A DNA stretch of 64,000 bases from Flavivirga aquimarina (lineage in GTDB: Bacteria > Bacteroidota > Bacteroidia > Flavobacteriales > Flavobacteriaceae): NCBI RefSeq assembly GCF_030540835.1, contig NZ_JAUOEK010000069.1, forward strand, positions 62,001-126,000. Reading direction: 5' to 3'. Numbering within the stretch: position 1 is the stretch's first letter; each line of letters opens with the position of its first letter. Below are positions 1 through 64,000 of the stretch, in pieces. The notes below the pieces were generated by a model. The model did no database searches, was not told the origin of the DNA, and was given only the letters and a program-made list of their open reading frames with translations. Made by a program: the position numbers and the translations under genes.

Positions 1-38
1 AGATTTTATAATCGTAATTCATCAAATGGTAATTCATT

Positions 39-881
39 TTACCAGTCTTTTTCAGTTTTTATTTTTACACCTTTTTCTTTTGCCTGATTCATTTTTTCCT
101 GAACTTTTTGTTCCTGATTGTTCATGGCCTCTAATAAATTCTTTATTTGTTGTGGCGACATCTGTCCGGGTTGAGGTTTAGGTTTTTGCTGTTCTTTTTC
201 TTTATCACCTTCCTTACCTTTATCTTCTTTTTCGTCTTTAGGCTTTCCCTCATCATCCTTTTCGTCTTCACCTTCTTTTTTATCCTGATCGCCTTTGTCT
301 TTTTTATCCTCTTTATCGTCGCCCTCCTTATCCTTTTTATCTTCGTTCTCTTTCTTATCTTGATCCTCTTTGTTCTCGTCTTTGTTTTGGTCGTCTTTAT
401 TTTCGTCTTGCTGATCTTTTTGTTCTTCTGCACAAATCTTAGCTAAACCCAAATTGTACCGTGTTTCATTGTCTGTAGGATCATTTCTTAAAGCATTTTT
501 AAAAGCTTCAACAGCTTCTTTACATTTTTTATTCTGCATTAGAATATTACCAATGTTATGATATGCCTTGTGCTTTTCTAACTTTGAAGTGGCTGCTTTT
601 GCTGCTTGTTGATGACGAAAAAGTGCTTCTTCGTAATTACCTTTTTCATAGTATGCATTTCCTAAATTGTAAATTCCTGCAACTGCATTTGCTTGTTTAG
701 AAATAGCTTGTCTATAAGCCATTTCTCCCGAAACAAAATCGTCTTCAGTTATTAAATTATTGCCTTCATATATATAATTAGTCGCTTTTTTTAAAGCTAA
801 CAACGCTTCTTTATCCTGTTCCTCCTGAGAAAAAGATAAAGACACAAATAATACTAATGTGATTAATAATACTTGTTTCAT
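39..881 (-). CDS. batC: BatC-like TPR protein of the Bat aerotolerance operon
   Basis: A 280-residue secreted TPR protein. Residues 1-18 form a signal peptide ending in FSQ, residues about 30-150 hold three to four TPR units (YNLGNAYYEKGNYEEAL and similar), and residues about 150-240 are an extreme K/E/D/Q-rich linker before a short proline-rich and helical tail. BatC is the TPR partner of the BatA/BatB von Willebrand proteins, presumably a periplasmic scaffold. The start codon overlaps the stop of the redoxin gene upstream in an ATGA (878-881), so translation is probably coupled. The operon continues off the left edge, where BatD and BatE would be expected. The charged linker creates long spurious open frames on both strands. 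Family call is firm; molecular function in this family is not established. Confidence 0.85.
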   Translation of the reverse strand: MKQVLLITLVLFVSLSFSQEEQDKEALLALKKATNYIYEGNNLITEDDFVSGEMAYRQAISKQANAVAGIYNLGNAYYEKGNYEEALFRHQQAAKAATSKLEKHKAYHNIGNILMQNKKCKEAVEAFKNALRNDPTDNETRYNLGLAKICAEEQKDQQDENKDDQNKDENKEDQDKKENEDKKDKEGDDKEDKKDKGDQDKKEGEDEKDDEGKPKDEKEDKGKEGDKEKEQQKPKPQPGQMSPQQIKNLLEAMNNQEQKVQEKMNQAKEKGVKIKTEKDW

Positions 882-1483
882 TTTTCTTTTAATTGCTTTA
901 GTATTTCTAATAACATATTAGCACTCATTCTTTGCTTATAGTTAGGGCTAATATACTCAAAAAGTATGGTGCCATCTGTATCTACGATAAATGCTGATGG
1001 AACTGGTAGGAACCCTGAATTAAGGCCTCCTGAAAACTTGTCAAGCCTATCGGAATAACGTTCGGGAGCTTTAAAGGCTATACCCATAGCTTTTATTAAT
1101 TCGCCATCTGCATCCGAAAAAAGTTTATATGCCAATGCCCCTTTTTCCTTAGAGGTTTTTAAGTTTTTGGGAGAATCTGGACTGAAACCGATTATTTGGT
1201 ATCCAAGTGCGTCAATCTCATTCTGGATTTCACCAACAGCAGAAAGATGTCTGTTGCAAAACGGGCACCACCCACCTCTATAAAAAAGCAAAACCGATGG
1301 TTGTTGCTTTAATACTTCTTCTAATGGCACTTTATTTCCTTCTGTTGAAACGACACTTAAACTAGGGACTTTTTCACCTATTAATAATGGAGAAATATCA
1401 GTGTCTTTTTCAGCAACTTGAGCAATACAAGTAAATACCGATGTGCATAAAACTATTAATGTTGTAAAAACTTTCATCTTCAT
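878..1483 (-). CDS. Secreted AhpC/TSA-type peroxiredoxin-like protein
   Basis: A 201-residue thioredoxin-fold protein with a signal peptide (residues 1-22, ending CIAQ) and the redox motif W72-C73-P-F-C76 inside RGGWCPFCN, typical of the Prx-like2 group of AhpC/TSA proteins. It probably acts as a thiol peroxidase or reductase in the periplasm. It sits between batB and batC and overlaps batC by 4 bp, so it is part of this operon. A redox enzyme inside an operon named for aerotolerance suggests a direct role in oxidative stress defence (inference). Substrate and electron donor cannot be told from sequence. Confidence 0.85.
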   Translation of the reverse strand: MKMKVFTTLIVLCTSVFTCIAQVAEKDTDISPLLIGEKVPSLSVVSTEGNKVPLEEVLKQQPSVLLFYRGGWCPFCNRHLSAVGEIQNEIDALGYQIIGFSPDSPKNLKTSKEKGALAYKLFSDADGELIKAMGIAFKAPERYSDRLDKFSGGLNSGFLPVPSAFIVDTDGTILFEYISPNYKQRMSANMLLEILKQLKEK

Positions 1484-1578
1484 TATTTATTGACCGATAC
1501 TTTATTGTATCTAGTGTAATATGGGTTTATTTTAATTTCTAAGATATAAAACCTTCTCTTTTATCTTCGTTAAAGAAT

Positions 1579-2616
1579 TTATAAATTCTCATTAAATAAA
1601 TTTAATTTTTTCAACCAGGCCGTTTTACGCTCCAATAAGAAAACATCTAAAAGCAAAAAGAAAATCCCAAAGCCTAAAAACCATTGAAATTGATCTTTAA
1701 AATCGGCAAATTGCTTGGCTTCAAATTCTGTTTTATCCATGCTATTTAAAATTTCACGAATATTCTCAACAACATCATTTGTGTTTTTTCCATTTATATA
1801 AGCGCCATTGGCTTCTTCGGCAATAGCTTGGAGGGTTTCCTCATTTAAACGTGTAATGACCGTTTCTCCTTGATTGTCTTTTTTATAGTTTAATACAATA
1901 CCATTTCGTTTTTCGGGAATAGGGCCTCCTTTTATATCGCCAACACCAATGGTAAAAATACGAATACCTTCTTCACTTGCATCTTCTGCAACTGCTGCTG
2001 CTTCCTCACTATGATCTTCTCCGTCTGAAATAATAATTAGAATTCTATTGGTTTGTTCCTCATCATCAAAATATGTTTTTGCCAATTTAATAGCTTCGTT
2101 TATAGCGGTTCCTTGCGATGATAACATATCGGTATTCATACTTTGCAAAAACATTTTGGCCGATGCATAATCTGTTGTTATAGGTAATTGTGGAAATGCT
2201 TTTCCTGCATAAGCTATAATTCCAATGCGGTCACTAGCCAAATTATTGATAATTTGCGTGACGAGTTGCTTAGATTTTTCTAGCCTATTTGGTGCTATAT
2301 CTTCGGCTAACATACTTTTAGATACATCGACAGCAAAAACAATATCGACACCTTCTCGCTTAACCGTTTCTAATTTTGTACCTATTTTGGGGTTTACCAA
2401 TGCGATTGCCAAGCAAGCAAAAGCTAAACTCAATACGCCAATTTTTAAAACTGATTTAAACAATGATGTATTGGGGCTTAATTTTTTAAGTGATTTTTTA
2501 TCAGAAAATTTACTCTGTGCCTTATATTTCCATAACTGAAGCACCAAAAAGAATAGGATTATTACTGGAATAATACCTAACGCCCAAAACCATATTTTTT
2601 CTTCTAATTGATACAT
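1579..2616 (-). CDS. batB: BatB, membrane-anchored von Willebrand A protein
   Basis: A 345-residue membrane protein: transmembrane segments at about 10-28 and 57-75, a VWA domain from about 90 with the MIDAS motif D97-V-S99-K-S101, and a C-terminal transmembrane helix at about 310-330. The VWA domain faces the periplasm and is thought to bind partners through a metal ion. It follows batA in the same direction with a 98-bp gap (2617-2714) full of short repeats. BatA and BatB are paralogues that occur together across Bacteroidota. Confidence 0.9.
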   Translation of the reverse strand: MYQLEEKIWFWALGIIPVIILFFLVLQLWKYKAQSKFSDKKSLKKLSPNTSLFKSVLKIGVLSLAFACLAIALVNPKIGTKLETVKREGVDIVFAVDVSKSMLAEDIAPNRLEKSKQLVTQIINNLASDRIGIIAYAGKAFPQLPITTDYASAKMFLQSMNTDMLSSQGTAINEAIKLAKTYFDDEEQTNRILIIISDGEDHSEEAAAVAEDASEEGIRIFTIGVGDIKGGPIPEKRNGIVLNYKKDNQGETVITRLNEETLQAIAEEANGAYINGKNTNDVVENIREILNSMDKTEFEAKQFADFKDQFQWFLGFGIFFLLLDVFLLERKTAWLKKLNLFNENL

Positions 2617-2714
2617 TTTTTTCTAAATTCCAATATTTAAACTCCAAAATTCCAAAATTCCAAAATTCCAAAAACGTAATGTCTTTTATTTTGACTTTAT
2701 ATTCTTTGGTCTTT
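2617..2714. repeat. Octamer tandem repeat in the batA-batB gap
   Basis: The gap contains CCAAAATT three and a half times in tandem (2644-2673), preceded by degenerate versions. A 66-codon frame read through it (2522-2722, minus strand) encodes only the repeat as FWNFGILEF-like peptide and is not a gene. Similar low-complexity filler occupies the other gaps of this operon. Confidence 0.75.
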
Positions 2715-3719
2715 TTAAACAAAACTTCTAAAAACCGTAAAACGCAATAGTAATTCCATAAGGAGTAACAATCCTGCGAATACTACTAACGATCTATATT
2801 TCTCCTCGTAATTATAAAATTTAAATTCTTCTATTTCTGTTTTTTCTAGTTTATTTATTTCATCATAAATCTCCTCTAACTTTCTATTGTTAGTCGCTCT
2901 AAAATATTTTCCTCCGGTAGCGTTGGCTATTTCTTTTAATAACTCTTCATCTATTTCTACTTGAACGCGTCCGTACTGGAGTTGCCCATTAGATGAAAGT
3001 CTTATAGGAGACAACGCCATACCATTGGTTCCTAAACCTATGGTATATGTTTTTATACCATATTCAACAGCTAATTCGCTCGCTATTTTAGGGTCTATAA
3101 ATCCTGAATTATTAACACCATCGGTCAATAAAATAATGACTTTACTTGTGGCTTTACTATCTTTTAAGCGATTTACCGATGTTGCTAACCCCATGCCTAT
3201 AGCAGTACCTCCTTCAATAATAGTATTATACTTTATACTTTTTAATGATCGTATTACTATGGCTTTATCGCTTGTTATTGGTGTTTTCGTATAACTTTCT
3301 CCGGCATATTCAACCAAACCAATTCTATCATTTGGTCTTCCTTTAATAAATTCTGCTGCTACTTTTTTTAATGCTTCTAATCTATTTGGAGATAGATCTT
3401 TTGCTAGCATACTAGCAGAAACGTCTATGGCCATTACAATGTCAATTCCTCTTGTAGTTTTTGTTTTTGTCGAAACATCTACAGTTTGAGGTCTTGCTAA
3501 CGCGGTAATTAATATAGCCAAGGCGACTAAGCGCAAAGCAAACAATAGGTGCTTTAATTTAGGTAACCAGGAATTAGTAACCTTAAAACCTTTTAGGCTT
3601 GATATTTTAAGTTCTGCTGTTTGTTTTTTGTGCTTAAAAATATACCACAACACAACTAATGGAAGTGCTAACAGCAACCAGAAAAATTCTTTATTTAAAA
3701 ATTCGATTCCCTCAAACAT
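2715..3719 (-). CDS. batA: BatA, membrane-anchored von Willebrand A protein
   Basis: A 334-residue protein with the same plan as BatB: N-terminal transmembrane helices at about 10-28 and 57-76, a VWA domain with MIDAS residues D99-V-S101-A-S103, and a C-terminal transmembrane helix at about 308-328. Its ATG overlaps the TAA stop of the preceding gene (TAATG, 3717-3721), so the two are likely co-translated. It is expected to act with BatB, MoxR and the DUF58 protein in an envelope complex. Confidence 0.9.
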   Translation of the reverse strand: MFEGIEFLNKEFFWLLLALPLVVLWYIFKHKKQTAELKISSLKGFKVTNSWLPKLKHLLFALRLVALAILITALARPQTVDVSTKTKTTRGIDIVMAIDVSASMLAKDLSPNRLEALKKVAAEFIKGRPNDRIGLVEYAGESYTKTPITSDKAIVIRSLKSIKYNTIIEGGTAIGMGLATSVNRLKDSKATSKVIILLTDGVNNSGFIDPKIASELAVEYGIKTYTIGLGTNGMALSPIRLSSNGQLQYGRVQVEIDEELLKEIANATGGKYFRATNNRKLEEIYDEINKLEKTEIEEFKFYNYEEKYRSLVVFAGLLLLMELLLRFTVFRSFV

Positions 3720-5380
3720 TATTCTTCTGCTTTTTTAAGTTCTATTGAATTTAAAATACGCTCAACAATTTGATCTGCATAAACATCATATTCCTTCCAA
3801 AAAAGGAGTGCTTGTTGTACAATATTTTCTGATGTAAATGCTAAAATAACATACTTCCCTCTTTCTACTTTGTCTGAATTTGGGATTGATAGTTCTAAAC
3901 TACCATGAACTTTTAGTCCTTCGGCACCGTTTGGAGTCACAAATTTTTCGTTTTTTGTTACGATATTCTGTGCACCAGAAGCTTCAAGTGTTTTAAAATT
4001 CTCGTTTATAGATTGTTCTAAATCTATTTTATTTTCACCTAAATTTTTATATTTAGAAGTCGTAACCGCAATGCTAAACCTATCTATTAAACTACCATAA
4101 CCAAACATTGTAACATCAATCTGTTGCGATAATTCTTCGGGTAAACCGGGATCCATTCTTTTTAACACTTTAGGTGTTGAAATTGTTATAGGCGGAACCC
4201 CATATTCGCTAGTTACCCAATCGCCCTCTAAAAGCTCTATGCTATCATGACCAATAATAGTATCCTTAACATAATTAAATCCATATTTTATTGAAAAACC
4301 TGTGAAAGTAGCTATTAATATAAACACACTTATTGCTACCGTTATAATAATCTTATTTCGGGTTTTTTTACGTTCTAATTCTTCTCTATATTTTTCGTCT
4401 AAAAGCTTCTCTTCCTCTGTTGGCTCTGGTAACACTTCTTTTACATGATCAATCTCGCTATCAATCGTACTTCTATCTAATTCGGCTAATGCTATATCTG
4501 GAGCAGATTTTGCAAATTTCACTAAATCGGCTCGTTTTAAAATATTTTCAATATTTTCAATCGTCTCTTTACTTAAATCAATTTGGTTACCTTCTTTAAG
4601 CAATCGAAGTCTTTTAACAAGCTCATCGGTAGTACTTTCTAAAGAATGATCGTATACTTTTTCATCTAAATATTTTCTGATGATTCCTGTTAATTCTGAA
4701 TAATATTCTTTTAATTCTGAATGTTCTAAATAATGGCTTTCATCTAGCTTTTTAAGAGCTAATTTAGCTCTGTCATAGGGAGGGAGCAATGCTATTTGTT
4801 CGGCTTCGGATAATGGTTTTTTTCTCCAAATAAACCAAAACAATAAAAATGCAATAATACCAATTATTAAAAGCGTAAGTAATAGATATTTCCACCAATT
4901 ACTTGAAGGTTTTTTTACTTCAATAATAGGTTTGATATCATACAACCCTTGCTTTGTAGTATCAATTACAATATCTCTAACTTCTACCTTTAGAGAATCG
5001 GTAAAAAAGGTTTTATCTCCAATAATTATTTTTTGTCTTGGAATGGTGTAAGCTCCTGAATCAAATTGCGTTAATCCATACTTTTTAATGAGATTGTACT
5101 TATCGTTATTTTTTAATGTATCTACTTCGTAGGATTCAATCATTTCTAAAGGCGTGAATGTTTGCCCTTCTGGAAAAACAACCAAACTAGTAGTATCTGT
5201 TTCTACTTGAATATGATATGTAATTTGTTCACCTATTTTTATAGATGTAGAATCGATTGCCGAAGTAACTTGGGCAAATGAGACAAGAGAAAATAGAAAA
5301 AAGAGAAAAGAAGCTATGACCGAAGACCGAAGACGGAAGGCGGAAGCTATTTTACTCAAAAATCGTAATTCGTAATTCAT
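3719..5380 (-). CDS. BatD-like membrane protein of the Bat operon
   Basis: A 553-residue protein with a signal peptide (hydrophobic 21-33, cleavage after FAQ at about 37), a periplasmic beta-rich domain (about 38-160), a transmembrane helix at 164-186 followed by WRKK, a cytoplasmic helical region (about 190-340), a second transmembrane helix (about 343-365) and a C-terminal domain. The order suits the BatD/DUF4381-like proteins found between DUF58 and BatA in flavobacteria. The first about 22 residues are encoded by short tandem repeats, so the only in-frame ATG lies in repeat DNA; a TTG at codon 8 is the only other conventional start before the hydrophobic core. Function is unknown; the placement is solid. 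Confidence 0.7.
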   Translation of the reverse strand: MNYELRFLSKIASAFRLRSSVIASFLFFLFSLVSFAQVTSAIDSTSIKIGEQITYHIQVETDTTSLVVFPEGQTFTPLEMIESYEVDTLKNNDKYNLIKKYGLTQFDSGAYTIPRQKIIIGDKTFFTDSLKVEVRDIVIDTTKQGLYDIKPIIEVKKPSSNWWKYLLLTLLIIGIIAFLLFWFIWRKKPLSEAEQIALLPPYDRAKLALKKLDESHYLEHSELKEYYSELTGIIRKYLDEKVYDHSLESTTDELVKRLRLLKEGNQIDLSKETIENIENILKRADLVKFAKSAPDIALAELDRSTIDSEIDHVKEVLPEPTEEEKLLDEKYREELERKKTRNKIIITVAISVFILIATFTGFSIKYGFNYVKDTIIGHDSIELLEGDWVTSEYGVPPITISTPKVLKRMDPGLPEELSQQIDVTMFGYGSLIDRFSIAVTTSKYKNLGENKIDLEQSINENFKTLEASGAQNIVTKNEKFVTPNGAEGLKVHGSLELSIPNSDKVERGKYVILAFTSENIVQQALLFWKEYDVYADQIVERILNSIELKKAEE

Positions 5381-5394
5381 AAATCTAAAATCGT
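5325..5394. repeat. Heptamer repeats forming the 5' end of the BatD-like gene
   Basis: Read on the minus strand this contains AATTACG twice in tandem followed by four CTTCCGN/CTTCGGT heptamers. It spans the start codon and the first residues of the BatD-like gene. Fragments of the same words (AATCGTAATTC) occur at 1-30 and, degenerate, in 6262-6335. Confidence 0.7.
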
Positions 5395-6261
5395 TTATCC
5401 TCTTCTTTTAAAATAACCTAGAAGCTTTTTTACATAACTTTCATCAACGCGACAATCAATTGCTCCAGCGCCCGATTTTGTAAAGCTCTCTTTATAATAA
5501 GCTACTTTTTCATGATAGAACTTACCATAATTAAGTCTTACTTTTTTTGACGATGTATTCACTAACATGGACTCTCCGGTTTCTTCATCATGCATTTGCA
5601 CCATGCCTAAGTTTGGTATATCTTCTTCACGTTTATCGTAAACGCGTATTCCTGTAACGTCATGTTTACCCGAAACAATTTTCATTGTTTGATGATAATC
5701 GTCGGCAATAAAATCAGATAACACAAAAACAATGGCTTTTTTCTTCATCACGTTTTGCATAAACTTTAATGCTTCTGCCAAATTGGTTTGCTTACTTTCC
5801 GGTTTAAACTCTATAAGTTCCCGAATAATACGAAGTACATGTGAACGTCCTTTTTTAGGCGGAATATAAAGTTCTACTTTATCAGAAAATAAAATGAGTC
5901 CGATTTTGTCATTGTTTTGAGTGGCCGAAAACGCCAATGTTGCTGCTATTTCTGTAACGACTTCGTTTTTAAACTGCTGTTCTGTGCCAAACAATTCTGA
6001 ACCGGATATATCTACCATAAGCATCATGGTAAGCTCGCGTTCTTCTTCAAAAACTTTCACAAAAGGTTCATTGTAACGTGCAGTTACGTTCCAATCTATA
6101 TTTCGTACATCGTCACCAAATTGATATTGGCGTACTTCACTAAAAGTCATACCACGTCCTTTGAAGGTTGAATGGTATTCTCCTCCAAATATATGATCAG
6201 ACAGACGACGTGTCTTAATCTCTATTTTTCGTACTTTTTTTAGTAATTCTTTAGTATCCAT
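5395..6261 (-). CDS. DUF58 domain protein of the Bat/MoxR operon
   Basis: A 288-residue cytoplasmic protein with the hallmark DUF58 stretch (GRGMTFSEVRQYQFGDD at about 36-51, then R-N-I-D-W) followed by a VWA-like fold with D84-I-S86-G-S88. DUF58 proteins are obligate neighbours of MoxR ATPases and are thought to be substrates or adaptors of them. It lies between moxR and the BatD-like gene on the same strand. Confidence 0.9.
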   Translation of the reverse strand: MDTKELLKKVRKIEIKTRRLSDHIFGGEYHSTFKGRGMTFSEVRQYQFGDDVRNIDWNVTARYNEPFVKVFEEERELTMMLMVDISGSELFGTEQQFKNEVVTEIAATLAFSATQNNDKIGLILFSDKVELYIPPKKGRSHVLRIIRELIEFKPESKQTNLAEALKFMQNVMKKKAIVFVLSDFIADDYHQTMKIVSGKHDVTGIRVYDKREEDIPNLGMVQMHDEETGESMLVNTSSKKVRLNYGKFYHEKVAYYKESFTKSGAGAIDCRVDESYVKKLLGYFKRRG

Positions 6262-6335
6262 TTTTCAATTTACGATTGTAGATTTTTGATTTACGACTTC
6301 TAAAATCGTCATTCTTAATTCTAAAATCTAAAATT
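6262..6335. repeat. Low-complexity repeat filler between moxR and DUF58 gene
   Basis: This gap consists of degenerate repeats of TTTACGAtt, TCTAAAATC and AATTCTAAAATC. It resembles the filler in the other gaps of this operon and shows no promoter or terminator I can support. Confidence 0.6.
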
Positions 6336-7337
6336 CTATGGTACTTCTATCTCGTTTACAATTTTGTTGATGATGTCTACTGAATTTACATTTTCGGCTT
6401 CAGCTTCATAAGTAATCCCTATTCTATGCCTTAATACATCATAAACAACCGCGCGAACATCTTCTGGAATAACATATCCACGACGTTTAATAAAAGCATA
6501 ACATTTAGCAGCAGTTGCTAAATTGATACTTCCACGTGGTGAAGCTCCAAATGAAATTAGCGGTTTTAAATCGGCAAGTTTATATTTTTCCGGATATCGT
6601 GTTGCAAAAATAATATCAAGAATATATTTTTCAATTTTCTCATCCATGTAGACCTCACGAACTACTTTTTGTGCATCTATGATTTGTTTTACAGAAACAA
6701 CCGGGTTTACTTTATCCCAAGCACCTTTTAGGTTTGCTCTCATAATGAGCTGTTCTTCATCAATTTTTGGGTAATCTATAACCGTTTTTAACATAAAACG
6801 GTCAACCTGAGCTTCTGGTAAAGGGTATGTCCCTTCTTGTTCAACGGGGTTTTGTGTTGCCATAACTAAAAACGGCTTATCTAATACAAAAGTTTCATCA
6901 CCAATAGTTACTTGCTTTTCTTGCATCGCTTCAAGTAAAGCCGATTGTACTTTTGCAGGAGCTCTGTTAATCTCATCTGCTAAGACAAAATTAGCAAATA
7001 TAGGTCCTTTCTTTATCGAGAAATCATTAACCTTCATATTGTAAATTAAGGTTCCTGTTACATCGGCGGGTAATAAATCGGGTGTAAATTGTATTCTACT
7101 AAAGCTTCCGTCTACAGCTTGTGCCAAGGTGTTTATAGCCAAAGTTTTTGCTAACCCAGGAACACCTTCAAGTAAAATATGCCCTTGTCCTAATAACCCA
7201 ATAAGTAACCGTTCGACCATATGTTTTTGGCCTACAATTACTTTATTCATTTCTAGCATTAGTAAATCAACAAAAGCACTTTCCTTCTCAATTTTCTCGT
7301 TAATTGTCTTAATATCAATTGTACCAGTTTCTTGCAT
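6336..7337 (-). CDS. MoxR-family AAA+ ATPase
   Basis: A MoxR AAA+ ATPase of 333 residues from the chosen start, with Walker A GVPGLAKT at 58-65, Walker B LADEINRA at 119-126 and the sensor region TQNPVEQEGTYPLPEAQ. MoxR proteins act as chaperone-like ATPases that mature VWA-domain partners, here presumably BatA, BatB and the DUF58 protein. An in-frame ATG 17 codons upstream (7388) exists, but the peptide it adds (MHGSNKLIIFGLKKIKK) is not typical of the family, which starts shortly before the K-I-N-E-K-I-E-K-E-S segment. First gene of the operon. Confidence 0.93.
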   Translation of the reverse strand: MQETGTIDIKTINEKIEKESAFVDLLMLEMNKVIVGQKHMVERLLIGLLGQGHILLEGVPGLAKTLAINTLAQAVDGSFSRIQFTPDLLPADVTGTLIYNMKVNDFSIKKGPIFANFVLADEINRAPAKVQSALLEAMQEKQVTIGDETFVLDKPFLVMATQNPVEQEGTYPLPEAQVDRFMLKTVIDYPKIDEEQLIMRANLKGAWDKVNPVVSVKQIIDAQKVVREVYMDEKIEKYILDIIFATRYPEKYKLADLKPLISFGASPRGSINLATAAKCYAFIKRRGYVIPEDVRAVVYDVLRHRIGITYEAEAENVNSVDIINKIVNEIEVP

Positions 7338-7413
7338 CTTCTTTATTTTTTTAAGCCCGAATATAATAAGCTTATTTGAGCCATGCAAATTGTTAAAATT
7401 TTTCTTTTAAACC

Positions 7414-7469
7414 TGTTAAGAATAGGTTAAAATATTTAACAAATCCAGTTAAGAATAGGTTAAAATATT
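7414..7469. repeat. 22-bp direct repeat upstream of moxR
   Basis: GTTAAGAATAGGTTAAAATA and two further bases occur identically at 7414-7435 and 7448-7469, a spacing of 34 bp. The pair lies in the moxR upstream region and abuts the terminator hairpin of the DUF4382 gene, so it could be a binding site for a regulator of the Bat operon, or simply a duplication. Confidence 0.6.
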
Positions 7470-7503
7470 ACGGGCAGTTTCTTAAAGAAACTGCCCGTAA
7501 TAT
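7465..7503 (-). terminator. Perfect 19-bp inverted repeat after the DUF4382 gene
   Basis: Two 19-base arms (7465-7483 and 7485-7503) containing ACGGGCAGTTTCTT and its complement form a very stable hairpin. It lies 21 bp past the stop of the minus-strand DUF4382 gene and is followed, in that direction, by AATATTTTAACC. An intrinsic terminator separating that gene from moxR is the simplest reading. Confidence 0.75.
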
Positions 7504-7524
7504 ACATTGTTTTAGAATGAAATA

Positions 7525-8634
7525 TTATGCACCTGGTAAAGTGATCTCTCCCAAATCGTTGGTTTCATCTTCTTTTACTTCTTCATTATTTAATTCGGTT
7601 GCAACTAGCCCAGATCCGTTTGCGGGTGTTAATGTAATTTTATATACACCTATTGGAATATTTTCAAGAAGAAATACACCTGCTTCATTTGTGTTTGCCT
7701 CAACGACAACACCATCTACTATTACAGAGGCTGTTACTACTACATTTTCATTAAGTATTTTACCTGTAATCGCTCCTGCTTTTAGTGCCAATTCTATAGC
7801 AGGTTCAATAACCGTAATTTCCCCATTAACAACTTCTATATTATTAACAGTTGTTACTTTATATTTAGAATTTGAATCTATAGGCGTTAATATAACTTCG
7901 TATGTTCCTGACGAAACTCCCCAAAGCGCAAAATGTCCTGTGTAGTTAGTATAAGCTGATAAAACTTCGTCGTCGTCTGTTTCCGGAGTTCCTTTAGTAT
8001 CTATAACAGATGCTACAGCCGATTCATCTACAGGAAGTACAGAACCTTCTATGATTCCAGAACTTACTTCTGTTATCACCCTCATCACCGGCTTTAGATT
8101 AATGTTTCCTGATTTTCCTGCAATTATAACAGATTTATCAACATCAAAATCTAAAACAAAATCATAAGTAAAGCCTTCCTCTATTACTGTATCTACTTTT
8201 AGTTTTAAACCAGATTGTTGTGCACTTGGTGTTTTTAAGTCATGTACCTCTCCAACATCCAAATCATTTTTGATAACAATAGTATTATTATCTCCCAAGA
8301 CTAATCTTATTTGTTTTAAGGTTCCGGTAGGAATAGGGAACTTGTCCACCAAAACTTCATGAACACCACCAGTGAGATCAAGTAAGTTTATCACTTTTTT
8401 ATTTGAGTTAAGTGATATCCAACCATTTTCATCATTGCTGTTGTCATCCATTTTAATCAAAACATCAACAACATCAACATTCACTTCTTCAAAGTCTCCA
8501 GATTTATCTACCAATTTAATAGAAATGGTTGGTGCTTGTAAACTAGTATTATTTGATTCCGAATTATGACACCCAAAAAGAGAGATACATATTAAAGAAA
8601 GAAGGATTGTTTTTAATTTATTTAAAATACTCAT
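7525..8634 (-). CDS. DUF4382 domain lipoprotein with carboxypeptidase-regulatory-like repeats
   Basis: A 369-residue lipoprotein: lipobox LFGC with acylated C22, a DUF4382 domain (about 35-190, beginning APTISIKLVDKSGDFEEVNVDVVDV), then two Ig-like units (about 192-275 and 285-365) with the T-N-x-x-G-x-F and G-x-Y-x-V-x-L-T-P patterns of carboxypeptidase-regulatory-like folds. It is expected at the cell surface or in the periplasm. No function is known for DUF4382. It stands alone, with a strong terminator after it and a divergent neighbour upstream. Confidence 0.85.
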   Translation of the reverse strand: MSILNKLKTILLSLICISLFGCHNSESNNTSLQAPTISIKLVDKSGDFEEVNVDVVDVLIKMDDNSNDENGWISLNSNKKVINLLDLTGGVHEVLVDKFPIPTGTLKQIRLVLGDNNTIVIKNDLDVGEVHDLKTPSAQQSGLKLKVDTVIEEGFTYDFVLDFDVDKSVIIAGKSGNINLKPVMRVITEVSSGIIEGSVLPVDESAVASVIDTKGTPETDDDEVLSAYTNYTGHFALWGVSSGTYEVILTPIDSNSKYKVTTVNNIEVVNGEITVIEPAIELALKAGAITGKILNENVVVTASVIVDGVVVEANTNEAGVFLLENIPIGVYKITLTPANGSGLVATELNNEEVKEDETNDLGEITLPGA

Positions 8635-8820
8635 CTCTATAACTTACAAATCGAGATCTTCACCACTGGTAACAATCTCATAATCAGTGCTTAATTATTA
8701 TTTAAAGACAATGATACAATATTAAATGAGTTTTAAGTATTTTTATACGTGAATTGCCAAAAAAGACACATAATCTGTAAAAAAACATGAAAAATTTGTC
8801 TTTTTATTATAATTAAAAAT

Positions 8821-9573
8821 ATGAAAAAAACAGCCCTAATTACAGGAGCAACTAGTGGTATTGGAGAAGCAACTGCTTATGAATTTGCAAAACACGGTAT
8901 CAATTTAATTTTATGTGGGAGGCGTCTAGATCGCCTTAACACGATTCAAAAAGCATTAGAGCGGTTAACCGATGTACATATTTTAAACTTTGATGTACGT
9001 GATAAAGAAAAAACACTGCAAGCCATTGAATCGCTACCTGATGCTTTTAAAAACATTGATATTTTAATAAATAATGCTGGTAATGCACATGGTTTAGATC
9101 CAATAAATGAAGGGAGTATTGACGACTGGGATGCTATGATGGATATTAACGTAAAAGGATTACTCTATGTAAGTAAGGCAGTTATTCCACAAATGACAGT
9201 ACGTGAATCCGGACATATTATTAATATCGGTTCGTCGGCAGGTAAAGAAGTTTATCCAAAAGGAAATGTGTATTGTGGTAGTAAACATGCTGTTTTAGCT
9301 ATTACAGAGGGTATGCGTATAGATTTAAACCCTTTTGGAATAAAAGTAGGAGCCATAAATCCCGGCTTGGTAGAAACCGAATTCTCCGAAGTACGCTTTA
9401 AAGGTGATAAAATTGCAGATTCTGTTTACAAGGGATTTAAAGCCTTACAGGCTAAAGACATTGCAGAGATTATTTACTTCGCAATTTCGCGGCCTCCTCA
9501 TGTAAATATTGCAGATTTATTAGTGTTTCCAACGGCTCAGGCGAATAGTGTTATCGTAAAAAAGGATTTATAA
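8821..9573 (+). CDS. Short-chain dehydrogenase/reductase (YdfG-like)
   Basis: A classical 250-residue SDR: nucleotide-binding TGATSGIG at 8-15, NNAG at 84-87, catalytic S138, Y151 and K155, and PG at the usual place after the active site. R35/R36-type residues after strand 2 (CGRRLDRL) favour NADP. The closest general match is the YdfG group, which oxidises L-serine, L-allo-threonine and 3-hydroxy acids, but the substrate is not certain. The next gene starts 1 bp after its stop, implying one transcript. Confidence 0.88.
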   Translation: MKKTALITGATSGIGEATAYEFAKHGINLILCGRRLDRLNTIQKALERLTDVHILNFDVRDKEKTLQAIESLPDAFKNIDILINNAGNAHGLDPINEGSIDDWDAMMDINVKGLLYVSKAVIPQMTVRESGHIINIGSSAGKEVYPKGNVYCGSKHAVLAITEGMRIDLNPFGIKVGAINPGLVETEFSEVRFKGDKIADSVYKGFKALQAKDIAEIIYFAISRPPHVNIADLLVFPTAQANSVIVKKDL

Positions 9574-9574
9574 A

Positions 9575-10315
9575 ATGAAGAAGATACTTCTACTTCTTTT
9601 CTGTTTAATACTCTTTCCTATTTGTATTAACTCATTATATAGTCAAACCAATCAGGATTCTGAAGACCCAAGATTCATTATACATACTGTTGATTTAAAA
9701 CAACAAAATTTAAGGTTTTATTGGAAAAGTAATGATGGAGTTAATATTGGAAATCATGAAAAATTAAAAAAATATCTTGAGAACAAATCCCAAAAATTAA
9801 TTTTTGCTACAAATGGTGGGATGTATATGAAAGATGGCTCTCCTCAAGGGTTGTTTATAGAAAATGGGATCGTTAAAATTCCATTAGATACTCTAAAAAA
9901 AGATTATGGAAACTTTTACTTAGAACCTAATGGTGTTTTCTATGTAACAAAAGATAATAAAGGTGTCGTTTGTAAAACAGAAAATTTTAAGCTTAGCAAA
10001 AATATAGTCTATGCAACACAATCTGGACCAATGTTAGTCATTGACAATAAAATACATCCTGTATTTAAAAAGGATTCAAAACATTTACATATAAGAAATG
10101 GTATTGGTATCCTGTCTAATGGAGATCTTTTATTTGCCATGTCGAAAGGTTTAATCACATTATATGACTTTGCCGAATTTTTTAAAAATAATGGTTGTAA
10201 AAATGCTTTATACTTTGACGGATTTGTATCAAGAACATACCTGCCTTCTAAGAATTGGAAACAATTAGATGGTAATTTTGGAGTGATTATTGCCGAAATT
10301 GAAGAAATGAATTAA
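9575..10315 (+). CDS. Secreted phosphodiester glycosidase family protein
   Basis: A 246-residue protein with a signal peptide (hydrophobic 3-22) and the NAGPA/DUF2233 signature: F-A-T-N-G-G-M-Y, S-P-Q-G-L, a central SGP, and a final A-L-Y-F-D-G...S. This family removes sugars joined through phosphodiesters, as in the mammalian uncovering enzyme; the bacterial substrate is unknown. It starts one base after the SDR stop. No experimental function can be inferred from context. Confidence 0.82.
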   Translation: MKKILLLLFCLILFPICINSLYSQTNQDSEDPRFIIHTVDLKQQNLRFYWKSNDGVNIGNHEKLKKYLENKSQKLIFATNGGMYMKDGSPQGLFIENGIVKIPLDTLKKDYGNFYLEPNGVFYVTKDNKGVVCKTENFKLSKNIVYATQSGPMLVIDNKIHPVFKKDSKHLHIRNGIGILSNGDLLFAMSKGLITLYDFAEFFKNNGCKNALYFDGFVSRTYLPSKNWKQLDGNFGVIIAEIEEMN

Positions 10316-10319
10316 AAAG

Positions 10320-10339
10320 ATTCCTGCTTTCGCAGGAAT
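10320..10339. repeat. Dispersed flavobacterial hairpin ATTCCTGC-tttc-GCAGGAAT
   Basis: Two 8-bp arms with a 4-base loop. The same hairpin, differing by one loop base, occurs at 27072-27091, and a decayed version lies at about 43583-43636. The trailing ATGACA belongs to the repeat and supplies a false start codon for the next gene. Confidence 0.75.
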
Positions 10340-10346
10340 GACAGAT

Positions 10347-11480
10347 ATGATTAACAAACGTTTACTAATAAAACACCTTCTGGCTCATAACGATGAGAAC
10401 AGCTTTTATGATAAAAAACGAAAAATAAACATTGGTCATAAAGAAGGAAAAGCTAAGTTTTTAAAACATGTTTGTGCACTTTCTAATAGCAACCCGAAAA
10501 ACAACGCTTATATAGTTATTGGTGTTGAAGATGAAGACAACCATATTATTGGTGTCGATTTTTTTGATGACAGCAAAATACAAAACCTTATCAATGCTTA
10601 CTTAAGCCACCCACCAATAATACAATACGAAAACATTCCATTTCCACATCTTCCCGACGATAAAGTAGTTGGTTTAGTAACTATTAGACCTACCGGTAAA
10701 ATAACATCTCTTAGAAAAAACATTTGGAAATACTATGGAGGCTCTGTATTTTTTAGAGATGGGAGCATGAGTATGCCCAAGGTGTTTGATATTGAAATAA
10801 AAGACACCAATTCTAAAATTGTTGAGGCCATTGAGAACAATGCTCAAAATAACATAGAGCATACGCTTGATGGTGTTTTCGACTTTATGAATACCCGTAA
10901 AGATTACAATGCGCAATACAAAGTTTTTAAAGAGTATTTTGTAGTGTGTTGGGCAGGTCAAAAAAAAGTTGTAAAAGATGAAGTCTTTTTTTCCAGAGTA
11001 GATATTGAATTGATTAATGAGCAAGTACGATTATTTTTTTCTGCCTTAGATGAGGTCTCTATTTTATTTGATGACAACAGCTTTAAGATTGTTGAATATG
11101 TGGGTCTTGGGCTTCAAAATTCCAGTAAATATTATCCATTAGAAGAAACAATTATTCGTTTTGAAAACAATGCAAACTATACCATTGAAACAAAATTATT
11201 ATTCAAACCTCCTCAATTTGATAAAAAGGTATTGCATCATATTTATAACACTAATAATGCTATTTTAGAAAAACTTAAAAAAGGATTTGCACTTACAAAA
11301 AGAGAAGAAGTAGATTTAAGAAATTTACCTGGAACGTATCTTATATGTTTTCTTAATTCATTTGAGGAAGCCATAAATAGACTTAACGAAGCCAAACCTT
11401 ATTTAAAAGCTCATAGTAATGAGTTATACAATCTTTACAAAGAGTCTTTGCGCATCTTAAGAAAGGTCAAATACAGTTAA
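10347..11480 (+). CDS. AlbA_2/Schlafen-type putative ATP- or nucleic-acid-binding protein
   Basis: A protein of 377 residues from this start. The N-terminal half (about 20-130) matches the AlbA_2 (Schlafen AAA_4) fold: EGKAKFLKHVCALSN, then Y-I-V-I-G-V-E-D near 60-67 and G-S-V-F-F-R-D-G at the end of the domain. The C-terminal half is unassigned, helical at the end. An ATG nine bases earlier (10338) lies inside the right arm of a dispersed hairpin and would add only MTD, so the second ATG is preferred. Proteins with this domain occur in RNA-processing, regulatory and defence settings; I cannot choose between them. Confidence 0.7.
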   Translation: MINKRLLIKHLLAHNDENSFYDKKRKINIGHKEGKAKFLKHVCALSNSNPKNNAYIVIGVEDEDNHIIGVDFFDDSKIQNLINAYLSHPPIIQYENIPFPHLPDDKVVGLVTIRPTGKITSLRKNIWKYYGGSVFFRDGSMSMPKVFDIEIKDTNSKIVEAIENNAQNNIEHTLDGVFDFMNTRKDYNAQYKVFKEYFVVCWAGQKKVVKDEVFFSRVDIELINEQVRLFFSALDEVSILFDDNSFKIVEYVGLGLQNSSKYYPLEETIIRFENNANYTIETKLLFKPPQFDKKVLHHIYNTNNAILEKLKKGFALTKREEVDLRNLPGTYLICFLNSFEEAINRLNEAKPYLKAHSNELYNLYKESLRILRKVKYS

Positions 11481-11531
11481 TATGAGTTAACAAGTTTAGC
11501 CTAAAATTAATCTTAAGTTAACTTTTCAAGT

Positions 11532-11561
11532 TTTGAAATAAAAGAAAAATTATTAATTTTG
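11532..11561 (+). promoter_or_regulatory. Consensus Bacteroidota promoter for a candidate small RNA
   Basis: TTTG at 11532-11535, an 18-bp spacer and TAATTTTG at 11554-11561 match the Bacteroidota housekeeping promoter (TTTG-N19-TAnnTTTG). No coding region follows within range on this strand; a terminator does, about 70 bases later. Confidence 0.75.
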
Positions 11562-11564
11562 CAA

Positions 11565-11634
11565 TGCTATTAATCTTTTTAGATATAACCTTGTTTCTCC
11601 CGAAAAAAAATCGGCATTGGAACAAGGTTTTTTT
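11565..11634 (+). ncRNA. Candidate 70-nt small RNA
   Basis: The segment begins just after a consensus promoter and ends in a terminator made of AACCTTGTT (11587-11595) and AACAAGGTT (11621-11629) followed by a T run. The loop contains a second small hairpin (CGA...TCG around an A8 run). No frame with a plausible start crosses it, and it lies between convergent genes. I do not recognise the family. Confidence 0.55.
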
Positions 11635-11638
11635 GTGC

Positions 11639-12829
11639 TTAAATAAAATCTAATTGGTTGAACGATTTATTCAAAATAGCTTTGTCATTTACTTCTAGCC
11701 ATTTATTTAAAACGGTGGCATAAATGGTTCTAAAATCTATTTCAAATTTTAAATCGCCATTATCATCTAAATCACTTAAACTGGAAGCTTCATTATAAAA
11801 TCCTTGCTTTTTTAACTTATCGCCTATAATAAAAACATTATTAGCCGTACCATGATCGGTTCCCATGCCTGCATTTTGTTTTACGCGTCTGCCAAATTCA
11901 GAAAAGGTTAAAATTAGGGTGTCTTTAAAAGTGTTATTTTCTTTTAAATCACTAACAAACGCTTCCATGCTATTGGCATAAATACCTAATAACCTATTTT
12001 GTGCGTTTTTTTGGTTTGCATGCGTATCAAATCCGCCTAAAGAGGCATAAAATACTTTTGTTTGCAAACCTGAGTTAATAAACTGTGCGGTTGTTTTTAA
12101 CTGATTTCCAAATTGATTTTTCGGGTACCCATCCTTAGCCGAAACAGTTTTACTCGTTTCATAAATATATTTTGCAGAAGACTCTGCCGATATCATAGAT
12201 TTATATAAATACCCTAAGTTGTGTTCGCTAAGGTGGATATCATTTTGATGTTTTAACACGTTTTTAAAATAAGGGTCTTTAGACATGTTATACAAAACTT
12301 TTGGGTTTTGTGTAGCAATTCCATTAAACCGATTTCCTTTTAAGGCAATAGATAAACTTTCGTTTAGTTCAATAGCATGATACGGATGTTTAGCAGAATG
12401 ATCTAAATAACGACCGATCCAACCTTCCTGTAAATACTCATTAGAGTCACTTGCTGTATGCCAAATGTCCATCGATCTAAAATGAGATCTAACAGGGTTA
12501 GGATACCCTACACTATTAATAATAGAAAGATTACCGTTATCGTATAAACGTTTTAAGGGTAATAAACTTGGGTGTAACCCTATGTCGTCATTAAGTTTTA
12601 TAACATCGGTTTTTGATAACGCTATGGTTGGGCGTTCTTTATAATAGATATCATTTCTATAAGGTATAACCGTATTTAAACCATCATTTCCTCCAGATAA
12701 TTGGACAATTACCAAACGTTTATAACCTAAGCTACTGCTGGCAACTTCTTCAAAAGCTTTTACAAAACTTGGCACAAAGAATAAACTACTTGCCAATGTT
12801 GAATTCTTTAAAAATTTTCTTCTATCCAT
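11639..12829 (-). CDS. DUF1501 secreted protein with Tat-type signal
   Basis: A 396-residue DUF1501 protein from this start. The N-terminus MDRRKFLKNSTLASSLFF is a twin-arginine signal, followed by V-I-V-Q-L-S-G-G-N-D-G-L-N-T and a C-terminal metal-site-like stretch with S-E-F-G-R-R and G-T-D-H-G-T-A, resembling the alkaline phosphatase/sulfatase fold. DUF1501 and DUF1800 genes occur as pairs in Bacteroidota and Planctomycetes, and both are present here 2 bp apart. An upstream ATG (12874) would read through the end of the DUF1800 gene and hide the Tat motif. Enzyme activity is unknown. Confidence 0.87.
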   Translation of the reverse strand: MDRRKFLKNSTLASSLFFVPSFVKAFEEVASSSLGYKRLVIVQLSGGNDGLNTVIPYRNDIYYKERPTIALSKTDVIKLNDDIGLHPSLLPLKRLYDNGNLSIINSVGYPNPVRSHFRSMDIWHTASDSNEYLQEGWIGRYLDHSAKHPYHAIELNESLSIALKGNRFNGIATQNPKVLYNMSKDPYFKNVLKHQNDIHLSEHNLGYLYKSMISAESSAKYIYETSKTVSAKDGYPKNQFGNQLKTTAQFINSGLQTKVFYASLGGFDTHANQKNAQNRLLGIYANSMEAFVSDLKENNTFKDTLILTFSEFGRRVKQNAGMGTDHGTANNVFIIGDKLKKQGFYNEASSLSDLDDNGDLKFEIDFRTIYATVLNKWLEVNDKAILNKSFNQLDFI

Positions 12830-12831
12830 AA

Positions 12832-14205
12832 CTAACACATTTGATATTCTGGTAACGACATTAACTGAATACAATAATCTCTTTTAGTCCCTTTTTTCAA
12901 TGACTGTAAATAATCTTCCGTTTTAGAATTAATATGACATTGTAATAAATGATTTTCTAATGTTTCTAAAGACACTTTTTTAAAGTTCGTATTAAAAACA
13001 TCCCAATTGGGCTCTACTTTAAATCGGTTCTTTTTACTTCTGTTTTTGGAAGACATGTCCATCATACTATCAGAGTCATCCACTTCAATTTTAGAAATAT
13101 AAGCATTGTTTAATAGTATGGAAGGCAATTTTAACCGAAACATAATCGTGTTACTGTCTATCCAACTCCTTCCACCTTTCCAACCAGCTACATTAGGCGG
13201 GTTTAACAATGTTTGCCCTAATACTTTTTGAATATAAAGCAATTGCCTTGAATTTTTAAACTGAACAGGAACAATGCCATTTATACCAACTAAAAACTCA
13301 ATAGGAGATTTGATCTTTGTTCCTATATTTTCATCATCATAAAACCAATCGGAAAGGAGTAGATGCCTCATTAGTTTTTCGATATTATAATTAGGATAAA
13401 AAACACTTACCATTTCATCTATATGCGCTTTATGCACAACATCACTCACAAAATATTTGTATATTTTTTCGCAAATATATTTAGCACATTGTTCTTTTTC
13501 TAAAATGATATCGATAATAGCTTCACCATCAAAATTTCCTGTTTTACCAAAAAATGTTTTATTACCAGTGTCATGCTGAGGTTTTCTTAAAACAAATTCT
13601 CCTTTAAAATTATGATTATACCCTGTAAAAGCACGTGCACTTTCTTTAATATCCTGTTCGGTATAATTGCCAACGCCTAAAGTGAATAACTCCATAAGTT
13701 CTCTGGCGAAATTTTCATTAGGCTTTAGTTTTCTGTTTTGTTTCGTATTTAAATACTTTGTCATGGCAGCCTCTTTTGAAATAGCCTTTACAAAATCTTT
13801 AAAATTCCCTAAAGCGTGCTTACGTAAGGTATTATTAAACTGTTGAATGAATAAAATATTATTGTCTTCGCACACAAAATGGTTAGCCCAAAACAAGGTC
13901 ATTTTTTCACGTAGCAGTTCATCTGTATTTGCTAATCTGCCTATCCATGCAACATTTAATTCAAGCCTCTTTTTTCGACTAATTTCTTGAAATTTCTTTC
14001 TGTTTTCTTTTGTAAAATCAGACTTGCTCGTAAACAAAGCATCAATTTCGGAGGTATCTACTTTTAGAGGTGTAACACTTTTTGAAGCTTTAAAAAGATG
14101 GGCAACAATTTCTGTTTTACTCTTTTTTGATAAAGTATTAAGTTGTGCTGGTAAAATCCCAAAACCTGTACGCCAATATAAATGCTGAATGTGCTTGTGT
14201 TCCAT
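12832..14205 (-). CDS. DUF1800 family protein
   Basis: A 457-residue protein from the start MEHKHIQHLYWRTGFG, which matches the usual N-terminus of the family (H-L-x-x-R-x-G-F-G). Recognisable parts are the F-W-x-N-H-F motif, N-E-N-F-A-R-E-L-M-E-L-F-T-L-G, R-A-F-T-G and N-P-P-N-V-A-G-W-K-G-G. The frame is open to 14481, but the extra 92 residues come from unrelated upstream DNA that includes a decayed duplicate of this gene's own 5' end. Pairs with the DUF1501 gene downstream; function unknown. Confidence 0.87.
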   Translation of the reverse strand: MEHKHIQHLYWRTGFGILPAQLNTLSKKSKTEIVAHLFKASKSVTPLKVDTSEIDALFTSKSDFTKENRKKFQEISRKKRLELNVAWIGRLANTDELLREKMTLFWANHFVCEDNNILFIQQFNNTLRKHALGNFKDFVKAISKEAAMTKYLNTKQNRKLKPNENFARELMELFTLGVGNYTEQDIKESARAFTGYNHNFKGEFVLRKPQHDTGNKTFFGKTGNFDGEAIIDIILEKEQCAKYICEKIYKYFVSDVVHKAHIDEMVSVFYPNYNIEKLMRHLLLSDWFYDDENIGTKIKSPIEFLVGINGIVPVQFKNSRQLLYIQKVLGQTLLNPPNVAGWKGGRSWIDSNTIMFRLKLPSILLNNAYISKIEVDDSDSMMDMSSKNRSKKNRFKVEPNWDVFNTNFKKVSLETLENHLLQCHINSKTEDYLQSLKKGTKRDYCIQLMSLPEYQMC

Positions 14206-14330
14206 AATTGAAAACTTTAATAATCTATCGAAGTATATTATATAGACTTTTAAAAAGCAAAAAGGTTTAAAATTTAGAGACTTTAAGCTGTCAGATAGAT
14301 TACTGTTTATTCTATTTTCGGACGTAAAAA

Positions 14331-14363
14331 AGACCTGCCAGGTTTTTAAAACCTGGCAGGTCT
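14331..14363. repeat. Palindrome with 16-bp arms around one base
   Basis: AGACCTGCCAGGTTTT (14331-14346) and its exact complement (14348-14363) flank a single T. It separates the DUF1800 gene from the decayed duplicate of its 5' end. Palindromes of this kind occur scattered in flavobacterial intergenic DNA, so it may be a mobile non-coding element or a terminator. Confidence 0.75.
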
Positions 14364-14403
14364 GAATTGAATTAAGATAGTTTTTTAAGTGAATTTTGTA
14401 AGT

Positions 14404-14597
14404 AAAGTGTAACAATTTCTGTTTTGCTCTTTTTGGATAAGGTGTTACTGTGGTGGTAAAATACCAAGGCCCGTAAGCCAAAATAAATGTTGAATGTGCC
14501 TGTGTTCCATAACCGAAGACTTTAATAACCCATTGGAGTATGTTATGATAGACTTTTAAAAAACGAAATGGTTTAAAATTTAGAAACTTTGAGTCTT
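14404..14597 (-). pseudogene. Decayed duplicate of the DUF1800 gene 5' end
   Basis: This stretch aligns base by base with 14101-14290, covering the DUF1800 leader and its first about 35 codons. The copy reads MEHRHIQHLFWLTGLGILPPQ from 14510 and then hits a stop after a one-base deletion, so it is non-functional. The homology includes the shared upstream block (GACTTTTAAAAA...GGTTTAAAATTTAGA). The two copies flank the palindrome at 14331-14363. Confidence 0.85.
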
Positions 14598-14625
14598 TTT
14601 ATCCAACACAAATGCTGTATTACAT

Positions 14626-15933
14626 CTAGCCCATATTGCCGTTTTGCTCATTATTGGTTGCCATCTTTTTTTCTAAATATGTTTCAATATCTATTTCCCA
14701 ACCCTTAAGTACTTTAAAAGCAACCTTTAAATAATTTTGAATATAAGGTATTTGATAAAATGGCAATAAATTGGTAATCGCCTCATCAACTAATTGAATT
14801 GACAATGCTCTATCAATCTTAGATTCTTGATAATAGATTCCCATATTTATTTGAGTCATTCCTACGTCAGGCAAATAGGTTTGGGGATTGGCTTCTGCTA
14901 ATTTTCTTCTTATCTCTAAAGCTTCTTCATAGGAGCTCTCGGCTTTCTCAAATTCATTTTTAGCCCTCTGTAAAACCGCCAAATTATTTAAAGTCCCTGC
15001 AACATATGGCAAATAGGTTTGGGGATTGGCTTCTGCTAATTTTCGATATATCTCTAAAGCTTCTTCATAGGAGCTCTCGGCTTTCTCAAATTCATTTTTA
15101 TCCCTCTGTAAAACCGCCAAATTATTTAAAGTCATTCCTACGTCAGGCAAATAGGTTTGAGGGTTGTCTTCTGCTAATTTTCTTCTTATCTCTAAAGCTT
15201 CTAGATAGGAGCTCTCTGCCTTCCCAAATTCATTTTTATCACTCTGTAAATTAGCCAAATTATTTAAAGTTGCCGCTTTTTCATAATTGGACGTTACTTT
15301 TTGTAAACAAATTCGATAATAATGTGTTGATTTATTAAATTTATGGATAAATTTAAAATAATTTGCAGCTTCCAAACAATTATCCCAATTGCTAAAAAGT
15401 TCCAATGCCTTTTCATAATTTGAACCTGCTTCAGCAAATTTATTTTTCACTCTCAGTATTCGAGCTTTTAAAATTCGTGTTTCCGCTTTTTGTTTAATAT
15501 CTTCAATAGCAAGTTTTTCTTCCTCTTCCATTTTTACTTCATCCAACACAACTAATGCCTTGTCCATTTTTCCAACAATGAAATAATCTAAAGCTTCTTG
15601 ATATAAATTTGTGTTTTCACTTAAATCTTTACCCTCTATTTCAGTTAAAAAGTGAGAGACTTGATTTTCTAAAGATTTCTTTTCATTTTTTAATGCCTCA
15701 ATTTTATTAGACAAACCAATTATTTCTTTATCTAAATAACCTTGAATCTTTACTTTATCTTTAATACGACTTTTAAGTATTTTAATTTGTTCTTGGTATG
15801 GATCTATAAATGGCTGTAGAAATTCCTGAAATGACTTTCTCTCTTCTATTTGTTCTCCCTCACTATTTATGTACTGAAAAATAAATATGTTATTTCCAAG
15901 GGCTGTTACTTTATTGAGGTTAGAATTACTCAT
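14626..15933 (-). CDS. TPR protein with three near-identical 46-residue repeats
   Basis: A 435-residue protein. Residues 1-50 hold a short beta-strand region (N-N-I-F-I-F-Q-Y-I-N-S-E-G), about 50-95 a coiled coil, and about 100-390 TPR units. Three consecutive repeats of the type NNLAxLQxxKNEFxKAESSY...LEIxRKLAExNPQTYLP are close to identical in protein and DNA (138-bp period, 14864-15277). Its ATG lies 8 bp inside the end of the upstream membrane-protein gene. It is probably a cytoplasmic interaction scaffold; no enzymatic domain is visible. Confidence 0.75.
   Translation of the reverse strand: MSNSNLNKVTALGNNIFIFQYINSEGEQIEERKSFQEFLQPFIDPYQEQIKILKSRIKDKVKIQGYLDKEIIGLSNKIEALKNEKKSLENQVSHFLTEIEGKDLSENTNLYQEALDYFIVGKMDKALVVLDEVKMEEEEKLAIEDIKQKAETRILKARILRVKNKFAEAGSNYEKALELFSNWDNCLEAANYFKFIHKFNKSTHYYRICLQKVTSNYEKAATLNNLANLQSDKNEFGKAESSYLEALEIRRKLAEDNPQTYLPDVGMTLNNLAVLQRDKNEFEKAESSYEEALEIYRKLAEANPQTYLPYVAGTLNNLAVLQRAKNEFEKAESSYEEALEIRRKLAEANPQTYLPDVGMTQINMGIYYQESKIDRALSIQLVDEAITNLLPFYQIPYIQNYLKVAFKVLKGWEIDIETYLEKKMATNNEQNGNMG
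14864..15277. repeat. Three 138-bp tandem repeats inside the TPR gene
   Basis: The word GCAAATAGGTTTG starts at 14871, 15009 and 15147, exactly 138 bp apart. Each unit encodes one 46-residue TPR-type repeat. The high DNA identity implies recent copy-number change. Confidence 0.85.
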
Positions 15934-16369
15934 CTTTATTTATGCCCTTTTTTTTTATTGTTTGGGTTATATTGATATTACTACCGAATACGTTTTTAAT
16001 TGAGTTTCTGCTTGTTTTGATTACATTTCCATTTAACTTACTATTTCTCTCTAAATAATCTAAAATCAAACAGACCATTGATAGCACTCCAAGTACAGCA
16101 ACTGTAATTAAATCTAATTCTTTTAGTCCGGCTTGTATGTTTAAATTTCCCGTTTTAGAATTAATAAAAAAATAAATATTACTAAGTAAAGGAAATGAAA
16201 TAACATAAAAGGCTCTCATATATCTTGTTGCAGGATTGTTTAGTAAAACGAGTACTAAAATAACAACTGCAATTATTAAAGATATTTGCCAATCTCCAAT
16301 TATAGCATAAGTAATTATCCCTCCAATTATTCCTAAGACTGTAGATGTTAGAATCCAATTACCTTTCAT
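15926..16369 (-). CDS. Small multi-pass membrane protein paired with TPR protein
   Basis: A 147-residue protein with four hydrophobic helices (about 5-24, 28-46, 53-70, 85-108) and a hydrophilic C-tail containing N-x-F-G-S-N-I-N-I-T-Q. I do not recognise the family. The tail ends in the same kind of G-N-N-I/S-N-I-N-I beta-strand motif that opens the TPR protein encoded by the overlapping downstream gene (8-bp overlap). The two may form a membrane-tethered complex (inference). Confidence 0.6.
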   Translation of the reverse strand: MKGNWILTSTVLGIIGGIITYAIIGDWQISLIIAVVILVLVLLNNPATRYMRAFYVISFPLLSNIYFFINSKTGNLNIQAGLKELDLITVAVLGVLSMVCLILDYLERNSKLNGNVIKTSRNSIKNVFGSNINITQTIKKKGINKDE

Positions 16370-16403
16370 TTACTTAATTTTTTATTTTATTACTAACACA
16401 TAC

Positions 16404-17957
16404 TTACAAATCAAATTTAATCCCCTGTGCCAAAGGTAATTCAGTGGTGTAATTAATAGTATTCGTTTGACGTCTCATATATACTTTCCAAGCATCAGAA
16501 CCCGATTCGCGTCCGCCTCCAGTTTCTTTTTCACCACCAAAAGCACCACCAATTTCAGCACCCGAAGTTCCAATGTTTACATTAGCAATACCACAATCTG
16601 ACCCAGCAACAGATAAGAAGCGCTCAGCCTCACGTAAATTATTAGTCATAATAGCCGAGCTTAATCCTTGTGCCACTTCATTTTGAATAGCAATGGCGTT
16701 TTCAACTTCACCCGAATATTTTAATAAATATAAAACAGGCGCAAAGGTTTCATGCTGTACAATTTTAAAGTGAGGTTTTGCTTCAGCAATAGCTGGTTTT
16801 ACATAACATCCACTTTCGTAACCTTCACCAGAAAGTACGCCACCTTCAACAATAATATTCCCGCCTTCTTCAACGACTTTGGATAAGGCGTTTTCATACA
16901 TGCTCACAGCACCCGTGTCAATTAATGGCCCTACATGGTTGTTTTCATCCAACGGATTTCCAATACGCAACTGCTTATAAGCATCAACAACCGCATTTTT
17001 AACTTGATCGTAAATACTCTCATGAATAATTAAACGACGAGTAGATGTACAACGCTGTCCGGCAGTACCAACAGCTCCAAAAACAGCCCCGATTACAGTC
17101 ATTTTAATATCTGCATCTGGTGTTACAATTATGGCATTATTACCACCTAACTCTAATAAAGATTTCCCCAAACGTGCGGCTACTTCCTGTGCCACAATTT
17201 TACCCATTCTGGTAGAACCTGTAGCAGAAATTAAAGGGACGCGAGTATCTTTAGTCATAAACTCACCTACCTTATAATCACCATTAATTAAATTACAAAT
17301 CCCTTCTGGTAAGTTATTTTCTTTAAAAACTTCGGCTGCGATATTCTGACAAGCCACACCACAGATAGGTGTTTTTTCAGAAGGTTTCCAAACACAAACA
17401 TCACCACAAATCCAAGCCAAAGCAGTATTCCATGCCCAAACAGCCACCGGAAAATTAAAAGCCGAAATAATGCCAACCACCCCTAGTGGGTGATATTGCT
17501 CGTACATGCGATGCCCTGGGCGCTCTGAATGCATAGTTAAGCCGTGAAGCTGACGTGATAACCCAACTGCAAAATCACAGATGTCAATCATTTCCTGAAC
17601 TTCTCCTAATCCTTCCTGATAAGATTTACCCATTTCATAAGATACCAACTTCCCTAAAGCCTCTTTCTTTTCTCTTAGTTTTTCACCAAACTGACGTACA
17701 ATTTCGCCACGCTGTGGTGCAGGCATGGTTCTCCATGTTTTAAAAGCATTTGTAGCATGCTCCATAACTTTTTCATAATCTTCTTTAGTGGTTGTTTTTA
17801 CCTTACCGATCAATTCACCATCGACCGGAGAAAAAGATTCTATAATATCGCCACTGGAAAAACGATTCGAACCTGTTGAAGTGCCTTCGTTTACACCTTC
17901 CACACCTAAAATTTTAAGCGCTTTATCTATTCCAAAATCAGTTGTTATTGTTTGCAT
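16404..17957 (-). CDS. ALDH7-type aldehyde dehydrogenase (piperideine-6-carboxylate dehydrogenase-like)
   Basis: A 517-residue aldehyde dehydrogenase with N168 (FNFP), general base E269 (LELGGNN) and nucleophile C303 (GQRCTSTRR). The GQRCTSTRRL active site and GGGRESGSDAWK near the C-terminus are typical of the ALDH7 group (antiquitin/AmaB), which oxidises 2-aminoadipate semialdehyde/piperideine-6-carboxylate in lysine breakdown using NAD+. It is monocistronic here, so pathway context gives no further support. Confidence 0.85.
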   Translation of the reverse strand: MQTITTDFGIDKALKILGVEGVNEGTSTGSNRFSSGDIIESFSPVDGELIGKVKTTTKEDYEKVMEHATNAFKTWRTMPAPQRGEIVRQFGEKLREKKEALGKLVSYEMGKSYQEGLGEVQEMIDICDFAVGLSRQLHGLTMHSERPGHRMYEQYHPLGVVGIISAFNFPVAVWAWNTALAWICGDVCVWKPSEKTPICGVACQNIAAEVFKENNLPEGICNLINGDYKVGEFMTKDTRVPLISATGSTRMGKIVAQEVAARLGKSLLELGGNNAIIVTPDADIKMTVIGAVFGAVGTAGQRCTSTRRLIIHESIYDQVKNAVVDAYKQLRIGNPLDENNHVGPLIDTGAVSMYENALSKVVEEGGNIIVEGGVLSGEGYESGCYVKPAIAEAKPHFKIVQHETFAPVLYLLKYSGEVENAIAIQNEVAQGLSSAIMTNNLREAERFLSVAGSDCGIANVNIGTSGAEIGGAFGGEKETGGGRESGSDAWKVYMRRQTNTINYTTELPLAQGIKFDL

Positions 17958-18080
17958 TTATTGTTGAATTATTATTTATGATAAAATTATTTTGCGAATA
18001 TAGCAATAAAAACTCTCTTTTATCCAAATTTGGTAATGATAAAACTGGTAACTTTAATGCGTTAATCAATTATAATTTTT

Positions 18081-19163
18081 ATGAAAATATCTACCTACAT
18101 TTTAATAATTACTTTATTGTTCTTTAGTTGTAAAGAGAAAGGTAAACGAATCGACTCTAATCCTCAAGAAAATCACCAAAATGTCCCTGAAATTGAGGCA
18201 AATACAAATGAGTTTTCTATAATAATTCATGGAGGTGCAGGTACCATTTTAAGAAAAAACATGTCTCCGGAAAAAGAAGCGGCTTATAAAACAGTATTAG
18301 AAAAAGCCATAAAAGTTGGATATAACATCTTAAAAAATGGAGGGTCTAGTTTGGATGCCGTACAAAAAACGATTAATGTTATGGAAGACTCACCTCTGTT
18401 TAATGCCGGAAAAGGAGCTGTTTTTACTAACGCAGGTACTAATGAGCATGATGCCTCTATCATGGATGGAAAAACATTAAATGCAGGAGCATCCGCAGGA
18501 ACAACAATTGTAAAAAACCCTATAAATTTAGCCAGAACTATTATGGACAAGTCGCCCCATGTTATGTTGTCTGGAAATGGTGCCAATACTTTTGCAAAAG
18601 AGCAAGGTTTGCAAATTGTTGCCCCCGATTATTTTTATACCGAAAAACGTCATAAATCGCTTGAAAAAATAAAAGAATCGGAAAAACTTGAATTGGATCA
18701 CGATGACAAAACAGCCTTCTTTTATGACGAAGCTATTAAAAACTCCAAATTTGGAACGGTAGGCTGCGCAGCGCTCGATAAAAACGGAAATTTAGCTGCA
18801 GGCACTTCTACTGGAGGTATGACTAATAAACGCTGGGGGCGTATTGGAGACTCACCCATTATTGGAGCAGGTACTTATGCAAATAATAATACCTGCGCTA
18901 TATCCAGTACAGGTTGGGGCGAGTATTTTATTCGTGCTATGGTAGCTCACGATATTTCTGCTCTTATGGAATATAAAAATTTATCCTTACAAGAAGCCGC
19001 CAAAGAAGTCATTCAAAATAAACTATCAAATTTAGGAGGCACAGGAGGTGTTATCGCCGTTGATAAAAATGGAGATATGGTCGCAGAATTTAATACAGCA
19101 GGTATGTATAGAGCAACCATGAATGATAAAGGCGAATTATCCATTGGTATCTATAAAAATTAA
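18081..19163 (+). CDS. Isoaspartyl peptidase / L-asparaginase, Ntn-hydrolase lipoprotein
   Basis: A 360-residue type-2 asparaginase precursor. A lipobox (FFSC) places the acylated cysteine at C17. The Ntn-hydrolase core begins at about 45 with IIIHGGAGT; the autoproteolytic site is G225-T226-V-G, making T226 the catalytic N-terminal nucleophile of the beta subunit, followed by the G-T-S-T-G-G-M substrate loop at about 241-247. It removes isoaspartyl residues from peptides and hydrolyses asparagine, here at the outer or inner membrane. Divergent from the aldehyde dehydrogenase gene. Confidence 0.9.
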   Translation: MKISTYILIITLLFFSCKEKGKRIDSNPQENHQNVPEIEANTNEFSIIIHGGAGTILRKNMSPEKEAAYKTVLEKAIKVGYNILKNGGSSLDAVQKTINVMEDSPLFNAGKGAVFTNAGTNEHDASIMDGKTLNAGASAGTTIVKNPINLARTIMDKSPHVMLSGNGANTFAKEQGLQIVAPDYFYTEKRHKSLEKIKESEKLELDHDDKTAFFYDEAIKNSKFGTVGCAALDKNGNLAAGTSTGGMTNKRWGRIGDSPIIGAGTYANNNTCAISSTGWGEYFIRAMVAHDISALMEYKNLSLQEAAKEVIQNKLSNLGGTGGVIAVDKNGDMVAEFNTAGMYRATMNDKGELSIGIYKN

Positions 19164-19194
19164 TAATATATCAGTCAGTCTGATACCCGTGTTA

Positions 19195-19315
19195 AAATTT
19201 AACTAGCGTAAGCAATGGCGTAGTCGAAATGATAGTTCCATTGTCCTCCTGAGGGCAGTCGAAGGACTTGTTAGTTATTACCTTTAAAGCGTTTCGACTG
19301 CGTTCCTTGTGACAT
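19195..19315. repeat. Dispersed flavobacterial 'CAGTCGAA' intergenic element
   Basis: Contains GGCGTAGTCGAAATGA, GAGGGCAGTCGAAGGACT and the inverted GTTTCGACTGCG, with partly complementary halves. Related words occur at 26975-27000, 43528-43556 and 47641-47672. It looks like a decayed member of a dispersed palindromic family and fills the gap between convergent genes. Confidence 0.6.
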
Positions 19316-19352
19316 TTTTAATTTTATCATGTACTTAGCACAAAATTTAAAA

Positions 19353-19826
19353 TTACTTTTTTAGAAAAAGTTGTGTGTAATAATAATGCCCGTTTTCATT
19401 TTTGATAGCACTAATACCAATATGTGTAAAATCACCTTCTATATTTTCTCTATGCCCTTTGCTTTCTAACCAATCTGTCATAACATCTTGTGCCGATTTT
19501 TGTTTGGCAGCTACATTTTCACCAACACCTTTAGCATTTTCCTCATCAAACAACCTATCTGCTCGGTAATCAAAATTATCATGGCTGATGTCTCCCTGAC
19601 TAATCATGAATATATTATGTTCTTTGGCTAAATCTTCCGCTAAAGTGCTAACCTCTAAAACTTGTTTTCCAATACCTAATCTATGTTCATTTACTAATTG
19701 TAGTATAGTCGTTGTTATTTCTTCTTCGATATCGGTATCCGAATTATCTTTTGAACATCCTATGTTACAGGTTAATATGGTAAAAAACACTAGAACAAGT
19801 CCAGTTCTTGATAAGAATTTTTTCAT
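19353..19826 (-). CDS. CAP/SCP-domain lipoprotein
   Basis: A 157-residue lipoprotein (lipobox NIGC, C24) with a CAP domain at about 38-157: LVNEHR, L-A-E-D-L-A-K-E-H-N, the V-G-E-N-V-A motif, W-L-x-S-x-G-H-R-E-N-I, and H-I-G-I-S...Y-Y-T-Q-L-F. Bacterial CAP proteins are extracytoplasmic and their activity is mostly unknown. Divergent from the alpha-2-macroglobulin gene. Confidence 0.88.
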   Translation of the reverse strand: MKKFLSRTGLVLVFFTILTCNIGCSKDNSDTDIEEEITTTILQLVNEHRLGIGKQVLEVSTLAEDLAKEHNIFMISQGDISHDNFDYRADRLFDEENAKGVGENVAAKQKSAQDVMTDWLESKGHRENIEGDFTHIGISAIKNENGHYYYTQLFLKK

Positions 19827-20017
19827 GAATTATGTGATTTGGGGTTTTTAAATATACGTTTTATTTAACTTTATGGTTTATTTGACTACCTTAAAATCTT
19901 ATAATTAATTTAACATATAACAAAAATCTAAAGAACAAAATTGTAACGTAACTAATTTAACAAGAAGCTACCTACACTTTCTTTTTCAAGTTTATTTTTT
20001 CATTTAAAACAACTCTT

Positions 20018-23000
20018 ATGTTATTAAAAAAGTCATTAGCTTTCGTAGTGCTTATTATATTAGCCGCATCTTGTAAAAAGAAAGTCGTTGAAACAGATAA
20101 CCTTTTTAAATTCAAAGATTATATAAGTTACACATCATCCGGTCTAACATCAGTAACCAGTCCAATTGAAATAAGTTTAACCGAAGATGTCGAAGGTTGG
20201 TTAATGGGTGAAGAAATAACAGAACAGATCATTTCCATAAGTCCACATGTACAAGGGAAATTAATAGTTGCTAATAAGCATACTTTAATGTTTACTCCAG
20301 ATGAACCACTTCAACCAGCTACCGAATACGCTGTTACAGTTAAACTAAACGATATTTATAAAGATATTCCTAAAGGTTTTGAAACCTATACGTTTCAGTT
20401 TAAAACCATTACACCAAGCTTTAATATAGTAACAAATAATTTACAATCTTATAGTAAAAAGTGGCAGTATTTAGAAGGTGTTATTAAATCGGCAGATATT
20501 ATTTCTCTAGATAAGGCTAAGCAATTGGTAAAGGCCTCACAAAATGGAAATAACTTAATTATTGTATTTAACGATGCTAATGAAAAAAGCAAGATTTTCG
20601 ATTTTAAAATTGATAGTATTAATCGCTTGAATGACGATAGTAACATTCTCGTTTCCTGGAATGGAAAGCCTATTGAAGCAGCTAACAAAGGAGAAAACAA
20701 AGTCATTATTCCGGGGATAAATAACTTCACAATTACTAAAACAGCAGTAGTTCAATCACCCGAACAACATTTGCTAATCAATTTTTCAGACCCTATAAAA
20801 AAGCAACAAAATTTTGATGGTTTGGTCATGCTTCAAAATGTAAAAAAACCAAAATATGTTGTTGATGGAAACGTCCTAAAAGTATACCCAGATACTAAAT
20901 TGGTAGGCAACATTCGAGTAGATATTTTTCAAGGCATTAAAAACAAAGAAGGTTTCAAACTTAAAAACCCTTTTTCAGAAACCATCGCTTTCGAAGCATT
21001 AAAACCACAGGTACGTTTAATTAGTAACGGGAGTATTTTACCAAATTCGGAAGCATTAAAATTTAATTTCGAAGCTGTTAACTTGAGTGCTGTTGATGTT
21101 AGAATTATTAAAATTTTCGAAGACAATATTCTTCAGTTTTTGCAAGACAATAACATGAATAGTAATAACAGTCATGCCATTAGAAAAGTGGGGCGTCGTA
21201 TTGCAAAACAAACCATTCCTTTAGTATCTGAAGCCGAGAATACAGGAAAATGGAAAGCATATAGTATTGATTTATCAAATTTTTTTAAAGTAGACCCTGG
21301 GGCTATTTATCGTGTAGAAGTGAGTTATAATAGAAACCATTCATTGTATGATTGTGATGCCGTTGTTAAAGTAAACAATGTTGAAAATGGTGATGATTAT
21401 TACGATGAAGCATACTATGAAGAAGATTACGGTGAAGAAACTACTGAAGATGAAGAATTAAGAGAAGAAGCCTATTGGAATAATTTAAATTATAGATACC
21501 GCAACTATTCTTATAACTGGCGCGAACGCGAAAACCCTTGTCATGAAGCCTATTATAATGAAAACCGTGTAGTGTCTCAAAACCTAATTGCTTCAAACCT
21601 GGGAGTGATTGCAAAACGAAGCACTAACAATTCGTATTACTTTGCAGTTACAAATATTTTAAATACCAATCCAGAACCCAATGCAACAGTATCACTTTAT
21701 AACTTCCAGCAACAAAAGCTAGAAGAAGCCATTACAGATAAGGAAGGGCTAACTATTATTGATGCCGAAAAACATGCCGCATTTGCTATTGTTTCAAAAG
21801 GAAATAATGTTAGCTATATAAAACTTCATGATGGCAATTCATTATCACTAAGTAAGTTTGATGTTTCCGGTAACAAGTTACAACGCGGACTTAAAGGGTA
21901 TATTTATGGCGAACGTGGTGTTTGGCGACCCGGTGATACGTTACACTTAACATTCATGTTAAATGACCAAGCCAATAAGCTACCTAAACAGCATCCCGTA
22001 AAGTTGGAAATTACCGATCCCAACGGAAAATTAATTTATAAAAAAGTTAGTGTAGATAACATTAATGATTTTTTCAAATTTACGGTTCCTACATCTTCAG
22101 AAGGTAAAACAGGACATTATAATGCTAAAGTCTCTGTAGGAGGGGCGACATTTTACAAAGGGTTAAAAATTGAAACTGTAAAACCTAACCGATTAAAAAT
22201 TAAAGTTGATTTTGAAAATGAGATTCTTACAAGTAAAGCCCCTTTAAAAGGAAACTTAGATGTAAAATGGCTTCATGGTGCTCCGGGAAAAAACTTAAAA
22301 GCCGAAATAAAAGCCAAATTCAGCACCTCATATTCAGGATTTAAAAATTATAAAAACTACACATTTAACGACCCAACACGTCAATTTAATACCGAAGAAA
22401 TTAATGTTTTTGAAGGGAAAGTAAATGAAGAAGGACAAGCCAACATTACTAATAAAATAGCTATTGGTAAAAATGCTCCCGGGATGTTAAACGTTCAGTT
22501 TTTAGTACGTGCTTTCGAAAACGGAGGCGATTTCTCATTAGATGCATTCACCAAACAATATGCGCCTTACGAGTCTTTTGTTGGGTTACGTTCGCCAAAA
22601 GGAAATGCCTATGGGTCTTATTTCACAGACGAAAATCAAAGTTTTGATGTCGTTGTGGTTGATGCCAAAGGGAAACCTGTAAAGCGAAATAATCTGGAAG
22701 TAAAGGTTTATAAAATTGAATGGCGCTGGTGGTGGAATTCATCTTACGACAATTTATCAAGCTACGTTTCCAGCAGTTACCACAGACCTTATTTAAAAGC
22801 TAAAATAAGTACTAATGCTAATGGAAAAGCAACATTAAATATAAAAATTCCAGATGGTGAGCGGGGGCGTTACCTTATAAGAATTAAAGACCCTGTAAGT
22901 GGACATGCCACGGGAAGAACAGCCTATTTTTATAAAAACTGGTGGCAAAATGCATCCTCAGGAGATAAAGGTGCAGCAAAAATGCTCATTTTTTCGGCAG

Positions 23001-25582
23001 ATAAAGAAAAATATAACGTTGGTGAAACGGCAAGAATAACATTTCAATCAGGTAGCGAAGGTCGCGCTTTGGTAAGTGTTGAAAATGGGACAGAAGTTTT
23101 AGACCAAAAATGGGTAAAAACAAAACCGGGAGAAACGACGGTTGATATTCCTGTAACATCAGACATGGCACCCAATGTATTTATAAATATTTCATTATTA
23201 CAACCACATGCAATTACAGCTAACGATTTACCAATTCGCTTATTCGGGGTCATTCCTATAATGGTTGAAGACCCTAATACCAAATTAGAACCCGAATTAA
23301 AAATGCCGGACAAGCTACGTCCGGAACAAGAGTTTCAGGTTACCGTTTCAGAGAAGAACAATAAACCGATGACCTATACCATTGCTATGGTAGAAGAAGG
23401 TTTGTTGGATTTAACACGTTTTAAAACACCAAATGCATGGAATTCCTTTTATGCTCGCGAAGCTTTAGGTATAAAAACCTGGGATGTTTTTGATGATGTT
23501 ATTGGTGCATATTCCGGTAGTATAGATCAAGTATTTGCTATAGGAGGTGATGGTAGTGCTACTGGTGGAAAAAATAAAAAAGCAAATCGTTTTAAGCCTG
23601 TAGTTACTTATTTAGGCCCTTTCACGTTAAAAGCAGGCGCTAGTAAAAAACATAAAATAAAAATGCCAAATTACATAGGAGCTGTAAGAACGATGGTAGT
23701 TGCCGGAAATAATGCAACCGAAGCTTATGGAAGTACAGATAAATCTGTAGAAGTAAAAAAACCTTTAATGGTGTTGGCATCGCTTCCGCGGAAATTAAGT
23801 CCGGGTGAAAAAGTAACACTTCCAGTAACGGTTTTTGCTATGGAACCTAAAGTGAAAAATGTAAATATTAGCCTAAAACTTAGTAATGGAATTTCTATTG
23901 TTGGAGCTAAATCCAAAACGCTCACTTTTGCCAATCCAGATGAACAAATGGCATACTTCGAATTGGATGTAAGTAAAGCAAAAGGCATTAACACTGTTGA
24001 GGTAATTGCTTCTGGAAATGGAGAAAAATCGACTTATAAAGTTGAACTAGACGTTATAAATCCAAATCCTATAACATCCAAACCAATAGACCAGATTTTA
24101 GAAGCAAACGCATCAGAATCTATAACATTTTCAACATTTGGGGTTTACGGTACAAACTCGGCAACGCTTGAATTTTCTACCATGCCTCCAATGGATTTTT
24201 CACGCAGATTGCAATATTTAATTCAATACCCTCATGGCTGTGTAGAGCAAACGACATCAAGCGTGTTTCCGCAGTTGTTTTTAAACGATATTTTCGATTT
24301 AACACACGATAAAAAGCAAAAAATTAAAACCAATATAGAAAACGGTATTAAGCGTTTAGGTCATTTTCAAAGACCAAACGGCGGTTTAAGTTATTGGATG
24401 GGAGAAAACAACACCAACGATTGGGGAACAAGTTACGCAGGGCATTTTATGCTTGAAGCCGAAAAGAAAGGCTTTGTTTTACCACTCACTTTTAAAAGTA
24501 ATTGGATTTCATATCAACAACAGATGGCAAGAGATTGGAGACCAAGCTACAGAAATTATAATTCGGATTTAGCCCAAGCTTATAGGTTATATACTTTGGC
24601 TCTTGCAGGTAGTCCAGATTTAGCAGCAATGAATCGCTTGCGTGAATTTAGTGAAATTTCAAATGAAGCCAAATGGCGTCTTGCTGCTGCCTATGCATTA
24701 GCAGGACAAAAAGAAGCGAGCGATAATATTTCGCAATCGGCAAATATTAATTTTAAACCTGTTCGCTATAATTATTATACCTATGGGTCTGTTGATAGAA
24801 ACCGCGCTATGGCTTTAGAAACGATGGTACTTACTAAAAACCCAAAAAGACGCGAATTATCTCAATATATTGCTAAAGATTTATCGAGTAACCGTTGGAT
24901 GAGTACTCAAACAACTGCTTATAGTTTACTAGCTATTGCAAAAATGGTGAACGCTAATGGAGGAAAAGCACTTAATGTAAACTATACCATAAACGGGAAA
25001 GCAGAAACGATAAATTCTAAAAGTGCTATTGCGCAACGCGAATTAAAAGTTGTCGATGGAGAAAACACGTTGTTGTTTGCTAATAACAAAGATAATGTGG
25101 TTTATGTACGTGTTTTAAATTCGGGGAAATTGCCATTAGGCCAAGAATTAGCAGAACAACGCGGATTAAGTGTTTCCTATACATACAAAGATTCAAAAGG
25201 AAATAAAATTGATATATCTCAACTAACGCAAGGACAAGATTTTGTGGCAACAGTTAAAGTTAGTAACCTTAAAAATGAAGCTATTAACGATGTGGCATTA
25301 ACGCAAATATTTCCTTCTGGTTGGGAGATTGTAAACACTCGTTTTACAGACTTTGGAAATACAACAACGAGTCAAGCCAGATTTACAGATATTAGGGACG
25401 ATCGTGTTAATTTCTATTTTGATTTAGGACGCAAAGGAAGGCAGGATACCAAAACCTTTAATGTCATGTTGAATGCGTCGTATTTAGGCAGGTATTATTT
25501 GCCGGGTATTCAGGCAGAAGCTATGTATGATAATGAGTATTTGGTAAGGACTAAAGGGCAGTGGGTTACTGTGGAAAAGTAG
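20018..25582 (+). CDS. Bacterial alpha-2-macroglobulin lipoprotein with thioester
   Basis: An 1854-residue lipoprotein (lipobox AASC, C19). The order is Ig-like MG domains, a D/E/Y-rich insert at about 455-490 (YDEAYYEEDYGEE), MG2 and later MG domains (GYIYGERGVWRPGDTLHL near 625), the alpha-2-macroglobulin core, the thioester motif C1408-V-E-Q1411 in YPHGCVEQTTS, and a complement-like helical domain. It traps proteases covalently in the periplasm. Its usual partner is PBP1C, which occurs here 3.5 kb downstream on the same strand instead of next door, because a repeat-rich island separates them. Confidence 0.92.
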   Translation: MLLKKSLAFVVLIILAASCKKKVVETDNLFKFKDYISYTSSGLTSVTSPIEISLTEDVEGWLMGEEITEQIISISPHVQGKLIVANKHTLMFTPDEPLQPATEYAVTVKLNDIYKDIPKGFETYTFQFKTITPSFNIVTNNLQSYSKKWQYLEGVIKSADIISLDKAKQLVKASQNGNNLIIVFNDANEKSKIFDFKIDSINRLNDDSNILVSWNGKPIEAANKGENKVIIPGINNFTITKTAVVQSPEQHLLINFSDPIKKQQNFDGLVMLQNVKKPKYVVDGNVLKVYPDTKLVGNIRVDIFQGIKNKEGFKLKNPFSETIAFEALKPQVRLISNGSILPNSEALKFNFEAVNLSAVDVRIIKIFEDNILQFLQDNNMNSNNSHAIRKVGRRIAKQTIPLVSEAENTGKWKAYSIDLSNFFKVDPGAIYRVEVSYNRNHSLYDCDAVVKVNNVENGDDYYDEAYYEEDYGEETTEDEELREEAYWNNLNYRYRNYSYNWRERENPCHEAYYNENRVVSQNLIASNLGVIAKRSTNNSYYFAVTNILNTNPEPNATVSLYNFQQQKLEEAITDKEGLTIIDAEKHAAFAIVSKGNNVSYIKLHDGNSLSLSKFDVSGNKLQRGLKGYIYGERGVWRPGDTLHLTFMLNDQANKLPKQHPVKLEITDPNGKLIYKKVSVDNINDFFKFTVPTSSEGKTGHYNAKVSVGGATFYKGLKIETVKPNRLKIKVDFENEILTSKAPLKGNLDVKWLHGAPGKNLKAEIKAKFSTSYSGFKNYKNYTFNDPTRQFNTEEINVFEGKVNEEGQANITNKIAIGKNAPGMLNVQFLVRAFENGGDFSLDAFTKQYAPYESFVGLRSPKGNAYGSYFTDENQSFDVVVVDAKGKPVKRNNLEVKVYKIEWRWWWNSSYDNLSSYVSSSYHRPYLKAKISTNANGKATLNIKIPDGERGRYLIRIKDPVSGHATGRTAYFYKNWWQNASSGDKGAAKMLIFSADKEKYNVGETARITFQSGSEGRALVSVENGTEVLDQKWVKTKPGETTVDIPVTSDMAPNVFINISLLQPHAITANDLPIRLFGVIPIMVEDPNTKLEPELKMPDKLRPEQEFQVTVSEKNNKPMTYTIAMVEEGLLDLTRFKTPNAWNSFYAREALGIKTWDVFDDVIGAYSGSIDQVFAIGGDGSATGGKNKKANRFKPVVTYLGPFTLKAGASKKHKIKMPNYIGAVRTMVVAGNNATEAYGSTDKSVEVKKPLMVLASLPRKLSPGEKVTLPVTVFAMEPKVKNVNISLKLSNGISIVGAKSKTLTFANPDEQMAYFELDVSKAKGINTVEVIASGNGEKSTYKVELDVINPNPITSKPIDQILEANASESITFSTFGVYGTNSATLEFSTMPPMDFSRRLQYLIQYPHGCVEQTTSSVFPQLFLNDIFDLTHDKKQKIKTNIENGIKRLGHFQRPNGGLSYWMGENNTNDWGTSYAGHFMLEAEKKGFVLPLTFKSNWISYQQQMARDWRPSYRNYNSDLAQAYRLYTLALAGSPDLAAMNRLREFSEISNEAKWRLAAAYALAGQKEASDNISQSANINFKPVRYNYYTYGSVDRNRAMALETMVLTKNPKRRELSQYIAKDLSSNRWMSTQTTAYSLLAIAKMVNANGGKALNVNYTINGKAETINSKSAIAQRELKVVDGENTLLFANNKDNVVYVRVLNSGKLPLGQELAEQRGLSVSYTYKDSKGNKIDISQLTQGQDFVATVKVSNLKNEAINDVALTQIFPSGWEIVNTRFTDFGNTTTSQARFTDIRDDRVNFYFDLGRKGRQDTKTFNVMLNASYLGRYYLPGIQAEAMYDNEYLVRTKGQWVTVEK

Positions 25583-25593
25583 TCAAGAAAATA

Positions 25594-25793
25594 ACCACCT
25601 CGTCTTCTATTTCAAGGTGTTGAAATAGAATCCACTCCTCCTTTAAAAGGAGGAGAGTTAAAAAAGCAGATTATAATTAACTATTGAACTACAAATTCAA
25701 AATTAAGTTAGAAACAAAAACTCCTTCCCTTGTGAGGAAGGTGGCTTTAATTTCAATAAAAGAAATCAAAGACGGAAGGGTTGAACTATAAGT
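25594..25793 (+). repeat. Hairpin-rich leader, copy 1 of the DUF559 unit
   Basis: A 200-bp non-coding block that recurs, nearly identical, at 26157-26358 and 26722-26923. It contains four hairpins: (C)ATTTCAA-type, CTCCTCCTTT/AAAGGAGGAG, CCTTCC(C)/GGAAGG and CTTTAATTTC/GAAATCAAAG. This copy differs by a few substitutions, including one that breaks one pair in the last stem. Confidence 0.85.
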
Positions 25794-26156
25794 ATGGATA
25801 AGAAAATACACAACCATAAATATCTTGAACAACGCAGAAAAGAACTGCGAAAAAATTTAACATCCGCAGAAGCAACATTATGGGCACTTTTACAGAAGAA
25901 GCAACTCAAAGGAAGAAAGTTTAGAAGACAACATAGCATTGAAAATTATATTGTGGATTTTTATTGTGCATCAGAAAAACTGATTATAGAATTAGATGGA
26001 GCCTATCATCTTGATTTTGCTCAGCAAAATTATGATTATGAAAGGACAAGAATTTTAAACGACCTTGGGTTTAAAGTACTTAGATTCGAGAACAAATTGA
26101 TTTTTGAAAATAGTGCTGATGTATTGGAGGAAATAAGCAGTCATTTTAAATATTAG
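25794..26156 (+). CDS. DUF559 endonuclease-domain protein, copy 1
   Basis: A 120-residue DUF559 protein of the PDDEXK/Vsr-like superfamily. Candidate catalytic residues are E26 (T-S-A-E), D55 (Y-I-V-D-F-Y-C) and E66-x-D68-G (IIELDG), with H72 nearby. It is complete and lacks a helicase or methylase neighbour. It forms the coding part of a 565-bp tandem unit. Copy 2 differs at only two residues (31 and 108). Typical roles of DUF559 proteins are unknown; nuclease activity is inferred from the fold. Confidence 0.88.
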   Translation: MDKKIHNHKYLEQRRKELRKNLTSAEATLWALLQKKQLKGRKFRRQHSIENYIVDFYCASEKLIIELDGAYHLDFAQQNYDYERTRILNDLGFKVLRFENKLIFENSADVLEEISSHFKY

Positions 26157-26358
26157 AACCACCTCGTCTCTCATTTCAAGGTATTGAAATGAAATCCACT
26201 CCTCCTTTAAAAGGAGGAGAGTTAAAAAAGTATATTACAATTAACTATTGAACTACAAATTTAAAATTAAGTTAGAAGCAAAAACTCCTTCCCTTGTGAG
26301 GGAAGGTGGCTTTGATTTCAATAAAAGAAATCAAGGACGGAAGGGTTGAACTATAAGT
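26157..26358 (+). repeat. Hairpin-rich leader, copy 2 of the DUF559 unit
   Basis: Stems: CATTTCAA/TTGAAATG (26172-26191, 4-base loop), CTCCTCCTTT/AAAGGAGGAG (26199-26219), CCTTCCC/GGGAAGG (26287-26306) and TTGATTTC/GAAATCAA (26312-26334). The 5' CCTTCCC could also pair with the later GGAAGGG at 26339-26345, giving an alternative fold. Confidence 0.85.
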
Positions 26359-26721
26359 ATGGATAAGAAAATACACAACCATAAATATCTTGAACAACGT
26401 AGAAAAGAACTGCGAAAAAATTTAACATCCGCAGAAGCAACATTATGGACACTTTTACAGAAGAAGCAACTTAAAGGAAGAAAGTTTAGAAGACAACATA
26501 GTATTGAAAACTATATTGTGGATTTTTATTGTGCATCAGAAAAACTGATTATAGAATTAGATGGAGCCTATCATCTTGATTTTGCTCAGCAAAATTATGA
26601 CTATGAAAGGACAAGAATTTTAAACGACCTTGGGTTTAAAGTACTTAGATTCGAGAACAAATTGATTTTTGAAAATAGTGTTGATGTATTGGAGGAAATA
26701 AGCAGTCATTTTAAATATTAG
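26359..26721 (+). CDS. DUF559 endonuclease-domain protein, copy 2
   Basis: Same 120-residue protein as copy 1 with A31T and A108V. The catalytic candidates E26, D55, E66 and D68 are all kept and the start codons are exactly 565 bp apart. Most DNA differences between the copies are silent (for example CTCAAA/CTTAAA), which suggests the protein sequence has been under selection since duplication. Confidence 0.88.
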   Translation: MDKKIHNHKYLEQRRKELRKNLTSAEATLWTLLQKKQLKGRKFRRQHSIENYIVDFYCASEKLIIELDGAYHLDFAQQNYDYERTRILNDLGFKVLRFENKLIFENSVDVLEEISSHFKY

Positions 26722-26923
26722 AACCACCTCGTCTCTCATTTCAAGGTATTGAAATGAAATCCACTCCTCCTTTAAAAGGAGGAGAGTTAAAAAAGTAGAT
26801 TACAATTAACTATTGAACTACAAATTTAAAATTAAGCTAGAAGCAAAAAATCCTTCCCTTGTGAGGGAAGATGGCTTTGATTTCTATAAAAGAAATCAAA
26901 GACGGAAGGGTTAAACTATAATT
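26722..26923 (+). repeat. Hairpin-rich leader, copy 3 of the DUF559 unit
   Basis: Third copy of the block, with intact stems including a perfect CTTTGATTTC/GAAATCAAAG. It ends at an ATG that starts only a remnant of the nuclease gene. Confidence 0.85.
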
Positions 26924-26959
26924 ATGGACAAGAACGTAATAATAAATACTTTGAAATGA
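26924..26959 (+). pseudogene. Truncated third copy of the DUF559 gene
   Basis: The ATG at 26924 is exactly 565 bp after the start of copy 2. It reads MDKNVIINTLK and stops, against MDKKIHNHKYLEQ in the intact copies. Homology is lost after about 36 bp. Beyond it, 26960-27060 holds a fragment of the CAGTCGAA element and AT-rich DNA without a gene. Confidence 0.75.
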
Positions 26960-27071
26960 GCCTCATTCCTCTGGTTGCTGTGGAGTCGAAATGAAGACTG
27001 GAATCTCATGATTGAGAAATACAAATATTAATATTGTATCAATAAATATGATACATATCAAAAACTATAAG

Positions 27072-27091
27072 ATTCCTGCCTTCGCAGGAAT
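27072..27091. repeat. Dispersed hairpin ATTCCTGC-cttc-GCAGGAAT
   Basis: Same hairpin as at 10320-10339. It lies 3 bp past the stop of the minus-strand T9SS protein gene, so it may act as its terminator. Confidence 0.7.
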
Positions 27092-27094
27092 TTA

Positions 27095-28975
27095 TTACCG
27101 TTTCAAAGTAAAATGCCCTGTTAGTTTTTGGTTATCAACAATAATAACATACCAATAGTCTCCAGTGGGTAATGGCTGACTATTAAAGGTTCCATTCCAT
27201 GAAAAGGCGGAGTTTCTCGAGTTTTTAATAAGTTTTCCATAACGGTTAAAAATAGAGACATAAGATGTTGAGAAAAATTCAATGCCCTTTAAATCGAATA
27301 AATCATTATTACCGTCATTATTTGGAGTAAAGAATTTTGGAATATAGAAATGCAAATGTAGTGTAGTGATAAGTTCGTCACAATGCCGTTCTTTGGCATA
27401 AATGGTATATAAGCCACCATCAATATTAAAAAATGTATGGCTCGATTGAAATATATTACCATCGAGCGAATACATGAAATCTCCTGTATTTGATGTGGTA
27501 ATAACGATATCGTTACCATCAGTTTCGACCATTTCTATTATTGGATTGTCAATTTGCGATAAGGTAATTGTTTTTGTTATTGAGCAGGCTCCATTTGCAA
27601 CTTCAACAGTATAGGTGCCGGGGCTGGTAACATTAATACTTTCTGAAACTTCCCCAGTATTCCATAGGTACGATGTTACTATATTTGAGTTTGCAACATT
27701 AGCATGAAGAGTTGTATCCGTATTTTCACAAAAGGAGAACGATTCATCTACAACCTCTGGAACTTCTAAATAATCTACCTGAAGTGGTGTTCTTGAAACC
27801 GATAAACATCCTGCAATAGTAGTTTCGGCTTCGGCATAATAAGTTCCAGAAACACCTCCCGGACTAAATGAATAGCTATTGGCTTGAAGAAGGTTTCCAC
27901 CAACAAGAGCATCATACCAATTCACTATAATCCCGTTAGGAACAGTTACAGTAAGTGGCGTGGTATCATTTTCACAAATATTTAAATTGCCATTGCTTAC
28001 AGGTGCATCAGGTATTGGAATAACTCCAAATTCAAATGTGTCTGATAGCGTATTACAAAACGGATTTGATAAATTAACAGCATCTTCGGCTATTTTTGCT
28101 CTATAAAAAATGGTATTGCTTAGTAAGGGCGTGGTATAGGTTTGATTTGTTTCTCCAGAAATATCAGTCCAATTAATGCCATCGGGACTTTCTTGCCATT
28201 GATAAAAATGGGTTGTAAAAATTGCAAAATCCGGAGTAGCAGTAAGTACTGTAGAATAAGGAGGGTTTCCATCGCAAATAAAAAATTCTGTATCATTTAG
28301 CGAATCGGTAATTGTAACAGTATCTCCACAAGATTTAAAAACGATATCATCTATAGCCAAATCATTTCCACAACCACCAGTACCATTATTTCGCATTTTT
28401 AGAATAACGGAGGTTTCACTTGGCGAAGTCTGAAATACTAAAGCATATTGTTGCCAATTTGGAGAGGTTGAACTAGGGATACTTCCTGTGCTTCCGCTTG
28501 CTAATAAATTAGTGTCTGTATTATCCCAAATTTCGAATGTGACATTTATAGGTATTCCATTACCATTAGCACCACACCCTTGATGATTAAAAGGCAGTAG
28601 ATTAACCATCCAAGAAGAGAACTCATAAGAAGTGTTTTCACAAAGGCCACTAATGGTTGTTCTGTAAAACTCTCCTGCTTGAGAGTCATTAGCGTTTATA
28701 ATAAGCATTCTTCCATTAGTGTCACCGCTAGTATGGTCATCAATATCATACCAACCGAACCAATTAGTATTACTAGAAACATTATAAAATCCATCATCGG
28801 GTTGAGATGTACTATAAGTATATGTCGTTGTGCCTACAGGAAGTTGAGTTGTCGAACCAGCACCAAAAGTATCTGTAAATATAGGATCACCAGAGTTACC
28901 CGTACAAAAACTTAATTGAGCTTGTGTCTTTGATACAGAAAAAAGAAAAAATAATATGACGATATTTTTTTTAAT
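27095..28975 (-). CDS. T9SS cargo protein with type B (CHU_C) sorting domain, ATT start
   Basis: A 626-residue protein if read from the ATT at 28975. That start gives a normal signal peptide (x-KKNIVILFFLFSVSKTQAQ, cleavage before LSFC), followed by an N-terminal beta domain (G-D-P-I-F-T-D-T-F-G-A-G, W-F-G-W-Y-D-I-D-D-H-T), Ig/PKD-like repeats, and a C-terminal gliding-motility-type domain (F-F-T-P-N-N-D-G-N-N-D-L-F through G-H-F-T-L-K-R). An in-frame stop lies two codons before the ATT, and the first ATG is at 28708, which would delete the signal peptide and 89 residues. Either ATT is used, or the ATG was lost by mutation or sequencing error. Exported through T9SS if made; function unknown. 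Confidence 0.75.
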   Translation of the reverse strand: MKKNIVILFFLFSVSKTQAQLSFCTGNSGDPIFTDTFGAGSTTQLPVGTTTYTYSTSQPDDGFYNVSSNTNWFGWYDIDDHTSGDTNGRMLIINANDSQAGEFYRTTISGLCENTSYEFSSWMVNLLPFNHQGCGANGNGIPINVTFEIWDNTDTNLLASGSTGSIPSSTSPNWQQYALVFQTSPSETSVILKMRNNGTGGCGNDLAIDDIVFKSCGDTVTITDSLNDTEFFICDGNPPYSTVLTATPDFAIFTTHFYQWQESPDGINWTDISGETNQTYTTPLLSNTIFYRAKIAEDAVNLSNPFCNTLSDTFEFGVIPIPDAPVSNGNLNICENDTTPLTVTVPNGIIVNWYDALVGGNLLQANSYSFSPGGVSGTYYAEAETTIAGCLSVSRTPLQVDYLEVPEVVDESFSFCENTDTTLHANVANSNIVTSYLWNTGEVSESINVTSPGTYTVEVANGACSITKTITLSQIDNPIIEMVETDGNDIVITTSNTGDFMYSLDGNIFQSSHTFFNIDGGLYTIYAKERHCDELITTLHLHFYIPKFFTPNNDGNNDLFDLKGIEFFSTSYVSIFNRYGKLIKNSRNSAFSWNGTFNSQPLPTGDYWYVIIVDNQKLTGHFTLKR

Positions 28976-29144
28976 GCCTTATAATTTTATTAATAGCTAT
29001 ATTAATAAAAAAAACAAAGTTTATGTATCGGCTTATAACTAAATGATATAACTTATGATTCATATTTATTCTTTTTCTTATTATACTTACTATTTATAAG
29101 AATTCAGTAATCATAAAATTAATATAAAATACATCTAAAAAGTT

Positions 29145-31517
29145 TTGTTTACAGTATATATTTTAGTGAGGCGATTAGTAGACTACATAAAAAAGCATAA
29201 AATAAAATCGACAATTATTGTTGTACTTCTAATTACCTATTATTTATGTTTACCAAAACAACTTTTTAAAGACCCAACAACAACAGTTATTACAAGTTCA
29301 AACAATGACTTATTAGGAGCTCAAATTGCTAAAGATGGTCAATGGCGGTTTCCACAAAATGATAGTATTCCTGAAAAATTTAAAACCTGCATCGTACAAT
29401 TTGAAGATGAATATTTTTATAAACACCCCGGCTTTAATCCAGTATCCATTTTTAAAGCCTTAAGAGATAATCTAAAATCTGGAACCGTAAAACGAGGCGG
29501 AAGCACCATTACCCAACAAGTAATTCGACTATCCAGAAAAGGGCAATCCAGAACCTATTTAGAAAAATTAAAAGAAATTATTCTCGCAACGCGATTGGAG
29601 TGTCGTGAGTCAAAAAATAAAATATTATCCTATTATAGTAGTCATGCTCCTTTTGGAGGAAATGTAGTTGGATTAGATGCTGCCTCATGGCGTTATTTTA
29701 ACAGAAACGCTAATCAATTGTCCTGGGCAGAGAGTGCTACACTTGCTGTTTTACCCAATGCTCCAAGTTTAATTTATCCCGGAAAAAATCAGGAAAAACT
29801 TTTGAAAAAGCGAGACAGGCTTTTAAAAAAACTTTTAGGGAATGATATTATTGATTCATTAACCTATCAATTGTCAATAGCCGAAGGGTTGCCACAAAAA
29901 CCGTATCCGTTACCACAAATAGCCCCTCATTTATTACAAAAAGTGTCGCAAACTAATTATGGAAAACACATAAAAACTACTATTGATATAAAGCTTCAAC
30001 AACGGGTTAACTATATTATAAAAAATCATTACAATCAGTTAAGTCAGAATGAAATTTATAATGCAGCCGTATTGGTTTTAGATGTAAAAACCAGACAGAT
30101 TTTAACTTATGTGGGCAATACGCCAACAGATAAAGCGCATCAAAAAGATGTTGATATTATTGATAAACCAAGAAGCACAGGCAGTATTTTAAAACCTTTT
30201 TTATACGCTGCGATGTTAGATGCTGGAGATTTGCTGCCTAATACTCTGGTAGCCGATGTCCCTACCCAGTTTGGAAGTTATAATCCTGAAAATTATAATA
30301 AGACCTACGACGGTGCTGTTCCTGCGAGTAGAGCCTTATCACGTTCTTTAAATGTACCAGCCGTAAGAATGCTTCAAGAATTTGGTTTAGATCGATTTCA
30401 CCATTATTTAAAAGCATTGCAGTTAAAAGACTTAAAATACAATGCCAACCATTACGGACTATCACTTATTCTGGGAGGAGCAGAAAGTAACCTTTGGGAT
30501 TTATGCAAAAGTTATGCAGCACTATCTTCAACTTTAAATCATTTTTCGGAAACCTCAAGCGAATACTTTACTAATGAGTTTTGCGAACCTACATTCTTTG
30601 CTTCAGAAAATATAGATTTTGGAAAAAAAACATTAGAGAAAACTCTTCTTGATGCGGGGTCTATTTATTTAACTTACGAAAGTTTAAAAGAAGTAAATAG
30701 GCCCGAAAGCGACGAAAGTTGGGAGTTTTTTGATGGCTCTAAACAGATAGCCTGGAAAACAGGTACTAGTTTTGGGTTTCGGGACGCTTGGGCTATTGGT
30801 ACGACTAAAGATTATGTGGTTGGGGTTTGGGTTGGAAATGCCGATGGAGAAGGGCGACCTGGTTTGGTTGGTGTGCAAACAGCAGCTCCTATTTTATTTG
30901 ATGTATTCGATTTATTACCAAATAGTGACTGGTTTTCAAAGCCTTTTGACGACATGCAAAAAATAGATATTTGTAAACAAAGTGGACATAGGGCTTCTCA
31001 TAATTGCCATGAAGTTGAACAAAAATTTATTCAGGTAAGTGGTATAAAAACTAAGCCCTGTCCATATCATGTATTAATCCATGTGGACAAGAATGAATCG
31101 TTTCAAGTAAATACGTCTTGCGAAGATTTGGGTGATATTATTCACAAACCTTGGTTTGTTTTGCCTCCTTTAATGGCCTATTATTACAAAACTAAAAATC
31201 CGTTTTACAAACCACTCCCTAAATTTAGAAGCGATTGCATAGGAACACAAGCGGTTTCAATGGAATTTATTTATCCAAAAGAAAATAACACTATTTTTTT
31301 ACCAAAAGATTTTGATGGAAAAACAAATGACCTTGTTTTAAAAATAGCACATTCTAAACCCGAAAGTAATTTGTTTTGGTATGTTGATGCCACTTTTATT
31401 GGAAGCACTAAAGACATTCATGATATGGCAATAATACCTAAACAAGGTGAGCATATAATTACTGTTGTGGATGAATTTGGAAATGAGGCAAAACGGAAAA
31501 TTACGATTTCGGAATAA
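29145..31517 (+). CDS. pbpC: Penicillin-binding protein 1C
   Basis: A 790-residue bifunctional enzyme: N-terminal transmembrane helix (about 21-36), glycosyltransferase GT51 domain with E87-D-E-Y-F-Y-K-H-P-G and RGGSTITQQ (117-125), transpeptidase domain with active-site S347-x-x-K350 (TGSILKPF) and K-T-G in WKTGTSFG, and the C-terminal BiPBP_C domain of PBP1C (about 700-790). It makes and crosslinks peptidoglycan and normally partners alpha-2-macroglobulin. There is no ATG at the 5' end: an upstream stop at 29136 leaves TTG (29145) or GTG (29166) as the start. TTG is chosen here. Confidence 0.92.
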   Translation: MFTVYILVRRLVDYIKKHKIKSTIIVVLLITYYLCLPKQLFKDPTTTVITSSNNDLLGAQIAKDGQWRFPQNDSIPEKFKTCIVQFEDEYFYKHPGFNPVSIFKALRDNLKSGTVKRGGSTITQQVIRLSRKGQSRTYLEKLKEIILATRLECRESKNKILSYYSSHAPFGGNVVGLDAASWRYFNRNANQLSWAESATLAVLPNAPSLIYPGKNQEKLLKKRDRLLKKLLGNDIIDSLTYQLSIAEGLPQKPYPLPQIAPHLLQKVSQTNYGKHIKTTIDIKLQQRVNYIIKNHYNQLSQNEIYNAAVLVLDVKTRQILTYVGNTPTDKAHQKDVDIIDKPRSTGSILKPFLYAAMLDAGDLLPNTLVADVPTQFGSYNPENYNKTYDGAVPASRALSRSLNVPAVRMLQEFGLDRFHHYLKALQLKDLKYNANHYGLSLILGGAESNLWDLCKSYAALSSTLNHFSETSSEYFTNEFCEPTFFASENIDFGKKTLEKTLLDAGSIYLTYESLKEVNRPESDESWEFFDGSKQIAWKTGTSFGFRDAWAIGTTKDYVVGVWVGNADGEGRPGLVGVQTAAPILFDVFDLLPNSDWFSKPFDDMQKIDICKQSGHRASHNCHEVEQKFIQVSGIKTKPCPYHVLIHVDKNESFQVNTSCEDLGDIIHKPWFVLPPLMAYYYKTKNPFYKPLPKFRSDCIGTQAVSMEFIYPKENNTIFLPKDFDGKTNDLVLKIAHSKPESNLFWYVDATFIGSTKDIHDMAIIPKQGEHIITVVDEFGNEAKRKITISE

Positions 31518-31518
31518 A

Positions 31519-32397
31519 TTATTGTCTTATAAACGTTTTTAGCATACTATGATCGCTTTTAAAAGTAGCTACTTTTTTAGTTTTAAGAACTTCCAAATCT
31601 TTAGACACCCAGATATGATCTAAAGATAGTAGAGGGATATTCCAAAACCAGGTTTCTCTAAAGCCATTGCCTTTTTTAGAAAAAGCATGATTAAAATCGG
31701 TTTTAAAATGCTTTAGATGTTTAGACTCGTACGGTACATTGAAATCGCCTAAAACGATAGTATTTTCTTTATTAACAATTAAAGAATCTACAAAAGCAAA
31801 TTCCCATTCTCTAGGCACATCGGGGCTCCCTTGAACATCTACAGCATAGAAATTAATATTTGCTATTTTAAAATTAACGATGGTTGAATGGTACTTGGAT
31901 GTTTCTTTTTTTTCGATTTGAAATGGAGTCTTAGAAAAAATGCCAATTTCTTCTTTTTCAAACCAAACCATATAATATTCCGGATATTTTAACTTATCCT
32001 CTTTGAGTTTCTTTGCTTGATATTCGGCTAAAACCATAACATCAGGAATGTGATTGTTTAATTTAAAAGCGTCTTGAAAACCCCTTTCTCGTGATGCATT
32101 CCAAAATACAATTTCTAAATCATTTTCGTTAATGGTTTTTGGAATATGTATTTTAAAACTTCTGCATAACCAAATAGTTAGCAATAAGGCAGCCAGTAGT
32201 AAATGATACTTTCTAAGCCTTCTACCAATAAAAACAGAAAGTATTAAAATAATGACAATAATGATAGGTAACGGAAATGTATAAAAGAACAAAGACGCCT
32301 TATAGCTACTTTCTTTTAAGATAAAGTGAATAGCTAATAATGCTATAATAATAACAACATTTATTAGATAAAAAAGGGGCTTAAAAAACTTTAACAT
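31519..32397 (-). CDS. Membrane-anchored endonuclease/exonuclease/phosphatase family protein
   Basis: A 292-residue protein with three N-terminal transmembrane helices (about 8-27, 40-58, 66-79) and an EEP domain (about 93-292) carrying E125, the G-D218-F-N220 motif and S-D282-H283. EEP enzymes cleave phosphodiesters in nucleic acids or phospholipids; the membrane anchor suggests the domain is extracytoplasmic. Its ATG directly follows the stop of the YCII lipoprotein gene (no gap), so both are in one transcript. Convergent with pbpC (1-bp gap). Confidence 0.85.
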   Translation of the reverse strand: MLKFFKPLFYLINVVIIIALLAIHFILKESSYKASLFFYTFPLPIIIVIILILSVFIGRRLRKYHLLLAALLLTIWLCRSFKIHIPKTINENDLEIVFWNASRERGFQDAFKLNNHIPDVMVLAEYQAKKLKEDKLKYPEYYMVWFEKEEIGIFSKTPFQIEKKETSKYHSTIVNFKIANINFYAVDVQGSPDVPREWEFAFVDSLIVNKENTIVLGDFNVPYESKHLKHFKTDFNHAFSKKGNGFRETWFWNIPLLSLDHIWVSKDLEVLKTKKVATFKSDHSMLKTFIRQ

Positions 32398-32940
32398 TTA
32401 TCGTAGAGGAAAGCCTTTTGCAGCCCACCAGGGATGAATTTCAATTTCTAATCGTTCAGCTTTAACCATTGGGTCTGCATTAGCCAAACTATCTGCCATT
32501 TTTAATGTAGGTACATTATAAATAGTAATTCCGCGAATATCACCATCATCACCAAATGGACCGGAAATATCGGCATATCCTAATTCGTACATTTTACTTA
32601 AATGTTCTAAATGTTCTTTTTGTAATAAGGCTGCTTCCTCTTCGTTTTGACCTCTAATAGGTCCCGTTTTTAAAAATGCCATAAAATATTGCTGCATAAT
32701 AACGGTATCCTGAGTTTTTTCATCAACATAATCAAAAACCTTAAAACCTTTTGCAGTAAGTTCTTCTTTAATTTGCTTTATTGATTTAACAGGCTCTTCA
32801 ATAATTTCGGGAATAGTATCAGTAACGGTTTCAGTGACTTCTTCAATGTTCTCTTTTAAGTCCGAAATAGAGGCTTTAGTTTCTTCTTTACACGAAAAGA
32901 AAACCGATACAAGTAATAATGCTATAAGTAGTTTTTTCAT
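32398..32940 (-). CDS. YCII-related domain lipoprotein
   Basis: A 180-residue lipoprotein (FFSC, C17) with an acidic linker (about 25-60) and a YCII-type domain (about 85-180: Q-Y-F-M-A-F-L-K-T-G-P-I-R, Q-K-E-H-L-E-H-L, G-P-F-G-D-D-G-D-I-R-G-I, A-D-P-M). YCII-like domains are small alpha/beta folds with a possible His/Asp catalytic pair; the enzymatic role is not known. Confidence 0.8.
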   Translation of the reverse strand: MKKLLIALLLVSVFFSCKEETKASISDLKENIEEVTETVTDTIPEIIEEPVKSIKQIKEELTAKGFKVFDYVDEKTQDTVIMQQYFMAFLKTGPIRGQNEEEAALLQKEHLEHLSKMYELGYADISGPFGDDGDIRGITIYNVPTLKMADSLANADPMVKAERLEIEIHPWWAAKGFPLR

Positions 32941-32959
32941 CTGTTTAGGTTTATGCTTT

Positions 32960-33433
32960 TTAGTGTTTCCATGTACTAAAAGGCTGTTTGCTTAATTGTG
33001 AATTATAATATTTTATGTTTCCTGTAACTTCTTCTCCTAACCAATGAGGTTTCTCAAAAGCCTCATTTTCATTATCCAATTCAATTTCGGCAAGTATCAA
33101 CCCTTCGTTATCACCAAAAAATTCATCTACTTCAAAAGTATGATTTTTTATTCTGACCTCATAGCGCATTTTTTCAATAACGCCTGATTCACATAGCTTT
33201 AATAGCGACTCGGCTTCTTTAACATTAATTTCCTTTTCCCATTCAAAACGTGATAATCCATTACTCGAAGATAGTCCTTTAACAGTTATATATCCTACGT
33301 CCCCTTTAAGTCTAATCCGAACAGTTCTTTCTTTATGCGTATTTAAAAATCCTTGAATAATTCTGGTACCTTTATAAGATGCTTCTTTATAAGCATTAGA
33401 ATTCACTAAAAATTTGCGTTCTATTTCAACCAT
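32960..33433 (-). CDS. CYTH domain protein (triphosphate tunnel metalloenzyme)
   Basis: A 157-residue CYTH protein starting with the signature V-E-I-E-R-K-F-L-V (ExExK motif, residues 3-7), followed by alternating charged strands such as RTVRIRLKG, YITVKG, MRYEVRI, F-E-V-D-E-F and L-A-E-I-E-L that line the tunnel. Family members hydrolyse inorganic triphosphate or nucleoside triphosphates. Same strand as the YCII lipoprotein with a 19-bp gap, so probably cotranscribed. Confidence 0.88.
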   Translation of the reverse strand: MVEIERKFLVNSNAYKEASYKGTRIIQGFLNTHKERTVRIRLKGDVGYITVKGLSSSNGLSRFEWEKEINVKEAESLLKLCESGVIEKMRYEVRIKNHTFEVDEFFGDNEGLILAEIELDNENEAFEKPHWLGEEVTGNIKYYNSQLSKQPFSTWKH

Positions 33434-33535
33434 ATTTACCAGTAATAATCAATATTTAAAATACCAAAATTTAAAAAGTAACATATCTTAAAGTTTGGTT
33501 TTTATAATTTGAAATTTTAGTATTCAAAATTAGTA

Positions 33536-33543
33536 TAATTTTG
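33536..33543 (+). promoter_or_regulatory. -7 element directly before dinB
   Basis: TAATTTTG (consensus TAnnTTTG) ends 4 bp before the dinB ATG at 33548, so the message would be almost leaderless. I see no good -33 element at the standard distance. Confidence 0.55.
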
Positions 33544-33547
33544 TTGT

Positions 33548-34645
33548 ATGTCTAACGATTTACCAATACGAAAAATTATCCATATAGATATGGATGCTTT
33601 TTATGCTTCAGTTGAGCAACTGGATAATCCCGATTTAAGAGGGAAACCCATTGCTGTAGGCGGTGGTGGTAAACGAGGTGTTGTAAGTGCAGCCAGTTAC
33701 GAAGCTAGAAAATTTGGAGTAAAAAGTGCCATGGCTGGAAACTTAGCAGCTAAATTATGTCCACATATTATCTTTGTAAGAGCTAATTTTGAACGTTATT
33801 CTGAAATCTCTAAAAAGATAAGAACCATTTTTTTTGAATACACAGATTTGGTAGAACCCCTTTCGCTTGATGAAGCGTATCTGGATGTTACTCAAAATAA
33901 AAAAGGCAACCCAAGTGCATCGCTGATAGCTAAAGAAATTCGAGAACGAATCTATAACGAAGTTGGATTAACAGCATCAGCAGGAATTTCTATAAATAAA
34001 TTTATTGCCAAAGTAGCGAGCGATTATAATAAACCCAATGGGCAAAAAACGGTAAACCCGGAAGAAGTAATTGAGTTTTTAGAAAAATTAGATATTAGAA
34101 AGTTTTATGGCGTGGGAAAAGTAACGGCTGAAAAGATGTATCAGAAAGGCATTTTTACCGGATGGGATTTAAAACAAAAAACACTTGAGTATTTAGATAC
34201 TAATTTCGGGAAGTCCGGAAGGTATTATTATTACACCGTTAGAGGGGTTCACAATAGTGAAGTAAAACCAAATAGGATAAGAAAATCATTAGCGGCCGAA
34301 CGAACATTTAGAGAAAATTTATCCAGCGAAGTGTTTATGCTTGAAAAATTGGAACATATAGCAGAAGAAGTTTCAAGGCGATTAAACAAAAGTAAAGTGG
34401 CAGGAAAAACGGTGACTTTAAAAATTAAATACAGTGATTTTACTTTGCAAACCAGAAGCAAGACTTTACAATATTTTATAAGTGATAAAAGCGTTATTTT
34501 GGATACAGCAAAAGATTTATTGTATCAGGAAAAGTTAAGCAATTCGGTACGTTTATTAGGCATTTCTTTGTCTAACCTAAATACTGAGGCCAAGAAAAAA
34601 CCAGAGCAAAAAAGTGTGAGTGTTCAATTAAAGTTTGACTTTTAG
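33548..34645 (+). CDS. dinB: DNA polymerase IV
   Basis: A 365-residue Y-family polymerase with catalytic D14 (IIHIDMDAFYASVEQ), D108-E109 (SLDEAYLD), the thumb helix-hairpin-helix region (FYGVGKVTAEKMYQKGI at about 180-200) and the little-finger domain (to about 345). The C-terminal Q-L-K-F-D-F resembles a beta-clamp binding tail. It performs error-prone translesion synthesis. No LexA-like site was recognised upstream. Confidence 0.93.
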   Translation: MSNDLPIRKIIHIDMDAFYASVEQLDNPDLRGKPIAVGGGGKRGVVSAASYEARKFGVKSAMAGNLAAKLCPHIIFVRANFERYSEISKKIRTIFFEYTDLVEPLSLDEAYLDVTQNKKGNPSASLIAKEIRERIYNEVGLTASAGISINKFIAKVASDYNKPNGQKTVNPEEVIEFLEKLDIRKFYGVGKVTAEKMYQKGIFTGWDLKQKTLEYLDTNFGKSGRYYYYTVRGVHNSEVKPNRIRKSLAAERTFRENLSSEVFMLEKLEHIAEEVSRRLNKSKVAGKTVTLKIKYSDFTLQTRSKTLQYFISDKSVILDTAKDLLYQEKLSNSVRLLGISLSNLNTEAKKKPEQKSVSVQLKFDF

Positions 34646-34780
34646 GCAGATTTGCAAAAGCTTAAAAATACCCCAATTAAAATATAAGATAAACTATTTC
34701 CGTTTTTAAAGGTCTAATTAAAAATGCTATTGTTTAAACTGTATTTACTACAAATACATTAGTCTGTATTAACCAAGATT

Positions 34781-35347
34781 TTGATAGACGAGTCTGTTTT
34801 TTTAAAAGAATTAACCAGTACCAAGCATAAAGAAAAAGCATTTGCAAAATTGCTGGACCTTTATCAAGAGCGCTTATATTGGCATATTCGTAAACTGGTC
34901 ATTACACATGAGAATGCAAATGATGTACTTCAAAACACGTTTTTAAGAATTTACAAAAGCTTACCTAATTTTAAACAAAAAAGCTCTTTACATACCTGGA
35001 TGTATAAAATTGCTTATAACGAATGCCTTCGCTTTATAGAAAAAAACAAGAAAAGACAAAATGTTTCAATTGACGATGTTAATAATAGTTATCTGGACAA
35101 TTTAACAAGTGATACTTTTTTTGATAGTAATGAAACACAATTAAAATTGCACCGTATTTTATCCGAACTTCCCGAAAGGCAAAGACTAATATTTCAAATG
35201 AAGTATTTTGACGATTTAAAATTTAGAGAAATAGCCGATATATTGGGCGTGAAAGAAGGGACTTTAAAATCATCCTATTACAATTCGGTTAAACATATTG
35301 AAAAAAATATACTTTCTGTTCAACTTTTAACAAAAACCCAGGTCTAA
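34781..35347 (+). CDS. ECF-type RNA polymerase sigma factor
   Basis: A 188-residue sigma-70 family factor with region 2 (about 22-88: QERLYWHIRKLV, A-N-D-V-L-Q-N-T-F-L-R-I-Y-K) and region 4 (about 128-180: L-P-E-R-Q-R-L-I-F-Q-M-K-Y-F-D-D-L-K-F-R-E-I-A). The frame has a stop at 34760 and no ATG, so TTG at 34781 is the start. It heads a five-gene run of envelope proteins on the same strand. Confidence 0.9.
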   Translation: MIDESVFLKELTSTKHKEKAFAKLLDLYQERLYWHIRKLVITHENANDVLQNTFLRIYKSLPNFKQKSSLHTWMYKIAYNECLRFIEKNKKRQNVSIDDVNNSYLDNLTSDTFFDSNETQLKLHRILSELPERQRLIFQMKYFDDLKFREIADILGVKEGTLKSSYYNSVKHIEKNILSVQLLTKTQV

Positions 35348-35356
35348 AAATAAGCG

Positions 35357-35830
35357 ATGAATACAAAGGACAATAATATAACACCTCAAAAGCAACCAAA
35401 CAATCAAAATTTGTTCGATAAGAACATGCGAGAATTGCATAGCAAAGAATTAGGGTTTGGTGTTCCGGAAAATTATTTTTCAAAATCCAAGCAAGAAATT
35501 TTATCTAAAGTTTCAGGTAAAAAGAAACAAGAAAAACCAAGCTTCTTTTTAAAAAAATCGTTTGTTTGGTATGCAGCAGCATCCATTATATTATTAATAA
35601 CTATCACATTAGTTAAACCAGATCGAGGTTTGCCGATTGATGATATCCAAACAATTGTTTTAGATACGATTAAACAATTAGATGTAGAAACATTTGATAA
35701 TGAAACCGATGTATTATCAGAAACTGATATTTTAATTACATCTCTTTTTGTAGAAGAAAATAACATTGATGAGTTTATAGATAACTATGTTTTAGAAGAA
35801 GCTTTAGTTGATGAAGCTTTACAATACTAA
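35357..35830 (+). CDS. Single-pass membrane protein next to ECF sigma (possible anti-sigma)
   Basis: A 157-residue protein with a hydrophilic cytoplasmic N-terminus (about 1-70), one transmembrane helix (about 72-88) and an acidic extracytoplasmic tail (about 90-157). It starts 9 bp after the sigma stop and overlaps nothing else functional. Topology and position are those of an anti-sigma factor, but no ZAS or other known anti-sigma motif is visible, so the role is inference. Confidence 0.6.
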   Translation: MNTKDNNITPQKQPNNQNLFDKNMRELHSKELGFGVPENYFSKSKQEILSKVSGKKKQEKPSFFLKKSFVWYAAASIILLITITLVKPDRGLPIDDIQTIVLDTIKQLDVETFDNETDVLSETDILITSLFVEENNIDEFIDNYVLEEALVDEALQY

Positions 35831-35846
35831 TTTTAAACCTCTTATT

Positions 35847-36716
35847 ATGAAAAAGAACAAATTTATAGTAGTTTCAGCTATAGTAACAATTACTTTAGGC
35901 TTTTTATCTTGTACCGAAGAAGCTTCGCAAAGTCTTAGTGCTGCAGAACAGGTTGCACTAGAAGCCTCTGTTGAAGAAGTAGAATCGGTAATAGATGCTT
36001 ACAGTTTGTATGCAGTAAGTTCTCTGGAATTTGAATCTACAGGTAAAACAAGCTCAGGAAAAACGCAGTTGGGAAAAGGCTGTAAAGATAGATCTGGTTT
36101 TTTCCCAGACTGTACCGTATTTGAAGAAGTCATTGAAGATGATGTAACAACAATTACCATATCTTTTCCAGACGATTGTGAAGATAGAAACGGAGACATT
36201 ATATCTGGAACGATAACTATTGTAAAATCCTCTTTAGATACAGACAAAAGTCGTAGTATAACATTTGATGCTTTTACAGTTAACGGTTATGTTGTAAACG
36301 GAACAAAAACTCACGAGTATACCGCAGAAAATGAAAATGGTAATCCACAAATAGAAGGGTCTGTTAATATAACAATAGAAACAGATGAAGGTACTATAAC
36401 AAAAGTAGGAACTCGCTTGGTGGAAGTAACAGCAGGAGGAGATACAGATACCCATAAAGACGATGAAAAAACGATTACTGGATCATATTCATTTACAGAT
36501 GTAGAAGACAATACAAAAAGCGTTGAAATAACAACCGCTTTAGTTAAGCCAGCAGCATGTAAGTATATAGCTGAAGGTATTAAAGAATATACAGAAGCAG
36601 ACGAAACGTCTATTTTAGATTATGGTGATGGTACTTGCGATAATGTAGCTACATTAACTGAAGCAGATGAAACAGTTACAGAAATTGAATTGAAGAGAAA
36701 AAGAAGACGTTTCTAA
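35847..36716 (+). CDS. Lipoprotein of the ECF sigma operon
   Basis: A 289-residue lipoprotein from the start MKKNKFIVVSAIVTITLGFLSC (acylated C22). The rest is a beta-rich domain with cysteines that may pair (CKDRSGFFPDC near 76-86, D-D-C-E-D-R) and a basic KRKRRRF end. A longer reading from 35808 adds 13 residues overlapping the upstream gene and is not preferred. Function unknown. Confidence 0.7.
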   Translation: MKKNKFIVVSAIVTITLGFLSCTEEASQSLSAAEQVALEASVEEVESVIDAYSLYAVSSLEFESTGKTSSGKTQLGKGCKDRSGFFPDCTVFEEVIEDDVTTITISFPDDCEDRNGDIISGTITIVKSSLDTDKSRSITFDAFTVNGYVVNGTKTHEYTAENENGNPQIEGSVNITIETDEGTITKVGTRLVEVTAGGDTDTHKDDEKTITGSYSFTDVEDNTKSVEITTALVKPAACKYIAEGIKEYTEADETSILDYGDGTCDNVATLTEADETVTEIELKRKRRRF

Positions 36717-36751
36717 AACATTCTGTTTCCTTTGAAACAAAAATTAACGAC

Positions 36752-37207
36752 ATGAAATTTGTAAACAAAATTAAATTACTAATGCTTGGTATATTTATAA
36801 GTATTATGGGTTTAGGGGCTCAAGAAGATATTCTCAAAGAGAGTTTAACAGTAGAGCAAACCAAACTCATGGAAGAACAACGTAATTTAATAAAAGCAAA
36901 TAGAGAAGCTTTTAAAGCAAGCCTAACAAACGAACAGTTAACAATTTTAGAAAATGCAACCCTTTCAAAACAAGAAAGGCGTGAAGCATTAATACTAACT
37001 TTTACAGAAGCTCAAAAAAATTTATTAGAAGAAAATAGAGTTAAAGTAAATAGGCTGAAAGAACAATTTAAAGCAACACTTACTACAGAACAACGGCAAC
37101 GAATACGTACTAGAGCGAAAACCAGAAGTGGAGAAAATAGGAATAAATTGCGCGAATCTGTAAAAAGAGATAGAATAATAAAAAGGAAACAAAGAAATAA
37201 TGGTTGA
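36752..37207 (+). CDS. Spy/CpxP-like small periplasmic protein
   Basis: A 151-residue secreted protein with a signal peptide ending LGAQ (residue 24) and a highly charged helical body carrying repeated L-T-x-E-Q motifs (LTVEQ, LTNEQ, LTTEQ), as in LTXXQ proteins of the Spy/CpxP type. These are envelope-stress chaperones. In an ECF sigma operon that role is plausible but inferred. Confidence 0.6.
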   Translation: MKFVNKIKLLMLGIFISIMGLGAQEDILKESLTVEQTKLMEEQRNLIKANREAFKASLTNEQLTILENATLSKQERREALILTFTEAQKNLLEENRVKVNRLKEQFKATLTTEQRQRIRTRAKTRSGENRNKLRESVKRDRIIKRKQRNNG

Positions 37208-37251
37208 TTGATAGCATTTTACATCTTGATATATCTTTAGTTTCATAGGAT

Positions 37252-37284
37252 AAGTGGTTGAATAATGCATTCAACCACTTTTCT
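37252..37284 (+). terminator. Terminator hairpin after the Spy-like gene
   Basis: AAGTGGTTGAAT (37252-37263) and ATTCAACCACTT (37269-37280) pair around a 5-base loop and are followed by TTTTC. It lies between the Spy-like gene and the outer-membrane protein gene, so the latter may have its own promoter or be read by read-through. Confidence 0.65.
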
Positions 37285-37389
37285 GCGTTTATATATTTAT
37301 TTAAAAAAATAACAATATAAACGCATCATAAGTACCATAAGCATGTTTACTATAAGTAATTAAATCTTACGATTAATAAATAATAATAA

Positions 37390-38262
37390 ATGAAAAAAGT
37401 CTTCATGACATTTTTAATATTATCGAGTGGTTTATTTACATATTCACAAGAAAAACCGAATTCTGAAAAGGAAAAAGAAGTTGATGAGATTATTGATAGT
37501 TTGTTGGAAGATGAGGATATTTTAGATGACTTGATCGATGCTAATTTTCAATTTTTATATGTATCTCTTGATTACAATAGCGATACTTATTTTTCCGGAA
37601 GAGATATTGGTATTGATCAATATAATATAAGGCCGCAAATTAGCTATATACATTCTAAAGGATTTATAGCTAGTATCTCTGGGGTATATTATAATGAATT
37701 TGTCCCAAAATGGGATTTTACAGCGCTAACACTTGGGTATGGTAAAGATATAGGTAAAAAAAAATGGTTTAGATTGTATGCTTCTTATTCAAGGTATGTT
37801 TATTCAAATGGTGTAGATAACCCTTTTAAAAATGCGCTAACTTTATCCTTTGGTGCTAAAAATAAACAACGTACTATAGGGACACAGCTTTCTGGCACTT
37901 ATTTATTTGGAAGCGATGATTCGTTTCAAATTTCATCTACAAGTTATGCGTCATTTAAATTATTTAAAGCAAAAAAGAGCAGCTTAAAATTAAAACCTGA
38001 GCTTAATATTGTTATTGGAAAACAAACCTTCGAATTAGCACAAACATATCTGCAAGATGGTGTTATATATACGGATTATTCAGAAAATGATGTTTTCGAT
38101 TTAATTAATACTCAAATTAATATTCCTTTAGAGTTTAGCACGAATGCTTTTGATTTCGAGCTTGGGTATAATATAAATTTACCTTCGGCTATAGGTACTG
38201 AATCTAATTTAAATACTACCGGGTTTTTTAATTTTTCTGTAGCATATATGTTTGATTTGTAA
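37390..38262 (+). CDS. Putative outer-membrane beta-barrel protein
   Basis: A 290-residue secreted protein with a signal peptide (YSQ at residue 20), a short acidic helical segment (about 25-50, EKEKEVDEIIDSLLEDED), and a body of alternating hydrophobic and polar beta strands, ending Y-M-F-D-L with the terminal aromatic pattern of outer-membrane barrels. Family not recognised. It may be the target of the ECF sigma factor upstream. Confidence 0.6.
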   Translation: MKKVFMTFLILSSGLFTYSQEKPNSEKEKEVDEIIDSLLEDEDILDDLIDANFQFLYVSLDYNSDTYFSGRDIGIDQYNIRPQISYIHSKGFIASISGVYYNEFVPKWDFTALTLGYGKDIGKKKWFRLYASYSRYVYSNGVDNPFKNALTLSFGAKNKQRTIGTQLSGTYLFGSDDSFQISSTSYASFKLFKAKKSSLKLKPELNIVIGKQTFELAQTYLQDGVIYTDYSENDVFDLINTQINIPLEFSTNAFDFELGYNINLPSAIGTESNLNTTGFFNFSVAYMFDL

Positions 38263-38315
38263 CTTTAGATGTTTTCTTAATTTACTTATAAAGCTCCAAA
38301 AAAATATAAATGAAA

Positions 38316-38354
38316 AACGTGATGTACTTTAGTTTTTCTAAAGTGCATCACGTT
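38316..38354. terminator. Bidirectional terminator between convergent genes
   Basis: AACGTGATG-T-ACTTTAG and CTAAAGT-G-CATCACGTT form a 17-bp stem with one mismatch around a T-rich loop. It lies between the barrel gene (plus) and pyk (minus). Confidence 0.7.
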
Positions 38355-38376
38355 ATATGTTTAAACCTTAAATTTC

Positions 38377-39819
38377 TTAAAGGTTACAAGTCTCTATTTC
38401 GGTAACACGCAGTGTGTTTACCATCCCTTTATCTTTAATAGGCATTGCCGCTAAACTAATAAGCATGTCACCTACTTCTAAATACCCCATTTTGCAAGCA
38501 ATAGAATTCACATCCTCAATAGTTTCGTCTGTACTTACAAATTTATCGTAATAAAACGCACGAACACCCCAAAGTAAACTAAGACGCGTTAATATACGTT
38601 TGTTGGAAGTAAAAACTAAAATATGACATGATGGCCTCCATGCCGAAATTTGAAATGCCGTATATCCACTATTCGTTAATGTTGAAATAGCTTTCGCATT
38701 AATTTCGTTTGCCATATTAGCAGCATGATAACAAATAGATTTTGTTATATAACGATTGGTACGAATATGTGGAGGTAATTGTGGTACTTGTATTAGGTTA
38801 GAATCCTCAACACTTTTAAGAATGTTGGACATTTGTTTAATAACTTGTACAGGATAATTACCAACCGATGTTTCACCAGATAGCATAACAGCATCGGCAC
38901 CATCCATAACAGAATTTGCAACATCGTTCACCTCTGCTCTTGTAGGTGTTAAACTGGAAATCATAGTCTCCATCATTTGAGTTGCTATAATGACTGGAAT
39001 TCTGGCTTTTTTAGCACGTAAAACTAATTGTTTTTGAATAAGAGGTACTTCTTCTGCAGGAACCTCAACACCTAAATCACCACGGGCTACCATAATACCA
39101 TCGCAATGTGTTACGATTTTATCGATATTTTCTACAGCTTCTGGTTTTTCAATTTTAGCTATAATTGGTATTTTATATTCACTGTGCTTATTTATTAAAT
39201 CGCGAAGTTGCATTAAATCTTCTGCATGACGAACAAACGATAAAGCAATCCAATCGACTCCTTGGCTAATAGCAAAAACAGCGTCTTCAATATCTTTTTC
39301 AGTTAAAGCCGGTTGCGAAATATTTGTATTAGGAAGGTTTACACCTTTTTTAGACTTCAGTGGGCCACCTTGAATAACACGAGCAACCACTTCGTCTTTT
39401 TTGTTTGTTGAAGCAACTTCAAAAATTAATTTCCCATCATCTAAGAGAATTCGTTCTCCTGGTTTTGCGTCTTGGGGAAACCTATCATAAGTCATGTAAA
39501 CACGCTCTTTTGTTCCTTCAAAACGCTTACCGGTAGCAAAAATGATTTCATCGTCAGGGTGTACAACGACTTCTTCTTTCATAACACCTACACGAAGTTT
39601 AGGGCCCTGTAAATCTGCTAAAATAGCAGCAGTAAAACCAAATTCTTCATTTAATTCACGTATCATTTTAATGCGTTCGGTAACATCACTATAATCGGCA
39701 TGAGAAAAGTTTATTCTAAATACATTAACGCCTTCTTCAAGCATCCCTTTTAAAACTTCTTTTTTACTTGTAGCCGGTCCTAATGTTGCTACTATTTTGG
39801 TTTTTTTTGTTATCGACAT
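38377..39819 (-). CDS. pyk: Pyruvate kinase
   Basis: A 480-residue pyruvate kinase starting TKIVATLGPATSKKEVL, with the substrate-binding F-R-I-N-F-S-H, the I-A-K-I-E-K-P active-site lysine region, M-V-A-R-G-D-L-G-V-E-V and A-T-Q-M-M-E-T-M, plus the C-terminal regulatory domain. It makes ATP and pyruvate from phosphoenolpyruvate. It shares one base (39819) with the stop of the IPExxxVDY gene, consistent with a single operon acpP-fabF-rnc-IPExxxVDY-pyk. Confidence 0.96.
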   Translation of the reverse strand: MSITKKTKIVATLGPATSKKEVLKGMLEEGVNVFRINFSHADYSDVTERIKMIRELNEEFGFTAAILADLQGPKLRVGVMKEEVVVHPDDEIIFATGKRFEGTKERVYMTYDRFPQDAKPGERILLDDGKLIFEVASTNKKDEVVARVIQGGPLKSKKGVNLPNTNISQPALTEKDIEDAVFAISQGVDWIALSFVRHAEDLMQLRDLINKHSEYKIPIIAKIEKPEAVENIDKIVTHCDGIMVARGDLGVEVPAEEVPLIQKQLVLRAKKARIPVIIATQMMETMISSLTPTRAEVNDVANSVMDGADAVMLSGETSVGNYPVQVIKQMSNILKSVEDSNLIQVPQLPPHIRTNRYITKSICYHAANMANEINAKAISTLTNSGYTAFQISAWRPSCHILVFTSNKRILTRLSLLWGVRAFYYDKFVSTDETIEDVNSIACKMGYLEVGDMLISLAAMPIKDKGMVNTLRVTEIETCNL

Positions 39820-40304
39820 TAGTTAAAAATTAGGTTATCCTTAGATTTTAATTGATTGACATCAATACTGTAAGCTGTGGCAATTTGAGGTACTTTTAAT
39901 ACATTATTCAGAATATATTTTTCTTTACTAAAATTAATTTCGGTATCTATTTTTAAAAAATAATTAACCGTTTTATATTCCGGTATTAAATACGCTGTTC
40001 TTGTGATTTTTTCTTCAGAATCAAATAATGATTCGTTACTCTTTTGTCTAAATTCTTCTGTTTTACAAATATTAGAAACTAAACTCCAAATGGTTTGCTG
40101 TTTATTGTCTTCCCACTCAAAAATTGAGTAGATTGATTTCCCATTTTGATAATCTAAGTCTTGTGATTTTCTAATAAGACTTATTCCTAAATATTTATTT
40201 AAAAGATATGCTAAACGATAATCTTCAAGTGCACAATGAATTGCTACTAAAGTATACAATTCTTCTTCAAAAACATTATCTAAAATGAGTTTGTGTACAG
40301 CCAT
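39819..40304 (-). CDS. IPExxxVDY family protein
   Basis: A 161-residue protein of a family known only from Bacteroidota and named for a conserved motif, seen here as I-P-E-Y-K-T-V-N-Y (VDY is VNY) near residue 108. It is predicted to be cytoplasmic. It always sits near pyk and rnc, as here, but no function is known. Confidence 0.85.
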   Translation of the reverse strand: MAVHKLILDNVFEEELYTLVAIHCALEDYRLAYLLNKYLGISLIRKSQDLDYQNGKSIYSIFEWEDNKQQTIWSLVSNICKTEEFRQKSNESLFDSEEKITRTAYLIPEYKTVNYFLKIDTEINFSKEKYILNNVLKVPQIATAYSIDVNQLKSKDNLIFN

Positions 40305-40424
40305 AACTTTGTATTAGTCGCGGTAAATATAGTATTTATAAAATTCAATTGGAATACGTTTACTTATATCTTAATAATAAATTAAACGAAAACGTTATAG
40401 TTAAATTCTTTTATCTATGATAGG

Positions 40425-41165
40425 TTAAAGCATCTTAGACATCTTGCTTTGGAATGCAAAAAAAGCGCGTTTCGAAGCTTTTTCTTCGGCCTTTTTCTTT
40501 GATGTTGCACGTGCTTTTGCAACTATTTTTTCATTTATAGATAGTTTTACCGAAAAATGCCGAATCTCATCATTACCCGTATCTTCATATACATTATATT
40601 TAAATGTTTTCTTTTCTTTTTGGCACCATTCAATAAGTAAGCTTTTGTAGCTAATAACTTTACCTTCTAGGGTTTCAATATCTACATATGGAGTTATAAC
40701 GCGTTTATATATAAACTTTTCGCAGAACTTATAGCCTTTATCAAGAAAGATAGCACCTATTAAAGCTTCAAAAATATTGCCATGGATATTGTCTCCAAAC
40801 TGTCCTGGAGGAATTTTACTTTCTACTAGATCTATTAAATTTAGGTCTTTCCCTAGTTCGTTTAAATGTTCTCTACTTACAATTTTAGAGCGCATTTTAG
40901 TTAAATAACCCTCATCGCCACTTGGTACTTCTAAATATAAATGTGATGCAATTACGGCACTTAATGTAGCATCTCCTAAAAACTCTAACCGTTCATAATT
41001 GATAGCATTTCCTTTACTATCTTTAATATTCATTGATCGGTGTGTGAATGCCGTTTTGTAGAATTTAATGTTTTTAGGTTTGAATTCGAGAATTTTAGTT
41101 AATTGTATAAAAAAATTCCCGTTGCGTTTAAAACGGGAATTTAATATGTTACGAATTTTTTTCAT
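40425..41165 (-). CDS. rnc: Ribonuclease III
   Basis: A 246-residue RNase III: catalytic signature N-Y-E-R-L-E61-F-L-G-D65, the second acidic helix with E133 (NIFEALIGAIFLDKG), and a C-terminal dsRNA-binding domain (about 168-240, ending KKKAEEKASKRAF). The position corresponding to E. coli D114 is N130. As I recall the same Asn is common in Bacteroidota RNase III, so it need not mean loss of activity. It cuts double-stranded RNA in rRNA and mRNA processing. Confidence 0.93.
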   Translation of the reverse strand: MKKIRNILNSRFKRNGNFFIQLTKILEFKPKNIKFYKTAFTHRSMNIKDSKGNAINYERLEFLGDATLSAVIASHLYLEVPSGDEGYLTKMRSKIVSREHLNELGKDLNLIDLVESKIPPGQFGDNIHGNIFEALIGAIFLDKGYKFCEKFIYKRVITPYVDIETLEGKVISYKSLLIEWCQKEKKTFKYNVYEDTGNDEIRHFSVKLSINEKIVAKARATSKKKAEEKASKRAFFAFQSKMSKML

Positions 41166-41266
41166 CTGATAATTAATACGTTATTTTAATGTCAGATGTA
41201 TAATAAACCATATTTCATTATACTGTAAAATTTAATATATCGTTATGGTTTAACTTCATTCGAAAA

Positions 41267-42517
41267 TTAACTTGTTTTCTTAAATACAACACACGCGTTG
41301 TGTCCACCAAATCCAAATGTATTACTCATCGCTACTTTAACATCCCGCTTTTGAGCCTTATTTAAGGTTAAATTTAATTCAGGATCAATGTTTTCATCTA
41401 TTGTAGTATGATTAATTGTTGGAGGTACAACACCGTGTTCCATTGCTAATATAACCGAAATGGCTTCAATAGCTCCGGCAGCACCTAATAAATGCCCGGT
41501 CATTGATTTTGTCGAATTGATATTTATATTCTTAGCATGATTTCCAAAAACTTTAGATATGGCTTTAAGTTCTGCCACATCTCCTAAAGGAGTAGAGGTT
41601 CCATGAGTATTTATATGGTCTATATCCTCCGGTTTAAGTCCGGCATTTTCTAAGCAATTTTTCATAACCTCAACAACACCAATGCCTTCAGGGTGTGGAG
41701 CCGTCATATGGTGCGCATCAGAAGATAACCCGCCTCCTGCAACTTCAGCATATATTTTTGCCCCTCTTGCTTTTGCGTGTTCGTATTCTTCTAAAATTAA
41801 AGCACCTGCTCCTTCCCCTAAAACAAATCCGTCTCTGGTTCCGTCAAACGGTCTTGAAGCCGTTTCTGGGCTTTCATTTCTGGTAGATAATGCATGCATG
41901 GCATTAAAACCACCCATTCCAGCAATAGCAACTGCTGCTTCACTTCCTCCGGTAACAACAACATCACAATACCCTAAACGTATTGAGTTTAGAGCATCAA
42001 ACATAGCATTAGCAGAAGATGCACAAGCAGAAACTGTTGTGTAATTTGGGCCCATAAATCCATGTTTTATGGAAATATTGGCTGGTGCAATATCCGCAAT
42101 CATTTTTGGAATAAAGAATGGATTAAACCTTGGAGTTCCATCACCTTCGGCAAAGTTTAAAACTTCTTGCTGAAAGGTTTCCAAACCTCCAATCCCTGTT
42201 CCCCATATAACACCTACTCGCAATTTATTTACCTCGTCTAGGTTTAATTTAGCATCTAGTATAGCTTCATCTGAAGCCACCATAGCATACTGTGCAAACT
42301 TATCCATTTTACGAGCCTCTTTTCTATCAAGAAAATCAGTTGCGTTAAAACCTTTTAATTCGCAAGCGAATTTTGTTTTAAACTTTTCGGTATCATAATA
42401 TGTTATAGGCGCAGCACCACTTTTACCACTAATAAGTCCTTCCCAAAATTCATCTTTGGTATTACCTATAGGTGTTAAAGCCCCTAATCCTGTGACTACA
42501 ACTCGCTTTAGTTCCAT
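41267..42517 (-). CDS. fabF: Beta-ketoacyl-ACP synthase II
   Basis: A 416-residue condensing enzyme with the catalytic triad C165 (TVSACASSA), H305 (NTHGTSTPLGD) and H342 (SMTGHLLGAAG). It elongates fatty acids by condensing acyl-ACP with malonyl-ACP. It follows acpP by 18 bp on the same strand, the standard arrangement. Confidence 0.96.
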   Translation of the reverse strand: MELKRVVVTGLGALTPIGNTKDEFWEGLISGKSGAAPITYYDTEKFKTKFACELKGFNATDFLDRKEARKMDKFAQYAMVASDEAILDAKLNLDEVNKLRVGVIWGTGIGGLETFQQEVLNFAEGDGTPRFNPFFIPKMIADIAPANISIKHGFMGPNYTTVSACASSANAMFDALNSIRLGYCDVVVTGGSEAAVAIAGMGGFNAMHALSTRNESPETASRPFDGTRDGFVLGEGAGALILEEYEHAKARGAKIYAEVAGGGLSSDAHHMTAPHPEGIGVVEVMKNCLENAGLKPEDIDHINTHGTSTPLGDVAELKAISKVFGNHAKNININSTKSMTGHLLGAAGAIEAISVILAMEHGVVPPTINHTTIDENIDPELNLTLNKAQKRDVKVAMSNTFGFGGHNACVVFKKTS

Positions 42518-42535
42518 AATAGTTAAATAATGTGC

Positions 42536-42769
42536 TTATTTAGCTTCTTCTATGTAAGAAATAGCTTGACCAACTGTAGCAATATTCTCAGCTTGATCGT
42601 CTGGTATTTGGATATCGAATTCTTTTTCGAACTCCATTATTAATTCAACAGTGTCTAATGAGTCCGCTCCTAAATCGTTTGTGAAGCTTGCTTCTGTTAC
42701 AACTTCGTTCTCATCAACTCCCAATTTGTCTACGATAATCGCTTTTACTCTTGATGCAATGTCTGACAT
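42536..42769 (-). CDS. acpP: Acyl carrier protein
   Basis: A 77-residue ACP with the phosphopantetheine site S37 in the D-S-L-D-T-V-E-L motif and an acidic second helix. First gene of the fatty-acid/RNase III/pyruvate kinase operon. Confidence 0.96.
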
Positions 42770-42799
42770 AATATTTAATTTTAAATTTTAATTAGTTGG

Positions 42800-42807
42800 C
42801 AAAAATA
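42800..42807 (-). promoter_or_regulatory. -7 element of the acpP operon
   Basis: Minus strand reads TATTTTTG, matching TAnnTTTG, about 30 bp before the acpP ATG. The AT-rich DNA upstream has no clear TTTG at -33. Confidence 0.55.
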
Positions 42808-42953
42808 AAAAACTTTATTTTTAAAACATATCTTTAAATATAAAAATGTGTTTGTAATTTACTAAAATACCACTAAGTATTTATATTTTAACTTCTAATT
42901 GTTAATAATTATTCTTTTTTTTGTTCGAGTAATTTAACATTATAAATAGTAGA

Positions 42954-43520
42954 ATGAAACGTATTGTAATTTTTGCGTCCGGAAGTGGAAGTAATGCTGA
43001 AAATTTAATTAAGTTTTTTCACAACAGTGATAATGCTTCTGTTATTCAAATCCTTACAAACAATTCTCATGCCAAAGTTTTAGATCGAGCTAAAAACCTA
43101 AAAGTTAGCGCGCTGTATTTCAATAGGGTAGCATTTACAAAAACAGATGATGTTTTAAATATATTGAAGGTGTCTCAACCAGATTTAATTGTTTTAGCAG
43201 GGTTTTTATGGAAATTTCCTGAATCTATTTTAAAAGCATTTCCTAATAAGGTTATAAATATTCACCCAGCATTATTGCCAAAGTATGGTGGCAAAGGCAT
43301 GTATGGTATGAACGTGCATAAAGCTGTTGTTGCAAATAATGAAGTAGAAACAGGTATTACTATTCATTATGTGAATGAAAATTATGATGAAGGTGCTATC
43401 ATTTTTCAAGCAAAATGTGATGTTAGCACTTCTGATACAGCTGAAGATGTTGCCGCAAAAATTCATGAATTAGAAATGGAACATTTCCCTAAAGTGGTAG
43501 AGAAGCTATTATCTGAATGA
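42954..43520 (+). CDS. purN: Phosphoribosylglycinamide formyltransferase
   Basis: A 188-residue enzyme with the phosphate-binding G-S-G-S-N (10-14), catalytic N102 and H104 (INIHPALLPKYGG) and D145 (N-Y-D-E-G-A-I-I). It transfers a formyl group from 10-formyl-tetrahydrofolate to GAR in purine synthesis. Divergent from acpP. Confidence 0.94.
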   Translation: MKRIVIFASGSGSNAENLIKFFHNSDNASVIQILTNNSHAKVLDRAKNLKVSALYFNRVAFTKTDDVLNILKVSQPDLIVLAGFLWKFPESILKAFPNKVINIHPALLPKYGGKGMYGMNVHKAVVANNEVETGITIHYVNENYDEGAIIFQAKCDVSTSDTAEDVAAKIHELEMEHFPKVVEKLLSE

Positions 43521-43527
43521 AATTAAA

Positions 43528-43636
43528 ATGTTATGCTGAGCGCAGTTGAAGTGTCTCAATTATAGATAGAAGTTAATTTAAAAGATTCCTGTTTTCACTT
43601 TGACTACACTTAGTGATTACACGTGAATGACAAAAA
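43528..43636. repeat. Composite of two dispersed intergenic elements
   Basis: The left part reads TTATGCTGAGCGCAGTTGAA, a CAGTCGAA-type element; the right part is a decayed ATTCCTG...GAATGACA hairpin (43583-43632) with an internal insertion. It fills the whole purN-RNase H gap up to the RNase H start codon. Confidence 0.55.
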
Positions 43637-44278
43637 ATGTCGAAGAAAAAGAAGAAATATTACACCGTTTGGAAAGGACATCATACTGGTGTTTTTGAAT
43701 CATGGAATGATTGTAAAGCACAGATAAAAGATTATCAAGGTGCTCAATATAAATCGTTTTCAACATTTGAAGCTGCAAAAAAAGCTTTTAAAGGAAACTA
43801 TAAAGATTATATTGGAAAATCTTCAAAATTTAAAAGTGAACTTTCTAAAGAACAATTAAAAAAAATAGGGCAACCTAATTACAATTCTATTTCGGTTGAT
43901 GCCGCTTCGAGTGGAAATCCAGGGAAAATGGAATATCGAGGTGTAGATACTAAAACTAAAAAGCAACTTTTTATTCAAGGCCCTTTTGAAGAAGGTACAA
44001 ATAATATAGGTGAATTTCTTGGTATTGTTCATGGATTGGCATTGCTTAAAAAAAATAAGAGTGATCGCATTCTTTATACAGATTCTAGAACAGCCATAAG
44101 TTGGGTGAAAAAGAAACATTGCAATACTAAATTAGAGCGAAATAAAAAAAACAAAGCTGTTTTTGAATTAATAGACAGAGCCGTTGATTGGCTAAAAAAC
44201 AATACTTACAAAACGGTTATTGTAAAATGGGAAACGAAAGCTTGGGGGGAAATTCCGGCCGATTTTGGGAGGAAGTAG
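43637..44278 (+). CDS. RNase HI with N-terminal viroplasmin domain
   Basis: A 213-residue protein: a viroplasmin/hybrid-binding domain (about 6-51, K-Y-Y-T-V-W-K-G...A-Q-Y-K-S-F-S-T-F-E-A-A), then RNase H with D88 (ISVDAASSGNPG), E126, D149 (LYTDSRTA) and the terminal D210 (PADFGRK). It degrades RNA in RNA-DNA hybrids. Convergent with the LytTR gene, whose stop is 2 bp away. Confidence 0.92.
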   Translation: MSKKKKKYYTVWKGHHTGVFESWNDCKAQIKDYQGAQYKSFSTFEAAKKAFKGNYKDYIGKSSKFKSELSKEQLKKIGQPNYNSISVDAASSGNPGKMEYRGVDTKTKKQLFIQGPFEEGTNNIGEFLGIVHGLALLKKNKSDRILYTDSRTAISWVKKKHCNTKLERNKKNKAVFELIDRAVDWLKNNTYKTVIVKWETKAWGEIPADFGRK

Positions 44279-44280
44279 TG

Positions 44281-45030
44281 TTATACTCCACCATTAATCC
44301 ATTTCTTAAAATCTTTTACACGCTCTCTACTTACAATAATCTCGCTTTCATTATAAGAGTTTAAAACTAGCCTTAATCTACTATTAGAATATGAAATAAT
44401 GTTTTTAATAGCATGCATGTTAACAATAAATTTTCTGCTGATTTGAAAAAAAACAGCAGGGTTTAATTCATTTTCAAGATCTATTAATGCTGAATTTAGA
44501 ATGTAATTAAAATCGTTTGAACGTAAATATGTGATATTATTTGAGCTAAAAAAGCATTCAATATTGTCTGTGCTAATTAGTTTTATTTTTTTTCCCAGTT
44601 TAACTACAAATTTATTTTTAAATACAGGAATATTATATTCTTGAACGGCTTCTTTTAAGGCTAATAGCTCGTTTTCATTTTTATTAAAAACAGTTGCCTT
44701 TTTTATAGCTTTTTTTAGGCTCTCTTTATTAATTGGCTTGAGTAAGTAAGATACACTATTATAATCAAATGCTTTAATACTGTATTGGCTAAAAGCGGTA
44801 GTAAAAACTATTACACTTTTGATTTCAATGTGTTTAAAAATTTCAAAACACAAGCCATCTGAAAGCTGAATATCTAGGAATAAAATATCTGGGTGCTTAT
44901 GCTCCTTAAACCATTTAATTGAAGATTTTACAGAAACCAAACTTGCTAAAATTTCATAATTATAATCAGATAACATTCGTTCTAACCTTCTACTTGATAA
45001 TAACTCGTCTTCAATAATTACTACTTTCAT
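44281..45030 (-). CDS. LytTR-type response regulator
   Basis: A 249-residue regulator: REC domain with phosphoacceptor D53 (ILFLDIQL) and a C-terminal LytTR DNA-binding domain (about 140-245). Its start overlaps the kinase gene by one base at 45030, so it is the cognate regulator of that kinase. Targets are unknown. Confidence 0.92.
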   Translation of the reverse strand: MKVVIIEDELLSSRRLERMLSDYNYEILASLVSVKSSIKWFKEHKHPDILFLDIQLSDGLCFEIFKHIEIKSVIVFTTAFSQYSIKAFDYNSVSYLLKPINKESLKKAIKKATVFNKNENELLALKEAVQEYNIPVFKNKFVVKLGKKIKLISTDNIECFFSSNNITYLRSNDFNYILNSALIDLENELNPAVFFQISRKFIVNMHAIKNIISYSNSRLRLVLNSYNESEIIVSRERVKDFKKWINGGV

Positions 45031-46487
45031 TAATCTTCTGCTTTTAGTAAAGGTAACTTAATTGTATAATAATGTTTATTATTAATTATTATTACTTTCT
45101 CATCTGTAAAAAAAGCATATCTGTTTATAATATTTTCTAACCCCGTATTTTCCCCCTTTCCAGTACTGTCTTTTGGATATTTACTGTTTTTAATGACTAA
45201 ATAATTTTTCTCAAAAGTCATTTCAATATCCATAGGAGATTCAATGCTTATTTCATTATGTTTAATTATATTTTCAAACACTTGTTGTAGCGCCATTGGT
45301 AATATATAATAATTAGAAAAACCATCTGTTTCATCAGTAAATATTATAGCATTTTCAAATCGTACTTGTAATAATTTCAGATACTCTTTAGCAAATACGA
45401 GTTCCTCTTTTAGTAATACTAAATCGGTGTTTTCTTGATTCAAAAAATACCTATAAACATGAGATAATTTTTCTGAAAATTGAATAGCTTTTTCTTGATT
45501 TTCTTCTATTAACCCAGTTAGTACACTAATGTTATTGAATAAAAAATGGGGGCTTAATTGAGCCTTTAACTGTTGATATTTTAATGACGCAGTGATTCCT
45601 ATTTGTTTTAAGTTTTGTTTTTGATTCCTATTTATTTCATAAATAAAATAAATATGAATAGACAATGTAAGTAGTAAAAAATAACTCCCAAAAATAACCA
45701 CACCCCTAACTAGGTTTACCCCAATTGACTTGGAAGAATTATATTGGAACAAGCCTCCAAAATTTTTTCCTAAAAATTCTAAAGATTCTAAAAATAATGC
45801 TGGTAGCAAAATAATATTTACAATATATATAATTATAAAAACTATATTAGTAATTGACTTATTTTGTCTAGCTACTATATACTTTATTCCATAAGATATT
45901 ATAACACTATTAACTACTCCAAATAAAGCAATTATTATTGCATATTTTATTGGAATAATATTACCTAAAATTGAAATTATTGTTAAATATAGAAAGGTTC
46001 CAATTAGCCAGATTAAAACAATATTTTTTGTAGTCAAAGAGGTTTTTTCATAATCCCTTTTTGTAATCTTTCTATGAGTTAATAAATAATAAATCAGTGT
46101 ACAAAAAACAGTTATAATTATAGCTGTTATCCCATTAAATAAACTTGCTTTATTCCAAAATGAAATATCTAAATTGGAGACCTTATAGAATTTAAGAGTT
46201 AAATAAACAATACAATATATCAATATAAAAGATGAAAATGCTGGCTTAATAATTGTTTTTATACCTTTAATAATATCTTTGTAGTCATTCATTTTAAAAT
46301 AATAAATTGAAAAAAAGCAAGGAAAAAAAAATAAAGACAATGTTAGTGGAGCTATTTCTTTATATATCTCTAAAACCCCGTCTACTCCATTCAATAAAAT
46401 TGCAATAATAAACCCAATCACGTTTATCAAAACACTAACAATACATGCATATTTAAATGCATTTAAAAATTTGCTTATAGTTTTCAT
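45030..46487 (-). CDS. LytS-type membrane histidine kinase
   Basis: A 485-residue protein with about eight transmembrane helices (20-280), then a His_kinase domain with H314 (AQLSPHFLFNN) and a C-terminal ATPase lobe. The many hydrophobic helices and short loops suggest that it senses a membrane or small-molecule cue. It forms a two-gene operon with the downstream LytTR regulator. Confidence 0.92.
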   Translation of the reverse strand: MKTISKFLNAFKYACIVSVLINVIGFIIAILLNGVDGVLEIYKEIAPLTLSLFFFPCFFSIYYFKMNDYKDIIKGIKTIIKPAFSSFILIYCIVYLTLKFYKVSNLDISFWNKASLFNGITAIIITVFCTLIYYLLTHRKITKRDYEKTSLTTKNIVLIWLIGTFLYLTIISILGNIIPIKYAIIIALFGVVNSVIISYGIKYIVARQNKSITNIVFIIIYIVNIILLPALFLESLEFLGKNFGGLFQYNSSKSIGVNLVRGVVIFGSYFLLLTLSIHIYFIYEINRNQKQNLKQIGITASLKYQQLKAQLSPHFLFNNISVLTGLIEENQEKAIQFSEKLSHVYRYFLNQENTDLVLLKEELVFAKEYLKLLQVRFENAIIFTDETDGFSNYYILPMALQQVFENIIKHNEISIESPMDIEMTFEKNYLVIKNSKYPKDSTGKGENTGLENIINRYAFFTDEKVIIINNKHYYTIKLPLLKAED

Positions 46488-46609
46488 GTCTAAATTATTA
46501 TTTTGAACAAAAGTGAGTGATTAAGATATACTATAAAAAGAAAAGTTAGTGAACTGTCGATTTATAATAGTAAGTTGTTAAAAGCTAAATTTTCTTAAAA
46601 AAAATATTC

Positions 46610-46639
46610 TTGAATTAGGACTTAAAAAACTTATCTTTG
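46610..46639 (+). promoter_or_regulatory. Consensus promoter of the PfkB gene
   Basis: TTG at 46610-46612, a 19-bp spacer and TATCTTTG at 46632-46639 match the Bacteroidota consensus exactly. The ATG is 24 bp further on. Confidence 0.7.
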
Positions 46640-46662
46640 CAGAAAATTATCAGGTCTCTTTT

Positions 46663-47589
46663 ATGAGTAAATTAGTAATAGTTGGCACAGTAGCATTTGA
46701 TGCTATTGAAACGCCTTTCGGTAAAACCGATAAAATTCTTGGCGGTGCCGCAACTTACATTGGTTTATCGGCTTCACAATTTAATGTAGACTCAGCAATA
46801 GTATCTATTGCAGGTGGTGACTTTCCTCAGGAATATTTAGATTTATTATCAGATAGAAATATAGACATTTCGGGAATTGAAATAGTTAAAGAAGGCAAAA
46901 CGTTTTTTTGGAGCGGGCGTTACCATAACGATATGAATTCTCGCGATACTTTAGTTACAGAATTAAATACGCTTGCCGATTTTAACCCTGTAGTTCCAGA
47001 AGATTATCGTGATGCGGAAATTGTTATGTTAGGAAATTTACATCCGATCGTCCAACAAAGTGTTTTAGACCAAATGACCACAAAACCTAAATTAGTGGTT
47101 TTAGATACTATGAATTTTTGGATGGATTGTGCTTTAGAGGATTTACATAATGTTATTAAGAATGTAGATGTTATTACCATTAATGATGAAGAAGCCAGAC
47201 AATTAACCGGAGAGTATTCTTTGGTTGTTGCAGCCAAAAAGATTTACGATTTGGGTCCTAAATATGTAGTGATTAAAAAAGGTGAGCACGGCGCTTTATT
47301 ATTTCATGAAGACAATGTGTTTTATGCACCGGCTTTACCTTTAGAAGAAGTTTTTGATCCTACGGGAGCAGGAGATACTTTTGCCGGAGGTTTTGCGGGA
47401 TACCTTGCAAAGACAGGTGATACTTCTTTTGAAAATATGAAAAATGCGGTTATTTATGGTTCTACACTTGCATCGTTTTGTGTAGAAAAATTTGGAACCG
47501 AGCGCATGCAAAATTTATCAAGTAAAGAAATACATAAACGCTTGTTGCAATTTAAGCAGTTAACGCAATTTGAAATAGAATTAACATAA
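46663..47589 (+). CDS. PfkB-family sugar/nucleoside kinase
   Basis: A 308-residue ribokinase-fold kinase with G-G-A-A near residue 27, the D-T-M-N-F-W region and the C-terminal signature D232-P-T-G-A-G-D238-T-F-A-G-G with catalytic D238. Substrate unknown. It is followed by the amidophosphoribosyltransferase gene, separated by a terminator and a repeat remnant. Confidence 0.9.
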   Translation: MSKLVIVGTVAFDAIETPFGKTDKILGGAATYIGLSASQFNVDSAIVSIAGGDFPQEYLDLLSDRNIDISGIEIVKEGKTFFWSGRYHNDMNSRDTLVTELNTLADFNPVVPEDYRDAEIVMLGNLHPIVQQSVLDQMTTKPKLVVLDTMNFWMDCALEDLHNVIKNVDVITINDEEARQLTGEYSLVVAAKKIYDLGPKYVVIKKGEHGALLFHEDNVFYAPALPLEEVFDPTGAGDTFAGGFAGYLAKTGDTSFENMKNAVIYGSTLASFCVEKFGTERMQNLSSKEIHKRLLQFKQLTQFEIELT

Positions 47590-47597
47590 ACCAACCA

Positions 47598-47624
47598 ACG
47601 CACTCAAAATTAGAGTGCGTTTTA
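47598..47624 (+). terminator. Intrinsic terminator after the PfkB gene
   Basis: ACGCACTC (47598-47605) and GAGTGCGT (47613-47620) pair around a 7-base loop and are followed by TTTTAATTT. Confidence 0.75.
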
Positions 47625-47640
47625 ATTTAATATCATTTCT

Positions 47641-47672
47641 GCGTGCACACTGAGCATGTTGAAGTGAAAGCG
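47641..47672. repeat. Fragment of the CAGTCGAA-type element
   Basis: GCGTGCACACTGAGCATGTT followed by GAAGTGAAAGCG resembles CTGAGCGCAGTTGAAGTG at 43533-43552. Degenerate and short. Confidence 0.4.
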
Positions 47673-47685
47673 AAAAAAAATATAT

Positions 47686-49584
47686 ATGAGCGATGTTTTA
47701 AAGCATGAATGTGGCATAGCAGTTATAAGACTTTTAAAACCACTGGAATATTATAAAGAAAAATACGGAAGTGCATTTTATGGTGTAAACAAGATGTACC
47801 TCATGATGGAGAAACAACACAATCGCGGTCAAGATGGTGCCGGTTTTGCAAGTATTAAATTAGATACAAAACCAGGCGAACGTTATATAAGTAGAATACG
47901 CTCTATAGCACAACAACCTATTCAAGATATTTTTGGTCAGATAAACGAAAGAATAAATAACACATTAACAGCACATCCGGAGTATACTAATAATGTTGCT
48001 TTACAAAAACAACATATTCCTTATATAGGAGAACTGTTATTGGGGCATGTTCGTTATGGTACTTTTGGTAAAAATAGTGTAGAAAGTGTACATCCTTTTT
48101 TAAGACAAAATAATTGGATGCATAGAAATTTAATAATGGCAGGAAACTTTAACATGACAAACGTTAAAGAACTTTTTTCCAATCTTATTGAATTAGGGCA
48201 GCATCCAAAAGAGTATACCGATACCATAACTATTATGGAGAAAATAGGTCATTTTTTAGATGATGCAGTAAGTAAAATTTACAAAGATTTAAAAAAAGAA
48301 GGCTATAATAAAAGAGAGGCTTCGCCGCTTATTGCAGAACGTCTTAAGGTAGGTAAAATATTAAAAAGGGCTGCAAAAAATTGGGATGGAGGTTACGCTA
48401 TGGCGGGGCTTATTGGTCATGGAGATTCGTTTGTTTTAAGAGACCCTGCAGGCATTCGCCCGACATATTATTATAAAGATGATGAGGTGGTTGTCGTTGC
48501 ATCAGAACGACCTGTTATTCAAACAGTTTTTAATGTAAACTTTGAAGATGTAAAAGAATTAGATCCAGGTCAAGCTATTATTATTAAAAAATCGGGCGAA
48601 GTACGCTTTAAACAAATATTAGAACCTTTAGAAAGAAAATCTTGTTCTTTTGAGCGCATTTATTTTTCTAGAGGGAGTGATGCCGAAATATATCAAGAAC
48701 GTAAAATGCTTGGGAAACTGTTAATGCCTAAAGTTCTTGAAGCCATTAATAATGATACTAAGAACACGGTCTTTTCTTATATTCCCAATACGGCAGAGAC
48801 ATCATTTTTTGGTATGATTGAAACTGCTGAAGCTTATATAAACAAAAAGAAGACACGTGCTATTTTAAGTGGACAACGTTCATTATCGGCAGATAAAGTA
48901 ACCGAAATCTTATCGGAACGTGCACGAATTGAAAAGATTGCTATAAAAGATGTTAAGCTTAGAACGTTTATTACAGAAGATAGTAGTCGTGATGATTTGG
49001 TGGCTCACGTTTACGATGTTACTTATGGCGTTATAAAACCAGAAGATAATTTGGTTATTATTGATGATAGTATTGTTAGAGGGACTACATTAAAAATGAG
49101 TATTTTAAAAATGCTTGACCGTTTAAACCCTAAAAAAATTATTGTGGTATCCTCTGCGCCACAAATTAGATACCCAGATTGTTATGGTATCGATATGGCC
49201 AACCTAGAAAGCTTAGTTGCTTTTAGAGCCGCTTTAGATTTATTAAAAGATGCAAACAAGTACCATATTGTAGAAGAGGTATATAATAAGTGTATGGGTC
49301 AAACAGATTTAGATGATAAACATGTGCAGAATTTTGTAAAAGAGATTTATGATCCTTTTACCGATGAGGAAATATCAGGAAAAATTTCTGAACTGTTAAG
49401 TGATGAAAGTGTTAAAGCTGAAGTTAAAATTATTTTTCAGCCAGTTGAAAATTTGCATAAAGCATGTCCTAATCATTTAGGGGATTGGTACTTTACAGGA
49501 AACTATCCTACCGTTGGAGGGAACAGAGTTGTAAACAGAGCATTCATCAATTTTTATGAAGGAAATAATGAAAGAGCTTATTAA
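47686..49584 (+). CDS. Amidophosphoribosyltransferase (632-residue Bacteroidota form)
   Basis: A 632-residue class II glutamine amidotransferase: nucleophile C9 after a short propeptide (MSDVLKHECG), N-R-G-Q-D-G-A-G-F in the glutaminase domain, G-H-V-R-Y-G-T, and the PRPP-binding V-I-I-D-D-S-I-V-R-G-T-T. It makes phosphoribosylamine in the first step of purine synthesis if it is the canonical PurF. It is longer than E. coli PurF (about 505 residues) through extra C-terminal sequence, and may be a paralogue. Confidence 0.87.
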   Translation: MSDVLKHECGIAVIRLLKPLEYYKEKYGSAFYGVNKMYLMMEKQHNRGQDGAGFASIKLDTKPGERYISRIRSIAQQPIQDIFGQINERINNTLTAHPEYTNNVALQKQHIPYIGELLLGHVRYGTFGKNSVESVHPFLRQNNWMHRNLIMAGNFNMTNVKELFSNLIELGQHPKEYTDTITIMEKIGHFLDDAVSKIYKDLKKEGYNKREASPLIAERLKVGKILKRAAKNWDGGYAMAGLIGHGDSFVLRDPAGIRPTYYYKDDEVVVVASERPVIQTVFNVNFEDVKELDPGQAIIIKKSGEVRFKQILEPLERKSCSFERIYFSRGSDAEIYQERKMLGKLLMPKVLEAINNDTKNTVFSYIPNTAETSFFGMIETAEAYINKKKTRAILSGQRSLSADKVTEILSERARIEKIAIKDVKLRTFITEDSSRDDLVAHVYDVTYGVIKPEDNLVIIDDSIVRGTTLKMSILKMLDRLNPKKIIVVSSAPQIRYPDCYGIDMANLESLVAFRAALDLLKDANKYHIVEEVYNKCMGQTDLDDKHVQNFVKEIYDPFTDEEISGKISELLSDESVKAEVKIIFQPVENLHKACPNHLGDWYFTGNYPTVGGNRVVNRAFINFYEGNNERAY

Positions 49585-49687
49585 TTATTAATTTGTCAAT
49601 TTTTTCTTCTTTTTTTGCTAAAAAATACATTTAATCCGAAAAATACGCTTTTTGTCTAAAAAATAATCAAAGTATCTAAAATACATA

Positions 49688-49695
49688 TAAATTTG
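49688..49695 (+). promoter_or_regulatory. -7 element of small RNA copy 1
   Basis: TAAATTTG matches TAnnTTTG and is followed immediately by the conserved RNA block. Copy 2 has TATATTTG at the same position (49928-49935). Confidence 0.6.
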
Positions 49696-49772
49696 AATCA
49701 CCATAACATAAGTAGGTTAAGTTCATGGTAGATTTGGGGCAAAAAAAGGTGAACATCTGTTCGCCTTTTTTT
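49696..49772 (+). ncRNA. Tandem small RNA candidate, copy 1
   Basis: The 50 bases from 49691 to 49740 are repeated without change 240 bp later. Each copy has a -7 promoter element in front and ends in its own terminator; here GGTGAAC/GTTCGCC with one G-U pair and a T7 run (49741-49772). The body also has GTTCA, which can pair with the TGAAC of the terminator stem, allowing an alternative fold. No coding frame fits. The RNA family is not recognised. Confidence 0.7.
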
Positions 49773-49935
49773 ATGCAGTTTAGTTTCCTTTTGAGTCTGT
49801 TTTAAAATGTAAGTCTATTTTTTAAAAGTTACTTGTACCCTTTTTTGCTTTATAATGGTACTTAAAAGCCTTTAAGCCAATATATGAGCAGTTTAACTAA
49901 AATATTTTACCAATCTTTAGAAGAAAGATATATTT

Positions 49936-50009
49936 GAATCACCATAACATAAGTAGGTTAAGTTCATGGTAGATTTGGGGCAAAAAGGTGAACACTCGTT
50001 CACCTTTTT
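49936..50009 (+). ncRNA. Tandem small RNA candidate, copy 2
   Basis: Second copy of the conserved 50-base block, with the promoter element TATATTTG at 49928-49935 and a terminator GGTGAAC/GTTCACC followed by T5 (49982-50009). The U-to-A compensating change in the terminator stem relative to copy 1 (G-U to A-U pair) keeps pairing. The DNA between the two copies is unrelated to either. Confidence 0.7.
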
Positions 50010-50022
50010 CATTTTACTTTTT

Positions 50023-50958
50023 TTAATAATCGATTCTATATCCGTTTCCAAATTGATAACTTAAAATAAAGCCATGTGTATTACCTAACGGAGCATTATT
50101 ATTTGCGACATTATAACTGTAAATAAAACGTGCGTTTTTAAACAAATAAATACCAGCTAAAAAATTTAGAGAAGACCTGGATCTATATCCTGCTCCTACT
50201 TCAAACTTATTTTTAAAACTTACTGCTAAGTTTATATCGGCCTGTAATGGAGCCCCATCTTCATATTTTAATAGCACATTTGGTTTTATCATTATCTCCC
50301 GATAACGGTTATTAAAAAAACGATACCCAAAATAACCATAATAGGGATTTACAAGATTTAAATTAGCTTGAGAAGCTAATGACTCACCTAAAATATTTGG
50401 GGTTGAAATTCCTAAATAAAATGTAGAATAATTAAATAAAAAACTCAAACCTAAAGTTGGAATTGTGGCATTAATATTTTCAGCAAAAACATGATCATCT
50501 ATAATTCTCAACTCTAATAAGTTATCCTGATATTGTTGTAGGCCTGCTGTGATTCCAAAGGAAAGTACTCCTGCTGTATAGTGTTGCCAATCTGGGCGGT
50601 TATTTTTCAGATCGAAGAATATTTTATAAGAATAAGCTCCAAAAAAATGAGAGGAAGTAGTAACGCCTATTTCATCTCGAATAATACCAACTCCAGCTCC
50701 CATTTTACCTCTGTTTAAAGCGCCATGCCCGCTAAATGAAAAGCTTTTAGGGCTTCCTTCAAATTGATTAAAGTAGCCCAAATTGCTTATAGACAATTCA
50801 GTGTTTTGAGTTAAACCTGCATATGCAGAATTTATAATAAACGGATTGTAATTGTATTCTGAAAACGATGGTGTTTGCTGACCAACACAAATGCTTGTTT
50901 TTAAAATAAAAAATAGTAAGACAGCCGCATAAGCGGTAAAGTTATTTTTTCTATTCAT
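50023..50958 (-). CDS. PorP/SprF-family outer-membrane protein
   Basis: A 311-residue secreted protein with a signal peptide (about 1-27, ending GQQ) and the PorP/SprF pattern P-F-I-I-N-S-A-Y-A-G-L, then beta-barrel strands and a terminal Y-x-F-G-N-G-Y-R. It is 4 bp downstream of a giant T9SS protein with a type B C-terminal domain. SprF-type proteins are needed for the export of such partners in Flavobacterium johnsoniae, so this pair is very likely functional. Confidence 0.9.
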   Translation of the reverse strand: MNRKNNFTAYAAVLLFFILKTSICVGQQTPSFSEYNYNPFIINSAYAGLTQNTELSISNLGYFNQFEGSPKSFSFSGHGALNRGKMGAGVGIIRDEIGVTTSSHFFGAYSYKIFFDLKNNRPDWQHYTAGVLSFGITAGLQQYQDNLLELRIIDDHVFAENINATIPTLGLSFLFNYSTFYLGISTPNILGESLASQANLNLVNPYYGYFGYRFFNNRYREIMIKPNVLLKYEDGAPLQADINLAVSFKNKFEVGAGYRSRSSLNFLAGIYLFKNARFIYSYNVANNNAPLGNTHGFILSYQFGNGYRIDY

Positions 50959-50962
50959 TATA

Positions 50963-53900
50963 TTAACGCTTTAACACTAAAAATCCCTTTAGCTTTTTTA
51001 AGTTATGAGTTCCAGATATTTTAATATCAAAGAAATAAGTTCCGTCGGGTAATGTGCTTGCCCCCAAATTGGTAAGGTTATTAGCTTCCCCTCTAAATAC
51101 ATTAGTGGTATTATTATAATTTGGGATTGAAAAAACTAAATCCCCCCATCTATTATAGATATTCACAATATTTTGTGGACTATTTTCTATACCTCTTATC
51201 TCCCAAAAATCATTGATTCCGTCTCCATTAGGTGAAAGGCCATATTTTGACTCAGCTAAAGGTTCTGTTGTAAACGATTCTTCAGAACAGCCAATGGCAT
51301 CTCCAACAGCATTGTAAGGAATTATAGTTACGTAGATCGTTGTGTTCTCTGGTAAGTCAGATAAATCAAATGTTAATAGGTTGCCTACATCTTCAGAATT
51401 TAAAATATCAGTAGCTCCCGATAAAGTTCCTATATTGATTCTATATCCTGTAGCATCTGCAACGGCATCCCAGTTAAGACTTGTATTTATTACAATATCC
51501 CTATCCCCATTTAGAGGACTTGTTAAACTTGTACAACTAGGAACAGTGGCAATAGTTTCCGTAGTAAAAGATTCCCTAGTACATCCTGTGGCATCCCCAA
51601 CCGCATTATAAGGCGTAATGGAAACAAAGATGGTGGTGTTTTCCGGCAGGTCAGTTGTCGGATCGAAGGTAGTAACATTGCCTACATTCTGATCATCTGC
51701 AATATCGGTACCACCAGCAGTAGTTCCAACATTAATACGATAACCTGTAGCATTGGCAACGACATTCCAACTAAGGTTTGTGCCTACCGCTACATTCGTA
51801 GTGCTATTTAACGGGCTGATTAAAGAAGTGCAATTAGGAACAGTGGCAATAGTTTCCGTAGTGAAAGATTCCCTGGTACAACCCATGGCATCCCCAACCG
51901 CATTATAAGGTGTAATGGAAACAAAGATGGTGGTATTTTCCGGCAGGTCAGTTGTCGGATCGAATGTAGTAACATTGCCCACATCCTGATTATCTGCAAT
52001 ATCGGTACCACCTGCAGTAGTTCCAACATTAATTCTATACCCTGTAGCATTAACCCCCGCATTCCAATCTAAGTTCGAATTAACCGCCACACCTGTAGCA
52101 TTGTTTAGCGGCATTGATAACGTGGTACAATTAGGAACAGTGGCAATAGTTTCCGTAGTGAAAGATTCCCTGGTACAACCCGTAGCATCCCCAACTGCAT
52201 TATAAGGTGTAATGGAAACAAAGATGGTGGTATTTTCCGGTAAGTCAGTTGTCGGATCAAAGGTAGTAACATTGCCTACATCCTGATCATCTGCAATATC
52301 GGTACCACCAGCAGTAGTTCCAACATTAATTCTATACCCAGTAGCATTAACCCCCGCATTCCAATCTAAGTTCGAATTAACCGCCACACCTGTAGCATTG
52401 TTTAGTGGTATTGATAACGTGGTACAATTAGGAACAGTGGCAATAGTTTCCGTAGTGAAAGATTCCCTGGTACAACCCGTGGCATCCCCAACTGCATTAT
52501 AAGGTGTAATGGAAACAAAGATGGTGGTATTTTCCGGTAAGTCAGCTGTCGGATCGAATGTAGTAACATTGCCTACATCTTGATCATCTGCAATATCGGT
52601 TCCCCCAGCAGTAGTACCAACATTAATACGGTAGCCTGTAGCATTGGCCACGGCATTCCAATCTAAGTTTGAATCAAGAGCCACATCCGTAGCATTGTTT
52701 AGCGGTGTTGATAACGTGGTGCAATTTGGAATAACTGCTAGAGAATTTCCTGTTCTAAAACTTTCTTCAGAACAACTTGTTGCATCTCCAGCGGCATTAT
52801 AAGGCGTAATAGTCACAAAAATTAATCTATTAGGAGGTAAATCATCCGACAAATTATAGGTGGTTACATTACCAACGTCAATACTATTAAGAATCTCTAT
52901 CCCACCTCCGGTAGTACCTACTGTTAGTAGATAACTTGTAGCGTCAGATATAGGATTCCAGCTAAGATTAGCATTAACAGGAACATCGGTAGCTCCGTTT
53001 AAAGGGTTTGTTAAACTTGTGCATGTTGGAGGAACCGGAATTAGTTCTGTAGTGAAACTTTCTTCAGTACATGAGGCTGCATCTCCAACAGTGTTATAAG
53101 GTGTAATGGTAACGAAAATAGTTGTATTCTCCGGAAGGTTAGCAGGAAGATCGTATATTGTTACATTACCAACATCCACATTATCTATAACGTCGTTATT
53201 TCCAAGGGTAGTACCTGCTGTAATACGATACCCATCAGCATTTACTATAGCTAACCATTCTAAATCTGAATCTACAGCTATATCGGTAGAACCATTTACA
53301 GGCAAGGTTAAGTTAGTACACTCCGGCACAGTTGGAGTCGCACTACTTGAAACCTGAAAACTTTCTTCTATACAAGCTGTAGCATCTCCCTCACTATTAA
53401 ATGGTATTAATGCTACAAAAACTGTTTCACCTCCGGAAAAATCTGTAGCAAATTCATATGAAGTATCGGTTACGGTTTCATTATTTACAATGGTAACATT
53501 TCCCGGGTTAGTACGAACCGTAAGCCTGTAGCCTCTTGCATAAAGTGTAGGTTCCCAACTTAAATTAGTATTTACGGGAACATTTGTAGCGCCATTTAGA
53601 GGAGTAACAAGTTGGGTACATTCAGGAATAGGGCAATCCAACATGTCTCCTATAACAGACCAATTATAGGTGTCAATCATTGATTGTCTTTCTTCTAAGG
53701 CATCACAATACAACAACCCTTGAGCTCCTAAAGTAATTCCAGAGGTTAAGGCCTGTTCGGACCAAGTTATTAATGTGGTGTCATAGTTTTCTCTTGTCAA
53801 TGCGGTATTATCTAACATATTTCTCATATCAGAAACTCCACTAACATTCCAGGTACTAAATTCTTGATTTAAACTGGTAGCATTATCAAACATTGAACGC

Positions 53901-56900
53901 ATACTCACAGTACCTATGTTCCATTGATTCAAGGATTGGTTAAATGTTGTTGCATTTCTAAACATATAGTCCATATTTGATACTCCCGAAACTCGCCAGT
54001 TATTGATAGTTTGATCAAAGGCTGTAGCACCATCAAACATTTCTTGCATGGTTGTAACACCCCTTACATTCCAATTATAGAGTGGTTGATCAAAGGCTGT
54101 AGCACCATCAAACATTTGTTGCATGGTTGTAACAGAGGCAACGTTCCATGAATTCATAGGTTGATTATATGTAACCGCATCTTTAAACATGGCTTCCATG
54201 GTTCTAACAAAAGAAACATTCCAATTATCTACATTTTGATTAAAAACAGATGCTCCACTAAACATTTCTGCCATGGTTAAAACTTCACCTGTATTCCAAT
54301 TACCTAATGGTTGATTAAAAGCTATGGCATCTTTAAACATAGCTTCCGTGGTTGTTACCGAAGCTATATTCCAATTTTCAATAGGATTATTAAATGCTTC
54401 AGCATCTTCAAACATCGAATCCATTAAAGTAACCGATGATACGTCCCATGTACTAATTGGGTGGTTAAATAGCAAGGCATTTTTAAACATAGAGGACATC
54501 GTTGCCACTGCACTTACATTCCATGCATCAAGAGGTTGATTAAAAGCCTGGGCACTTTCAAACATAGAAGTCATGTTTACGACAGAATTAACATCCCAAT
54601 TATTTAAAGGTTGATTAAAAGCCATTGCATTTCTAAACATAGCTTCCATGTTGGTCACATTAGTAACATTCCAACTATCTATGTTTTGATTGAATACTGT
54701 TGCATTTTCAAACATAGATGTCATTACATTAACCGATGTTACGTTCCAATTATTAAGTGGTTGATTAAAGCTACTAGCATTTCTAAACATGTAACTCATA
54801 TTTTGTGAAGCTTCTACATTCCAACTATTTATCAATTGGTTAAAAGCAATAGCATCATAAAACATAGCTTCCATATTTGTAACAGATGATACATCCCAAT
54901 TTTCGATAGGATTATTAAATGCTTCAGCATCTCGAAACATACTTGCCATATTTGTTACATTGCTTACATTCCAAGAATTTATATTTTGATTGAAAACTAT
55001 TCCATATTGAAACATCCCTGCCATATCTGTTACATTACCTACATCCCAAGTATCTAAAGGTTGATTGAAACTACGTGCCCCAAGAAACATACTTGCCATA
55101 TTTGTTACACTGCTTACATCCCAACTATTTAAAGGTTGATTAAAATCTCCAGCGCCTTGGAACATGCTTTCCATATCATTGACATTGCTGACATCCCAAG
55201 AGTTAATATCACCATTAAAAAGGGAGGCATTATAGAACATTTCAGACATATTAGTAACTTGAGACAAATCCGGAAGATCAGTGGCATTATAGGTCATATT
55301 TTGACAATAATAAAAAGACCTCTCCATGGATTGCCATTGTTGTGTACCCCATTGGTCTATGGATAGCACTTTTCTGGAGTCTGAAAAAAAGTTACGAAAG
55401 TAATGTGCAGGATAATCCCCTATAATTGTTACGGTATAAATTCCAGGGGTGTTGTAGGTATGGGTTATGGTACTTGTTACGTTATTATTAAATTGATTAT
55501 CTCCCCAATCTATTGAGAAATTGTATGACAATCCCGATCTGATTTCTATTTCTATTTGGTTTTCATCAGAACTCCATGTCTCTGCAATACGAGTATCATA
55601 AGTAAGTACAAAAGCATCAGGACTGTTTACCCAACTTTCAACCACTGTAAAACTCTCTTCAGTACATCCTGTTGCTGGTCCGGAAGCATTATAAGGCACA
55701 ATGGTGACAAAAACCACATCTCCTGGAGTTAAATCAGATGTAAAATCAACACCAATAACATTACCAACATCCTCATCATTGTAAATAATTTGAGTTACAC
55801 TTCCGTTTACTCTTCTAACACTTATTCTGTATCCCGTTGCTCCGGGTGTTGCTTCCCACATTAAATTGGTATTCGCCGGTACATTAGTATCTCCATCTAT
55901 TGGAGAAACTAAAGACGTACAAAACACAAAAGGGCAGTTTACAATATCTCCGGTAATATCCCAATTAAAGTTATCGATAAGCTCTTGCCTCGCAAATCGG
56001 CCATCACAATAATTTAAATTGAGTGCTCCTAAAGATACGTTAGATCTTAATGATTGTGTTGCCCAACCTATTAAGGTGTTATCATAATTAGCTTGAGATA
56101 ATCCTGAATCAGAAAGCATATTAGCCATGTTGCTAACGTTAGTAACATTCCAACTGCCTAAGTTTTGATTAAAAGTCGTAGCGTTTTGGAACATATTTGA
56201 CATATTGGTGACACTACTTACATTCCAACCGTTTAATGGATGATTGAAGGCTGTAATATTACTACCATTGGTGCTAAACATTCTAGACATATTAGTAACA
56301 TTACTTACATCCCAATCGTTTAATGGTTGATTGAAAACCAATGCCCTATAAAACATAGAACTCATATTGGTAACATTACTTACATCCCAATTGTTTAAAG
56401 GTTGATTGAAAACTAATGTTCCATAGAACATAGAGCCCATATTGGTGACACTACTTACATTCCAACTATTTAATGGTTGGTTAAAAACATCATTACTGTA
56501 GAACATGGATTCCATATTAGTGACATTGCTAACATCCCAAATACTAATATTCTGATTGAAGCTATCCGAATTTTCGAACATTCCTGACATATTGGTGACA
56601 CCGCTTACATTCCAAACACTAATATCTTGATTGAAGCTATTCGAATTTTCGAACATTCCTGACATATTGGTGACACCACTTACATCCCAACTGTCTAGAG
56701 GTTGATTAAATGCTCTACTATCTCTAAACATATTACTCATTGAAGTAACTGATGATACATCCCAATTATTTAAAGGCTGGTTGAAAACACAACTCAAATA
56801 AAATCCATCAAACATACTGGACATATTGGTGACATTACTTACATCCCAATTGTTCAATGGTTGATTAAAAACCCTATTTCTTCGAAACATCCCAGACATA

Positions 56901-57763
56901 TTAGTAACATTACTTACATCCCAGCCTTCTATATTTTGGTTAAATGCAGAACTTTGAAACATATAAGACATATCGGTTACGTTACTTGTATTCCAACTAT
57001 TCAAAGGCTGATTAAATGTTGAAGTAGATGAAAACATAGAAAACATGTTTGTGACTTGACTTACATCCCAGTTATTTATATTCTGATTAAAGTTGCCAGC
57101 ACCATTGAACATAGAAGACATATTGGTAACCAAAGCGGTATTCCAATTATCTAAGGGTTCGTTATATAAGCTAGTATTCCTAAAAGTTTCAGACATATCG
57201 GTTACATTACTTGTATTCCAAGTATCTAATGGTCTATTAAATACAGAAGCACCATAGAACATTCCTGAAATATCGGTTATAGTACTAACATCCCAGTTAT
57301 TTATAATGCCATTAAATGAAGTGGCACTTCTAAACATATTTTTAAGGGTTGTTACTTGCGATAGGTCGGGGTTATCAATAGCATCAAAATTCAGGTTTTC
57401 ACAACCATAAAAAGCATTTTCCATGGTTTGCCATTGGATACTTCCCCAAGCCAATATTTCAATAATTTTACTTTTATCGCCATCGTCATTAAAATAAATA
57501 GCAGGAAAGTTTCCGCTTATACTTATAGTATATCTTCCTGGAGTAGTGTACGTATGTGTAATATCTCCGGTTACATTATTGTCTATTGAGCTATCCCCCC
57601 AATCTACTGTATAGTTGTATACATAAGCAGGGTTTGTAGGAATGGTAATTTCGTTAAAAGCTGAAGTACCAGACTGCTCAGTATCCCAAATAGAATTAAA
57701 TGTTTGTCCGAATAGATTATAACAGAATAAAATCAGAAGTATTGTTAGAGTATTTTTTATCAT
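50963..57763 (-). CDS. Giant BspA-like/DUF285 surface protein with T9SS type B domain
   Basis: A 2266-residue cell-surface protein. After a signal peptide (1-19) come a PKD-like domain (about 40-100, DWGDSS...HTYTTPGRYTISI), a DUF285/BspA-like array of about 24-residue repeats (about 110-600, core F-N-Q-P-L-N-x-W-D-V-S-x-V-T-N-M-x-x-M-F), one FN3-like domain (about 614-710), a second PKD-like domain (about 720-790), a second DUF285 array (about 818-1368), eight FN3-like domains (about 1371-2174) and a CHU_C gliding-type domain ending FLVLKR. Probably an adhesin, anchored or released by T9SS. FN3-like domains 4-7 are almost identical. The sequence leader and regulation are described under the promoter entries. 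Confidence 0.93.
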   Translation of the reverse strand: MIKNTLTILLILFCYNLFGQTFNSIWDTEQSGTSAFNEITIPTNPAYVYNYTVDWGDSSIDNNVTGDITHTYTTPGRYTISISGNFPAIYFNDDGDKSKIIEILAWGSIQWQTMENAFYGCENLNFDAIDNPDLSQVTTLKNMFRSATSFNGIINNWDVSTITDISGMFYGASVFNRPLDTWNTSNVTDMSETFRNTSLYNEPLDNWNTALVTNMSSMFNGAGNFNQNINNWDVSQVTNMFSMFSSTSTFNQPLNSWNTSNVTDMSYMFQSSAFNQNIEGWDVSNVTNMSGMFRRNRVFNQPLNNWDVSNVTNMSSMFDGFYLSCVFNQPLNNWDVSSVTSMSNMFRDSRAFNQPLDSWDVSGVTNMSGMFENSNSFNQDISVWNVSGVTNMSGMFENSDSFNQNISIWDVSNVTNMESMFYSNDVFNQPLNSWNVSSVTNMGSMFYGTLVFNQPLNNWDVSNVTNMSSMFYRALVFNQPLNDWDVSNVTNMSRMFSTNGSNITAFNHPLNGWNVSSVTNMSNMFQNATTFNQNLGSWNVTNVSNMANMLSDSGLSQANYDNTLIGWATQSLRSNVSLGALNLNYCDGRFARQELIDNFNWDITGDIVNCPFVFCTSLVSPIDGDTNVPANTNLMWEATPGATGYRISVRRVNGSVTQIIYNDEDVGNVIGVDFTSDLTPGDVVFVTIVPYNASGPATGCTEESFTVVESWVNSPDAFVLTYDTRIAETWSSDENQIEIEIRSGLSYNFSIDWGDNQFNNNVTSTITHTYNTPGIYTVTIIGDYPAHYFRNFFSDSRKVLSIDQWGTQQWQSMERSFYYCQNMTYNATDLPDLSQVTNMSEMFYNASLFNGDINSWDVSNVNDMESMFQGAGDFNQPLNSWDVSSVTNMASMFLGARSFNQPLDTWDVGNVTDMAGMFQYGIVFNQNINSWNVSNVTNMASMFRDAEAFNNPIENWDVSSVTNMEAMFYDAIAFNQLINSWNVEASQNMSYMFRNASSFNQPLNNWNVTSVNVMTSMFENATVFNQNIDSWNVTNVTNMEAMFRNAMAFNQPLNNWDVNSVVNMTSMFESAQAFNQPLDAWNVSAVATMSSMFKNALLFNHPISTWDVSSVTLMDSMFEDAEAFNNPIENWNIASVTTTEAMFKDAIAFNQPLGNWNTGEVLTMAEMFSGASVFNQNVDNWNVSFVRTMEAMFKDAVTYNQPMNSWNVASVTTMQQMFDGATAFDQPLYNWNVRGVTTMQEMFDGATAFDQTINNWRVSGVSNMDYMFRNATTFNQSLNQWNIGTVSMRSMFDNATSLNQEFSTWNVSGVSDMRNMLDNTALTRENYDTTLITWSEQALTSGITLGAQGLLYCDALEERQSMIDTYNWSVIGDMLDCPIPECTQLVTPLNGATNVPVNTNLSWEPTLYARGYRLTVRTNPGNVTIVNNETVTDTSYEFATDFSGGETVFVALIPFNSEGDATACIEESFQVSSSATPTVPECTNLTLPVNGSTDIAVDSDLEWLAIVNADGYRITAGTTLGNNDVIDNVDVGNVTIYDLPANLPENTTIFVTITPYNTVGDAASCTEESFTTELIPVPPTCTSLTNPLNGATDVPVNANLSWNPISDATSYLLTVGTTGGGIEILNSIDVGNVTTYNLSDDLPPNRLIFVTITPYNAAGDATSCSEESFRTGNSLAVIPNCTTLSTPLNNATDVALDSNLDWNAVANATGYRINVGTTAGGTDIADDQDVGNVTTFDPTADLPENTTIFVSITPYNAVGDATGCTRESFTTETIATVPNCTTLSIPLNNATGVAVNSNLDWNAGVNATGYRINVGTTAGGTDIADDQDVGNVTTFDPTTDLPENTTIFVSITPYNAVGDATGCTRESFTTETIATVPNCTTLSMPLNNATGVAVNSNLDWNAGVNATGYRINVGTTAGGTDIADNQDVGNVTTFDPTTDLPENTTIFVSITPYNAVGDAMGCTRESFTTETIATVPNCTSLISPLNSTTNVAVGTNLSWNVVANATGYRINVGTTAGGTDIADDQNVGNVTTFDPTTDLPENTTIFVSITPYNAVGDATGCTRESFTTETIATVPSCTSLTSPLNGDRDIVINTSLNWDAVADATGYRINIGTLSGATDILNSEDVGNLLTFDLSDLPENTTIYVTIIPYNAVGDAIGCSEESFTTEPLAESKYGLSPNGDGINDFWEIRGIENSPQNIVNIYNRWGDLVFSIPNYNNTTNVFRGEANNLTNLGASTLPDGTYFFDIKISGTHNLKKLKGFLVLKR
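51540..52730. repeat. Four 297-bp near-identical repeats in the adhesin gene
   Basis: Consecutive FN3-like units of 99 residues are nearly identical in DNA; the word TTAGGAACAG occurs at 52131 and 52428, exactly 297 bp apart, and the other units align similarly. This means recent amplification or gene conversion, and possible copy-number change between strains. Confidence 0.85.
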
Positions 57764-58259
57764 GATATGCTATCTTTTATGAGTCAAAAGGTGATAATCG
57801 ATTATTAGCGTTACATTTTTTTTTGCTGTAAGACTTTGTCTAATAGCATGTGAATCTCTATACACCTATGTTTTATGGGTGTAACGGATTAATGCGCTAA
57901 AAATGCTTAGCTCAAGTAGTTAATTCTAAAAATTAAAAGTTCGCATCTAAAATCACTGTGAATTTCGATGCATTAAATGAATTGAAGAAGAGGAATTTAT
58001 TTTTCATAGTCTAGATTTTGATTTGGGGAATTTCTTTAGTTACAAATTTTTAACAAACAAAAAATCATATATAAATTTCATTTTAAAAAAAGGAATTGAT
58101 GCATCATAAATAGTTGAAAAACAAATTTTAACAAACAAAAAGAATTATTTACACACAAAATAATATGTATAAAAAACCTACATTTTTATTAAAAAACGCT
58201 TAAAAAATTATACAATGTTAATAAAGAAGCAATTAGTTAGATGTGATTCCACAAGTTGT
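57764..58259. other. Long AT-rich leader upstream of the adhesin
   Basis: No gene with a credible product is visible. The region has an imperfect hairpin TACACC...GGGTGTA at 57860-57882, repeated TTTTAACAAACAAAAA words (58048 and 58126) and AT-rich DNA. If promoter block A is used, this is a 500-nt 5' leader of the adhesin mRNA. Confidence 0.5.
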
Positions 58260-58400
58260 AATTTTAAATTTTTAAAAAACTAATATTTCTTTTTTTGTTA
58301 TTATATTGAATATCATAAGACAAAGGTGCACCATCATAAACATTATGGAAACATCTTTTTCAGTGAAAAAAAATACCCTGAAAACGGGGTATGTAAAACC
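58260..58400 (-). promoter_or_regulatory. Regulated promoter block A (upstream of adhesin)
   Basis: About 140 bp homologous to block B at 62623-62765. Minus strand order: ATACCC...GGGTAT arms (58373-58392), palindrome TTTTTCAGTGAAAAA (58356-58370), TTTC (58348-58351), a 19-bp spacer, and CACCTTTG (58321-58328), which resembles TTTG-N19-TAnnTTTG. The palindrome just before the -33 box is where an activator would bind. It points toward the adhesin and SprF genes. Confidence 0.7.
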
Positions 58401-58548
58401 AAAAAATAGTGTATCAAACTTTAGAAGTACAAGTACTTAATTCATTAAAGAAGCAAAAAAACTTGTTAATGGATTATAAACAGCTTAGAGTCGCTCATCG
58501 TTTCAAATATGGATGAAGGTGTAAAGACTATTTAATATAAGTGGATAT

Positions 58549-58570
58549 TTAGAAGTGAAACCACTTCTAA
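58549..58570. repeat. Inverted repeat after the LuxR-type regulator gene
   Basis: TTAGAAGTG and CACTTCTAA (58549-58557 and 58562-58570) pair around 4 bases. It lies 30 bp past the minus-strand regulator gene; the T run expected of a terminator on that strand is absent, so the role is unclear. Confidence 0.5.
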
Positions 58571-58599
58571 AAAAATTAAAGTATAAAAGTAAGAATCCC

Positions 58600-59241
58600 T
58601 TAATCCAAATACTTCATTTTTATAGCATATTTAGTTAATCCTGCTAAGTTTCTTACCCCCAATTTAGCAATCAAATTTTTCCTATAGCTTTCAATAGTAT
58701 GTTTACTTAAAAATAAGCTATCTGCTATTTCCTGGGTAGTAAACTCTTTTGCTATTAAAGTAATCACATCTATTTCACGTTGTGTTAATTTGATGTTTTC
58801 TTCTTTCTTTTTAGAAAATTTATTTTCCATATAGATATCTGTTATCTCTCTCGAAAAATATTTGTCTCCTTTTAAAATAGTTTCTATTGCTTTGAGTAAT
58901 TCTTTTTTTTCAGCATTTTTAGGCACATAACCATCTACGTCACTTTCAATAAGTGTATCAATCATATCGGGATTAGTATGCATACTAACGGCAAGAATTT
59001 TAAGATTACTATTCTTTTCTTTCAACGTTTTAGTCAATGTGATTCCATCCATTTCTGGCATGGTAATATCTGTAATAACTAAATCTATTTGCTCGTTACT
59101 ATTAATATCTATATACTTGACAACTTGAGTTCCATTTTTTGCAGTTAACAAGATATTATACGCTTCTTCAGATTCAAAAATACTTAACAAACCATCTAAA
59201 AACATTTTATGGTCATCTGCAATAATTAAATTATATTTCAT
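58600..59241 (-). CDS. NarL/LuxR-type response regulator
   Basis: A 213-residue regulator: REC domain with D58 (LVITDITMPEMDG) and a LuxR-type helix-turn-helix (about 145-205, LTQREIDVITLIAKEFTTQEI...SYRKNLIAKLG). The start overlaps the end of the kinase gene by 4 bp. The two homologous promoter blocks on either side of the regulator pair suggest it controls the adhesin operon and the membrane protein/LipL32 operon. Confidence 0.93.
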   Translation of the reverse strand: MKYNLIIADDHKMFLDGLLSIFESEEAYNILLTAKNGTQVVKYIDINSNEQIDLVITDITMPEMDGITLTKTLKEKNSNLKILAVSMHTNPDMIDTLIESDVDGYVPKNAEKKELLKAIETILKGDKYFSREITDIYMENKFSKKKEENIKLTQREIDVITLIAKEFTTQEIADSLFLSKHTIESYRKNLIAKLGVRNLAGLTKYAIKMKYLD

Positions 59242-61382
59242 TGTTTATGGGGTTTCAAATTGAAAATTTCAATACTTATTATAGTACCTATTTTAGGATT
59301 GGAGTCTATATTTAAAATTCCGGATATTTTTTTCAATCGGCTTTTCATATTTTTAAAACCAATTCCGTTGGTTTCTTTTTTAACATTAAACCCAATTCCA
59401 TTATCTTCAAAAATAATTCCGAGTATGTTGTCTATTAAATTAATCTGAATATTAATCGAGCTTGCTTTAGCATGTTTAATAGTATTGGTTATTAGTTCTT
59501 GAATAATTTTAAAAACTTCAGCTTGTAAACCCTTATTTAGAAGATCAATTTCTTCAACCGGATATGCACTCAAATTTGAAGAAATAGAACTTCCTTCTAA
59601 AATATTATTAAGATACTCTTTGAGAATATTACAAAAATTATTTTCACTAAATTTTTTAGGAATTAAATTATGCGATAAGTTCCGAACTTGCCTATAAGTA
59701 TCATCTATTTGATGGTTAATTGAAGCTAAATCACTTGAATCCGAATTATTTAATCGTAACTTAATACCTGCTAAATTACCGCCAATACTATCATGTAGTT
59801 CTTGAGCAATACGTTTCCGTTCATTATTCTGACCTTTTATAGACGCTTTTACTAACTTGAGTTCTTGGTCTTTTAAAATAGAGGCTATTTTTTGCTCATT
59901 AACTTCTTCTTGCTTTTTATTTAGCTCGTGCTGTGCTTTTAATTTTAGGTAGTATGTATATAGTAATCCTATAATTGGTATTAAAAAGATAAGAAAAGAA
60001 TATAGAATTATATTTTTAATACTTCTTTGCCTAGTTGTCTCTGCTTGTTGAATTAAAAATTGAGCTTCTTTAATATCTTGATTTTTTCTGAGTAACCTAT
60101 TTTCATTATTTGTTTTTTCTGTAGCATTTTGGAAAGATAATAACTCATTTTCATTCTCTTTTTTTTCTATTTCTCTTTGTAGCTCCAAATTTTGAATAGT
60201 CTCCTTCTGATTTGCTAATTCTAAATCTTGATTGACTTTTTCTACTTGTAGAATACTAATTTCTTTTTCTTTTTGAAGTGTTTGATACTTAACTTCTAGT
60301 TCATTAATCTCTTTATTTCTCTGAAGTTGACCAATAGAATCCTTTATAGTAAAGTATTGTGAAGAAAAATAATAAGCCTTTTCATAATTAGACTCATTTA
60401 TTGCTATTTTTTTCAGGTTTTCATAAAGAATTAACTGTTGATCTAGATACCCTAAATCAATTGCACTTGATAAAGCCAGGGAATAAATTAATTCTGCATC
60501 ATGATTTTTTTTTTTATCAATCAAGATACTGCCTATATTCATTTCGGCGTTTAGCCTTTCTTTATGAAACTTATGTTTATTTGCTATTTCTATAACCCTT
60601 TCATAAAGTACTAAAGCTTCATCTGTTTTATTAACAGCTTGAGCGTTAGATGCTAAAATCGACAAAATAGTAGCTTCAGCAGAAGTAAACTGTGCTTTTT
60701 TGGCTAGTTTAAGCCCTTTTTTTAAATACAGATCTGAAGTTTCAAAATCGTTATTTTCAGAATAAATCTGACCTATATTAATATAGCTACCCATGGTTAG
60801 TTCTAAGTCCTTTTTATACAATAAACACTCTTTAAAAAGTTGCAAAGCTTGCTTTAAATCTCCTAATGCCACATAATTTACCGCAAGCCCATGCAAATGT
60901 GTATAATAATTTTCCTCGTCGTTGTATTTTTTAGCTAACGTAATCCCTTTTTGATGCCATTTTTTACTTTCTTCAACTAAGCCTTTGGTGTTGTAATTAA
61001 TAGCTAATAAATTATAAGCTATTGTTTTTCTTCTACAGATTAGCGAGTCACCACCTACTGTATTTAATTTCATAAATTCTTTGACATAAAAATTAGAAGA
61101 ATCTGTTAACCGCCTATTTCTAAAATAATATGCTAATAATGAATTAGCATTGATTTTAGCGTAATGTGTATGTGCTTTTTTTCGTAATTGATGCCCAATA
61201 ACATATACCTTTTCATCACCTCTATTCAATCTAACAAAAGCATCAATTATTTGTTCTTTTTCTTTAGATGCTAAATCTACATCTATTTTAGAAGAAGTAT
61301 TTGAGCCATTAACCTGAGCTACTATCGTAGTTGAAAATAGTAGCAGCATTTGCAAAAACAGATTATAAAATGACTTTAACAT
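59238..61382 (-). CDS. TPR-containing NarX-type sensor histidine kinase
   Basis: A 714-residue kinase: signal peptide or signal anchor (1-23), TPR-like helical repeats (about 40-350), a coiled coil (about 356-450), a transmembrane helix (456-479), HisKA_3 with H530 (ERKRIAQELHDSIGGNLAGIK) and an ATPase domain (about 620-714: N-box E-L-I-T-N-T-I-K-H-A, D-N-G-I-G-F). A periplasmic TPR sensor region may detect a protein or peptide. Operon with the NarL-type regulator. Confidence 0.93.
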   Translation of the reverse strand: MLKSFYNLFLQMLLLFSTTIVAQVNGSNTSSKIDVDLASKEKEQIIDAFVRLNRGDEKVYVIGHQLRKKAHTHYAKINANSLLAYYFRNRRLTDSSNFYVKEFMKLNTVGGDSLICRRKTIAYNLLAINYNTKGLVEESKKWHQKGITLAKKYNDEENYYTHLHGLAVNYVALGDLKQALQLFKECLLYKKDLELTMGSYINIGQIYSENNDFETSDLYLKKGLKLAKKAQFTSAEATILSILASNAQAVNKTDEALVLYERVIEIANKHKFHKERLNAEMNIGSILIDKKKNHDAELIYSLALSSAIDLGYLDQQLILYENLKKIAINESNYEKAYYFSSQYFTIKDSIGQLQRNKEINELEVKYQTLQKEKEISILQVEKVNQDLELANQKETIQNLELQREIEKKENENELLSFQNATEKTNNENRLLRKNQDIKEAQFLIQQAETTRQRSIKNIILYSFLIFLIPIIGLLYTYYLKLKAQHELNKKQEEVNEQKIASILKDQELKLVKASIKGQNNERKRIAQELHDSIGGNLAGIKLRLNNSDSSDLASINHQIDDTYRQVRNLSHNLIPKKFSENNFCNILKEYLNNILEGSSISSNLSAYPVEEIDLLNKGLQAEVFKIIQELITNTIKHAKASSINIQINLIDNILGIIFEDNGIGFNVKKETNGIGFKNMKSRLKKISGILNIDSNPKIGTIISIEIFNLKPHKQ

Positions 61383-61435
61383 AACAGGTAAGTATTTTAA
61401 ATAACACTCAAAAAAACAACTTTAAATTTTAATAT

Positions 61436-61467
61436 AAAAAAACACGTTCTTAAAAAGAATGTGTTTT
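61436..61467 (-). terminator. Intrinsic terminator of the LipL32-family transcript
   Basis: AAAACACGTTCTT pairs with AAGAATGTGTTTT around a short A-rich loop and is followed in the minus direction by a T run. It separates this transcript from the kinase gene. Confidence 0.75.
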
Positions 61468-61516
61468 TTAATTTTTGAAACTTTTTTACAATCTTTTCTT
61501 TAAATCTTAGATGGTT

Positions 61517-62165
61517 TTAGCCATCACCACAACCGGATTTTATTGGTGCAGCAACCTGTGCTAAAAACGTTCCTTTTACTTCTCCTCTTTTATAAGTTGT
61601 GAACCCTATTCGATATAAACCAACAGTTAACGCTTTCTCTGGATTACTAGCTTCACTTTTATACCTTAACAACGAGTTATAATTATTACCACTTGGTTGC
61701 TTTGGCATTTCACCACTATCATCATTACGCTCTAACACAGGCCATTTAGCACTCTTTACAGCAGCTTCACTAATTTTATCTTTGCTAAAAATATCCGACG
61801 CTCTAAAGTAATATATGTATCAAAATACTCACTTGAAATTGTATTATCTGTATAGGCTTTAGACTTTGTAGCGTTTTTAATTTTAGTTTTTCCAACTGGA
61901 GACATCATTCTTATCCCTAACTCTGGAGCTACTGCGGGTAGCCATGCATAGATATAATAAAACTTCTTACCATTTTTTGTTTCATCTTCATTACCAGGAG
62001 CTGCATATCCTAAATATGACACCATGTCTGTGTAAGGAACTTTTATAGTTTTTGGTCCTATTTTCTTTTCAGTTAAGCCTCCAAATTTTGATAATTTTTG
62101 AGCACTTAAAGTTGAGATACTAATGATAGCTAATAATGCTATTACAAATACATTTTTGTTTTCAT
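61517..62165 (-). pseudogene. LipL32-family secreted protein gene with two frameshifts
   Basis: Three open segments in two frame jumps join into one LipL32-like protein of about 215 residues. The first jump is near 62150: the ATG at 62165 reads MKTK and needs one extra A in an A5 run to enter the signal peptide N-V-F-V-I-A-L-L-A-I-I-S-I-S-T-L-S-A-Q. The second is near 61800, where the frame jumps between L-E-R and A-S-D. The match to Leptospira LipL32 is recalled: Y-Y-x-Y-x-W-x-P-A-V, G-x-R-M-x-S-P, F-D-T-x-I-x-x-E-R, Y-N-S-L and G-L-Y-R-I-x-F-T-T-Y-K-x-G-E-V-K-G. No lipobox cysteine is present. Either a recent pseudogene or homopolymer/assembly errors. Confidence 0.8.
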
Positions 62166-62202
62166 TCTTGTTTTTATTGATTAATATTTTTGATTATAAA
62201 AA

Positions 62203-62622
62203 TTAGATATACATGAAAGAAGCGACAATCATCCAAGCTCCAACAAATAATCCAACCACTCCTAGTATTCCTTGTTTAGGAGCTAATTTTTCTCTCATTT
62301 TGTTTGCTTTTTCTTTTGCTGCTTCATTTTTAGACAAAATAAACTTATTGATTAAGCCAAAGCCTAACATAAATCCTAAAACAGCTTCAACTGCATTTCC
62401 TGCTAATAATGTAATCCACCATACTGGGTTAGTTGTAAGCCAACCGATATTTAAAACAGCTGAAATAACGCCCCAAATGCCCCAACAAAAGAAACCAAAA
62501 CCAATCCAACCTTGATAAGGTTCAATTTTTTCTAAAAGCTCTTTTGCATTTGGTTTCTTTGAAAGAAGTAAAGATGGTACTGCGATAATACTTAATAAGA
62601 TTAAGGTAATTCCCCAAGTCAT
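62203..62622 (-). CDS. Small four-helix membrane protein
   Basis: A 139-residue integral membrane protein with hydrophobic helices at about 3-20, 37-58, 66-92 and 116-139 separated by short charged loops. The family is not recognised. It is followed 37 bp later by the LipL32-family gene on the same strand and is preceded by promoter block B, so the two probably form one transcript. Confidence 0.7.
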
Positions 62623-62765
62623 AATTTTAAATTTTTAAAAGGTTAATATTTTTTTTATTGGTATTCTATAAAATATCATGAGGCAAAGATGCATTAGGAC
62701 AAACACTTAAGAAACATCTTTTTCAGTGAAAAAGAACATCCTGTAAACAGGGGTTAGCAAAACTT
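62623..62765 (-). promoter_or_regulatory. Regulated promoter block B (membrane protein/LipL32 operon)
   Basis: Homologous to block A. Minus strand order: CCTGTAAACAGG palindrome (62740-62751), CTTTTTCACTGAAAAAG palindrome (62718-62734), TTTC (62711-62714), a 19-bp spacer and CATCTTTG (62684-62691). Spacing and bases are the same as in block A. The gene start is 62 bp downstream of the -7 box. Confidence 0.75.
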
Positions 62766-62840
62766 TTAAAAACATACAAAAAATATTTATCTAATTTATT
62801 ATCAATGAATTAAAAATATTAACCAGGTATTTGAAGCATA

Positions 62841-62872
62841 AAAAAACGCCTGATAAATTTTATCAGACGTTT
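62841..62872 (-). terminator. Terminator of the superoxide dismutase gene
   Basis: AAAACG-C-CTGATAAA and TTTATCAG-A-CGTTTT pair almost perfectly around TT. It lies 20 bp past the sod stop on the minus strand. Confidence 0.75.
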
Positions 62873-62892
62873 TAATTGTATTACAGGAAATC

Positions 62893-63501
62893 TTATTTCG
62901 CTTCAGCGTAGCGTCTTTCAACTTCGTTCCAGTTAATAACATTAAAAAATGCATTAATGTAATCTGGACGTCTGTTTTGATAATTTAAATAATAAGCGTG
63001 TTCCCATACATCAATACCTAAAATTGGTGTACCGCCACAACCAACTCCTGGCATTAACGGATTATCTTGATTCGGAGAAGAACAAACTTCTACTTTACCT
63101 CCTTTGTGAACACACAACCAAGCCCAACCTGAACCAAAACGAGTTGCCGCCGCTTTAGCAAAAGCATCTTTAAATGCATCAACAGAACCATAAGCATCTT
63201 CGATAGCATCTTTTAATGCTCCAGATAGATATCCTTTTCCTTCAGGATTCATAACTTCCCAAAATAATGAGTGATTGTAAAAACCACCACCATTATTTCT
63301 CACTGCGCCATTATTCAAATCTAAATTTTCAAGTATATCTTCAATAGACTTTCCTTCTAAATCTGTTCCGGCAATGGCATTATTTAAATTGTTTGTATAT
63401 CCTTGATGATGTTTAGAATGGTGTATCTCCATAGTACGTGCATCAATGTGAGGTTCTAATGCATCATACGCATATCCTAATTTCGGTAATTCGAAAGCCA
63501 T
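62893..63501 (-). CDS. Fe/Mn superoxide dismutase
   Basis: A 202-residue SOD with the metal ligands H27 ([12 protein letters not shown]), H77 (FYNHSLFW), D164 and H168 ([11 protein letters not shown]). It disproportionates superoxide in the cytoplasm. It has no signal peptide. A glycine-rich G-G-G-F at 71-74 precedes H77; whether it uses iron or manganese cannot be told by eye. Confidence 0.95.
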
Positions 63502-63538
63502 AGTTATTAGTTTTAAAATATTAATATTTAATTTCTTT

Positions 63539-63546
63539 CAAAATTA
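63539..63546 (-). promoter_or_regulatory. -7 element of the superoxide dismutase gene
   Basis: Minus strand reads TAATTTTG, matching TAnnTTTG, about 38 bp before the start codon. The -33 region (TTTT 19 bp upstream) is weak. Confidence 0.55.
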
Positions 63547-63628
63547 CATATAAAACGGGTTAATTAAAAATAATAAATTGTTATGAAACCATTGATAGTT
63601 TTTATCTTGTATCCAAAAATTATAATTC

Positions 63629-64000
63629 ATGAGTCAAAGCCATTCTTTTACTATTTATAATGCTTCTGCTGGCAGTGGAAAAACATTTACACTTGTAAAA
63701 GAGTATTTAAAAATTTTGTTTCAATCCAACAACCTAGAGCATTTTAAACGCATTTTAGCTATTACGTTTACTAATAAGGCGGTTGCCGAAATGAAAGACC
63801 GGATTATTGAAACACTCAAACAGTTTTCTAACAAAACCATATTAAACACACCTAATAGTATGTTTAAGGCTATTTGTGAAGAGTTGCAAATGGATCCAAA
63901 TGTGCTTCACAGGAAATCGGAAAAACTATTAAATACTATTATTCATAATTATGCGGCGTTTGATATTTCTACTATTGATGGTTTTACCCATAAACTTATT
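63629..64000 (+). CDS. UvrD/RecB-type helicase, 5' part only
   Basis: The frame is open to the window edge (124 codons seen). Near the start it has the Walker A motif A-S-A-G-S-G-K-T-F-T-L and motif Ia I-T-F-T-N-K-A-V-A-E-M-K. This start is typical of the large UvrD-helicase/AddA-like proteins of Flavobacteriaceae, which carry out recombination-linked DNA unwinding. The rest of the gene lies outside the window. Confidence 0.85.
   Translation, partial: MSQSHSFTIYNASAGSGKTFTLVKEYLKILFQSNNLEHFKRILAITFTNKAVAEMKDRIIETLKQFSNKTILNTPNSMFKAICEELQMDPNVLHRKSEKLLNTIIHNYAAFDISTIDGFTHKLI

What the first reader, a model, noticed from the sequence alone, without database searches (positions are those of the whole stretch)
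25594..26959. Tandem 565-bp unit of a DUF559 nuclease and four hairpins, two full copies plus a remnant
Seen: three hairpin-rich blocks of about 200 bp and start codons at 25794, 26359 and 26924, each exactly 565 bp apart. Two nuclease copies differ by two residues and keep all candidate catalytic residues; the third is cut after 36 bp. Known: DUF559 belongs to the PDDEXK/Vsr-like nuclease fold. Inference: a small nuclease with its own palindromic DNA resembles the REP/RAYT partnership but with a different enzyme, so this may be a nuclease-linked element that spreads or amplifies its hairpins.
Basis: partly seen in the sequence, partly recalled or inferred. Interest (0 to 1): 0.8.

Follow-up and report, generated by a model that had tools for sequence, protein, structure and literature searches.

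The report
Nuclease gene flanked by triplex-forming repeats
A small DNA-cutting enzyme gene found across bacteria travels with a widespread class of DNA repeats that can fold into a triple helix, and together they look like a new kind of mobile element that can even sit inside essential genes.

Summary
In detail: two 565-bp units, each a ~202-bp four-hairpin block plus a 120-aa DUF559 (PF04480) nuclease gene, then a third block with a 36-bp gene stub. It is not a local oddity. Related solo blocks are dispersed in the genome. DUF559 genes in at least six phyla sit beside hairpin repeats of one design: a C-rich tag that mirrors the hairpin arm. This is the design of the known BoxC/PIT/"TM" intrastrand-triplex repeats, reported to have no mobility gene nearby. 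A strict detector finds it beside 48 of 80 named DUF559 loci, against 14 of 811 windows upstream of other genes; tags covary with arms across 34 arm sequences. In 99 Enterobacterales genomes TM repeats (two patterns) occur in 8 of 11 with DUF559 and 3 of 88 without. The element also lies in frame inside recG, leuS, metH, priA and hydF; one recG site shows empty, full, nuclease-less and remnant forms within one genus. Best reading: a nuclease-plus-triplex-repeat mobile element that works like REP/RAYT but shares neither its enzyme nor its tag. Association is shown; that the nuclease drives movement is inferred (about 0.65).

The parts
25593..25655 (+). Copy 1, left module: tag AACCACCTC (25593-25601), GTC, inner hairpin (25605-25630), TCCA, outer hairpin CTCCTCCTTTAAAAGGAGGAG (25635-25655)
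   Evidence: tag mirrors outer arm 9/9 when A may stand for T (6/9 strictly); 1 of 386 nine-mers of the block, both strands, scores as high, the tag itself
25720..25782 (-). Copy 1, right module (inverted): outer hairpin CCTTCC..GGAAGG, inner hairpin, tag AACCCTTCC on the minus strand
   Evidence: mirror 7 of 9
25794..26156 (+). DUF559 (PF04480) nuclease gene, copy 1, 120 aa
   Evidence: PF04480 E 1.1e-37; profiles of relatives match PDB 3hrl and, weakly, 3r3p
26157..26219 (+). Copy 2, left module; its tag directly abuts the TAG stop of nuclease copy 1
26285..26347 (-). Copy 2, right module (inverted)
   Evidence: mirror 8 of 9 with A for T
26359..26721 (+). DUF559 nuclease gene, copy 2 (A31T and A108V relative to copy 1)
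26722..26923 (+). Third four-hairpin block (two inverted modules; the right outer hairpin has changed bases and was not scored)
26924..27083 (+). 36-bp nuclease stub and tail; with block 3 forms a dispersed ~310-bp nuclease-less derivative, second copy at G000:C104 (L010 1337-1629)

Best explanation
The unit is one family of a widespread mobile element made of a DUF559 (PD-(D/E)XK, Vsr-like) nuclease gene and terminal repeats. Each repeat is a tag plus a hairpin; the tag is the mirror image of the pyrimidine arm, so the G-rich strand can fold into hairpin plus third strand (purine-motif intrastrand triplex). Two modules in inverted orientation form an end block; in the window family an extra covarying stem-loop sits between tag and hairpin. 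SHOWN: anatomy, mirror covariation, association with DUF559 across phyla, dispersed solo and nuclease-less copies, co-occurrence of nuclease and repeats, in-frame occupied, empty and remnant forms of one site, purifying selection on the nuclease. INFERRED: when the strand is single (replication, transcription) the nuclease recognises its cognate folded end and cuts there or at a target; host repair or recombination, helped by the repeats, copies the element into the break, making full units, nuclease-less pairs, solo ends and tandem arrays. The window's 565-bp tandem most simply arose by unequal recombination between its end blocks.
For: Tag+hairpin (stem>=7, mirror>=7/8) beside 48 of 80 named DUF559 loci (upstream 39, downstream 24; two windows a locus) versus 17 of 1444 random windows of the same contigs and 14 of 811 windows upstream of other ORFs; upstream 39/80 vs 14/811, p 5e-34. 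Mirror covariation over 34 arm sequences: own score 6.44, permuted 5.53, 0 of 5000; direct-repeat control z=1.0; among those scoring 6 or more, arm C to tag C 112/119, arm T to tag T or A 45/49. Enterobacterales: canonical TM in 5 of 11 DUF559+ (7-230 copies) and 3 of 88 DUF559- (1-7); a variant read beside two of the DUF559 genes gives 14, 5, 4 copies in three further DUF559+ genomes and 3 in one DUF559-; together 8/11 vs 3/88, p 1.5e-7. recG site in one genus: 3 empty, 4 full, 1 with both ends but no nuclease, 4 left-end remnants. Solo block in G008 where four relatives have DUF559 between blocks. Dispersed derivative. Median dN/dS 0.07-0.15 in six DUF559 groups. DUF559 profiles find a mobile-intron endonuclease, 3r3p, E 2e-5 and 2e-4.
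Against: No movement was observed and no target-site duplication found. Family-A blocks also occur in genus-mates whose DUF559 belongs to other families (G005, 10 hits) and in G008 with none; 3 of 88 DUF559-lacking Enterobacterales carry TM repeats. 3 of 11 DUF559+ genomes show neither TM type searched, though one of them (G175) has another tag-hairpin variant beside its gene; the DUF559 of G165 is broken by stops. 9 of 26 DUF559 genomes lack the exact TM pattern. 32 of 80 named loci fail the strict detector, as does the E. coli ycjD locus L216; only 15 of 56 flavobacterial loci pass. A PD-(D/E)XK nuclease has no joining activity. The recG tree is poorly resolved and does not show repeated gain. 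Counts are not corrected for phylogeny.
Confidence: 0.65

Rival explanations
1. DUF559 is a host housekeeping nuclease that processes triplex or hairpin DNA; the repeats are its substrates or regulators and spread by other means. The gene sits next to repeats because it is regulated by them.
For: Strong purifying selection. Caulobacter VsrA (DUF559) is described as DNA-damage induced and responsible for the SOS response of cells lacking methyltransferase ScmA (PMC12907096, passages).
Against: Patchy distribution: 11 of 99 Enterobacterales, 23 of 60 family genomes, 10 of 12 in the genus. Several different DUF559 copies in one genome, each with its own repeat variant (G151). In-frame insertions in unrelated genes and presence/absence at one recG site fit a selfish element better.
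Confidence: 0.15
2. The repeats are moved by another enzyme (a RAYT/IS200-type HUH transposase) and DUF559 genes are passengers caught between two repeats.
For: Tag+hairpin ends and inverted pairs resemble REP ends. RAYT content of these genomes was not tested here.
Against: The repeats lack the GTAG tag of RAYT-linked REPs; repeats were seen with the same gene family across phyla, unexpected of random passengers; Holder et al. report no transposase or integrase near E. coli TM sites (PMC4666352, sections read).
Confidence: 0.1
3. DUF559 is an ordinary free-standing homing endonuclease that cuts fixed target sites; the repeats are only tolerated boundary DNA that eases in-frame read-through.
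For: Profile similarity to mobile-intron endonuclease 3r3p; the same host genes recur in different genomes (recG, leuS, a class I tRNA synthetase read as ileS, metH); a decaying nuclease remains in one leuS (L091, E 1.7e-11 against 1.4e-35 for L004).
Against: Homing does not predict mirror covariation of the ends, high-copy solo ends or variant-matched repeats. The leuS loop also holds unrelated palindromic inserts, so a shared site may only be a permissive one.
Confidence: 0.1

Closest known systems
BoxC / PIT / TM(ECO) intrastrand triplex motifs (Holder et al. 2015, PMC4666352: abstract, sections 12, 15, 16, 18, first part of 20 and passages read)
   Same: Repeats beside many proteobacterial DUF559 genes match their pattern; inverted pairs; mirror third block. 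Their TMECO no. 9 (MG1655 1351204-1351239) lies between ycjD, E. coli's DUF559 gene, and fabI.
   Different: They report no associated mobility gene; here DUF559 is the associated gene. The window family has an extra stem-loop between tag and hairpin and does not have their exact pattern.
REP/REPIN repeats with RAYT transposases (features partly recalled, partly from PMC3733652)
   Same: Small dispersed tag+hairpin repeats, inverted pairs, an enzyme gene flanked by its repeats, solo copies, intragenic copies.
   Different: PD-(D/E)XK-type nuclease instead of a HUH tyrosine transposase; C-rich mirror tag instead of GTAG.
CGTC-tagged REPs (Di Nocera 2013, PMC3733652: abstract, passages, sections 6 and 15 read)
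   Same: The inner hairpin of the window family has CGTC before the stem and TCCA after; Bacteroidetes included; [quoted passage not shown]
   Different: 11-bp stem rather than 8-9; the CGTC tag is not a feature of the other DUF559-linked families seen here.
Homing endonucleases of the Vsr-like (EDxHD, name recalled) type, e.g. the mobile intron protein 3r3p
   Same: Weak but significant profile similarity; occupancy of conserved genes.
   Different: No intein domain found; element is translated in frame; repeats at both ends. Intron structure was not searched for.
Caulobacter VsrA (DUF559; PMC12907096, passages)
   Same: Same domain; genetically linked to DNA damage.
   Different: The authors propose very-short-patch mismatch repair; the word stem 'palindrom' does not occur in the text.

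Membership tests
BoxC/PIT/TM intrastrand triplex motif | Pattern CCCTCNCCC N3-6 GGGNGAGGG N3 GGGNGAGGG | tested here: met
   For DUF559 genomes of the named set: 17 of 26 searched (26 of 80 loci were given), up to 230 copies, reversed control 0. The window block does not have this exact form.
BoxC/PIT/TM intrastrand triplex motif | Third block mirrors the hairpin arm | tested here: met
   34 arm sequences, 0 of 5000 permutations; window left tag 9/9 in all three copies, right 7/9 and 8/9 in copies 1 and 2, with A allowed for T
BoxC/PIT/TM intrastrand triplex motif | Forms a triplex physically | not testable with these tools
   shown in vitro by Holder et al. for TMECO; not for the window family
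REP/RAYT | Enzyme is a HUH (Y1) tyrosine transposase | tested here: not met
   Pfam finds only DUF559 and MTES_1575 in the window proteins
REP/RAYT | GTAG tetranucleotide tag | tested here: not met
   tags are C-rich (read) and mirror the arm
REP/RAYT | Dispersed repeats in inverted pairs flanking the enzyme gene | tested here: met
CGTC REP | CGTC tag, 8-9 bp stem, CCA tail | tested here: inconclusive
   inner hairpin of the window family only: CGTC, 11 bp, TCCA
Homing endonuclease element | Occupied and empty alleles of a conserved site | tested here: met
   recG 4 full and 3 empty of 12
Homing endonuclease element | Intein (Hint) domain | tested here: not met
   none listed among Pfam matches at E<=1e-5 or 1e-6 in 24 proteins scanned
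Homing endonuclease element | Cleaves the empty allele | not testable with these tools
   needs enzyme assay
IS/MITE | Target-site duplication | tested here: inconclusive
   recG and leuS junctions read by eye, no clear duplication; the loops are too variable

The most novel reading that the evidence does not exclude
DUF559 nucleases are the dedicated mobility enzymes of bacterial intrastrand-triplex repeats (BoxC/PIT/TM and relatives). They form a cross-phylum class of mobile element whose nuclease recognises a cognate triple-stranded fold in single-stranded DNA, and which can persist in frame inside essential genes without splicing.
Probability: 0.5. Interest if true: 0.93.

Novelty: categorically new. 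Interest (0 to 1): 0.87.

Why it matters
Intrastrand-triplex repeats are widespread in bacteria (Holder et al.: 3610 TMECO copies in 262 proteobacterial genomes) and, in the papers seen here, have no known enzyme. A cognate nuclease turns 'why are these repeats there' into a bench question answerable in E. coli K-12, which carries both ycjD and TM repeats. It would give a function to a large family of unknown function, suggest an enzyme that reads triple-stranded DNA, and explain how nuclease domains come to sit inside RecG, LeuRS, MetH, PriA and HydF. The parts (repeat, domain) are each known; the pairing and the element are what is new, as REP and RAYT were before they were joined.

Tried and rejected
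Membership in CGTC REPs: attractive because those lack an enzyme, but the CGTC tag was seen only in the window family's inner hairpin; kept as a resemblance. Covariance-model search: not done; BLAST and pattern searches answered dispersal. Within-E. coli TM counts with and without ycjD: complete E. coli genomes could not be pattern-searched (87); replaced by the Enterobacterales species sample. Literature gives only a hint: phylogroups A, B1 and C carry ycjD where others, including B2 types, carry eefRABCD (PMC12817139, passages), and TM number runs from 29 in strain 55989 to 1 in IHE3034 (PMC4666352); the phylogroups of those two strains are recalled. Repeated gain at recG: the tree (114) is too weak. 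My first naming of the L072 host from sequence memory was wrong; Pfam gives histidinol dehydrogenase (133). Rfam: one match at E 0.099, far below its gathering score (121). PADLOC: only weak hits, best E 1.2e-4 (119).

Literature for 'not in print': searches, 123 of an open-access library; 'DUF559' alone gave 14 papers. From the listings and the passages read, none links DUF559 to these repeats; of that list only PMC12907096 was opened (passages), the others were seen as titles and abstract openings. PMC11855218 was seen as outline and abstract, PMC2869309, PMC12817139 and PMC1189080 as passages. Subscription papers and preprints were not searchable, so prior publication cannot be excluded.

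Full report
OBSERVATION. The window carries two complete 565-bp units and a third block, as described. Blocks start at 25593, 26157 and 26722; ATGs at 25794, 26359 and 26924. The two DUF559 genes differ at 7 of 363 nt, 5 of them silent, and are PF04480 at E about 1e-37. Most of the third block with its 36-bp stub and tail is a dispersed ~310-bp derivative, with a second copy at contig C104 (92.5% over 267 bp plus a 33-bp piece).

ANATOMY. Each block is two modules in inverted orientation. The left module reads tag AACCACCTC, GTC, inner hairpin, TCCA, outer hairpin CTCCTCCTTTAAAAGGAGGAG. In 14 left modules from this genome and genus-mates (13 distinct), 8 of 11 inner-hairpin pairs changed on both sides; the covariation score exceeds all 500 shuffles and all slid controls, while the number of further pair types is reached by 48 of 500 shuffles. 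The left tag is the mirror image of the outer arm: 9 of 9 if A may stand for T (6 of 9 strictly), which 1 of 386 nine-mers of the block, the tag itself, achieves; the right tag scores 7 of 9 in copy 1 and 8 of 9 in copy 2; the right module of copy 3 was not scored (script error). A mirror rather than direct repeat is the geometry of an intrastrand triplex, and A-or-T over an A-T pair fits an antiparallel purine motif on the G-rich strand (chemistry recalled).

DISPERSAL. In the window's genome the block finds nine matches at E<1e-3 outside the three window copies, some of them short, including three tandem partial or whole copies on C156 with a ~270-bp period; I saw no DUF559 there and PF04480 has no match on C156. 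In the genus, 10 of 12 genomes have block matches. In G008, which has no DUF559 match, one complete solo block lies upstream of pbpC where G001, G003, G007 and G011 have DUF559 between two block matches. G005 has 10 hits though its DUF559 genes belong to other families, so the pairing of block and enzyme family is not exclusive.

DUF559 AND REPEATS ELSEWHERE. PF04480 occurs in 10 of 12 genus genomes and 23 of 60 family genomes. In the flanks I read (whose output was cut in the middle) the genes were flanked by hairpin repeats of several families. By record title these are mostly Proteobacteria, with Nitrospirota, Chloroflexota, Gastranaerophilales, Deltaproteobacteria, Binatia, Spirochaetota and Bacteroidota. 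A perfect stem of 8 bp or more lies within 250 nt upstream in 58 of 79 and downstream in 29 of 78, against 80 of 1119 random windows. A strict tag-hairpin detector fires on 48 of 80 (upstream 39, downstream 24), against 17 of 1444 random windows and 14 of 811 windows upstream of other ORFs; each control is one 300-nt window, each locus has two. By title the 48 fall in six phylum-level groups (Proteobacteria, Desulfobacterota-type, Nitrospirota, Chloroflexota, Cyanobacteriota, Spirochaetota; my assignment). It fires on 15 of 56 flavobacterial loci (three rows of 59, a duplicate and two fragments, left out), 5 of 8 plasmid or chromid loci, and 11 of 14 Enterobacterales or E. coli loci (the broken G165 copy not included; the E. 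coli ycjD locus L216 itself fails). The low flavobacterial figure reflects, at least in part, long-linker families and imperfect stems in coding insertions.

TRIPLE COVARIATION. Of 363 pyrimidine-arm hairpins beside DUF559 genes, 131 have a C-rich 5' side and were used; they have 34 distinct arms, one representative each. Tags mirror their own arm better than tags dealt from other loci (6.44 against 5.53, 0 of 5000 permutations); the strict mirror has z=5.4, a direct repeat z=1.0. Among representatives scoring 6 or more, at the best linker length, arm C meets tag C in 112 of 119 cases, arm T meets T (29) or A (16) in 45 of 49. G151 has four DUF559 genes whose flanking tags and arms differ in step.

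LINK TO KNOWN REPEATS. The proteobacterial form is the BoxC/PIT/TM motif of Holder et al. 2015 (PMC4666352), who give the pattern, 3610 copies in 262 proteobacterial genomes, types A and B in inverted pairs and triplex formation in vitro, and state that they never found mobility functions nearby. 'DUF' and words beginning 'nuclease' or 'endonuclease' do not occur in its main text. Their E. coli TM no. 9 lies between ycjD and fabI, confirmed in strain PS200 at 1351205-1351239. ycjD is E. coli's DUF559 gene; its region has a match in 3365 of 5426 complete genomes. With one in 23 copies beside the gene, the link is easily missed from the repeat side.

CO-OCCURRENCE. Of 26 DUF559 genomes (chosen from the 80 named loci), 17 have the exact pattern, up to 230 copies, with no match to the reversed control; 9 have none. 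In 99 Enterobacterales genomes, DUF559 is in 11, one of them (G165) broken by stops. The pattern is in 5 of those (230, 36, 32, 14, 7) and in 3 of 88 others (7, 3, 1). A variant read beside the G103 and G182 genes is in G103 (14), G165 (5), G182 (4) and, without DUF559, G127 (3), and in none of the other 95, at up to one mismatch. Together 8 of 11 against 3 of 88, p=1.5e-7. The variant was chosen from two of these genomes; some copies flank the gene itself, others are distant. No phylogenetic correction was made.

IN-FRAME INSERTIONS. In 22 of 59 flavobacterial DUF559 rows the domain lies in a frame longer than 200 aa. Of these, 8 were scanned with Pfam: the domain lies inside RecG, leucyl-tRNA synthetase (two), another class I tRNA synthetase that I read as isoleucyl, and MetH (two), at the C-terminus of histidinol dehydrogenase and at the N-terminus of HemD. 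In the named set 21 frames exceed 230 aa and 16 were scanned: it lies inside PriA (L147) and HydF (L207, L213), with type I specificity domains (L142, L144, L171, L202), an N6/N4 methylase (L149), GHMP kinase (L146, L165), DUF1156 (L204) and a radical-SAM protein (L212); four frames (L153, L158, L178, L193) showed no further family beyond DUF559/MTES_1575. No intein domain was listed.

ALLELE SERIES. The recG site in 12 genus genomes: empty (SKLWKKN[TM]SPPHILV) in G002, G005 and G010; full tag-hairpin, DUF559, hairpin-tag in G000, G004, G007 and G009; both ends without nuclease in G011; left end only in G001, G003, G006 and G008 (the last judged on protein only). A recG tree is poorly resolved, with full alleles in separate places. 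In leuS 58 of 60 family genomes gave the gene; of 30 loci read, one of them out of frame, 3 carry DUF559 (G000, G046, G033), the others a loop without it, mostly 15-23 residues by that script's measure, and some have other palindromic inserts in the same loop. So this loop is permissive, which warns against reading a shared site as proof of homing.

ENZYME. DUF559 groups free-standing and embedded in recG, leuS and ileS show median dN/dS 0.07-0.15; dS is partly saturated (undefined in 7 leuS pairs), and for embedded copies the host fold may contribute. Profiles of the family match PDB 3hrl ('Endonuclease-Like Protein', E 2e-38 and 9e-39) and 3r3p (mobile intron protein, E 2e-5 and 2e-4). A 2005 study reports the YcjD profile detecting Vsr at 1e-5 (PMC1189080, passages). 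Caulobacter VsrA, a DUF559 protein, is held responsible for the SOS response when a methyltransferase is missing (PMC12907096, passages), the only in vivo activity I found for the family.

MECHANISM. The best account is a mobile element whose nuclease recognises its cognate tag-hairpin ends. Shown: association, covariation, dispersal, co-occurrence, allele forms, selection. Inferred: recognition of the folded strand, cutting, and copying by host repair. Rivals (host triplex-processing nuclease; passenger of another transposase; plain homing endonuclease) remain open at lower odds. RAYT content was not tested.

VERDICT. It works like REP/RAYT but fails two defining features of it (HUH enzyme, GTAG tag), and no element class I compared it with has this make-up. 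Prior publication outside the open library cannot be excluded.

Noticed in passing
leuS of G038 (L100), G039 (L101), G055 (L123), G010 (L105): The LeuRS loop that holds DUF559 in other species carries other palindromic inserts here (GTCATTGCGAG..., GTCATTCCGAG..., ATGCTGAAAC...; a palindrome in G010), the first three resembling CGTC REPs: a permissive landing loop.
   Followed up: partly
G000:C156:14013-14749 (L009) and G005:C29:197527-198347: Solo family-A blocks or half blocks in tandem arrays, about 270 bp and 210 bp apart; no DUF559 seen on C156, the G005 array was not read.
   Followed up: no
L142, L144, L171, L202 (Nitrospira and Binatia MAGs): DUF559 lies in one frame with type I restriction specificity (Methylase_S) domains, two of them also with a nucleotidyltransferase domain; a hairpin ACTCCCCC...GGGGGAGT precedes it.
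   Followed up: partly
L165 3831-5561: Two DUF559 stretches in one frame with a GHMP kinase N-domain in a Gastranaerophilales MAG.
   Followed up: no
L091 535-3282 (leuS of G013): A degenerate DUF559 (E 1.7e-11) still in frame inside LeuRS: a possible dying insert.
   Followed up: partly
window 27067-27091 and L017 2073-2097: A 25-bp perfect repeat from the stretch of the window palindrome GATTCCTGCcttcGCAGGAAT, which resembles a CGTC/dRS3-type element, shared with another place of the same contig.
   Followed up: no
E. coli sapF-fabI region: Strains without ycjD have efflux-pump genes next to sapF instead (6 strains read; eefRABCD in PMC12817139, passages).
   Followed up: partly
plasmids NZ_CP119142.1 and NZ_CP141089.1: Records labelled plasmid are chromosome-sized (2.17 and 4.94 Mb), probably mislabelled.
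   Followed up: no
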